DNA of 37,881 nt from Rhodocyclales bacterium (GTDB lineage: Bacteria > Pseudomonadota > Gammaproteobacteria > Burkholderiales > Rhodocyclaceae): positions 1 to 37,881 of the forward strand of contig JACRLX010000006.1 of NCBI GenBank assembly GCA_016235165.1, in the 5' to 3' direction. Positions 1 to 37,881 of this stretch are shown one piece after another. The notes beneath the pieces are model-generated. The model had not been told where the DNA came from. It worked only from the letters and a program-made list of their open reading frames with translations, and ran no database searches. The first letter of the stretch is position 1. Every line of letters begins with the position of its first letter. Made by a program: the position numbers and the translations under genes.

Positions 1-309
1 GTCCAGCGTGTTCAAAGTTGAAAACCTTGATCCGCGATTTCGCTATGTTGAATACCCCATGATTCTCGAACGAACACGCCATTTCGCATTGCAAACAGCC
101 TGTGCATTTGTTCGGGTCGATGTGCAACGATTTCTGCATGATGCCTCCTGATTTGATTGCAGGCTTGAGTCGGGACGCCATCCACGACTGCGGCCCTGGA
201 TTTTCTGTTTCGCCCACCGGATATGCGAAACATTTCCCATTCTAGGTCGACAAATATTTGCCCATGAAATATTTCTATGCTGCGATGCAACGGGAGACGA
301 AGCCGCCCC
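1..309. other. Left-edge region without a supported gene
   Basis: This stretch is visibly less GC-rich than the rest of the window. On the plus strand one frame is open from base 2 to a TGA at 149-151 (49 residues). It could be the 3' end of a gene starting beyond the left edge, but I recognise no family in it. A 92-codon minus frame across 12-290 and a shorter one at 43-240 also exist; their translations look unstructured and match nothing I know. I see no hairpin, repeat or clear promoter here. The alpha/beta hydrolase on the minus strand ends at 310, so part of this region may be its 3' untranslated sequence. Confidence 0.4.
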
Positions 310-1164
310 TCAGGCGAGCAAAAACTCGCGCACCGGAGCCACTTGCGCCTCGTCCAGCATCATCGGCGCATGGCCGACACCCGGGATTTCCAGCAGTTTC
401 GCCTGGGGTCCGCGCCGAGTCATTTCCCGCGCCGATTCGGCGGTCAACAGGTCGGAATTTACGCCCCGCAGCAGCAGCGTCGGGCAGGTGATCGCATCGT
501 AGAGCGGCCAGGACTCGACATCCTTGCCGCCGCAGGCGTCATAGACTTCCTTGAAAGGTTCGGCGATGCCAGGATCATAGGCAAACTCGTACTTGCCGTC
601 GGCCGCCTGGCGCGCGACATGGACGGTGAGGTGGCGCCACTGCGCATCGCTCAGCGGGCCGAAGGGCTGCGACACGAAACGCACCGCGGACTCGACCTGT
701 TCGATGCTGTCGAAACGCGGCGCCCGGCCCAGGTACATGCCGATGCGCTCCAGCGACGCGGCGGTGATCACCGGGCCGACGTCGTTCAGCACCAGCTTGC
801 GGATCGGGGTCTCCGGCTGGATCGCCAATGCCATGCCGATCAGCCCGCCCATCGAGGTGCCGACCCAATCCACGCTCTCGGCGCCGACCTTCGCCAACAA
901 GGTAGCGATGTCGGCGCAGTACTGCGGGATGACGTAGAGCGACTTGTTGCGCAGCCAGTCGCTGCGGCCGCGGCCGACGATGTCGGGGCAGACCACGCGA
1001 TACTCGCCGGCCATGGCCTCGGCGAGGAAATCGAAATCCCGCCCGCAGCGCGTCAGGCCATGCACGCAGACCAGCACTTTCGGATTGGCCGGGTCGCCCC
1101 ATTCCACGTAGGACATGTGATGAAAGCCGGCGGCACTGAGGCACTTCACTCGCGCTTCGCGCAT
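310..1164 (-). CDS. Alpha/beta hydrolase
   Basis: A 284-residue alpha/beta-hydrolase-fold enzyme of unknown substrate. The oxyanion-hole HG motif is VCVHGLT near residue 35. The nucleophile elbow is GTSMGG with Ser104, the acid is probably Asp238 (GVNSD), and the catalytic histidine is His265 (PGVGHAP), so the triad is complete. There is no signal peptide, so it should be cytoplasmic. The start is supported by an AGGGAG ribosome site a few bases upstream. It lies 54 bases downstream of srkA on the same strand, possibly as the last gene of the comEC-srkA unit. Family members include esterases, haloperoxidase-like enzymes and ring-cleavage-product hydrolases; nothing here decides between them. 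Confidence 0.85.
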   Translation of the reverse strand: MREARVKCLSAAGFHHMSYVEWGDPANPKVLVCVHGLTRCGRDFDFLAEAMAGEYRVVCPDIVGRGRSDWLRNKSLYVIPQYCADIATLLAKVGAESVDWVGTSMGGLIGMALAIQPETPIRKLVLNDVGPVITAASLERIGMYLGRAPRFDSIEQVESAVRFVSQPFGPLSDAQWRHLTVHVARQAADGKYEFAYDPGIAEPFKEVYDACGGKDVESWPLYDAITCPTLLLRGVNSDLLTAESAREMTRRGPQAKLLEIPGVGHAPMMLDEAQVAPVREFLLA

Positions 1165-1218
1165 GGATCACTCCCTGGTTTGCTTGCGGCCGATTCTAGC
1201 GAGCGGCACGTACGATGC

Positions 1219-2217
1219 TTACGGCATCACGACGCGCAAGCCGCGAAACTCAGCCACGGCCGCGATCTGCTCCCTGAGTTCGAGGACGCGCTCCTCCCAG
1301 TAGCGCCGCGTCGCAAACCAGGGAAAGGCCGCCGGAAAAGCCGGATCGGACCAGCGCCGTGCCAGCCAGGCCGAGTGATGAATCAGGCGCAGCGTACGCA
1401 GCGCCTCGACCAGTTGCAGCTCGCGATCATCGAATTCGCGGAACATCTCGTAGCCGGCCAGCACGTGGCCGAACTGGCGCCCCATCTCTTCGGCCTCGCC
1501 CGAAAGCAGCATCCACAGGTCCTGGATTGCCGGCCCCATGCGGGCATCGTCAAAGTCTACGAAATGCGGCCCGTCGCCTGTCCACAAGACATTGCCGGCG
1601 TGGCAATCGCCGTGCAGGCGCAGCGGCCGCACCGCGCCGGCGCGGGCGAAGGCCTCGGCCACGCCGTCCAGCGCCTGCGCGGCGACGCCGGCCCAGACCG
1701 GCTCCAGCTCGGCAGGAATCACCCCGTGCTCCAGCAGCCAGTCGCGCGAGCGGATGCCGAAGCTGGCGATGTCGAGGGTTTCACGCTGACCGAACTCCCG
1801 CCGCGCGCCGACCTGGTGGATGCGCGCCATCAGGCGGCCCATCCACTCCAGGGTTTCCGCCCGGTCGAATTCCGGCGCCCGGCCGCCCTGGCGCGGAAAC
1901 AGTGCAAAGCGGAAACCAGCGTGGGAGTACAGGCTGCGTCCGTCGATCACCAGCGGCGCCACCACCGGCAGCTCCTCGGCCGCCATTTCAGCACTGAAGG
2001 CGTGCTCCTCGGCGATCTGCGCATCGCTCCAGCGCCCGGGGCGGTAGAACTTGGCCACCAGCGGCGCGGCCTCATCGATGCCGATCTGCCAGACCCGGTT
2101 TTCGTAGCTGTTGAGCGCCTGCAAGGCACCGCTGCAACGAAAACCCAGACTCTCGACGGCATCGAGAATGCGCTCGGGACCCAGTCCGGCGAAAGGAGTC
2201 GTGTCTTCTGTCTTCAT
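1219..2217 (-). CDS. srkA: Stress response kinase A (SrkA/RdoA, YihE family)
   Basis: A 332-residue aminoglycoside-phosphotransferase-fold Ser/Thr protein kinase. In E. coli, SrkA/YihE protects cells during Cpx-type envelope and oxidative stress. The ATP lysine is probably Lys56 (LVAKFYRP). The catalytic loop is LHGDCHAGN (Asp204, Asn209) and the metal-binding motif is DFDDAR (Asp221/Asp223), so the enzyme looks active. Length matches the family (about 330). It is intracellular with no membrane segment. It starts 9 bases after the comEC stop, which implies co-transcription with comEC. Family identity is clear from the kinase motifs together with the N-terminal LNSYENRVWQ segment typical of YihE proteins. 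Confidence 0.92.
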   Translation of the reverse strand: MKTEDTTPFAGLGPERILDAVESLGFRCSGALQALNSYENRVWQIGIDEAAPLVAKFYRPGRWSDAQIAEEHAFSAEMAAEELPVVAPLVIDGRSLYSHAGFRFALFPRQGGRAPEFDRAETLEWMGRLMARIHQVGARREFGQRETLDIASFGIRSRDWLLEHGVIPAELEPVWAGVAAQALDGVAEAFARAGAVRPLRLHGDCHAGNVLWTGDGPHFVDFDDARMGPAIQDLWMLLSGEAEEMGRQFGHVLAGYEMFREFDDRELQLVEALRTLRLIHHSAWLARRWSDPAFPAAFPWFATRRYWEERVLELREQIAAVAEFRGLRVVMP

Positions 2218-2226
2218 GGCGCCTGA

Positions 2227-4584
2227 TTATGGCGCGGCGCCGTGCCAGTAGCGCCGACTTTCGGCACGCTCGTGGCCCACCGCCACGCCCTGCGGCGCCA
2301 GCAGCAGGCGCAGCGCGCCGTCGCGGTCGGTGCGATGCAGGCGTGCGCCGCTGGCGACATGGCGCGCCACGACCTCGTCCTTGGGATGGCCGAAACGGTT
2401 GCGGTAGCCGACCGGGAAAATCACCTCGCGGGCGCCGACGGCGGCGATGAATTCGGCGGTCGAGGAGGTCTTGCTGCCGTGGTGCGGCGCCGTCATTGCC
2501 TCCGCCGCCAGGCGCTGGCCGTAACGCGCCAGCAGCGCCTGCTCGGAGACGGCCTCGATGTCTGAGGTGAGCAGCATCGCCCGCCCGCCGGCGCTCACGC
2601 GCAGCACGCAGCTCAAGTCGTTGGACTTGCGCGACAGCGGCTCGCCGGCCGGGTGCAGCATCTCGAAACGCACGCCGTCCCATTCCCAGGCATCACCAGC
2701 GACACAGGGTTCATGGCGCACCGGCTGCGCCGACAGCGGATGCTCGAAAGGCAGCGAGGTTTTCAGCAAATCCACCGGCAGCGCCGCCAGCACCGAGGCG
2801 GCGCCGCCCTCGTGGTCCTTGTCGGCATGGCTGATCACCATCGCGTCGAGCCGGCGCACGCCCATCGCCCGCAGGTAGGGCGCGATGATGCGATTGCCGC
2901 TGTCGGCGTCGGCGGAAAACGCCGGTCCGGCGTCGAACAGCAGGTCGTGTGCGGCCGTCTGCACGTGGATCGCCAGGCCCTGTCCGACGTCGAGCACGTT
3001 GACTTGCGCCGTGCCGGCGAGCGGGCGCGGCGCTTCGGTGGTCAGCAGCGGCAGGAAGCACAGCAGGCCCAGCCAGCGCGCCGGGAAGCCGCGCGGCAGC
3101 AGCAGCCAGACGCCGCCGGCCAGCGCCAGGAGCATGGCCCAGACGGGTGGCGCCGCCTGCTGCCAGACCGCCAGCGGCAGCGCCGCCAGCCAGTCGACGG
3201 CCACCATCATTGCCGTGGTGACCCAGTGCGCCAGGGCCAGCACCGGATCGAGCGCAGGCAGGCTGCCGAGCAGGGCCAGCGGCGTGATGACGAAGCTGAC
3301 CAATGGAATCGCCAAGGCATTGGCCAGCGGCGAGACCAGCGAGAACTGCTGGAACAGCATCAGCAGCGCCGGCAGCATGCCTATCGTCACCGCCCATTGG
3401 GCGCGCAGCCATTCCCGCAGCCAGTGCGCCGGCCCCAGCTGCCCGCCGCCGATCAGGAACAGCAGGCCGACGGCGCCGAAGGACAGCCAGAAGCCGGCCG
3501 CCAGCACCGCCCAGGGATCGAGCAGCAGCACCAACAGCAGGGCCAGCGCCAGCACGCGCGAGGCGGAAAGTTCGCGCCCGGCGAGATGGGCCAGCGCCAC
3601 CACGCCCAGCATGTAGAGCGTACGCTGCGCCGGCACCGCAAAGCCGGCCAGCAGGCAATAGGCGAAAGCGGCGAGCAGGCCGCCGAGCGCTGCCGCCTTC
3701 TGCGCCGGCAAGTGCAAGGGCAGGCGCGGCGAGCGTCGCCACAGCCAATTCACCAGCGCATAGGCCAGACCCGCGAGCATGGTCACGTGCAAGCCGGAAA
3801 TGCTCATCAGGTGGGTGATGCCGGTACGACCGAAGGCCTGCCACAGCTCGGGCGCGATCGCCTGCTGGTCGCCGATGGCGAGCGCGATCAGGATGCCGGC
3901 ATAGGGCGCCGCGGGCAGTACCGCGCGAAATCGCTCGCGGATCGCCTCGCGCAGCATCTCCACCGCGTAGCCGGGGTGCCAGACCCACGCCGCCAGGCGT
4001 TCGGCCGCGGCGCGCGGACGCACATAGCCGGTGGCGCGGATGCCGCGCTCGAACAGCCAGGCCTCGTAATCGAAGCCATGCGGATTCAGGTTGCCGTGCG
4101 GACGCTTGAGGCGCACCGTGAAACGCCAGCGTTCCCCGGCGCGCACCGGCACGCGCGGGCTCTCATCCGCCTCGCCGTCGCCGCCGCGATACCAGGCCAG
4201 CGAGACCCGACGCGGTACGCCCGGCGCGGCCTGTTCGACATCGAAGGCGAAGCGCAGGCCGCGCTCCAGTTCCTGCGGCAGGCCGGCGACCACGCCACGT
4301 ACCTCGATGTCCCGACCCTCAAGGTCAGCCGGCAGTTCCTCGGCCAGGCGCCAGTGGGCAAAGCCTGCCGCCCAGACCAGGCCGAGCCCGGCGGCACCGA
4401 TTGCCAGCAGGAAAGGCCGGGAAGATCGCCGTATCACCGGCGCCGACTCTTGCCCCGTAGCGGCCAAGGCCAGGGCCAGCAGCGCCGTCGCGCCAATGCC
4501 GGCCAGCAGCGCCGGGGCAGGCAGGGCCGGCTGCCATTGCAGAACGCAGATGCCGGCGGCAAAGAAAAAAACAAACAGGCGCAT
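2227..4584 (-). CDS. comEC: DNA internalization protein ComEC/Rec2
   Basis: A 785-residue polytopic membrane protein forming the inner-membrane channel for single-stranded DNA during natural transformation. Order: N-terminal membrane helices, a soluble OB-like DUF4131 region (about 85-200), the competence core (about 225-500, with HLMSISGLHV near 268), then a C-terminal metallo-beta-lactamase domain (about 525-770). That domain keeps SHADKDHEGG (His586, Asp588, Asp590, His591), TSD (Asp675) and HHGS (701-702). The family is usually 700-850 residues, so it is full length. Neighbourhood with lolC/lolD/DUF2062/recJ is common in betaproteobacteria. Oddity: the ATG lies inside the 3' arm of an 11-bp hairpin followed by a T-rich run (see the terminator entry). 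Start choice is supported by the N-terminal sequence type (MRLFVFFFAAGI). Confidence 0.95.
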   Translation of the reverse strand: MRLFVFFFAAGICVLQWQPALPAPALLAGIGATALLALALAATGQESAPVIRRSSRPFLLAIGAAGLGLVWAAGFAHWRLAEELPADLEGRDIEVRGVVAGLPQELERGLRFAFDVEQAAPGVPRRVSLAWYRGGDGEADESPRVPVRAGERWRFTVRLKRPHGNLNPHGFDYEAWLFERGIRATGYVRPRAAAERLAAWVWHPGYAVEMLREAIRERFRAVLPAAPYAGILIALAIGDQQAIAPELWQAFGRTGITHLMSISGLHVTMLAGLAYALVNWLWRRSPRLPLHLPAQKAAALGGLLAAFAYCLLAGFAVPAQRTLYMLGVVALAHLAGRELSASRVLALALLLVLLLDPWAVLAAGFWLSFGAVGLLFLIGGGQLGPAHWLREWLRAQWAVTIGMLPALLMLFQQFSLVSPLANALAIPLVSFVITPLALLGSLPALDPVLALAHWVTTAMMVAVDWLAALPLAVWQQAAPPVWAMLLALAGGVWLLLPRGFPARWLGLLCFLPLLTTEAPRPLAGTAQVNVLDVGQGLAIHVQTAAHDLLFDAGPAFSADADSGNRIIAPYLRAMGVRRLDAMVISHADKDHEGGAASVLAALPVDLLKTSLPFEHPLSAQPVRHEPCVAGDAWEWDGVRFEMLHPAGEPLSRKSNDLSCVLRVSAGGRAMLLTSDIEAVSEQALLARYGQRLAAEAMTAPHHGSKTSSTAEFIAAVGAREVIFPVGYRNRFGHPKDEVVARHVASGARLHRTDRDGALRLLLAPQGVAVGHERAESRRYWHGAAP

Positions 4585-4606
4585 GGTCCGAATTAGACCA
4601 TGCGCC
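4561..4606 (-). terminator. Intrinsic-terminator-like hairpin over the comEC start
   Basis: A perfect 11-bp inverted repeat: GGCGCATGGTC (plus 4578-4588) and GACCATGCGCC (4596-4606), with a 7-base loop. Read on the minus strand, the stem is followed directly by TGTTTGTTTTTTTCTTT, the expected U-tract of a Rho-independent terminator. The comEC ATG (plus 4582-4584) sits in the 3' arm, and the U-tract encodes comEC residues 4-8. The 5' arm contains a second ATG followed by GTC and TAA, a two-codon reading frame. The structure is seen; termination or attenuation is inference. Confidence 0.6.
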
Positions 4607-4624
4607 CGGAATGCGGGAGGACGG

Positions 4625-5212
4625 CTACTTCAGCGCGACACTGATCTCGGCGAAGGTGTTGGCGATCTCCGGCGTGCTGACCGCCTCGCCCAGCTGGCGT
4701 TCGAGTTGCGAGGCGGCGAACAGGCCGCGCAGCACCTGGCGGCCGGCGGCGTCCTCGTCGACCACGGCGGCGTGTCGCCGCCCCGTGGCCTTCAACGTCG
4801 CCACGACATGGCCGACGTTGGCATGCGCCACATCGTCCATGCTGATCACTTCGAGGCGGTCCTGGGCGGTCATGATGTCGCGCACCAGCGCATCCGCGCG
4901 CGCGATGCCGCGCGCCGAGATGCATTGCAGGGTCTTTTCGCCGATCAGGTCGTTGGAGGTGATGAGGCCCAGCATCTCGTTGTCCACATCGACCACCAGC
5001 AGCAGATGCACCTTGCGTCGCCGCATCACGCGCGCCGCCGTATCGACGCTGACATCGGGGTCGATGGTGAAGGCGGTGACCTTCCTGAAATCCGTCATCA
5101 CCGATTCCGCCGGATCGTCGAGTCCGACGCGGGGCGGCAGTTCCTGGCGGGGAACATGAAACGCGGTGTGGGGCTGCAGGAGCCGATGAGGCAGCACGGA
5201 ATACTTGCGCAT
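4625..5212 (-). CDS. CBS-domain protein
   Basis: A 195-residue protein with two CBS (Bateman) domains, roughly residues 38-100 and 112-180. CBS pairs usually bind adenosine nucleotides and act as energy or ligand sensors. First domain features: FTIDPDVSVDTAARVMRRRK then LLLVVDVDNEMLGLITSNDL. Second: IMTAQDRLEVISMDDVAHAN then HAAVVDEDAAG. No catalytic domain is attached, so it is a stand-alone regulatory module; the partner is unknown. No signal or membrane segment. The start is supported by an AAGGAGG site about 10 bases upstream. It lies upstream of comEC on the same strand with a 40-base gap that holds most of the terminator-like hairpin. Confidence 0.88.
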   Translation of the reverse strand: MRKYSVLPHRLLQPHTAFHVPRQELPPRVGLDDPAESVMTDFRKVTAFTIDPDVSVDTAARVMRRRKVHLLLVVDVDNEMLGLITSNDLIGEKTLQCISARGIARADALVRDIMTAQDRLEVISMDDVAHANVGHVVATLKATGRRHAAVVDEDAAGRQVLRGLFAASQLERQLGEAVSTPEIANTFAEISVALK

Positions 5213-5475
5213 GGTGTCGTTTCCTCCTTAATGTTGTGTAGCCCGCCGCGATGGATGGGTCAAGCGAATTGTTGGCCGGGTGCGATGCCGCTGTCCAAAC
5301 CATATTTCTGATGCGGCCATTTATTCCATGTCGATTGCACCGGATTGCCGCGATGCCGCATTTCCTGGTTTCCACGCCAGCTTGGGCTGGCATGGCGCCC
5401 CGGCCGAATTTACTGTGCAACGCAACAGCCTCGGCCGGACTCTGGTGGATAATCAGGCATCCCCACGGAGCCACC
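5213..5475. other. Intergenic gap between CBS gene and FAH remnant
   Basis: A 263-base divergent gap. The CBS ribosome site lies at its left edge on the minus strand. A perfect 6-bp hairpin GCCAGC-TTGG-GCTGGC occupies 5376-5391. A GATAAT box at 5448-5453 could be a -10 element for the remnant gene that starts at 5476, but I see no matching -35. The frame of the remnant gene stays open upstream to 5251; that extension shows no family similarity and I did not include it in the gene. Confidence 0.4.
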
Positions 5476-5691
5476 ATGAGCCACGTCTTCACTCCCGATC
5501 CGCTTCCCTGCGTTGCCGTTGCCGGCAGCGACGACCGCTTTCCCGTGCACCGCATCTATTCATGGGGCTATGCCATCGGTTTCGACCTGGTTTTCACCGG
5601 CACGCCGGAAGGTGTCGGCCCGGTGCTGCGCGGCGATCGGGTCAGCGCCGGCATCGAGGGCATCGGCGAACTTGCCCTGCGCATCGTCTGA
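5476..5691 (+). pseudogene. Collapsed fumarylacetoacetate hydrolase family remnant
   Basis: A 71-codon reading frame that still has ATG and TGA but keeps only three short pieces of the roughly 220-230-residue FAH family (fumarylpyruvate hydrolase type). Residues 1-30 match the family N-terminus (PLPCVAVAGSD, FPVHRIY). The short block GYAIGFD resembles the central GYAVGxD strand. The last 37 residues match the C-terminal signature LVFTGTPEGVGPV through ALRIV. The metal-binding and catalytic central core is missing, so the classical enzyme activity must be lost. The reading frame is preserved across both junctions. It could be a decaying gene or, less likely, a retained mini-protein. It lies 21 bases upstream of the DUF2062 gene. 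Confidence 0.75.
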
Positions 5692-5712
5692 CGGCGGTCC
5701 GCGCCGCCCGCC

Positions 5713-6237
5713 ATGCGCCACCGGATTCGCAAATACCTGCCGGACCACGAGGCGATCCGCGCCAACCCCTGGCTGCAGCCCTTCGAGAACACCCTGCTGC
5801 ACCCCCGGCTGTGGGATCTCAACCGCCATTCGGCGGCGGGCGCCGTTGCCGCCGGCCTGTTCTGCGGCCTGATCCCCGGCCCCTTGCAGATGCTCGGCGC
5901 GGCGATCTGTGCGGTGCTCTTCCGCGTCAACCTGCCGCTGGCGATGCTGACCACGATCTATACCAACCCGCTGACCATCGTGCCGCTCTACGTGGTGGCC
6001 TATGCCATCGGCCAGTGGGTGACGCCGGGGCCGGGCCAGCGCTTCGTGCCGCCGCCCGACTGGGGCGAGGAGAGCTTCAGCGCCTGGATCGGCATGCTGA
6101 TCGACTGGATGGCCGGGCTCGGCACGCCGTTGGCGGTCGGCCTGGTGCTGCTCGCCTCGGGCCTGGCGCTGGCGGGCTACCTGCTGGTCAAGCTGGCCTG
6201 GCGCATCTACCTGGTGCGCGCCTGGCGCCGGCGCGCA

Positions 6238-6267
<30 letters not shown>
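5713..6267 (+). CDS. DUF2062 membrane protein
   Basis: A 184-residue integral membrane protein of the DUF2062 family. Recognisable features are the amphipathic N-terminus ([20 protein letters not shown]), then [14 protein letters not shown] and [18 protein letters not shown], which form the conserved hydrophobic hairpins, and a further helix at about 137-165. The family's function is not established; it frequently neighbours comEC or lolCD genes in betaproteobacteria. It is the only intact plus-strand gene in this block and its 3' end overlaps the 3' end of lolD (minus strand) by 30 bases, so no independent terminator separates them. Confidence 0.85.
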
Positions 6268-6910
<643 letters not shown>

Positions 6911-6918
<8 letters not shown>

Positions 6919-8161
6919 AGCGCAGCGCCTCCGCCGGTTGCGTGCGCGAAGCGCGCCAGCTCGGGTACAGCGTCGCCAGCAGAGTCAGCAGGAAGGACAC
7001 GCTGCCTATGGTCCACACATCCGACCAATGCAGGTCGGACGGCAGCTCGCTGATGTAATACACGTCCTTGGCCAGGAACTGCATCCCCAGCACGCGCTCC
7101 AGTGCCGGCACCACGACGTCGATGTTGAGCGCCAGCGCCACCCCGCCAGCGATGCCGGCAAGCAGCCCGACCACGCCGATCAGCGTGCCCTGCACCACGA
7201 AAATGCCCATGATGCTGCGCGGGCTCGCCCCCAGGGTGCGCAGGATGGCGATGTCGGCGCGCTTGTCCTGCACCGCCATCACCAGCGTGGACACGATGTT
7301 GAAGGCGGCGACGGCAACGATCAGCAGCAGGATCAGGAACATCATGCGCTTCTCGATTTCAACCGCGCGAAAGAAATTGGCGTGGCTGCGGGTCCAGTCG
7401 CTGATCCAGATCTCGCCGTCGAGGTAGCGCATCAGTTCGCGCCCGATCTGGGGCGCGGCGAAGAGGTCGTCGACCTTGAGCCGCACGCCGCTGACGCGCT
7501 CGTCCATGCGATACAGCTTTTGCGCGTCCTCCATGTGCACCAGGGCCAGGCCGGAATCGAACTCGAACATGCCGGCCTCGAAAATTCCGACCACGCGGAA
7601 CTGCTTGACGCGCGGCAGCACCGCCGCCGGCGTCACCAGCCCCTGCGGCGCCAGCAGCGTGATCTTGTCGCCCTGGCGCACGCGCAGGGCACGCGCCAGT
7701 TCGCTGCCCAGCACCATGCCGAATTCGCCGGGGCGCAGGGCGTCGAGCTTGCCCGCCTTCATGTAGCGGGCGAAGTTCGCCACCTTGTCCTCGGCCTCGG
7801 GCAGGATGCCGCGCAGCATCATGCCGCGCACCTGGCCGTCGAAGCTCAGCATGCCCTGCTGCTGCACGTAGGGCGCCGCCGCCTTGACCCGCGGATGGCG
7901 CGCCACGCCCTGCAACACCCTGGTCCAGTCCTCCAGCTCGCCGCCACCGCCGCTGACCTGGATATGCGAGACCACGCCGAGGATGCGCTCGCGCAATTCC
8001 TTCTGGAAGCCGTTCATCACCGACAACACCACGATCAGCGCCGCCACGCCCAACGCCAGGCCGAGCATGGAAATCAGTGCGATGAAGGAAATGAAGCGGT
8101 TGGCGGCACCTTCGCGCGGCTGGGCACGGGTGTAACGCAGGCCGATCAGGAGTTCGTACAT
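6911..8161 (-). CDS. lolC: Lipoprotein-releasing ABC transporter permease LolC/LolE
   Basis: A 416-residue inner-membrane permease of the MacB/LolC fold: one helix near residues 25-50 (with [18 protein letters not shown] just after), a large periplasmic domain, and three C-terminal helices (about 270-400) ending in [18 protein letters not shown]. Only one permease gene is present beside lolD, so the complex may be homodimeric (LolF-like) or the partner is elsewhere. The start is fixed by the family N-terminus ([12 protein letters not shown]). No ribosome site is visible: the heptamer tandem array begins 5 bases upstream of the ATG, so the whole leader is repeat sequence. Confidence 0.93.
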
Positions 8162-8165
8162 TTCG

Positions 8166-8277
8166 GGGATCAGGAATCAGGGATCAGGGATCAGGGATCA
8201 GGGATCAGGAATCAGGAATCAGGAATCAGGGATCAGGGATCAGGGATCAGGGATCAGGGATCAGGGATCAGGGATCA
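8166..8277. repeat. Heptanucleotide tandem array (16 units)
   Basis: Sixteen uninterrupted 7-base units on the plus strand: twelve GGGATCA and four GGAATCA (units 2, 7, 8 and 9). Each GGGATCA unit carries a GATC. The array begins 5 bases from the lolC start codon. Read in the lolC direction the leader would be a string of TGATCCC and TGATTCC units with no Shine-Dalgarno sequence. Slipped-strand expansion or contraction is likely for such an array; its effect is inference. Confidence 0.97.
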
Positions 8278-8306
8278 GTATAAGTGCGCGCCTCGTCGGT
8301 ATAGTC
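8278..8306. promoter_or_regulatory. Possible divergent promoter spacer
   Basis: The only non-repeat sequence between the lolC and RpfE-like start codons. It contains AGTATA at 8277-8282 (minus-strand TATACT, a possible lolC -10) and TATAGT at 8300-8305 (plus, a possible -10 for the RpfE-like gene). No good -35 is visible for either. If the minus box is used, the entire tandem array would lie in the lolC 5' untranslated leader. Confidence 0.25.
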
Positions 8307-8337
8307 CGATTCCTGATCCCTGACCTCTGATCCCTGA
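8307..8337. repeat. Inverted copies of the heptamer
   Basis: Four further heptamers in the opposite orientation: CGATTCC, TGATCCC, TGACCTC and TGATCCC, plus a final TGA. They run directly into the ATG of the RpfE-like gene at 8338. They are complementary to units of the main array and could pair with them across the 29-base spacer to form a hairpin. Confidence 0.85.
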
Positions 8338-9363
8338 ATGCTGACCCTCGTCGTACCCGGCCTGATCTGGCCGCGCCAGGCCCTGGCCGACCTTACCTGC
8401 GACCTGCCGCTGCCGGCGTTTTCGCTGCTGCTGGGGCGTGGCCGCCTGGGTTCTGCTGCCGCGGCCGACGCCGAAGGGCTCATGGCCGCCGAGCTCGGCG
8501 CCGGCACGTCCGTGGCGGCGGCGGCGCTGCGCCGGCTGGCCTTTGGCCGCAGCCGCGACGATGCGGAATGGCTATGTCTCGATCCGGTACGGCTGCGCTT
8601 CGAGGAACGCAGCATGGTGCTCGACGATCCGACGCAGTTGGACCTCGACGCCAGCGAAGCCGAGGCGCTCGCCGTGTCGCTGGCGCCGACTTTTGCGCCG
8701 CTCGGCGAGTTCGAGCGCCTGGCGCCGCCATGCTGGAACCTGCACCTGCAACGGCCGGCGCCGGCCTTCGCCGCGCTGCAACCGGGCATAGGCCGCGCCG
8801 TCGCGCCGCTGCCGACGCATGCCGACTACCGGCCCTGGCGCCAGGCACTGAACGAGGCGCAGATGGTGCTCCATGCCCACCCGGTGAATCTGGCGCGCGA
8901 AGCCGCCGGGCGGCCGACGGTGAATTCCCTGTGGCCCTGGGGCGGCGGCCGGCCGCTGCCCGCAAGCCCCGGCCGCCACGACCTGCTGTGGGCGGCCGAC
9001 CCGGTGCTGCTGGGCCTCGCCGTATGGCAGGGCGTCGCCCATCGGCCCCTGCCCGCGCGCCTCGACGCCGAGCGCGGCCACTCCACCCTGGCGCTGTTCG
9101 ACGCCCTCGCCGCGCCGGCCCGCCTGGGTGACGCGCTGGCCTGGCGCGACGCCCTCGCCCGACTCGAAGCCGACTGGCTGGCACCGGCCTTGGCCGCCCT
9201 GCGCGCAGGCCGCCTCGATCGCCTGCGCCTGCTCGCCCCCGGCGAACACGGCGGCGTCGAACTGCACGTCGCTCGCAGCGACCTGTGGAAGTTCTGGCGC
9301 AAACCGCGCCCACTGGCGGAAGCCTTCACCCTGACGCCCATGGCTCCGAGAGCCACCCTCTGA
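8338..9363 (+). CDS. RpfE-like / phosphoglycerate-mutase-like protein
   Basis: A 341-residue soluble protein resembling the RpfE type of the Xanthomonas rpf cluster, also annotated as distantly related to cofactor-independent phosphoglycerate mutase. Recognisable stretches are the N-terminal LTLVVPGLIWP and the central block around residues 178-205, with LHAHPVNLAREA, VNSLWPWGGG and LPASPG. From memory, rpfE adjoins recJ in Xanthomonas, and here recJ follows at 9511, which supports the assignment. The biochemical activity of the family is not established. No signal peptide or membrane helix is visible. The ATG is preceded by inverted heptamer repeats and has no recognisable ribosome site; an in-frame alternative start is not obvious. 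Confidence 0.7.
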   Translation: MLTLVVPGLIWPRQALADLTCDLPLPAFSLLLGRGRLGSAAAADAEGLMAAELGAGTSVAAAALRRLAFGRSRDDAEWLCLDPVRLRFEERSMVLDDPTQLDLDASEAEALAVSLAPTFAPLGEFERLAPPCWNLHLQRPAPAFAALQPGIGRAVAPLPTHADYRPWRQALNEAQMVLHAHPVNLAREAAGRPTVNSLWPWGGGRPLPASPGRHDLLWAADPVLLGLAVWQGVAHRPLPARLDAERGHSTLALFDALAAPARLGDALAWRDALARLEADWLAPALAALRAGRLDRLRLLAPGEHGGVELHVARSDLWKFWRKPRPLAEAFTLTPMAPRATL

Positions 9364-9400
9364 TCATGGAACTCTCGCATTCTTGTCCCGCCACGGGCGA

Positions 9401-9468
9401 GCAAAGTCGGCCCGCCCCCCTTCGCCCCCCTCGCGGGGGGTTACTGAATGGCTCGCTGCGCTCGATAT
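9401..9468 (+). repeat. 68-base dispersed repeat, copy 1 (before recJ)
   Basis: Matches 33934-34001 at 64 of 68 positions in the same orientation. Both contain the hairpin CCCCCC-TCGC-GGGGGG (here 9425-9440) followed by TT, then CTGAAYGGCTCGCTGCGCTC. The copy ends 42 bases before the recJ start; the other ends 46 bases before the hslO start. In both, AGCGATC follows shortly after the repeat (here 9473-9479). It may work as a terminator or leader structure, or be a mobile extragenic element. Confidence 0.9.
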
Positions 9469-9510
9469 CACAAGCGATCCATCCTGGTATATCACGCTGA
9501 AAGCCACCGC

Positions 9511-11205
9511 ATGACCCGCATCACCGTCCGCGACGTCCCGCCGCGAGCCGTCTGGAGCCTGGAACAAGGCGGCGTGCATCCCCTACTGGCCAGGCTCTAC
9601 GCCGCGCGCGGCGTGCGCAGCATGGACGAACTCGACACCCGTGCCAGCGCCCTGCTGCCGCCCGATGAACTGAAAGGCATCGTCGCCGCCGCCCGGCGCC
9701 TGGCCGAGGCCATCGCCGCCGGCCAGCGCCTGCTGATCGTCGCCGACTACGATTGCGACGGCGCCACCGGCTGCGCCGTCGGCCTGCGCGCCTTGCGCAT
9801 GATGGGCGCCGCGGTGGACTACCTGGTACCTGATCGTTTCACGCTCGGTTACGGGCTGTCGCCGGAAGTGGCGCGACTGGCCGCGACGCGCAAGCCCGAC
9901 CTGGTGATCACGGTGGATAACGGCATCGCCAGCGTCGAGGGCGTCGCCGAGCTCAGGCGCCTCGACATCGACACGCTGATCACCGACCATCACCTGCCTG
10001 GCGCGCAACTGCCGGATGCCGTCGCCATCGTCAATCCCAACCAGCCCGGCTGCGGCTTCCCGAGCAAGGCGCTGGCCGGCGTCGGCGTGATGTTCTACCT
10101 GATGCTGGCCACCCGTGCGGAACTACGCCGGCGCGGCAGCTATGCGACACAGCCGGAACCCAGGCTCGCCGCCCTGCTCGACCTCGTGGCGCTGGGCACG
10201 GTGGCCGACGTGGTGCCGCTCGACCACAACAACCGCGTCCTGGTGGCGCAGGGCCTGGCGCGAATTCGCAGCGGCCGCATGCAGCCGGGCATCGCCGCCC
10301 TGCTCGCCATCGCCGGCCGCGAACCGGCCCGTGCCGCCGGCTTCGACCTCGGATTCGCCATCGGCCCGCGCCTGAATGCCGCCGGGCGCCTGGCCGACAT
10401 GGCGCTGGGCATCGAATGCCTGATCACCGACGATCCGGCGCGAGCCATGAACATCGCCCAGCAACTCGACGCCATCAACCGCGAGCGACGCAGCATCGAG
10501 GCCGACATGCGCGACGACGCCGAACTGCTGCTGGCCAGGCTCGACCCAGGCAGCCGCGCCAGCCTGACGCTGTTCGATCCGGGCTGGCATCAAGGCGTGA
10601 TCGGCATCCTCGCCGGGCGCGTCAAGGAAAAGCTGCACCGCCCCACCTTCGCCTTCGCCCCCGGCAACGACGGCGAGCTGAAGGCTTCCGGCCGCTCCAT
10701 CCCCGGCCTGCATCTGCGCGACGCGCTCGACCTGGTGGCCAAGCGCCACCCCGACCTGCTGCTGCGCTTCGGCGGCCACGCCGCCGCCGCCGGCCTGAGC
10801 CTGCGCGCGGCCGACCTGCCGCGCTTCGAGACCGCCTTCGAACAGGTCTGCGGCGAGCTGCTGTCGCCGGCGGAACTCTCGCGCAGCCTGGAAACCGACG
10901 GCGCGCTGGAATCCGGCTACTACTCTATCGATGCCGTGCGCATGATGCAGCAGGAAGTCTGGGGCCAGGGCTTTCCGCCGCCGCTGTTCGCCGACCGTTT
11001 CGACGTAATCAGCCAGCGCATCCTCAAGGACAAACACCTCAAGCTCAAGCTGCAAAAGGGCACCCAGCGTTACGACGCGATCCGCTTCAATGCCGCCGAG
11101 GCGGCACCGGATCGCATCACGGCCGCATTTCGCGTCGATATCAACGAGTGGAACGGCACCCAGAGCGTGCAACTGCTGCTGGAGCACTTCGAAGCCGCGA
11201 CCTGA
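9511..11205 (+). CDS. recJ: Single-stranded-DNA-specific exonuclease RecJ
   Basis: A 564-residue 5'-3' single-strand exonuclease of the DHH phosphoesterase superfamily, acting in recombination, mismatch repair and RecFOR-type repair. Motif I is ADYDCDGATG (Asp79, Asp81, Asp83), motif III is TDHHLPG (Asp159-His161), and the DHHA1 domain carries RFGGHAAAAGLSL near residue 420. The C-terminal OB domain ends SVQLLLEHFEA. Length fits the family (about 560-580). The frame is open from 9448, but I chose ATG 9511 because family homology begins there; the upstream codons come from the dispersed repeat region. It ends stop-to-stop with the diguanylate cyclase gene: TGATCA spans both stop codons. Confidence 0.96.
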   Translation: MTRITVRDVPPRAVWSLEQGGVHPLLARLYAARGVRSMDELDTRASALLPPDELKGIVAAARRLAEAIAAGQRLLIVADYDCDGATGCAVGLRALRMMGAAVDYLVPDRFTLGYGLSPEVARLAATRKPDLVITVDNGIASVEGVAELRRLDIDTLITDHHLPGAQLPDAVAIVNPNQPGCGFPSKALAGVGVMFYLMLATRAELRRRGSYATQPEPRLAALLDLVALGTVADVVPLDHNNRVLVAQGLARIRSGRMQPGIAALLAIAGREPARAAGFDLGFAIGPRLNAAGRLADMALGIECLITDDPARAMNIAQQLDAINRERRSIEADMRDDAELLLARLDPGSRASLTLFDPGWHQGVIGILAGRVKEKLHRPTFAFAPGNDGELKASGRSIPGLHLRDALDLVAKRHPDLLLRFGGHAAAAGLSLRAADLPRFETAFEQVCGELLSPAELSRSLETDGALESGYYSIDAVRMMQQEVWGQGFPPPLFADRFDVISQRILKDKHLKLKLQKGTQRYDAIRFNAAEAAPDRITAAFRVDINEWNGTQSVQLLLEHFEAAT

Positions 11206-14200
11206 TCAGGCCTCGCGCGGTTCCGCCGCCGGACCGGGGAACAACTCCTCGGCGCCGCAGGCAACACCGAACAGGTTGCCCTGGAAGGCGTGGCAACCAT
11301 GCACCATCAGGAAATCGCGCTGGCCGGCGGTTTCGACGCCCTCGGCGATCACCGCCAGGCCCAGGTTCTGCCCCAGCGCGATCACGGTGCGGGCGATGGC
11401 TGCGTCGTTGGCATCGCTCAGCACGTCGCGCACGAAGGACTGGTCGATCTTCAGCTGCGCCAGCGGCAGGCGTTTCAGGTAGTAGAGCGAGGAATAGCCG
11501 GTGCCGAAGTCGTCGAGCGCGAAGCTGATGCCCAGGGCGCGCAACTGCGTCATGCGCGCCACCACGTCCTCGATATCGTGCAGCAGCAGGCTTTCCGTCA
11601 CTTCCAGCTTGAGCCGGCGCGGATCGGCGCCGGTGGCGGCAAGCACGGCCTTGACCTGGTCGACGAAATCGGCCTGGTGGAACTGGCGGCTGCTGACATT
11701 GACCGCGATGTCGAGCCGCTCACGCCCAGGCTGGCGCGCCCATGCCGCCAACTGATGGCAGGCGGTTTCGAGCACCCAGCGGCCGAGCGGCATGATCAGG
11801 CGCGTCGACTCGGCCTGGTCGATGAACTCCGCCGGCATCACCAGGCCACGGCGCGGATGTAGCCAGCGCAGCAGCGCCTCGACGCCGGTCATGCGGCCGC
11901 TGCCGTCGACCTGCGGCTGGTAGTGCAGCGCGAACTGGCTTTCGGCGATCGCTGCGCGCAGATCGGTATCCAGCGTGGCACGGGCCGAGACCGCGGCCTG
12001 CATCTGCGGATCGAAAAAGCGCAAGGTGTTGCGGCCGGCCGCCTTGGCCTGGTACATGGCGGTGTCGGCACGCTTGAGCAGTTCCTCCACCGCGACATCG
12101 TGGTCGCGAAACAGGGTGATGCCGATGCTGGAGGTGCAGTGATAGCTGCGTGTATTGGCCTCGCCGCCGGCCAGGCTGAGGTCGAGCAGGTAGGGCTGGT
12201 TCAGCGCGCCCTGGATCTTGACCGCCACGCTCTCGGCCTGCATCGCCGCGAGCAGGCCGGCGTCGAGTTCCTCGAGGATGACGACGAACTCGTCGCCGCC
12301 GAGGCGCGCCACGGTGTCGCATTCGCGGATGCAGGATTCCAGGCGCGCCGCCACCTCGATCAGGAACTGGTCGCCGACGTCGTGACCGAGGGTATCGTTG
12401 AGCGTCTTGAAATCATCGAGGTCGAACAACATCAACGCGCCGTGGCGTCCATGCCGCGCGCTGGCGGTCAGCGCCTGGCGCAGGCGGTCGAGCATCAGGC
12501 GCCGATTGGGCAAATGGGTCAGGACATCATAGAAAGCCAGGTGGCGGATCTCGTCCTCGGCGGCGCGGCGCTGGGTAATGTCGGTAAAGGTGCCGACATA
12601 ATGGCTGATCCCGCCATCGCCGCGTCGCACGGCGGTAATGCTGGTCCAGGCGGGAAATATTTCGCCGTTCTTGCGCCGGTTCCAGATCTCGCCGCTCCAG
12701 GTGCCCTTGCCGACTATCGCCTCCCACATGGCTTGGTAGAAGGCCGGTTCGTGGCGTCCCGACTTGAGCAGGCGCGGCGTCTGGCCGACCGCGTCGCCCG
12801 CCTCGTAGCCGGTGATTTCGCAGAAGCTGCGATTGACGCGCAGGATCTTCTTTTCGGCATCGGTGACCAGCATGCCTTCGTGCGATTCGAAGGTGATCGC
12901 CGCCACCTGCAAATCGGCCTCGATCCGCTTGCGCTGCGTGATGTCGATGAAGCTGACGCGCACCAGGCGGCGGTCGGTGGCCGGCAGGCGCACCAGGCGC
13001 ATCTCGCAGCGCACCAGTTCGCCCCGCGCGTTGCACAGGGTACGATCGAACAGCGCCTGTTCGCCGGACATGGCACGCGCCAGCATCTCGTCCGCCAACA
13101 CGGTGGCGGTCTTGCCGCCATGGATGCCAGGCGGATAGAAACGGGCCGCGGAAGCGGTCAGCAATTCCTCGCGCGGACAGCAAAACAGCGCCTCGGCGCG
13201 CGGATTGGCATCCACGAAGCGATCGGCATCCGCGTCATAGACGACAATGGGTTCCGGCGCGTGGTCGATCAGCACCCGCAGCCGCGCTTCGGATTCGCGC
13301 AAGGAACGGGTCATGTCGCGCGCCAGGCCCAGGGCGTGGTCGCGGCGCGTACTCAGCACCCAGGCGGCGAACGCGGCCAGCAGGCTGAACATCATGCCGC
13401 CGATCAGCATCTGCTGCGGATGCCCGTCCTCGACCCGGGTGTCGAACTCCGGCAGGCTGGCGAAATCGAGGCGCCATTGGCGGCCGCCGAAACTGAAGGA
13501 TTCGCTGTGCGTCAAGCGCGCCTGACCCTGCGGTGAATTCGCGTGGCTCCGGTAATACAGCGCATCGGGATGCCGCGTGTCGCCGTCATGGATGGTCAAT
13601 GCGATGCCTCGCCGGGCGGGATGAAACAGCTCGTCCATCAGCACCGGCATGCGGAAGGGGCTGAGGACGAAACCACCTTGACTGCCGTCGGCGCGCGGCG
13701 GCACCGGCAAATACATGATGAAGGCCGGCATTTGCCGCCCCTGCTCGTCGATATTCAGTTTCGCCAGCCTGGCAATCGCCGGCTCGCCACTGTCACGGGC
13801 ACGTTGCATGGCGGCGCGATGCTCCGCGTCCTGCCACACGTCGTAGCCCAATGCGCGCCGGTTGCCGGCGTCTTCGGGCGCCATGAAAACGTTGATCACA
13901 TAACGTTCGCGCCGTCCCGGCGGCCGCACCGAGAAATCCGCGACGCCGGCGGCACGCATTTCGCGCAGCAGCGCATTCAGGCCGGACTCATCGACGTCGC
14001 GCGCAAAGAACATCCCCCGCATCGCGGGAAAGTCCTTTTCCAGACGCAGGCTGCGAACAAAATCCGCCCAATCCCTGCTCGTCACCTCGTCGCTGGCATT
14101 GAACAGCGCGACCGCCGCGCGCAGGGCGCGCGCGTTGCCGGTGAGGCGGGCATTCAGGTCAGTGCGGAGCTTGGCCAGTTCGGCCTCGAACTCCACGCGC

Positions 14201-14346
14201 AAATGGCGTTCGACTTCCATCCGGCTGTGCTGCCATACCGCCAGGGTGAGGGCCAGTGTGCACGCCAGTGTCAGCAGCACCGGGCGCATGCCACCATGGG
14301 GTCGCTGCAAAGGCTCGGGAGCTGCGGGCTGCGGGTCGGGGGGCAT
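11206..14346 (-). CDS. CHASE-PAS-PAS-GGDEF-EAL c-di-GMP signalling protein
   Basis: A 1046-residue inner-membrane sensor for cyclic di-GMP metabolism. Order: helix at about 21-40, periplasmic CHASE domain (about 60-290), second helix near 315-335, PAS (about 355-455), PAS with C-terminal motif (about 475-590), GGDEF domain (about 605-770) and EAL domain (about 795-1030). The cyclase motif RLGGDEF is intact (GGDEF 683-687) and is preceded by an RECD inhibitory site. The phosphodiesterase side keeps EALLRW (823-828), [33 protein letters not shown] and AEGVET, so both activities are possible. The ligand of the CHASE domain is unknown. An alternative start is Met20. It converges with recJ without a gap. 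Confidence 0.94.
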
Positions 14347-14534
14347 CGAAGACGAAGGGAACGCTGGCTATGCAGCGCAAATTCTACATGCTGCGGCCAT
14401 TACGCTTGATTCAAAAGCAAAAAATCTTGCCCCGGGAAGGCAGCGCCCCCCCACGCCTGGCTTCCAGTCCGGACCACGGGGCGCGGCGCACACCGTATAA
14501 TCGCGCCCCTTCGCCCTTCCCCACCCCCGCTGCC
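14347..14534. promoter_or_regulatory. Divergent gap with -10-like box before prfC
   Basis: A 188-base divergent region between the c-di-GMP gene and prfC. A perfect TATAAT lies at 14496-14501, 33 bases before the prfC GTG start, on the plus strand. No good -35 hexamer is visible at the proper spacing. Nothing else of note is seen in the region. Confidence 0.35.
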
Positions 14535-16109
14535 GTGTCCCAGCTCGACCAGGAACTTGCCCGTCGCCGCACTTTCGCCATCATCTCCCACCCCGATGCC
14601 GGCAAGACCACGCTGACCGAAAAGCTGCTCTGGTTTGGCGGCGCGATCCAGGTCGCCGGCGAGGTGCGTGCGAGGAAGGCCAGCCGCCACGCCACCTCGG
14701 ACTGGATGGAACTGGAAAAGCAGCGCGGCATCTCGGTCACCAGCTCGGTGATGCAGTTCCCCTACCGCGAATGCATGGTCAACCTGCTCGACACGCCGGG
14801 CCACGAGGATTTCTCGGAAGACACCTACCGCACCCTGACCGCGGTCGACTCCGCCGTCATGGTGATCGACTCGGTCAACGGCGTCGAGGCGCAGACCATC
14901 AAGCTGCTCAATGTCTGCCGCCTGCGCGACACGCCAATACTCACCTTCATCAACAAGCTCGACCGCGAAGGCCGTCCGCCGATCGAGCTGCTCGACGAGA
15001 TCGAATCCGTGCTGGAAATCCAGTGCGCACCGATGACCTGGCCGATCAGCATGGGCAAGCGTTTTCGTGGCGTGTACCATCTTTACGACGACAGCATCAG
15101 CTTCTTCGACGCGCAAGCCGAGAAGGGCACGGCCGAGGTCATCAAGGGGCTGCACAACCCCCGCCTCGACCAGCTGATCCCCGACCAGGCCGAGGAACTG
15201 CGCATGGAAGTCGAGCTGGTGCGCGGCGCCTCGCATACCTTCGATCGCGCCGCCTACCTCGCCGGCAAGCAGACGCCGGTGTTCTTCGGCTCGGCGATCA
15301 ACAATTTCGGCGTGCAGTCGCTGCTCGATGCGGTGGTCGAGCTATCGCCGCCACCGCAGCCGCGCGCCACCGAAACCCGCAGCGTGCAGCCCGGCGAACC
15401 AAAGTTCACCGGCTTCGTCTTCAAAATCCAGGCCAACATGGACCCCAGGCACCGCGACCGCATCGCTTTCGTGCGTGTCTGTTCGGGCAAGTTCGAGCGC
15501 GGCATCAAGCTGCGCCAGCGTTCGACCGGCAAGATCCTGGCGGTGAACAACGCCATCACCTTCATGGCCCAGGACCGCAACACCACCGACGAAGCCTGGC
15601 CCGGCGACATCCTCGGCATTCCCAACCACGGCACGGTGCTGCTGGGCGATGCCTTCAGCGAAGGCGAGGACCTCAAATTCACCGGTATCCCCTGCTTCGC
15701 GCCGGAACACTTCCGCCGCGCCCAGATCAGGAATCCGCTGAAAATGAAGCAGTTGCAGAAAGGCTTGCAGCAGCTGGCCGAGGAAGGCGCGACGCAACTG
15801 TTCAAGCCCATCCACAGCAACGACCTGATCCTCGGCGCGGTCGGCACCCTGCAATTCGACGTGGTGGCCCATCGCCTCGAATTCGAATACGGCGTCGATT
15901 GCATCTTCGAAGCCTACCCGGTGGCCACCGCGCGCTGGCTGCGCGGCGATGATGCCGCCATCCGCGCCCTGGCCGACAAATCAGGCGTCAACGTGGCACT
16001 GGACGGCGCCGGCGACTATGTCTATCTGGCGCCCAACCGCGTCAATCTCTCGATGACCCAGGAGCGGCATCCCGAGGTGGTGTTCCTGGAGACGCGGGAG
16101 ATTCATTAA
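14535..16109 (+). CDS. prfC: Peptide chain release factor 3 (RF3)
   Basis: A 524-residue translational GTPase that recycles RF1/RF2 from the ribosome after peptide release. G1 is SHPDAGKTT (18-26), switch II/G3 is [14 protein letters not shown], and G4 is NKLDRE, followed by the RF3-specific domains ([20 protein letters not shown] near 395). Length fits E. coli RF3 (529). The frame is open from 14256, but the family begins [20 protein letters not shown], so the start is the GTG at 14535; there is no in-frame ATG nearby and the ribosome site is weak. It converges with the FHA gene, with 28 GC-rich bases between. Confidence 0.95.
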
Positions 16110-16137
16110 CCTGCCCCGGCCGGCGCGGCGGCGCGCC

Positions 16138-16803
16138 TCACTCGACGACGAATCGATACGAGTCGCCGCCGGCACTGCCGAATTGAAGGATGTCGCCATT
16201 GCCCAGCGCCGCCTCGCTGACGGCAACGTCGAGCTTCCGGTTGAGAAAGGTACCGTTCAGCGACTGGTAGTCGCGCAAGGTCGGCTGTCCGTCGACCATG
16301 CCGATCCAGGCATGATGGGCGGATACGCGGCCGTCGATGATGATCACGTCGTTGTCCTTGGCACGGCCGATGGTCAGGCCAAGCGCGGGTATCGAAAACC
16401 GCAGGCCTTTCTGACGCCCGTCGAGGCAGACCAGGGCCGGCATGCCGCCCGGCGCGCCGGCGGTCGCCGGCGTTGCTTCGGCGCGCACCAACAGGCGTGT
16501 CTTGGTCGGATCGAAGGCCTCACTGGCAGGCGCCTCCTCGACCACGGCCGCGGTCGCCTCCTTTGCCGCGACATCGGATGGCGGCAAGGCGACGGACGCG
16601 CTTGCCGCCGGCCCTGCGGGTGTCTCGCCCGCCTCGGCGCCAGGTGCCGCCTTGCTCGCCACCGCACCGGCGAGGACTTGCGCATGCAAGGCTTCCAGCT
16701 CAAGCTCCCGTGCCCGCGCGCGTCGATAGTTCTGCATCAAGGTAAACACGATACCCAGCATCACGGCCGCGAACGCGGTCCAGAATACGAAATCCCTCAA
16801 CAT
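16138..16803 (-). CDS. Membrane-anchored FHA-domain protein
   Basis: A 221-residue protein with one N-terminal helix (about 5-23, FVFWTAFAAVMLGIVFTLMQ), a basic and coiled stretch (RRARARELELEALHAQ), an Ala/Pro-rich linker to about 125, and a C-terminal FHA domain (about 130-220). FHA hallmarks are present: LTIGRAKDNDVII, the SAHH motif and SLNGTFLN, which together bind phosphothreonine. The domain should face the cytoplasm. FHA proteins usually recruit partners phosphorylated by Ser/Thr kinases; no such kinase of the Hanks type is in the window. It lies 97 bases downstream of the transglycosylase gene on the same strand. Confidence 0.88.
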   Translation of the reverse strand: MLRDFVFWTAFAAVMLGIVFTLMQNYRRARARELELEALHAQVLAGAVASKAAPGAEAGETPAGPAASASVALPPSDVAAKEATAAVVEEAPASEAFDPTKTRLLVRAEATPATAGAPGGMPALVCLDGRQKGLRFSIPALGLTIGRAKDNDVIIIDGRVSAHHAWIGMVDGQPTLRDYQSLNGTFLNRKLDVAVSEAALGNGDILQFGSAGGDSYRFVVE

Positions 16804-16900
16804 TCAATCCTTTTGCTTGTCCGGCGATCGCCGCTGCGCCACGGGGCAGGCATTTTGCCCCAGCTTGCGGTACCGCGGCATTGCACTCGCGAGGTCAACG

Positions 16901-17764
16901 CTAGCCCTGGCCGGAACGGACCGCATGCCGGCCGGCGAAGAACAGCACGCGGCGCACGTAGTCGCGGGTTTCGCGGTAAGGGGGGATTCCCCGGTGCCGC
17001 TCGACCGCGCCCTCGCCGGCGTTGTAGGCCGCCGCGACCAGTTCCCAGTCGCCGCCGAAGCGCACGCCAAGCCACTTCAGGTAGGCCAGGCCGCCCTTGA
17101 CGTTGGCTTCGACATCCCAGGGATCGAGCACGCCGAAGCGCTGCTGGGTGCCGGGGATCAGTTGCATCACGCCCTCGGCATTTTTCGGCGAGCGCGCGCC
17201 GGGGTTCAGGTTGGATTCAACCAGGGCCACGGCGATGGCCAGGCGTGCATCGACCTGATGGCGCGGTGCCAGGCGGCGGATCAGGTCGGCGATGCCGCGC
17301 TTGACCGGCGTCAGCCCCGCCAGGTAGCCGTCGAGGTCGAAGCGCTGCCGTTCCAGGCCGGCGACGAACTTGCCGCAATCGTCTTCCAGGGCGGCGGCTT
17401 CGACCGTCTGATCGAAGGCATCCTCCGCCGCGCGATGGCCGAGGCGCGCGGCAAGGGCGAAATAGGCATTGGCCAGTGCCGCATTGCGGATGTAGTCCGG
17501 CCCGAGGGCAAGCACGCGTCCGACGCGAAAGTAGCCCTCGGCGCTGCCCAGGGTGCCGGCATGGCAGTACAGCGCGATGGCCAGTTCGGGATTACGCCCC
17601 AGCCCGCTGCCGAGTTCGGCGGCGAGGCCTTGCTCCAGGACCGATGCCACGCGCGGCGCCTCGATCTCCTGGTCTTCGGCAAGCACCGGCGCGGCCAGGC
17701 CGAGCAGCAGCGCGGGCAGCACGAAACAACGCCGCAGGAAGGCCGGCAGGGATGGGGGCGACAT
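16901..17764 (-). CDS. Lytic transglycosylase with Sel1-like repeats
   Basis: A 287-residue periplasmic murein-cleaving protein. Order: signal peptide (FVLPALLLGLAAPVLA, cleavage near residue 29), two Sel1/TPR-like repeats (about 57-112), a spacer, then an SLT domain (about 165-275). The catalytic glutamate is Glu183 (ALVESNLNPGARS), followed by GVMQLIPGTQQRFG and AAYNAGEGAV, the standard SLT motifs. These enzymes open glycan strands by forming 1,6-anhydroMurNAc ends. It follows the decarboxylase gene by 31 bases on the same strand and may be co-transcribed with it and the FHA gene, though I see no functional link. Confidence 0.9.
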   Translation of the reverse strand: MSPPSLPAFLRRCFVLPALLLGLAAPVLAEDQEIEAPRVASVLEQGLAAELGSGLGRNPELAIALYCHAGTLGSAEGYFRVGRVLALGPDYIRNAALANAYFALAARLGHRAAEDAFDQTVEAAALEDDCGKFVAGLERQRFDLDGYLAGLTPVKRGIADLIRRLAPRHQVDARLAIAVALVESNLNPGARSPKNAEGVMQLIPGTQQRFGVLDPWDVEANVKGGLAYLKWLGVRFGGDWELVAAAYNAGEGAVERHRGIPPYRETRDYVRRVLFFAGRHAVRSGQG

Positions 17765-17795
17765 GCCGCTAGCCTAGCGTATTTTTAGCCCTCGC

Positions 17796-19439
17796 TCACG
17801 TCGTAATTTCCGCGGGCCGGGGCGGCGAACTGAGTCGTTTGACCCCGGCGACAAAGCGCTGCAGGGTGGCGGAAAGCACCCCGCGCGGAATCGCGATCTC
17901 GATCAGCTGGAAGCGGCCACGCGTCGCCATCGCCCGCTCCAGCGCCGCCTCCAGCTCGGCGCGCGTCCCCACCCGGACGCCGTCGCCACCCAGGCCGGCC
18001 GCCATGTCGGCATAGCCCCAGTCGCCGAGGTCGTTGAAGCCGGACTCGGGCTGGAAGGTGCGCAGCATCTCCCAGCTGGCATTGTTGAACAGCAGCACGA
18101 TCGGGTCCCAGCCGTAGCGCCGGCAATTGCCCAGCTCCCAGCCGGTCATCTGGAAAGCACCGTCGCCGACCAGGATCAGCGGCCGCTGCCCGGTCGCCGC
18201 CTGCAGGCCGAGTCCGGCCGGCACGCCATAGCCCATGGTGGCGTAATAGCCCGGCGCCACCAGCGCCGTGTGCTCGATTTCCATGGCCGTGAACAGGCAG
18301 TCGCCCATGTCGGCGGCGATCGGCATGCGACCGTGCGCCGCTATCAGGTCGTTCACCGCCGTGGCGATGTCGCTCGGGGTGATGCCGGCACCATCCGCCG
18401 GCATGTCGCGTGGATAGGCCGTCGGCACGATGTGGCAAGGCCGGTCGAGCCGCCCGGCGCGCGCCAGCAGTCCGTCGACCAGGGCCGCCAGCGGAATCCG
18501 GGGATAGACGTGGTAGCCCAGGGTAACGCGGCCATCCAGCGCCTGTATGGTCTTGCGCAGGTCGATCTTGGTTTCCGACACCGCGAAGTTCGTGTCGCAG
18601 ACGATCTCGCCGAGCAGAAAGAGGCCGTCCGAGCCCTCGACCAGGCGCGTGATCTCGGGCAGGCCGGCGACACCCATGTAGGTGCCGACCAGGGGCGCCT
18701 CCTGCGCGGCGAGCAGGCCGCGCCCCATGAAGCTGGTCACCACCGGCAGGCCAAGACGTCGCGCCAGTTCGGCCACCTTGTCTTCCAGATCGAAGCGGCG
18801 CACCTCGATGCCGGCCATCAGCACCGGCGAGGTTGCCGCCGCCAGGCGTGCGAGGATTTCCTCGACGCAGGCGGCGAGCGCTTCAGGGTCGATTTCCACT
18901 GCGGCGGCACGTGGCACCGCCGCGCAGGGCAGACCCACCATGTCGCGCGGGATTTCGATGTACACCGGCTCCGAATTGCGCAGCGCATTGCCCAGCACGC
19001 GCGAAATGTCGGCCGGCGCGCGTGCGGCATCGTCCAGCCGCACCTGGTCGCAGGTAATCTCGCGGAACATCTGGAACTGCGAATCGAGAGTCTTGGCCTG
19101 ATGGTGCAGCAGCAGCCCCGAACGCGACTCGCCCTTGCCTGGCCCGCCCGAAAGCACCACCAGCGGCGATTTTTCGGCATAGGCCGCGGCCACCGCATTG
19201 ACCATGTTGAGCGCGCCGGCGCCATAAGTCACGGCCGCCACACCGAGGCCCTGGTGGGCGCGTGATGCGGCATCGGCGGCAAAGCCCACTGCCGGCTCGT
19301 GCGAAAGGGTGTAGAGCGGCAGGATCTTCGACTGTTCGATGATGCGGAAGTAAGGCAGGGCGAAATCGCCGGGGATGCCGAAGATCTCGCGGGCGCCGTG
19401 GTCCTTGAGCGCTTGCAGCAGGGATTCGACGAGATTCAT
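17796..19439 (-). CDS. Phenylpyruvate/indolepyruvate decarboxylase (ThDP-dependent)
   Basis: A 547-residue thiamine-diphosphate enzyme resembling Azospirillum IpdC, which decarboxylates phenylpyruvate or indolepyruvate to the aryl acetaldehyde. The cofactor glutamate is Glu48 (TLSHEPAVGFAADAA). The ThDP-binding motif runs from GDG (425-427) to NN (452-453). The frame is open to 19502, but the family starts MNLVESLLQALKDHG, and this ATG has a GGAG site 10-14 bases upstream, so I chose 19439. A divergent Lrp-type gene starts 118 bases away and is the likely regulator, suggesting control by an aromatic amino acid. Substrate choice (phenyl versus indole) cannot be told from the sequence by eye. 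Confidence 0.88.
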   Translation of the reverse strand: MNLVESLLQALKDHGAREIFGIPGDFALPYFRIIEQSKILPLYTLSHEPAVGFAADAASRAHQGLGVAAVTYGAGALNMVNAVAAAYAEKSPLVVLSGGPGKGESRSGLLLHHQAKTLDSQFQMFREITCDQVRLDDAARAPADISRVLGNALRNSEPVYIEIPRDMVGLPCAAVPRAAAVEIDPEALAACVEEILARLAAATSPVLMAGIEVRRFDLEDKVAELARRLGLPVVTSFMGRGLLAAQEAPLVGTYMGVAGLPEITRLVEGSDGLFLLGEIVCDTNFAVSETKIDLRKTIQALDGRVTLGYHVYPRIPLAALVDGLLARAGRLDRPCHIVPTAYPRDMPADGAGITPSDIATAVNDLIAAHGRMPIAADMGDCLFTAMEIEHTALVAPGYYATMGYGVPAGLGLQAATGQRPLILVGDGAFQMTGWELGNCRRYGWDPIVLLFNNASWEMLRTFQPESGFNDLGDWGYADMAAGLGGDGVRVGTRAELEAALERAMATRGRFQLIEIAIPRGVLSATLQRFVAGVKRLSSPPRPAEITT

Positions 19440-19496
19440 GGCTACGGCTCCGGGAGGGAATGGAACGAATTCTTGCGCACACTTGCCGACGTTGGC

Positions 19497-19514
19497 ATGC
19501 ATTTACATAAGCAT
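19497..19514. promoter_or_regulatory. Imperfect palindrome in the decarboxylase/Lrp gap
   Basis: ATGC-N10-GCAT with AT-rich centre (ATGCATTTACATAAGCAT), 12 of 18 positions symmetric. It lies in the 118-base divergent gap, where an Lrp/AsnC operator would be expected; these regulators bind AT-rich imperfect palindromes. The role as operator is inference from position and shape. Confidence 0.3.
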
Positions 19515-19557
19515 TACTGCCGTATCATGCGTGTTTTATGCGCCGATACACATTTTC

Positions 19558-20082
19558 ATGCAAACTATCACCATCGACCGCCACGACCTCGCCCTGCTCG
19601 ACGCCATCCAGCGCGACGGTGCCGCCACCCACACCGCGCTCGGCGAGCACGTACACCTCTCCGCCTCGCAGATCAGCCGTCGCCTGCAGCGCCTGGCCGA
19701 GGCCGGCATCATCGTCGGCCAGACTGCGCTGCTCGACCCCGCCAGCCTGGGTCTGGGCGTCACCGCCTTCGCCCACGTGGTGCTCGAACGCCACGGCAAA
19801 CCGCAGTCGGAAGCCTTCGAGGGCGCGCTGGCCGACATGCCGGAAGTGCTCGATTGCTGGTCGGTCAGCGGCGACGCCGACTACCTGCTGCGCATCGTCG
19901 CGCCCGACCTGCCGGCCTTTTCCGAGCTCATGATGAAGCGCGTGCTGCGCCTGCCCGGTGTGGCCCAGGTCCGTACCCACATCGCCCTGCAACGCGTGAA
20001 GCAATCCCACGTGCTGCCGCTCGACCACCTGACGCGGCCGGCGAGCGAACGGCGGCGCCTGCGCTACGCGGGCGGCGCATGA
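19558..20082 (+). CDS. Lrp/AsnC family transcriptional regulator
   Basis: A 174-residue regulator with an N-terminal winged helix-turn-helix (about 8-58; [20 protein letters not shown]) and a C-terminal RAM/AsnC ligand-binding domain (about 70-155; [19 protein letters not shown] and [13 protein letters not shown] are typical). Such proteins form octamers that sense amino acids. The frame is open upstream to 19375, inside the decarboxylase gene, but the ATG at 19558 matches the family N-terminus. It is divergent from the decarboxylase gene, so a role in sensing phenylalanine or tryptophan is likely by inference. A short basic C-terminal tail ([12 protein letters not shown]) extends beyond the usual domain. 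Confidence 0.92.
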
Positions 20083-20138
20083 AGCTCGCGCACCCCCGGT
20101 CGCCACGCAAGCCGGCGGCGCACCGGCGGACAGGACGA

Positions 20139-20164
20139 CCTGCCGGGCTGAAGCCGACGGCAGG
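20139..20164 (+). promoter_or_regulatory. Strong hairpin upstream of moaA
   Basis: A nested stem: CCTGCCG (20139-20145) pairs with CGGCAGG (20158-20164), with inner GGC-TGAA-GCC and a 2-base bulge. It lies 21 bases before the moaA ATG and 56 bases after the Lrp-type stop. No U-tract follows. A TATATT at 20170-20175 lies between it and the ATG. It could be a weak terminator of the Lrp gene or a leader structure of moaA. Confidence 0.45.
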
Positions 20165-20185
20165 CGGTGTATATTCTTCACTACC

Positions 20186-21265
20186 ATGACCGACCGCATC
20201 ATTCCCATCATCCGCGCCAGCCTGCCGCCGGCGCGCGACCTCGCCGCCGCGCCCGAGGGCGATCTCGTCGACCGCCGCGGCCGCCGCGTACGCGACCTGC
20301 GCATCTCGGTCACCGACCGCTGCAACTTCCGCTGCGTGTATTGCATGCCCAAGGAAGTATTCACCGACAACTACGCCTTCCTGCCGCGCGCCAGCCTGCT
20401 TTCCTTCGAGGAAATCGAGCGCATCGCCCGCGTCTTCGTCGACCTCGGCGTCGAGAAAATCCGCATCACCGGCGGCGAGCCGCTGCTGCGCCGGCACATC
20501 GAGAGCCTGATCGAACGCCTGGCCAGGCTGCCGGTGGAAATCACCCTCACCACCAACGGCTCGCTGCTGGCGAAGAAGGCCCGCACACTGAAGGACGCCG
20601 GCCTGCACCGCGTCACCGTCAGCCTCGACGGCATCGAGGATGCCGCCTTCAAGCGCATGAACGACGTCGATTACGCCGTCGGCGACGTGCTCGACGGCAT
20701 TGCCGCCGCGGCCGCCGTCGGCCTCGCCCCGATCAAGGTGAATTGCGTGGTCAAGCGCGGCGCCAACGACGACCAGGTGCTGCCGCTGGCGCGCCACTTC
20801 CGCCACTCCGGGCACATCCTGCGCTTCATCGAATACATGGATGTGGGCTCGTCGAACGGCTGGCGCATGGACGAGGTGCTGCCCTCGGCCGCGGTCGTGG
20901 CCCGCATCGGCGCCGAATTCCCGCTGGCAGCAATCGATCCCAATTACAGCGGCGAAGTCGCCGAGCGCTGGCGCTATGTCGATGGCGGCGGCGAGATCGG
21001 CGTGATTTCCTCGGTGACCCAGGCCTTCTGCTCGACCTGCACCCGCATCCGTCTGTCCACAGAGGGCCTGCTCTACACCTGCCTCTTCGCGCAGAGCGGT
21101 CACGACCTGCGCGCGCTCTTGCGCCGCGGCGGCGGCGACGAGGCCCTGCGCCGCGAATTTGCCGCGCTCTGGCGCGGCCGTGACGACCGCTATTCCGAGA
21201 TCCGCAGCGCAGCGACACCGAAGCCTGGCACGAAGAAAATCGAAATGTCCTACATCGGCGGCTAA
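20186..21265 (+). CDS. moaA: GTP 3',8-cyclase MoaA
   Basis: A 359-residue radical-SAM enzyme that converts GTP to the 3',8-cyclo intermediate in molybdopterin synthesis. The N-terminal iron-sulfur motif is CNFRCVYC (Cys46, Cys50, Cys53); the second cluster is held by FCSTC (Cys282, Cys285) and Cys299 (YTCLF). [10 protein letters not shown] and the C-terminal SYIGG, including the essential terminal Gly-Gly, are present. It is full length (E. coli 329, with about 30 extra N-terminal residues here). It starts the moaA-moeA pair; the gap to moeA is 17 bases. Molybdenum or tungsten enzymes needing this cofactor are not in the window. Confidence 0.96.
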
Positions 21266-21282
21266 ACCCGCCCCTCATCACC

Positions 21283-22581
21283 ATGAGTTCGCTACTGCAA
21301 GCCCTCTCCTGCGCCGACAACTACGACCCGAATTCGCTGCACGCCGATCGCGCGCGCGAACTGGTCCTCGGCCTGCTGCCGCCGGTCACCGGAACCGAAA
21401 AGCTCTTCGTCCGCCAGGCGCTGGACCGCGTGCTGGCCGCCGCCGTGATCTCGCCGATCGACGTGCCGGCCCACGACAACTCGGCCATGGACGGCTGGGG
21501 GATGCGCGGTGCCGACCTCATCGCGGGGGACGCAACTGCGGGCGAAACGCGGCTGAGGAACATCGGCACCGCCTTTGCCGGGCGCGCCTACGCCGGCAAA
21601 GTCGGCGCCGGCGAGACGGTGAGGATCATGACCGGCGCCGTGCTGCCGGAGGGCGTCGATACCGTCGTCATCCAGGAAGTGACCCGAGTCGAGGGTGACA
21701 CCGTGATCATCCCGCCCGGCCAGCAATGCGGGCAGAACACGCGCCGCGCCGGCGAGGACCTGCAGGCCGGAAAACCGGCCATCCCCGCCGGGCGCAAGCT
21801 GCGCCCGGCCGAGATCGGCATCGTCGCCTCGCTCGGGATTGCCGAAGTCACGGTGCGCCGCCGCGTGCGGGTGGCGCTGTTCTCCACCGGCGACGAGCTG
21901 TGCAGCATCGGCGAGCCGCTGGCCGAGGGCGCGGTGTATGACAGCAACCGCTACACGCTGTGGGGCATGCTGACGCGCCTGGGTTGCGAAGTGATCGACA
22001 TGGGCGTGGTGCGCGACGACCCGGCGGCGCTGGAAGCCGCCTTCCGCGACGCCGCCGGCTGTGCCGATGTCATCATCACCAGCGGCGGCGTCTCGGTCGG
22101 CGAGGCCGATTTCATCAAGCAGTTGATGGCGGAACTGGGCGAAGTCGCGTTCTGGAAGATCGCCATGAAGCCCGGCCGGCCGATGGCCTTCGGCCGCATC
22201 CAACCCGACGGAGCCGACCGCCCCGGCGCCTGGCTGTTCGGCCTGCCCGGCAACCCGGTGGCGGTAATGGTGACCTTCTACCAGTTCGTGCGCCCGGCCA
22301 TCCTCAAGCTGGCCGGACTCGACCCGCTGCCCGTCGTGCCGTCCTTCCAGGCGCGTTGCCTGGAGCCGATGAAGAAGGCTCCGGGCCGCACCGAATACCA
22401 GCGCGGCATCCTCGGCCGCGACGCCCAGGGAGAGTGGACCGTGCGCCCCACCGGCGCCCAGGGCTCGGGCGTGCTGCGTTCGATGGCCGAAGCCGACTGC
22501 TTCATCGTCCTCGAACACGAACGCGGCAAAGTCGGCGCTGGCGACACGGTGACGGTGCAGCCGCTGGCGGCCATCGCCTGA
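21283..22581 (+). CDS. moeA: Molybdopterin molybdotransferase MoeA
   Basis: A 432-residue enzyme that inserts molybdate into adenylylated molybdopterin. Features: AHDNSAMDGW (63-72), IMTGAVLPEGVDTVV, the MoCF-binding domain with FSTGDEL and ITSGGVSVGEADFI, then KPGRPMAFGRI and GLPGNPVAVMV. Domain IV (about 350-430) ends TVTVQPLAAIA. Residues 1-20 form a short extension beyond the usual start. It is transcribed with moaA (17-base gap). It converges with bepA, leaving 9 bases between the stop codons. Confidence 0.95.
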   Translation: MSSLLQALSCADNYDPNSLHADRARELVLGLLPPVTGTEKLFVRQALDRVLAAAVISPIDVPAHDNSAMDGWGMRGADLIAGDATAGETRLRNIGTAFAGRAYAGKVGAGETVRIMTGAVLPEGVDTVVIQEVTRVEGDTVIIPPGQQCGQNTRRAGEDLQAGKPAIPAGRKLRPAEIGIVASLGIAEVTVRRRVRVALFSTGDELCSIGEPLAEGAVYDSNRYTLWGMLTRLGCEVIDMGVVRDDPAALEAAFRDAAGCADVIITSGGVSVGEADFIKQLMAELGEVAFWKIAMKPGRPMAFGRIQPDGADRPGAWLFGLPGNPVAVMVTFYQFVRPAILKLAGLDPLPVVPSFQARCLEPMKKAPGRTEYQRGILGRDAQGEWTVRPTGAQGSGVLRSMAEADCFIVLEHERGKVGAGDTVTVQPLAAIA

Positions 22582-22590
22582 GGGCGCCAG

Positions 22591-24120
22591 CTACTCCAGC
22601 ACTTCCGCCGCGCGCAGCTGTCCGCGCAGGCTGTTGGCAGCGCCGCCGAGTTCCGCAAGGCGCAACTTCATGTCCACCAGCAGCGATTGCCCCGGTTTGA
22701 GCACGCCGGATGGCGTGTATTCACGCGCGAAACCCGGCGCCAGCGCCGCCACGCGCAAGCTGCCGAGACTGGCCGGCGCGCGATTGCTGACGCGCAGCGC
22801 AAGATTGCCGGCCTGGTCGGCCACCGGCTCGACCAGCACATAGGCGGCCGGATTGCGCGGCAGGTCGAGGCGCACCAGGGCGGAACCGGCGCGGCGGCCG
22901 ACCTCGGAATCCGATCCGGCCGCCAGGCGGTAGTGCTCGATCGCCTTGGCCAAATTGTTGGCGCCCTGCGCCAGCTTGCCCAGCACAAAATGCGCGGCGG
23001 CGGTGGGCAGCAGGCGGTTGGCCTGCTCCAGGTCGGCCTCGGCGCCGGGGCGGTTGCCCAGCTGCTGGCGCGCCAGGCCACGATTCAGGTAGTAGGCGAA
23101 GTAGTCGCCGTTGGCCTTGATCGCCGCGTCGTATTCCTTCTCTGCCTCGGCGACGCGGCCCAGGCGCTTCAACGCGTCGCCGCGCAGGGCGTGGAACAGG
23201 CCTTCGCGCGGCTCGACCCGGAGCGCTTCTTCGGCCCTGGCCAGCGCCTTTTCGGGCTCCTTTGCCAGCAGCTTGCGCCCCTCGTCGTGAGCCAGATAGG
23301 CGGGCCGGGTCTTGAGCAGGCCGGCGATTTTCTGCCGATAGATTTCCTCGCCGCGAAACAACTTGCCCGACACGCCGGCGGCACGCGCGCGGTTGGCCTC
23401 GACGCGCTCCTGCGAGGGCGGATGGCTGGCGAACAGGCCTTCCAGCCAGCTCGGCGGCTTGTTGCCGGAAAGGCGGACAAAGGTCTGCTGCAACTCGACC
23501 GCCGCCTGCGGGTCGTAGCCGGCGCGCAGCATGTAATCGATGCCGTAATGATCCGCTTCCAGTTCGTGCTCGCGACCGTAGCGCAGGCCGATCAGGGCCG
23601 CGCCGCCCTGGGTGGCGAACTCGATCAGGTCGGCATTGCGTTTGTCGGCCGTCAGCGTGCCGATGATCGCGGCACCGGCGGCCAGCAGCGTGCCCTGCTC
23701 CACCGAACGTGCGCCGTGGCGCGCGGTGGCGTGGACGATTTCGTGGCCGAGCACCGCCGCCAGTTCCGCCTCGCTCTTCAGTTCAGTGAGCAGGCCGCGA
23801 TTGATCGCCAGCTTGCCGCCCGGCAGCGCCCAGGCATTGGGCACGGAGTCGTTGATGATGACGAACTCGAAGGGCAGCTTCGGCCGGTCGCTGACCCTGA
23901 CCAGTTTCATGCCGACCTCGGCGACATAGGCGGCGAGCGCCGGATCGAGGACATACCTGCCGCCCGCCGACTGCTGGCTGGGCTGGTACTGCCGCGTGCC
24001 GATGCCGATTTCCTGGGCCTCGGAGACGAAGGCCAGTTCCGACTTCCGGGTTACCGGGTTGGTCGCGCAGGCGGCCACCGCCATCCCGAGCACCGCCAGT
24101 AGCGCAATGCGTCGTCTCAC
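22591..24120 (-). CDS. bepA: BepA-like M48 metalloprotease with TPR domain
   Basis: A 509-residue periplasmic protease/chaperone for outer-membrane protein assembly, related to E. coli BepA (YfgC). The N-terminus has a signal with lipobox-like MAVAAC (Cys18), so it may be lipid-anchored, unlike E. coli BepA. The zinc site is HEIVH (His126, Glu127, His130) with the third ligand in HELEAD (Glu186). TPR-like repeats occupy about 265-405, followed by a C-terminal domain to 509 with a glycine/leucine-rich beta character. The start is the GTG at 24120, overlapping by GTGA the stop of the collapsed monooxygenase remnant upstream, which suggests the two were once translationally coupled. Confidence 0.9.
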   Translation of the reverse strand: MRRRIALLAVLGMAVAACATNPVTRKSELAFVSEAQEIGIGTRQYQPSQQSAGGRYVLDPALAAYVAEVGMKLVRVSDRPKLPFEFVIINDSVPNAWALPGGKLAINRGLLTELKSEAELAAVLGHEIVHATARHGARSVEQGTLLAAGAAIIGTLTADKRNADLIEFATQGGAALIGLRYGREHELEADHYGIDYMLRAGYDPQAAVELQQTFVRLSGNKPPSWLEGLFASHPPSQERVEANRARAAGVSGKLFRGEEIYRQKIAGLLKTRPAYLAHDEGRKLLAKEPEKALARAEEALRVEPREGLFHALRGDALKRLGRVAEAEKEYDAAIKANGDYFAYYLNRGLARQQLGNRPGAEADLEQANRLLPTAAAHFVLGKLAQGANNLAKAIEHYRLAAGSDSEVGRRAGSALVRLDLPRNPAAYVLVEPVADQAGNLALRVSNRAPASLGSLRVAALAPGFAREYTPSGVLKPGQSLLVDMKLRLAELGGAANSLRGQLRAAEVLE

Positions 24121-24364
24121 TTCACTGCTCCGGCGGCGATGTCCAGCGAGCGCAGGCGCAGCACCGGATCGAAAATGTCGCAGACCAGGATGAACTCATC
24201 GGCCTGCGTCGCTCCATGCAGCGCGGCGAAGCCGGCGCGCGCACTATCGGGCGAGCCGATCACGGCAGCGCCGAGGGCCGGAAGCGTTCGCGGTAGATCG
24301 CCAGCGCCTCAGCCACCGTGCCGCCCTCGCGCACGGCGACGAGATCGAGCATGGAGAGTTTGCA
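24117..24364 (-). pseudogene. Collapsed LLM-class flavin-dependent oxidoreductase remnant
   Basis: Reading the minus strand, three blocks of a luciferase-like monooxygenase (about 330 residues when intact, YhbW-like) can be traced. An N-terminal block KLSMLDLVAVREGGTVAEAL runs straight into the late-middle block AIYRERFRPSA. After a frame change comes the C-terminal block starting AVIGSPDSARAGF and ending LRLRSLDIAAGAVK, then TGA at 24117-24119. The flavin-binding barrel core is missing. The first block's frame hits a TGA at the second junction, and its start codon is not recognisable (TGC where ATG AAA would be expected). The gene is therefore dead. Its stop overlaps the bepA GTG start. Confidence 0.8.
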
Positions 24365-24508
24365 AGCCAAAAAGTCATTCATGTGTAAATCATCCAACAA
24401 TTCAAAATTGGACTGAGATGCATCGCGATGCGAACATGCACTTCTACCTCACCATCATCATCCGGATATAATAATGACGTTATCTTTACCAGCCAGCTAA
24501 CATCCATC
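24365..24508 (+). promoter_or_regulatory. Probable promoter region of the lipoprotein island
   Basis: An AT-rich stretch in contrast to the surrounding GC-rich DNA. TATAAT is at 24467-24472, 36 bases before the first lipoprotein ATG. The -35 side is poor (TTCTAC at 24442-24447, 19-base spacing). Composition changes sharply at about 24360, next to the monooxygenase remnant. Confidence 0.4.
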
Positions 24509-25048
24509 ATGCGAAAAACAGAAATTCAGCGCCCTGTGACCCAGCATACCCAATCAATTCTATTCAACGAATCGCCGGCAAAATTCGCTCCAAGGCACGT
24601 TGCAATTTTGGCTCTCCTGACTTCACTTTCCGGTTGCGCGTCGATCACGTCAAGCGAAATCCAGACAGTGTCCGTCTCGACGCGCACCTCGGCTGGCGTT
24701 CCCGTCGAGAAAGCCAACTGCTCATTGAAGAACGACAAAGGTACCTGGGACACGACAAGCCCGGCATTTGTCGCGATCCGCCGATCTGCCGAAGATCTGG
24801 TAGTTGAATGCAGAAAAGCGGGGATTGCGGATGGATTCCTGCGAGCCATCTCCCGCGCCGCCGGTGGCATGTGGGGGAATGTCATTTTCGGTGGAGGCAT
24901 CGGCGCCCTGATCGACCACAACAAGGGTACCGGATATGACTATCCAAATGAGCTGCAAGTAAAAATGGGGGAGATGGTAACCGTCGATAAAAACCAGGAG
25001 CAAGCGGCGATCAACAACCAAACAGCTTCAATTGACAATAGAAACTGA
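24509..25048 (+). CDS. Hypothetical lipoprotein 1
   Basis: A 179-residue predicted lipoprotein. The signal is unusually long: a polar 28-residue lead, then HVAILALLTSLSGC with lipid-modified Cys43. The mature part contains TRTSAGVPVEKANCSLKNDKGTWDTTSP, a glycine-rich hydrophobic stretch (AAGGMWGNVIFGGGIGALID) and YDYPNEL. This pattern (Cys-x-Leu-x-Asn-Asp-Lys-Gly-x-Trp, then FGG(x)IGAxxD, then YDYP) recurs in a proteobacterial hypothetical lipoprotein family I recall; no function is known. The ATG at 24509 was chosen over the upstream one at 24428 because the signal starts there. Base composition is clearly lower in GC than neighbours. The next lipoprotein starts 33 bases downstream. Confidence 0.75.
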   Translation: MRKTEIQRPVTQHTQSILFNESPAKFAPRHVAILALLTSLSGCASITSSEIQTVSVSTRTSAGVPVEKANCSLKNDKGTWDTTSPAFVAIRRSAEDLVVECRKAGIADGFLRAISRAAGGMWGNVIFGGGIGALIDHNKGTGYDYPNELQVKMGEMVTVDKNQEQAAINNQTASIDNRN

Positions 25049-25081
25049 TCTGACTCAACAATGTTCTCTACGGGAAGAAAT

Positions 25082-25663
25082 ATGACTATCACCAACGCAT
25101 CAAGGCATTCAGCCTTGTCATCCGCTCTTGTTGCACTTGTAGTCCTCACCGGAGGATGCGCCATTGTTGCTCCAAACTACTCACCGTCAATCGATAATGT
25201 CCAACTCCTGAAAAACGGAAAAATTGCTCAGACCAAGGTGGGAAGTTTCCAATCAGCAGCGGATCCAGCGAACGCCAATCCCATATCTCTGCGCGGGTCT
25301 TCCCTACAATCTCCCTATGCGAATTCGTACGCCGCCTATTTGACCGAGGCACTGAGACTGGAACTTTCGCTTGCAGGAAAGCTGGATGCCAACTCCACGA
25401 TAGAAATATCCGGCGTGCTCCTGCGCAATGACCTGGATGCATCTGGAGTTTCAAAGGGCTTTGGGGAAATATCCGCCAACTTCGTGGTTACACGGAATGG
25501 CGTACGCCAATTCGACAAAACCAAGTCGGCACGACTCGAATGGGAGTCATCCTTTGTTGGAGCAATCGCGATTCCAAATGCCCAGCAGTCATACCCGCGA
25601 ATGGTAAAGAATTTGCTCTCGGACCTATTCTCGGATCCGGAATTTGTGAAAGCCCTGCAATGA
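25082..25663 (+). CDS. Hypothetical lipoprotein 2
   Basis: A 193-residue predicted lipoprotein: signal ALSSALVALVVLTGGC with Cys26, then a mature domain I do not recognise. Features are SPYANSYAAYLTEALRLELSLAGKLD (amphipathic helix) followed by beta-like strands (STIEISGVLLRNDLD, ANFVVTRNG). This helix-then-strand arrangement resembles YajG- or LptE-like small lipoproteins, but I cannot assign a family. I chose ATG 25082 because GGAAGA lies 6 bases upstream; an earlier in-frame ATG at 25061 lacks one. It overlaps the next gene by ATGA at 25660-25663, so the two are translationally coupled. Confidence 0.72.
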   Translation: MTITNASRHSALSSALVALVVLTGGCAIVAPNYSPSIDNVQLLKNGKIAQTKVGSFQSAADPANANPISLRGSSLQSPYANSYAAYLTEALRLELSLAGKLDANSTIEISGVLLRNDLDASGVSKGFGEISANFVVTRNGVRQFDKTKSARLEWESSFVGAIAIPNAQQSYPRMVKNLLSDLFSDPEFVKALQ

Positions 25664-26286
25664 AAGCAAACACCTGGAAAGTGATAGGCGGTTTTTCTCG
25701 CGGCCTTAGTCTGCTTTGCACCGCCACGGTCGTCGTTGCGCTGACAGGCTGCGCTCATCCTCTCGCAATCGGGCCGGACATCACCAAAATCGAACCTGGT
25801 CCCGACAGCCCGGTTATCGATGCAAATGTTGGCTATTACATTGCCCCCGAGATTCGCGACAGCAAGGTAACCACGCCAGGCGGCGGCGGAGATCTGGTGA
25901 CATACGCGCCGTACAGCGATCTCGAAGTGGCGTTCTACAAAATGCTTGGCAATGTATTCAAGAACGTTGTACCGCTCAAATCAACCTCGGATCGTGCCGA
26001 ACTCGGGGACAAGGCCATCCGATACGTCATTACTCCGACGGTAAAAACCGACTCATCCTCTCCGAGCCCATTCACCTGGCCACCCACAGCCTTCTATATC
26101 ACGCTTACCTGCAGAATCGCCGATCCCGAAGGCAATGTTCTCGCGACCCCCACCGTTACGGCAGCCGGGCGTGCTGAATATGAGGAATTCAAATCCGACT
26201 TTTCCCTGTCCGGCAAACGCGCAGCAGTCTCGGTCATGCAACAAATGCAAAAAGAGCTACAGCGACTGCCCCAACTGGCGAAATAG
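25660..26286 (+). CDS. Hypothetical lipoprotein 3
   Basis: A 208-residue predicted lipoprotein: signal GLSLLCTATVVVALTGC with Cys31, then a mature domain with VGYYIAPEIRDSKVTTPGG, SDLEVAFYKMLGNVFKNVVPL and a C-terminal helix (AAVSVMQQMQKELQRLPQLAK). I do not recognise the family. The GYYI...SDLEVAFYKMLGNVF pattern suggests an alpha/beta domain like those of small outer-membrane assembly lipoproteins; this is shape only. Its ATG overlaps the TGA of lipoprotein 2. Together the three genes form a compact low-GC operon between bepA and the chemotaxis receptor. Confidence 0.72.
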   Translation: MKANTWKVIGGFSRGLSLLCTATVVVALTGCAHPLAIGPDITKIEPGPDSPVIDANVGYYIAPEIRDSKVTTPGGGGDLVTYAPYSDLEVAFYKMLGNVFKNVVPLKSTSDRAELGDKAIRYVITPTVKTDSSSPSPFTWPPTAFYITLTCRIADPEGNVLATPTVTAAGRAEYEEFKSDFSLSGKRAAVSVMQQMQKELQRLPQLAK

Positions 26287-26364
26287 TAAGTCTCCTCCGA
26301 TGGACTCCGCTATTCGTCAAACTTCTACTGCCTTCCCGGCAGAGTCGGGGCCTCCCCTGGTAGG

Positions 26365-27888
26365 CTAGGCGGGCCGGCCGACGTGGAAGAACTGCATCAG
26401 GTCCTGTAGCTGCGCCGCCTGGCCGTTCATTTCCTCCGCCGTGGCGGCAAGCTCCTCGGAGGCCGAGGCGTTCTGCTGGGTCGCCGTATTGAGCCGCCCC
26501 ATGGCACAGTTGATCTGGCCAACTCCGGACGACTGCGCCTGCGACGCCGTCGCGATTTCGCCGACCAGTTGCGAGGTCTTGCGGATCGAGGGCACGACTT
26601 CGTCGAACAGGGATCCCGCGCGCTCCGCCAGACGCACCGAATCCCTGGCCACGGTACCAATCTCCTGGGCCGCCACCTGCGAACGCTCGGCCAACTTGCG
26701 CACTTCGGCGGCGACCACGGCGAAGCCCTTGCCATGTTCACCGGCGCGGGCGGCCTCGATCGCGGCATTCAGCGCCAGCAGATTGGTCTGATAGGCGATG
26801 TCATCGATGATGACGATGCGCTCGGCGATGCGTTTCATCGCCGTGACCGTGAGGCCGACCGAATCGCCGCCTTCCGTCGCCAGCCGGGTCGCCGCCGCAG
26901 CCGTTGCATCGGTGAGCCGCGCACTTTCCGTGTTGGCCGTGATCGAGGCGGTCATTTCCTCCATCGAGGCCGTCGCCTCGCCGATCAGCGTGGCCTGCTC
27001 GGATGCCGCCTGCGACAGTGTCTGCGCCGTCGCGGACACCTGGCCGGAAGCGTCGGCGAGACCGTCGGCGGCGTCGTGCACGCCACCGATGATGTCCCGC
27101 AGGCGTTGCAAGGTCAATTCGAGCGAGCGCGCCATGTCACCGAGTTCGTCACCGCGCCGCAGGTCGGGCGTGACGCCGAGTTCGCCTTCGGCCACCCGCG
27201 CCAGCACGCCGCGCAGCGCGGCGATGCCGCGCGTCAGGGACGGAATCACCTGCAGCAGGATCAGGCCGAGGACGACGATGCCGGCCAGGTTGGCGGCGAC
27301 GGCGATCTGCGTCAGCCGGGCGCCCTCCGCTTCGGTCGCCGCAAACGTCTTGCCCACGCTGTCCACCTGCGCGGGAATCAGTTCCCCCAGCGGCCGGATC
27401 AGGTGCTTGTTCACCCGCGGCCACTGCTCGTTGAGGATGGCCAGCACCGCCGCGCGATCCTCCGCGGCATAGGCCGCATCGAGGAGATCGAACAGCGGCG
27501 ACAGGGCTTCGATCTCCTTGCCCATGGCCTCCACCGCCTTGCGTGCGGCCTCGTCGGCGGGCCGGTATCCGGCGAGGAATCCCTGCCACTGCGCCGGCAA
27601 CTGCTCGCGGGTTTTCTTCAGGTGCTGGCGCGCGCCGGCGGTCGAGACCACCTCCAGGGAAACGCCAGCCATCCAGAAACGCACGTCCCTGAGCGCGGCA
27701 TCGATGCGGCTGATGTCGAGCAGGGGCTTGACCGCATGGTCGCGCACGTCGCCGAACGCAGCCGTCGCGCGCTGCTGGCCATGGAGGCCGATGCCGCCCA
27801 GCAGCAACAGCAGGGCCACGCTGAGCACGCCGACCAGGATCAGCCGCGCGCGTATCGAAAGCCTGGTCACCAGTCCGGCGATTTTCAT
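26365..27888 (-). CDS. Methyl-accepting chemotaxis protein
   Basis: A 507-residue transmembrane chemoreceptor. Order: helix at about 14-34, periplasmic four-helix-type sensing domain (about 38-185), second helix near 190-213, HAMP (about 214-266), then the cytoplasmic signalling hairpin to the C-terminus. The hairpin tip is the standard [20 protein letters not shown] followed by [20 protein letters not shown], which binds CheA/CheW. No C-terminal CheR/CheB pentapeptide is seen. The frame is open to 27966; I chose ATG 27888 because a strong GGGGGAGGAG site sits just upstream and the homology begins [16 protein letters not shown]. The ligand is unknown. No other chemotaxis gene is in the window. 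Confidence 0.93.
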
Positions 27889-28196
27889 GGTCTCCTCCCC
27901 CGGGCACAGATCCACAGGATGCCGATGGTCACAAATTCCCCCCCACCCTGTGAATCCGTGGATCACGCAAAATCCTGCGGCTTCTACTTATCCCATTCGC
28001 CTGACTTAAGGGATAGACTTTCAGCATCCGCCGGGGTACCGCCGAAACCGTCGAAGCAGGCACTTTTCGCGTCGCAACAAATTGATGGACGCACAAGCCT
28101 GTTTTTCGCCGCCAGCATTGACCTTTGCCGCCCCGGCGCCGAAACTTCGAACCCGGTTGCACAGCACCGCCCATCCCACATCCGAGGAGACCATCG
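27889..28196. promoter_or_regulatory. Divergent leader region with hairpin before the MCP gene
   Basis: A 308-base divergent gap between the chemoreceptor and rhodanese genes. On the minus strand GATCCACGGAT (plus 27964-27954) pairs with ATCC-T-GTGGATC (27920-27909), an 11-bp stem with one bulged base in the chemoreceptor leader, upstream of its ribosome site. A second symmetry, TATCCC/GGGATA, lies near 27989-28015. The rhodanese gene has a GAGGAGA site at its end of the gap. I see no further gene. Confidence 0.4.
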
Positions 28197-28652
28197 ATGA
28201 ACGCATACAAACACGCACTGCTCGCCGCTGCCGGAATCGGCCTGATGTTCGGCACGGGCATCGCCCTGGCGCAGGAAACCCCGGCCGCGGCACCCGCCGG
28301 CGTCAAGCTGATCGAGGCCGCTGCGGTCCAGGCCCTGCAAGGCAAGGGCGCGGTGCTGATCGACACGCGCAAAACCAGCGAATTCTCCGAGGGAACCATC
28401 AAGGGCGCGATTTCCGTCCCCTACGATCCCGAGAAAAGCGCCAAGGACGTCAAGTTCGACGCCGCCCAGGACAAGTTCGACATGGCCAAGATCGCCGACA
28501 AGAACAAGGATTACGTGGTGTTCTGCAATTCCGGTACCTGCTGGAAGTCCTACAAGGCGGCCGTGGTCATGTCCAAGGCCGGCTACAAGAACGTGCATTG
28601 GTACCGCAACGGCATGCCCGACTGGAAGGCGCGCAAGCTGCCGATGGAATGA
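28197..28652 (+). CDS. Periplasmic rhodanese-like protein
   Basis: A 151-residue exported single-domain rhodanese (sulfurtransferase fold). A signal peptide (HALLAAAGIGLMFGTGIALAQ, cleavage about residue 25) precedes the domain. The CH2A-like motif VLIDTRKTSEFSEGTIKGAI is present, and the active loop is FCNSGTCWKSYKAA. The catalytic cysteine should be Cys110; a second cysteine, Cys115, lies within the loop, which is unusual and might form a redox pair. A GAGGAGA ribosome site precedes the ATG. It converges with the last permease gene of the efflux operon, 26 bases away. Confidence 0.9.
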   Translation: MNAYKHALLAAAGIGLMFGTGIALAQETPAAAPAGVKLIEAAAVQALQGKGAVLIDTRKTSEFSEGTIKGAISVPYDPEKSAKDVKFDAAQDKFDMAKIADKNKDYVVFCNSGTCWKSYKAAVVMSKAGYKNVHWYRNGMPDWKARKLPME

Positions 28653-28678
28653 TGGCGTAATACCCGGCGCCCCCGCTG

Positions 28679-29881
28679 CTACTCCGTGCGCAGGGCCTCG
28701 ACCGGGTCGAGCTGCGCGGCGCGGCGCGCCGGCAGCACGCCCGCCGCCAGGCCGATGGCGGCGGCCAGCACCTCGGCCAGCACCACGAACGACAAGGGCG
28801 TATGCACCGGCAGCGCCGGCAGGAACAGGCCAATCAGTTGCGCCAGGCCGATGCCGAGGACGAGGCCGACGGCGCCGCCGATCGCCGCCAGGGCCACCGC
28901 CTCGCCGAGGAAAAGGCCGAGGATGGTGCGCCGCCGCGCGCCCAGCGCCACCATCAGGCCGATCTCGTTGGTGCGTTCGGTGACGGCGATGGTCATGATG
29001 GTGACGATGCCGACGCCGCCGACCAGCAGCGAAATGCCGCCCAGCGCGCCGACCGCCATGGTCAGCACGTCGAGGATGGAGGACAGCGTTGTAAGCATCT
29101 CCTCCTGGCTGATGATGGTGACATCCTCGCGGCCGTGGCGGTCCTTCATCACCTGCTTGATCGCCGCGACCACCGAGGCGGCGGGCACGCCCTCGGCGAC
29201 GGCGACGTCGATCTCGTTGAGGCCCTCGCGGTTGAACAGTTCCAGCGCCCGCGCCGCTGGCACGAAGGCGGTGTCGTCGAGGTCGATGCCGAGGAACTGG
29301 CCCTTGCCCGCCAGGACGCCGATGACGCGGAATTGCAGGCCGCCGATGCGCACCCGCGCGCCGAGCGGGTTTTCCGCGCCGAACAATTCGTTCTTCAGCT
29401 TCGGCCCCAGCACCACTTGTGCGCGCGCGCTGCCGGCTTCCTCGTCGGGCAGGAAGCTGCCGCTCATGACCCGGCCCTTGAATACCGTCAGCATGTCGGG
29501 GCCGACGCCGTAGATCGATACGCGGCGCACGCGGCCATTGCCATGCACCTCGGCATTGCCGAAGGCGCTGGGCGTCACCGCCACCACGTTGGGCAGGCGC
29601 TTCAGCACTTCGGCATCATCCAGCGACAGCGGCCGCGCGCTGCTCGGCAGACCGGACAGCGCGCCGCCGCCGGTCTTGGTCTTGCCCGGGTGCACGCCGA
29701 TCACATTGGTACCGAACTGGGTGAACTCGCCCAGCACGTAGCGGTGGATGCCCTCGCCGATCGAGGTCAGCAGGATCACCGCCGCTATGCCGACGGCGAT
29801 GCCGAGCAGGGTCAGGAAGCTGCGCAGGCGCTGGGCGGCGATGGCGCGGATGGCCAGGGCGAGGAAATCGGTGATGCCCAT
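28679..29881 (-). CDS. MacB-like ABC transporter permease 2
   Basis: A 400-residue permease of the MacB/FtsX family: one N-terminal helix (about 20-45, FLTLLGIAVGIAAVILLTSIG), a large periplasmic MacB core (about 50-260), then three C-terminal helices (about 275-385) ending ARRAAQLDPVEALRTE. The ATPase is encoded separately. It is the last gene of the adaptor-ATPase-permease-permease operon and resembles permease 1, so the pair probably forms a heterodimer or two alternative exporters. The frame extends to 29971 but the homology begins MGITDFLALAIRAI, so I chose 29881. No ribosome site is seen; the upstream 347 bases are occupied by structured elements. Confidence 0.9.
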   Translation of the reverse strand: MGITDFLALAIRAIAAQRLRSFLTLLGIAVGIAAVILLTSIGEGIHRYVLGEFTQFGTNVIGVHPGKTKTGGGALSGLPSSARPLSLDDAEVLKRLPNVVAVTPSAFGNAEVHGNGRVRRVSIYGVGPDMLTVFKGRVMSGSFLPDEEAGSARAQVVLGPKLKNELFGAENPLGARVRIGGLQFRVIGVLAGKGQFLGIDLDDTAFVPAARALELFNREGLNEIDVAVAEGVPAASVVAAIKQVMKDRHGREDVTIISQEEMLTTLSSILDVLTMAVGALGGISLLVGGVGIVTIMTIAVTERTNEIGLMVALGARRRTILGLFLGEAVALAAIGGAVGLVLGIGLAQLIGLFLPALPVHTPLSFVVLAEVLAAAIGLAAGVLPARRAAQLDPVEALRTE

Positions 29882-29938
29882 GTCAGTTGGTCCGTGATAC
29901 CGACAGATGCAAAGCGCCGTTACGTAGGGCATCCTCGG

Positions 29939-30042
29939 CGCCAAGGACGGCCGGTGTCCGGCTCCGTCCATGTCCTCCGAGCCTGGCTTCGCTAGGCTCT
30001 CCCCCTTTACTTACCGGATCCGGACACCGGCCATCCTTGGCG
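29939..30042 (-). repeat. Structured element, copy 1
   Basis: Outer arms 29939-29961 and 30020-30042 are complementary over 23 bases with one mismatch. An inner hairpin lies at 29979-29999 (9-bp stem with one G-T, three-base loop). Read on the minus strand the order is: outer arm, AAGTAAAG, purines ending GGAG, inner stem with GAA loop, GACATG, GGACGGAGC, outer arm. The unpaired motifs match those of copy 2 on the plus strand, while the stem sequences differ but remain paired. Confidence 0.9.
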
Positions 30043-30088
30043 GGATGCGCTTCTGCCTTGCAACCGCAACCCTGCAAGGGCGTCACCG

Positions 30089-30194
30089 GATCGGGAGGGT
30101 GGGGCGTTCTGCGCAGCGAAGTAAAGAAGGAGGCGTCGGCCGAAGGCCGGCGCCGGGTGACATGAGCGGAGCAGAATGCCCCGTCGTCCCGATC
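30089..30194 (+). repeat. Structured element, copy 2
   Basis: Outer arms 30089-30112 and 30171-30194 are complementary at 20 of 24 positions. The inner hairpin at 30132-30154 has a 10-bp stem (one mismatch) and GAA loop. Order: outer arm, AAGTAAAG (30119-30126), AAGGAG, inner stem, GACATG (30159-30164), AGCGGAGC, outer arm. It is the inverted counterpart of copy 1. The GGAG directly before a hairpin recalls REP sequences acted on by RAYT (TnpA-REP) proteins, but the conserved 3' motif goes beyond that pattern. Confidence 0.9.
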
Positions 30195-30228
30195 GCGCGC
30201 CAGCCGAAACTCCGGAGAGGGTTTCATC

Positions 30229-31437
30229 CTAATGCTTCATCAGCGCCTGCACCGGATCGAGGCGTGCGGCACGCCGCGCCGGCATGATGCCGAACAGGAG
30301 GCCGGTGGAGAGCGCCGTGCCCAGCGCCGCAAGCACCGCCCAGTCCGGCGGATAGGCGGGAAATACCGGGTACATCTGGCGCAGCATGAATGCACCGAAG
30401 AGGCCGAGGCCATAGCCGGTGAAGGCGCCGAACAGCGAGAGCATCGCCGCTTCGGCCATGAAGGCGTCGCGGATGGTCGCCCCGCGCGCACCCAGGGCCT
30501 TGAGCAGGCCGATCTCGGCGGTGCGCTGGGTCACGGCGACCAGCATCACGTTCATCACCAGGATGCCGGCCACCGCCAGGCTGATCGCGGCGATGCCGGC
30601 CACGGCGGCGGTCAGCGCGCGCAGCAGCTTGTCGAAGGTGGCGAGCACCGCATCCTGGGTGATCACCGTGACATCCTCCTCGTTGCCATGGCGGGCCTTG
30701 AGCAGCGCCAGGACCTCGCGCTTGACCACCTCGATGTCGTCGCGACTCCTGGCCTCGATCAGGACGCGGAACAGGGTGTTGGTGTTGAACATGCTTTGCG
30801 CCAGGCTCACCGGGACGAAGACCACTTCGTCGGTGTTCATGCCCAGGCCCTGCCCCACCGATTTGAGCACGCCGACCACGCGCAGGCGGCGGTCGCCGAG
30901 GCGGATCAGCTCGCCCACGGCCGGGCGGCCGCCGAAGATTTCCTCCTGGATCTTCGAGCCGATCACCGCCACCGGCGCACCGCGATTCCAGTCCGCCTCG
31001 GGCAGGAAGCGCCCCTGCGCCATCCTGAAGCTGCGAATGTCGAGATAGGGCGCGGCGGTGCCGGCCACCACGACTTCGCGCAGGCGGCCGTTGGCGTTGA
31101 TCTCGGAATTGCCGGCCGCCAGCGGCGCCACGCGGCGCACCGAGGGCAGGCGCGTGAGGGCGAAGGCATCGTCCACCGTGAGGTCGCGCGGCGTGGTGGT
31201 CAGCGCATTGGCCGGGTTGAAACCGCCGGTGGCGGAACGCCCGGGCAGGACGATGACCAGGTTGCTGCCCAGCGCCGAGAACTGGTCGACCACGTAGCGC
31301 CGCGCGCCGTCGCCCAAGGCGGTGAGCACCACCACGGCGGCGACGCCGATGGCCATCGCCAGCACCGAGAGCCCGGTGCGCAGCGGATAACCGCCCGCCG
31401 CGTCGCGGGCGAAGCGCAAAACGTCGGCGGTGCGCAT
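30229..31437 (-). CDS. MacB-like ABC transporter permease 1
   Basis: A 402-residue permease with the MacB/FtsX layout: N-terminal helix (about 20-42, GLSVLAMAIGVAAVVVLTAL), periplasmic core (about 50-265), three C-terminal helices (about 280-390) and the terminal ARRAARLDPVQALMKH. The periplasmic part includes NLVIVLPGRSATGG and GNSEINANGRLREVVVAGT, as in export permeases of this type. It lies 7 bases downstream of the ATPase gene. It is clearly paralogous to permease 2 downstream but divergent in sequence. Likely function: mechanotransmission-type export of a hydrophobic or peptide substrate with the adaptor encoded upstream; the substrate is unknown. Confidence 0.9.
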   Translation of the reverse strand: MRTADVLRFARDAAGGYPLRTGLSVLAMAIGVAAVVVLTALGDGARRYVVDQFSALGSNLVIVLPGRSATGGFNPANALTTTPRDLTVDDAFALTRLPSVRRVAPLAAGNSEINANGRLREVVVAGTAAPYLDIRSFRMAQGRFLPEADWNRGAPVAVIGSKIQEEIFGGRPAVGELIRLGDRRLRVVGVLKSVGQGLGMNTDEVVFVPVSLAQSMFNTNTLFRVLIEARSRDDIEVVKREVLALLKARHGNEEDVTVITQDAVLATFDKLLRALTAAVAGIAAISLAVAGILVMNVMLVAVTQRTAEIGLLKALGARGATIRDAFMAEAAMLSLFGAFTGYGLGLFGAFMLRQMYPVFPAYPPDWAVLAALGTALSTGLLFGIMPARRAARLDPVQALMKH

Positions 31438-31444
31438 TGCCGCC

Positions 31445-32146
31445 TCAGGCCACCGGCAGCGCGCCCTTGCGCGCCGAGTCGTGCTTCAGCCTGCCGTCCT
31501 CCATGGACAGTTGCCGCCGCGCGCGCGCGCCCAGCTTCTGGTCGTGGGTGACGACGATCAGCGTCATGCCGCGCGCATTGAGCTCCTCGAGCAGGTGGAT
31601 GACGTCGTCGCCGGTGGCGCGGTCGAGGTTGCCGGTGGGCTCGTCGGCCAGCAGCACCGCCGGCTGCATGATGGTGGCGCGGGCGATCGCCACGCGCTGG
31701 CGCTGGCCGCCGGAAAGCTGGTCGGGGCGGTGGTCGCTGCGCTGGTCGAGGCCGAAATCCCTCAAGGCCTGTTCGACCCGTCTGTCGCGCTCGGCAGCCG
31801 GAATGCCGGCCAGCATCATCGGCAGGGCGATGTTCTCGGCGGCGGTAAGGCGCGGCACGAGGTGGAAGCTCTGGAACACGAAACCGATGCGGCGGCTCCT
31901 GACCTCGGCCTGCTCGTCGGGCGAGAGCGTGGTGACGTCGCGGCCTTCGAGCTGGTAGCTGCCGGCATTGGGCCGGTCGAGCAGGCCCAGCAGGTTGAGC
32001 AGCGTGGACTTGCCCGAGCCCGAAGGCCCCATGATGGCGACGTACTCGCCGGCCTCGATGCCGACGTCGAGCCGGTCGAGCGCATGCACCGCGCTGTCGC
32101 CCAGATGGAAGACGCGCTCGATGCCGGCGAGGCGGATCAGCGACAC
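31445..32146 (-). CDS. MacB-like ABC transporter ATPase
   Basis: A 233-residue stand-alone nucleotide-binding subunit. Walker A is GPSGSGKST (40-48), signature LSGGQRQRVAIARA, Walker [13 protein letters not shown], and switch histidine in VVTHDQ. The segment FQSFHLVPRLTAAENIALPM is typical of the MacB/LolD/FtsE group. In E. coli MacB the ATPase and permease are fused; here they are separate. It is encoded 82 bases downstream of the adaptor gene and 7 bases upstream of permease 1, which places it in the same complex. Confidence 0.93.
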   Translation of the reverse strand: MSLIRLAGIERVFHLGDSAVHALDRLDVGIEAGEYVAIMGPSGSGKSTLLNLLGLLDRPNAGSYQLEGRDVTTLSPDEQAEVRSRRIGFVFQSFHLVPRLTAAENIALPMMLAGIPAAERDRRVEQALRDFGLDQRSDHRPDQLSGGQRQRVAIARATIMQPAVLLADEPTGNLDRATGDDVIHLLEELNARGMTLIVVTHDQKLGARARRQLSMEDGRLKHDSARKGALPVA

Positions 32147-32228
32147 GGCGCCCCATCCTCCTGAACGCCGCGCAGCGGCGCTGACTCCGTCACCCCCTTG
32201 CCCGGCAAGGAGGCTGGGGGGAATGCCG
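32147..32228. other. Intercistronic hairpins in the efflux operon
   Basis: Between the adaptor and ATPase genes are two perfect 6-bp hairpins: CGCCGC-GCA-GCGGCG (32166-32180) and CCTTGC-CCG-GCAAGG (32196-32210). No U-tract follows either on the minus strand. They may stabilise or partly terminate the adaptor transcript. Confidence 0.5.
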
Positions 32229-33395
32229 TCATTTGTTAGCGGCGCTCTGCGCCGCCGCCGTCGCGCGAGCGCCGACTTTCACGCCTTCGCGTTCGAGCGA
32301 AGTAACGATGCGCTCGCCCTCGGCAAGGCCCTCGATGACTTCGGTGTACTCCCAGTTGGCGAGGCCGGCCTTGACCTTGCGCTCTTCCAGCCTGCCGCTG
32401 TCGGCGTTCAGCATCATCACCCGCGAGCCCTCGATCAGCGCCGCCGTGGGCACGCGCAGCACGTTCTCACGCGCGGACAGCACGATCTCGACGTCCGCAC
32501 TGTAGCCCACCAGCAGGTTCACATTGGCCGGGCGCTCGATATCGACTTCCACATCCACGGTGCGCGCCTGCTTCTCCACCGCCAACACATAGGGCGCGAC
32601 GCGCTTGACCTTGCCCGGCAGCGGCTGTTTGGGCAGCGCGTCGAGCGAGACGCGCACCGGCAGGCCGGCCTGGATCTTGGGCGCATCGACTTCGTCCATC
32701 GGCGCCTTGACGTAAAGGCAGGTCTCGTCGATCAGGTCGATGGCCGGCGGCGTCGGCACGCCCGGTGGCGAGGGCGTCGAGTATTCGCCGAGTTCGCCGA
32801 CGATCTTGGCCACGGTGCCGTCGAAGGGCGCGTAGAGCACCATGCGGCCCTGCTCCACCTTGGTCACGCTGACCCGCGCCGCGGCCTGGGCGACATCGGC
32901 CTTGGCCGTTTCGCAGGCCGCCGTGCGCGCATCCGCCTCGCTCTTCGCCGCATCTTCGCGCGCATCGGAAACGAAGCCCTTGTTCTTCAGCGAGGCCTGG
33001 CGTTCGGCTTCGCGCGTGGCGCTGGCGGCCGTGGTGCACACCTCCCTGACGCGCTGCGCGGCCATCGCGCGCTGCGCCTCGGCCAGGGCCTGCTGCGCCT
33101 TCTGGTCGTCGTTCCAGAGCTTGAGCAGCAACTGGCCCTTCCTGACCTTGTCGCCTTCCTTGACGCCGAGATACTCGATGCGGCCGCCCATGATGGTCGA
33201 CAGCTTGGTGCGCTGGCAGGCCTCGACCGTACCGGCGCGGGTATTCACCACCGTCGCCTCGACCTTGCCGCGGTCCACCGACTTCAGCACCACGGCCACC
33301 GGCTTGGCCTGGGTCTTCCAGAAGAACAGGCCGGCACCGACACCGACCACGACGAGCGCCGGCAGGACACGGCGCAGGAGGAAAGAAGTATTCAT
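32229..33395 (-). CDS. MacA-like periplasmic adaptor (HlyD/RND type)
   Basis: A 388-residue membrane-fusion protein: N-terminal anchor (about 8-26, RRVLPALVVVGVGAGLFFW), barrel-sandwich half (45-90, GGRIEYLGVKEGDKVRKGQ), helical hairpin (about 95-175), second lipoyl half (APFDGTVAKIVGELGE, 189-204) and beta-barrel (225-370). It links the inner-membrane ABC unit to an outer-membrane channel, which is not encoded here. Four cysteines (60, 120, 161, 226) are notable for an exported protein: 120 and 161 fall in opposite helices of the hairpin, and 60 and 226 flank the lipoyl region, so disulfides are plausible. It is the first gene of the four-gene operon. A CATAAT box (33410-33405, minus) lies just upstream, with no good -35. 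Confidence 0.9.
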   Translation of the reverse strand: MNTSFLLRRVLPALVVVGVGAGLFFWKTQAKPVAVVLKSVDRGKVEATVVNTRAGTVEACQRTKLSTIMGGRIEYLGVKEGDKVRKGQLLLKLWNDDQKAQQALAEAQRAMAAQRVREVCTTAASATREAERQASLKNKGFVSDAREDAAKSEADARTAACETAKADVAQAAARVSVTKVEQGRMVLYAPFDGTVAKIVGELGEYSTPSPPGVPTPPAIDLIDETCLYVKAPMDEVDAPKIQAGLPVRVSLDALPKQPLPGKVKRVAPYVLAVEKQARTVDVEVDIERPANVNLLVGYSADVEIVLSARENVLRVPTAALIEGSRVMMLNADSGRLEERKVKAGLANWEYTEVIEGLAEGERIVTSLEREGVKVGARATAAAQSAANK

Positions 33396-33477
33396 GGCGC
33401 GGGGATTATGCCGCGTTTGACTGCCCTCTGCCTTGATCCGGTCGGGGTTCGCAGGCGCGGAACGCGCGATTGGCGTT

Positions 33478-33486
33478 TGCTATGAT
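33478..33486 (+). promoter_or_regulatory. Extended -10 promoter for the ArsC-like gene
   Basis: TGC followed by TATGAT forms an extended -10 (TGn-TATRAT) 33 bases before the ATG at 33520. No good -35 is visible, as expected for extended -10 promoters. Confidence 0.4.
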
Positions 33487-33519
33487 TCGACCATTCCCCG
33501 AACTCGCGAAAACCCGGCA

Positions 33520-33867
33520 ATGATCCGCATTTACGGCATCAAGAACTGCGACACGATGAAGAAGGCCTTTGCCTGGTGCGAAGCCAACCACATCAGCTAC
33601 GAATTCCACGACTACAAGAAGCAGGGCGTACCGCGCGAGCGGCTGGTGCTGTGGTGCCGCAGCCTCGGCTGGCAGACGCTGGTCAACAGCAAGGGCCCGA
33701 CCTGGCGCAAGCTCACGCCCGAGCAGCAGGCGATCACCACGCAAAGCGCCGCCGTGGCGCTGATGATGGAACATTCCAGCGTGATCCGCCGCCCCATCGT
33801 CGAAAACGATTCCGGCCAGATCCTGGTCGGCTTCGATCCGACGCTGTTCGACAGCTTTGTCAGGTGA
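33520..33867 (+). CDS. ArsC/Spx-family reductase (YffB-like)
   Basis: A 115-residue thioredoxin-fold protein of the ArsC/Spx/YffB family. The motif IYGIKNCDTMKKAFAW places the single active cysteine at Cys10 in the standard N-terminal loop, followed by FHDYKKQG, LVNSKGPTWRKL, and the C-terminal RRPIVENDSGQILVGF with the conserved RP(I/V) segment. True arsenate reductases need an extra arginine triad that I cannot confirm, and YffB-type members are thought to be glutathione-linked reductases of unknown substrate. The frame is open upstream to 33433, but homology begins at ATG 33520. Confidence 0.88.
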   Translation: MIRIYGIKNCDTMKKAFAWCEANHISYEFHDYKKQGVPRERLVLWCRSLGWQTLVNSKGPTWRKLTPEQQAITTQSAAVALMMEHSSVIRRPIVENDSGQILVGFDPTLFDSFVR

Positions 33868-33933
33868 CGCCTATGCCTTCGATCTCCACCTGCGCAGCAA
33901 CCATGGCTCGCGCCATTGCCTTGCCATGAGCTG

Positions 33934-34001
33934 GCAAGCTCGGCCCGCCCCCCTTCGCCCCCCTCGCGGGGGGTTCCTGAACGGCTCGCTGCGCTCGATA
34001 T
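33934..34001 (+). repeat. 68-base dispersed repeat, copy 2 (before hslO)
   Basis: Same orientation and 64 of 68 matches to 9401-9468. The GC hairpin CCCCCC-TCGC-GGGGGG is at 33958-33973. The repeat is followed by a 10-base palindrome GGGGCGCCCC and then AGCGATC (34014-34020). It ends 46 bases before the hslO ATG. Confidence 0.9.
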
Positions 34002-34047
34002 TTGGGGCGCCCCAGCGATCGTTCATTGTTGGCTAACGACACCACCC

Positions 34048-34908
34048 ATGGACGCCGTCCATCGCTTCCTCTTCGAAGACCTCGACATCCGCGGCGCGCT
34101 GGTGCAGCTCGGGCCGTCCTGGGCCGAGATGACGGCCACCCGCGGCTACGCGGCGCCGGTGCGCGAGCTGCTCGGCGAGCTGGCCGCCGTCACCGCGCTG
34201 ATCGGCAGCAACCTCAAGGCGCCTGGCCGCATCGGCTTCCAGATGAGCGGCCACGGCCCGGTCTCGATGCTGGTGATGGACTGCAACGAAAAGCTGCAAC
34301 TGCGCGGCATGGCCCGCAGCAGCCTGTCCGACGAGGCCCCGGCCCACGTGGCCGGCGTCCCCGCCCTGCTCGGCGACGGCCAGCTGGTGCTGACGCTGCA
34401 AACCGAAAACGCCGAGACGCCCTACCAGAGCGTGGTGCCGCTGGCCGGCGAAACGGTCGCCGCGGTGTTCGAGCACTACCTGGAAAAGTCCGAACAGCAG
34501 CCGGCGCGGCTGTGGCTGGCGGCCGACGGCGAATCCGCCTGCGGCCTCTTCCTGCAGAAGCTGCCCAACGCCGACGTGCTCGACCCCGACGGATGGGAGC
34601 GCATCGAGGCGCTGGCCGCCACGGTCAAGTCCGACGAACTGCGGCTGCCGCCCGCGACCCTGTTGACGCGCCTGTTCCACGAAGAGAACCTGCGCCTCTA
34701 CCCGCCGCGCGCGGCCGAATGGCACTGCCCGCGCGATGTGGAAAAAGTGCGCGCCATGCTCTATACGCTGGGCCGCGAGGAAGTCGAGGCCATGCTCGAA
34801 GATGCCGATATCATCGCCGTGGAAGACGAAATCTGCGGCCACGAATACCGCTTCGGCGCCGAAATCCTCGACGAGCTGTTCCCGCCCGAAGGCCGCGTCC
34901 TGCATTGA
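34048..34908 (+). CDS. hslO: Hsp33 chaperonin with reduced cysteine switch
   Basis: A 286-residue redox-regulated holdase chaperone (E. coli Hsp33 is 292). The N-terminal domain (FLFEDLDIRGALVQL, then GHGPVSMLVMDC) and middle domain (LPPATLLTRLFHEENLRLYPP) are typical. In the C-terminal zinc switch, family members have CxC and CxxC; here the corresponding places read WHCPRD (Cys227) and EICGHEYRF (Cys263). So only two of four cysteines remain, with His226 and His265 beside them. A Cys-His zinc site is possible but unproven. I chose ATG 34048 by homology; the frame is open from 33916 across the repeat. Its stop overlaps the TTG start of the next gene. Confidence 0.9.
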   Translation: MDAVHRFLFEDLDIRGALVQLGPSWAEMTATRGYAAPVRELLGELAAVTALIGSNLKAPGRIGFQMSGHGPVSMLVMDCNEKLQLRGMARSSLSDEAPAHVAGVPALLGDGQLVLTLQTENAETPYQSVVPLAGETVAAVFEHYLEKSEQQPARLWLAADGESACGLFLQKLPNADVLDPDGWERIEALAATVKSDELRLPPATLLTRLFHEENLRLYPPRAAEWHCPRDVEKVRAMLYTLGREEVEAMLEDADIIAVEDEICGHEYRFGAEILDELFPPEGRVLH

Positions 34909-35651
34909 ACATCGACATCAGCGAGGAAGCGGGGGTCCGCTACCTGCATTTCGGTTCGAGCTGGATCCAGGGCGCGATGCGCATCGCCCGGCCGTACGCG
35001 CTGGAGCTCGACTACACGCGAGAAATGATGGTGCCGCTGTTGCTCAACGATGCCGACTGGCCGCGCCGCGTGCTGCAGGTCGGCCTGGGCGCCGCCTCAG
35101 TGACCAAGTTCCTGCATCGCCACCGGCCGCAGGCAAAGATCACCGTGGTCGAGATCGAGCCGCGCGTCACCGCCGCGGCGCGGCAATTCTTCAAGCTGCC
35201 CGATGATGACGAACGAATCGAGATCCACCACGCCGACGGCGCCGACTTCGTCATCGATTCGGCGGCCGCCTACGACCTGATCCTGGTCGACGGCTTCGAC
35301 GCCGAGGCGAGCACCGGGCGGCTCGACACCCTGCCCTTCTACCTCGATTGCCGCGCCCGCCTGGCCGAGGACGGCCTGATCTGCGTGAACCTGCTGTCGC
35401 GGCGCAAGGACTTTCGCCAGAGCGTGAAGCGCCTGGAAGAGGCCTTCGACGGCCACGCCATGGCCTTTCCCTCCTGCGACAGCGGCAATGCCATTGCACT
35501 GGCCGCCGTGCCGCCGACGCGGGCGACGCCGCTGGGCGAACTCAGGGCCGCGGCCACGCGGCTCAAGCGCGACACCGGCCTCAACCTGCTGCCGACGCTG
35601 GCCCGCCTGGCGCAATCGCGCCACCTCGCCGGCGGCCTGCTCCACCTCTGA
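34905..35651 (+). CDS. Spermidine-synthase-like protein
   Basis: A 248-residue Rossmann-fold protein of the polyamine aminopropyltransferase type. The nucleotide loop is VLQVGLGAASVTKFL (56-70), the acidic end of strand 2 is VVEIEPRV (Glu83), and LILVDGFDAE (Asp129, Asp132) occupies the catalytic-strand position. The N-terminal beta domain of true SpeE is nearly absent, so activity as a spermidine synthase is uncertain; some relatives are methyltransferase-like proteins of unknown role. The start is a TTG whose last two bases are in the hslO stop (TTGA overlap), implying coupled translation; no ATG fits the conserved N-terminus. The next gene starts 7 bases after its stop. Confidence 0.78.
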   Translation: MNIDISEEAGVRYLHFGSSWIQGAMRIARPYALELDYTREMMVPLLLNDADWPRRVLQVGLGAASVTKFLHRHRPQAKITVVEIEPRVTAAARQFFKLPDDDERIEIHHADGADFVIDSAAAYDLILVDGFDAEASTGRLDTLPFYLDCRARLAEDGLICVNLLSRRKDFRQSVKRLEEAFDGHAMAFPSCDSGNAIALAAVPPTRATPLGELRAAATRLKRDTGLNLLPTLARLAQSRHLAGGLLHL

Positions 35652-35658
35652 GCCCGGC

Positions 35659-36588
35659 ATGACGCCGACACAGAGGGCACACCGCCAGGGCACGCTCTAC
35701 ATGCTGCTGGTGATCGCGATCTGGGGCGCCTTCCTGCCGGTGGCCAAGTCGGCGCTGCGCGAAGTCGACCCCTACTGGCTGACCCTGATGCGCTTCGGCA
35801 CCGCGGCGCTGGTCTTCCTCGCCCTGCTGTGGCTGCGCGAAGGCCGCGACAGGATCAGCACGGAGGGCCAGTCGTGGAAGATCCTGGCCTTCGGCGTTTG
35901 CGGCTTCACCGGCTTCGGCGTCGCCCTGTTCGAGGGCCTGCGCCTGACGCGGCCAGAAATCAGCGCCATGATCCTGGCGCTGGGCCCGATCCAGATGGCC
36001 CTGGTGCAGTGGTGGCGCACCCATCGCCGGCCCGACAACTTCACCCAGGCCATGATCGCGCTGGCGCTGATCGGCGAACTGCTGGTGGTGACCTCGGGCG
36101 AGCTGCGGCGCCTGATCGGCGGCGACGCGCTGGGCAACGCCCTGGTCTTCCTCGCCTCGCTGTTCTGGACCGCCTACACCCTGGGCGCGCAGCAGTTCCC
36201 GAAATGGTCGCCGGTGCGCTACACGGCGCTGTCGTGTGCGCTGGGCTGCGTCGGCATCGTGCTCGCCGTCGCCATCGCCACCCAGGCCGGGCACAGCACG
36301 CCGCCCTCCGCCGCGCAACTCGTCGCCGTGTGGCCGGAGCTGGCCTACACGGTGTTCTGCGTCAGCGTCTTCGGCATCCTGTTCTGGAACATGGGCGTGG
36401 CCAAGCTGGGCCCGATCTCGGCCGGGCTGTTCGCCAACTTCGCCCCCGTCATCACCTACCTGATCGCCATCGCCCAGGGCCGCCGCCCCGATGCCATCGA
36501 ACTGACCGGCGCACTGATCGTGCTGGTGGCACTGATCGCCAACAACCGCCACCAGCGCGCCAAGGCGCAGCAGGTCGGCGTGGCGTGA
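35659..36588 (+). CDS. EamA-family (DMT) transporter
   Basis: A 309-residue inner-membrane protein with about ten helices arranged as two EamA repeats (about 11-140 and 155-295). Typical features are IWGAFLPVAKSALREVDPYWLTLMR at the start, IGELLVVTSGE closing the first repeat, and GPISAGLFANFAPVITYLIA in the second. Family members export amino acids, metabolites or nucleotide sugars; the substrate here is unknown. It follows the spermidine-synthase-like gene by 7 bases, so polyamine or amino acid efflux is a mild contextual guess. It converges with the integrase gene. Confidence 0.9.
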   Translation: MTPTQRAHRQGTLYMLLVIAIWGAFLPVAKSALREVDPYWLTLMRFGTAALVFLALLWLREGRDRISTEGQSWKILAFGVCGFTGFGVALFEGLRLTRPEISAMILALGPIQMALVQWWRTHRRPDNFTQAMIALALIGELLVVTSGELRRLIGGDALGNALVFLASLFWTAYTLGAQQFPKWSPVRYTALSCALGCVGIVLAVAIATQAGHSTPPSAAQLVAVWPELAYTVFCVSVFGILFWNMGVAKLGPISAGLFANFAPVITYLIAIAQGRRPDAIELTGALIVLVALIANNRHQRAKAQQVGVA

Positions 36589-36593
36589 GGAGA

Positions 36594-36621
36594 GTCGGCG
36601 CCGGCGGGACGGCGCCCCGAC
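36594..36621. terminator. Hairpin between convergent genes
   Basis: GTCGG-CGCCG (36594-36603) pairs with CGGCG-CC-CCGAC (36610-36621), a 10-bp stem with a 2-base bulge, between the EamA stop and the integrase stop. There is no U-tract, so it is a weak bidirectional terminator candidate. Confidence 0.4.
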
Positions 36622-36625
36622 ACAA

Positions 36626-37678
36626 TCAGGCCGCGACGAGATACTCCGCCGCCGGCTCGCGCGCAACCGGCGGGGCAATCCGGTCAACCGGGCTGATCAC
36701 TCCGCGCCCGCCCCGGTTCAGGACATGGGTGTAGATCATCGTGGTCTTGACATCCGAGTGTCCGAGCAATTCCTGCACGGTACGGATGTCGTAGCCCCCC
36801 TCCAGCAAATGGGTCGCGAAGGAATGGCGCAACGTATGCGGCGATGCCGGCTTGTCGATCCCCGCCGCGACGGCCGCGGCGCGTATCGCCCGCTGCACGG
36901 CCTGGTCGTGCACATGGTGGCGACGCACCGTGTCCGAGCGCGGATCGACCGACAGTTGCCCGGTGGGAAACACGTACTGCCACATCCATTCGCGTGCCGC
37001 CCCCGGATATTTGCGATCCAGCGCGAAAGGCAGATGAACCTCGCCATGCCCAGCCGCCAGATCCCGCACATGGAGTTCGCGGGCCCGCTGCAACTGCGCC
37101 AGCAGCCCCGGCGCCAGGCTATCCGGCAGCACCGTGACGCGATCCTTGAGGCCCTTGCCATCGCGCACCAGGATTTCGCGCCGCGCAAAATCGATGTCCT
37201 TCACCCGCAGGCGCAGGCATTCCATCAAGCGCATGCCGGTGCCGTAAAGCAGGCGCCCGATCAAGGCATGCACGCCATGCAGACGATCCAGCAGGACCGC
37301 CACCTCGACCGCGGTAAGCACCACCGGCAGGCGCGGCGGCCGCTTTGCCGACTCGATACCGTCCAGCCAGGGCAGTTCGACTTCCAGCACCTCGCGGTAG
37401 AGAAACAACAGCGCCGCCTTGGCCTGATTCTGCGTCGATGCCGCCACATTGCCCGCGACGGCGAGGTGCGTAAGAAAGGCCTCGACCTCGACGGCCCCCA
37501 TTTCGCGCGGATGGCGCTTGCCAAAATGTCGGATAAATCGTCTAATCCAGTCCAGATATGCCTGCTCGGTACGCAGGCTGTAGTGCAGGAAACGTATCCG
37601 GCCCCGCACCTGGTCCAGCAGCCGGGGCGCAGCCTCCGAATCAACGACTGACGGAATCGACGACATTTTAGGCCCCAC
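36626..37678 (-). CDS. intI: Integron integrase (IntI-type tyrosine recombinase)
   Basis: A 350-residue tyrosine recombinase closely resembling integron integrases. Catalytic residues are complete: Arg150 (GTGMRLME), His281 and Arg284 ([13 protein letters not shown]), His307 (LLGHSDV) and Tyr316 (TMIYTHVL). The IntI-specific insertion (about 211-238; [20 protein letters not shown]) that contacts folded attC sites is present, as are [20 protein letters not shown] and RRHHVHDQ. This sets it apart from XerC/D. Cassettes normally lie on the 5' side of intI, that is rightward from 37679, where the window shows only 66 bases before an IS element. No attC-like site is seen on the left. Met5 is an alternative start. 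Confidence 0.93.
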
Positions 37679-37744
37679 TAAAATTCACCAACTCATTGAT
37701 GAAATTCAGCATAGCACACAATACTAGTTTTTTATACAGCCTAA
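37679..37744. other. Region where attI would be expected
   Basis: A 66-base AT-rich stretch between the integrase start and the IS left end. I looked for the simple attI core GTTRRRY on both strands and found no convincing match. The site may be beyond or disrupted by the IS. Confidence 0.3.
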
Positions 37745-37881
37745 GGAAACACTGAAAAAGTCCCCACCTGAGTGAACGATTTGATTGTCATGAGGTCTGA
37801 CACTGGGTATCGATCAAGGTGATGAGGATTGGCAAGATGAAGCAGATGACTTTGGCAACCGGAACTGGATTTGAACTGCAC
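37745..37881 (+). mobile_element. IS5-family insertion sequence, left end, truncated by the window
   Basis: A probable terminal inverted repeat starts GGAAACACTGAAAAAGTCC at 37745. It is preceded by CTAA (37741-37744), which fits the YTAR target preference of the IS5 subgroup. The transposase frame begins at 37837. The right end lies outside the window, so the inverted repeat and target duplication cannot be confirmed here. Confidence 0.7.
37837..37881 (+). CDS. IS5-family transposase (N-terminus only)
   Basis: Only 15 codons are in the window: MKQMTLATGTGFELH. The MKQMT(L/F)A start is characteristic of IS5-subgroup transposases, in which a KTTRR segment usually follows. The spacing of about 92 bases from the inferred left end is normal for the family. 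The gene continues past the right edge. Confidence 0.7.
   Translation, partial: MKQMTLATGTGFELH

Follow-up and report, generated by a model that had tools for sequence, protein, structure and literature searches.

Inverted nested-hairpin pairs form a dispersed REP/MITE-like repeat family, with bridging open reading frames at operon junctions in Sulfuritalea and a relative

Results

The paired hairpins in the 37,881-nucleotide stretch of Rhodocyclales DNA analyzed here (the window) are one unit of a dispersed repeat family, as its structure and covariation show. We think it probable that the unit is a non-autonomous mobile element with ends that act as single-stranded DNA (ssDNA) hairpins, an enzyme acting in trans, siting at operon junctions, and a bridging open reading frame (ORF) that keeps translation going. 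Presence and absence of the unit at exact operon junctions was observed among related genomes, and the bridging ORF is present in Sulfuritalea and in one related genome.

The two facing elements that had been predicted from the sequence were both found in place. The A half (29939..30042, minus strand; model score, 104.1 bits) is a nested hairpin with a 28-bp outer stem, the internal-loop motifs AAGTAAAG..GGAG and GGACATG, and an inner hairpin with a GAA loop. The B half (30089..30194, plus strand; 98.5 bits) is an inverted copy of the same element, with a different stem sequence and the same loop motifs. The GAA-capped inner stems, followed by GACATG and CGGAGC, were seen as described in the original prediction; the outer stem, put there at about 23 bp, is longer and has 28 paired columns. 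The conserved loop motifs AGTAAAG-GG-GGAG (A half, 29999..30011, minus strand) and AGTAAAG-AA-GGAG (B half, 30120..30132, plus strand) were the two occurrences of AGTAAAG-N{2,8}-GGAG in the window, for which 0.01 was expected. Folded as RNA, the A half (minus strand) reached −69.9 kcal/mol (z, −8.9) and the B half (plus strand) −67.5 kcal/mol (z, −8.2), and 0 of 200 shuffled sequences were as stable in either case. A scan of positions 29000 to 31000 against Rfam gave nothing near the gathering score, the subthreshold matches being mostly microRNA hairpins.

The halves are separated by a 46-bp spacer (30043..30088) and flanked by two tails. The upstream, B-side tail (30195..30227, minus strand) starts with ATGAAAC, and the downstream, A-side tail (29883..29938, minus strand) ends with CAACTGA. 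An ORF of 114 codons (29883..30227, minus strand) spans the entire unit and approximates the extent of the insert; its ATG lies 1 nt past the TAG of the upstream host gene (30229..31437, minus strand), and its TGA lies 1 nt ahead of the ATG of the downstream host gene (28679..29881, minus strand; the start at 29881 was set by junction comparison). Both host genes encode MacB/FtsX-type permeases, with HlyD-like and ABC-ATPase genes upstream of them on the same strand. The ORF had no Pfam match at an E value of ≤1.

An exact-pattern search of the source genome gave 17 rows, which resolved into 12 true copies and one chance site (locus L008), and a covariance model (R1) was built from the 12 copies. 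At an E value of ≤1, R1 gave 27 matches in the source genome, of which 17 (16 strong and 1 weak) lay on the loop-bearing strand and 10 were reverse-strand shadows of the same places. The 17 loop-strand matches formed eight inverted pairs and one copy, on contig C13, with a partner interrupted by an insert; the source genome therefore contains nine units. Spacers were 46 bp long in six and 45 bp long in one of the seven fully scored pairs. By eye, the inner hairpin is interrupted in two units of the source genome (C39:32722-32869 and C13:269884-270065) by a similar sequence of about 70 bp, which has hairpins of its own (GGCTTGCC..GGCAAGCC and GCGGAGCAGTGCTCCGC).

Among the 12 copies, 96.1% of outer-stem cells and 92.5% of all stem cells were paired, and changes on both sides were found in 20 of the 28 outer pairs and 7 of the 9 inner pairs. 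The covariation score was 0.638, compared with 0.216 in shuffles, and fell to 0.04 to 0.14 when partners were slid; none of 500 shuffles reached this score or any of the five observed covariation measures. The motifs AAGTAAAG, GGAG, and GACAT were invariant. In the inner stem, column 45 to column 67 was always G-C, and the next two positions were either Watson-Crick pairs or tandem G·A/A·G. The prediction that the stems differ in sequence yet stay paired was borne out, and a covariance-model search, which had been proposed as a check, found further copies in the source genome and at public loci.

A pattern scan of the GTDB representatives gave at least 120 loci, and among those listed, 118 of 120 were confirmed by the covariance model, the exceptions being L063 and L094. 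The carriers among these loci were mostly Burkholderiales (Rubrivivax, Hydrogenophaga, Rhizobacter, Rhodoferax, and Paucibacter), together with Rhodocyclales (Sulfuritalea and Sulfurisoma) and some Xanthomonadaceae (Luteimonas, Pseudoxanthomonas, and Lysobacter). The same 120 loci contained 63 pairs, with 46 bp as the commonest spacer (17 of the 63), and 60 copies without a visible partner, some of them cut by the end of the locus. The distribution was patchy: the element was found in 5 of the 150 genomes examined across the order and in 14 of 25 from the genus, including the source genome, which is probably Sulfuritalea-like. Among the 150 candidates scored per genome, three genomes had 127 (G165, “Ca. 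Nitricoxidireducens bremensis”), 90 (G160), and 88 (G153, Luteimonas terricola) matches at an E value of ≤0.001, counts that may include reverse-strand shadows. Copies are related, and copy counts do not equal independent events.

Some arrangements departed from the common one. Locus L052 (3052-4553) had two facing halves 1.5 kb apart, perhaps forming one unit, and the end of an ORF that resembles BrnA/CopG by eye adjoined its A half. Unpaired copies in L036, L078, L134, L145, L146, and L152, from two metagenome-assembled genomes (Rubrivivax bin.222 and Burkholderiales JACPVA), shared a similar upstream flank with GAGTCAG, possibly another repeat. In several copies, the left-end TGAAACC appeared by eye to pair with GGTTT in the spacer.

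Filled and empty sites were compared at two operon junctions. The permease junction of the window was filled in the source genome and in 3 of 25 readable relatives, one of these three having a shortened copy; it was empty in 11 relatives, with −1 to 12 nt from stop to start, and in 11 it held other inserts of 118 to 225 bp. The covariance model found no clear copy in these 11 other inserts, with one match at an E value of 0.02 (L285). At the ureB/ureC junction, for which the genes were named by Pfam, the element was present in seven Sulfuritalea genomes, including the source genome, with filled-site lengths of 314, 365, or 386 bp, and absent from eight. All eight empty sites had zero bases between the flanks and read CTGAA/ATG in seven cases and CTGTC/ATG in one, where the slash marks the junction; the filled sites read TTGAA (TTGAG in one)/ATGAA... 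and ended in .../ATG.

The unit ends followed a common form in Sulfuritalea and G165, CTGA/RATGAAAC ... GCAACTGA/N-ATG, in which the host stop lies just ahead of the element ATG or overlaps it as ATGA. In 42 left ends, the four bases before the element ATG were CTGA (15 ends), TTGA (7 ends), CTAG (6 ends), TTAG (2 ends), or others (12 ends), and the four bases at the right end were CTGA in 23 of 40 units. Although CTGA was common at both ends, the left and right words often differed, and there was no clean target-site duplication. The CTGA at the left end is not the host stop everywhere, because the longest upstream frames ended in an overlapping ATGA in 24 of the 44 units coupled upstream; at ureB/ureC, the Pfam-confirmed upstream frame likewise ends in a TGA that overlaps the element start (ATGA). 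The fixed CTGA word may be a stop-codon target, though not clearly so.

To describe the ORFs, 49 units were taken from Sulfuritalea, including the source genome, and from G165, and 47 of these were oriented by arm sequence. Start codons could be ATG, GTG, TTG, or CTG. Upstream coupling was defined as the stop of an open frame of ≥80 codons falling no more than 12 nt ahead of the ORF start or 1 nt past it, and downstream coupling as the start of a frame of ≥80 codons within 12 nt of the ORF stop. An ORF ran through the unit from B to A in 46 of the 47 oriented units (antisense control, 22 of 47), and it was coupled at both ends in 38 (antisense control, 3 of 47); 72 of 141 frames were open, versus 31 of 141 in antisense. 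The direction of transcription is uncertain for some units, since three (L315, L318, and L349) also coupled in antisense. For all 49 units, which represent 36 distinct loci, the counts were 48 with a through-ORF and 40 coupled at both ends. At the upstream junction, the 44 coupled units included 24 with an ATGA overlap and 18 with stop-N-ATG; at the downstream junction, the 40 units included 17 with TGA-N-ATG and 16 with an overlap offset by 1 nt (ATGA, one GTG counted in).

The candidate of a conserved small protein was rejected, given that the copies use different frames and that the window ORF lacks a Pfam match. Relative to the ORF, GACA fell in the three possible frames in 27, 12, and 1 of 40 units, and because the frames differ between copies, it is openness that is kept and not a protein. 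Such ORFs, of about 101 to 151 codons in different frames, could be misannotated as small proteins.

Bridging is not a trait of the whole family. Outside Rhodocyclales, among the loci listed, 29 of 37 pairs had a through-ORF in one or the other orientation, and 4 of 37 were coupled at both ends in either orientation. Gene context there was scored by a codon-phase count: the gaps that held the 37 pairs were codirectional in 18 cases, convergent in 19, and divergent in 0, and the unpaired copies comprised 17 in codirectional gaps, 9 in convergent gaps, 2 in divergent gaps, and 3 within a called gene.

Translational coupling has been described as nearly lost at an intergenic distance of about 20 nt (PMC10666635), and an unbridged insert of about 300 nt should therefore be polar. 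At the permease junction, 9 of the 11 inserts other than this element (L285 to L305) also carried an ORF that bridges stop to start; bridging may thus be a condition of survival, a general need of any insert at a coupled junction, and not a design of the element. That reading is plausible because of the collapse of coupling at about 20 nt described in PMC10666635. Five of these inserts (L287, L289, L298, L300, and L305) are alike by eye. What may remain particular to the element is its consistent siting at such junctions in Sulfuritalea and G165.

When one arm of a stem mutates, the resulting mismatch reads as G·T on one strand and as A·C on its complement. If selection acted on double-stranded DNA or a cruciform, or if the arms were converted neutrally, both mismatches would therefore be equally frequent on the loop-bearing strand. 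In the outer stems, that strand had 281 G·T and 40 A·C among the 150 best of 168 model hits, with G·T:A·C counts of 85:11 for minus members of pairs, 93:6 for plus members, and 93:14 for single copies. A model-free recount, which was anchored on the loops and maximized Watson-Crick pairs only, gave 364:42 over 205 distinct arm pairs, 169 of which leaned to G·T and 2 to A·C, with 34 ties; when one hit was taken per public locus, the count was still 190:20 (108 loci). Each half is thus under stem selection that is specific to its own strand.

Wherever coupling reveals the direction of transcription, the B half runs antisense to the mRNA, with L315, L318, and L349 as exceptions. On their own strand, the B halves had G·T:A·C counts of 47:2 (20 units from Sulfuritalea relatives) and 26:0 (21 units from G165), or 73:2 for both sets joined; the A halves had 32:3 and 32:2, respectively. 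Since the antisense B halves keep G·T, the strand selected for B is not the mRNA strand, and the simplest reading is that the selected form is folded ssDNA rather than a read-through RNA or a cruciform. Where the orientation of the copies is known, counting G·T against A·C on each strand gives a simple statistic that helps to separate selection at the DNA level from selection at the RNA level.

These counts bear directly on the possibility that the halves are structured RNAs, each transcribed, as two divergent RNAs or as structure in the mRNA. The tolerance of G·T(U), the covariation, and the inner stem's alternation of tandem G·A with Watson-Crick pairing are all RNA-like, and separate divergent RNAs from each pair are possible. 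Against this, the B halves antisense to the mRNA keep G·T over A·C on their own strand (47:2 and 26:0), Rfam gave no match in 29000 to 31000, and, as a weak point, a scan for sites of the sigma-70 type only found none in 29850 to 30260, where 0.1 was expected by chance. An RNA origin of the conserved fold is therefore unlikely, and the suggestion in the original prediction of an undescribed structured RNA family is disfavored.

The second alternative is that the hairpins are REP doublets (REPINs) moved by a Y1 transposase of the RAYT type. Several features fit: GGAG stands directly 5′ of a hairpin that is strand specific, the doublets are inverted and intergenic, many carriers have Y1 frames of RAYT-like length (about 225 to 300 amino acids), and TnpAREP has been described as binding single-stranded REP on one strand only (PMC8266576). 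A Y1 transposase was found in 16 of 24 carrier genomes. However, 50 Y1 loci, comprising all 21 matches of one set and 29 of the 45 of another and each taken with about 1.5 kb on either side, contained no element, and two of the three highest-copy genomes, G153 (88 matches) and G165 (127 matches), had no match to PF01797. Furthermore, four carriers of the genus lacked Y1 (G169, G175, G179, and G186; assemblies 83, 90, 86, and 99% complete, respectively), 10 of 11 noncarriers of the genus had it, and the enclosing 28-bp stem is absent from the REPs described in PMC3733652. A RAYT/Y1 link was rejected on the strength of the 50 element-free loci and the carriers without Y1, and mobilization by a RAYT is improbable. 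The prediction of a REP/BIME-like mobile element accordingly stood as to dispersal, intergenic location, inverted pairs, patchy distribution, and exact empty sites, and failed as to the RAYT partner, for which the proposed check of RAYT flanks returned no element at the 50 Y1 loci. The only Y1 match of the source genome (L018, 57-488, plus strand) is an IS200-type TnpA of 143 amino acids at a contig end and is element free.

An integron-related site, in which the hairpins would be substrates of IntI, is very doubtful. The window has an integron integrase gene (36626-37678, minus strand; TIGR02249, 476.7 bits), IntI acts on folded ssDNA of attC sites, and intI was found at an E value of ≤1e−60 in 25 of 32 carriers tested. 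Yet the base rate in the order was 67 of 150, 4 of 7 noncarriers also had intI, 15 intI loci (about ±1.5 kb) contained no element, and the carrier G160 (90 matches) had no match better than 4e−23; the link was rejected as not specific to carriers. The contig ends about 200 bp past the intI start, and an attI site and a cassette array are expected beyond that start.

A neutral long palindrome without function, in which template switching or gene conversion would keep the arms paired, is strongly disfavored and the least credible reading: stem sequences do vary widely among copies and long near-perfect palindromes can homogenize their own arms, but the loop motifs stayed invariant in 12 copies while the stems changed, and strand-symmetric homogenization should yield as many A·C as G·T, not 364:42.

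A search for other partners covered the neighboring genes of L036 to L155, L156 to L160, and the window, where no shared gene stood out; the largest cluster, a dehydrogenase-like family judged by eye, was present at six loci. The window unit had no match in the plasmid and phage sequences searched, and the element had one match in viral_contigs. An autonomous copy may exist elsewhere, outside the neighborhoods examined.

Discussion

A non-autonomous mobile element, 314 to 386 bp long at one locus in Sulfuritalea, is the reading we favor. Its ends, the inverted nested-hairpin copies, would be recognized as folded ssDNA, each on its own strand, by an enzyme acting in trans; the mover would accordingly be of the kind that handles ssDNA hairpins, and the movement would be by transposition or site-specific recombination. 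In Sulfuritalea and the related genome, the element would insert between operon genes, where the stop codon of the first meets the start codon of the second, and maintain an uninterrupted reading frame that links these two codons. To judge from the sequence, the bridging ORF is probably translated: ribosomes that finish the first gene would reinitiate within the element and once more at the second gene, so that bridging would preserve translational coupling and the open frame would spare ribosomes a long untranslated hairpin. If this is right, highly structured inserts of about 300 bp are tolerated in coupled operons by being translated through.

More tentatively, the element might be a specialist of operon junctions, in which a non-RAYT ssDNA-hairpin enzyme targets CTGA-N-ATG-like sites and the element itself supplies a start that can overlap the host stop (ATGA), a frame free of stops, and a TGA at its end, with translation passing through. 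If that were true, the element would be a translation-transparent transposon. On the favored reading, the family offers a concrete, testable set of putative ssDNA hairpins.

Among the open-licence papers searched, we found no description of this element, and we regard the family as a new REP/MITE-like one, set apart from the BRE repeats of Bordetella by description only. Presence and absence at orthologous sites, one of the criteria for a MITE, was found at the permease and ureB/ureC junctions. The BRE repeats, as described in PMC3110155, are likewise dispersed, mostly intergenic, GC rich, found in Betaproteobacteria, and suspected to be mobile; they are about 90 bp long, partly tandem, and highly conserved in primary sequence, and they might overlap the present family.

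REP, REPIN, and BIME sequences are similarly described as short palindromes that are intergenic, occur singly and as inverted dimers, and form lineage-specific families (PMC3733652 and PMC3116915), the inverted dimers having spacers of 20 to 100 bp (PMC3733652). The present family shares the inverted dimers in intergenic regions (63 pairs among the 120 loci listed). In PMC3733652, however, REPs are given as simple hairpins of 20 to 40 bp with a GTAG or CGTC tag, and the CGTC families appear there, too, with no associated transposase; here each half is about 104 nt long, has GGAG before its inner hairpin and two motifs in the internal loops, and is enclosed by a 28-bp stem, and no RAYT association was found at the 50 Y1 loci.

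The ends of IS200/IS605-type elements such as ISDra2 have subterminal ssDNA secondary structures, as here, and ISDra2 is described as inserting 3′ to the short fixed target TTGAT (PMC2806898). In a similar way, CTGA, TTGA, CTAG, or TTAG preceded the left end of our units in 30 of 42 cases, and 23 of 40 right ends closed with CTGA. A fixed word on the left that is repeated at the right end resembles ISDra2-type insertion and, by this analogy, may offer a lead to the mechanism. Unlike in IS200/IS605 elements, the hairpins are inverted rather than on the same strand, and no transposase gene lies inside. A MITE of Geobacter, Chunjie, is reported, from the title of its description, to insert into an operon and leave the operon undisturbed. 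The ERIC/RU and Rickettsia palindromic elements are likewise small mobile sequences able to stay open frames, and published accounts place them within genes as in-frame fusions (PMC2759123 and PMC10969869), whereas the present element carries a separate ORF between the stop and the start of two operon genes.
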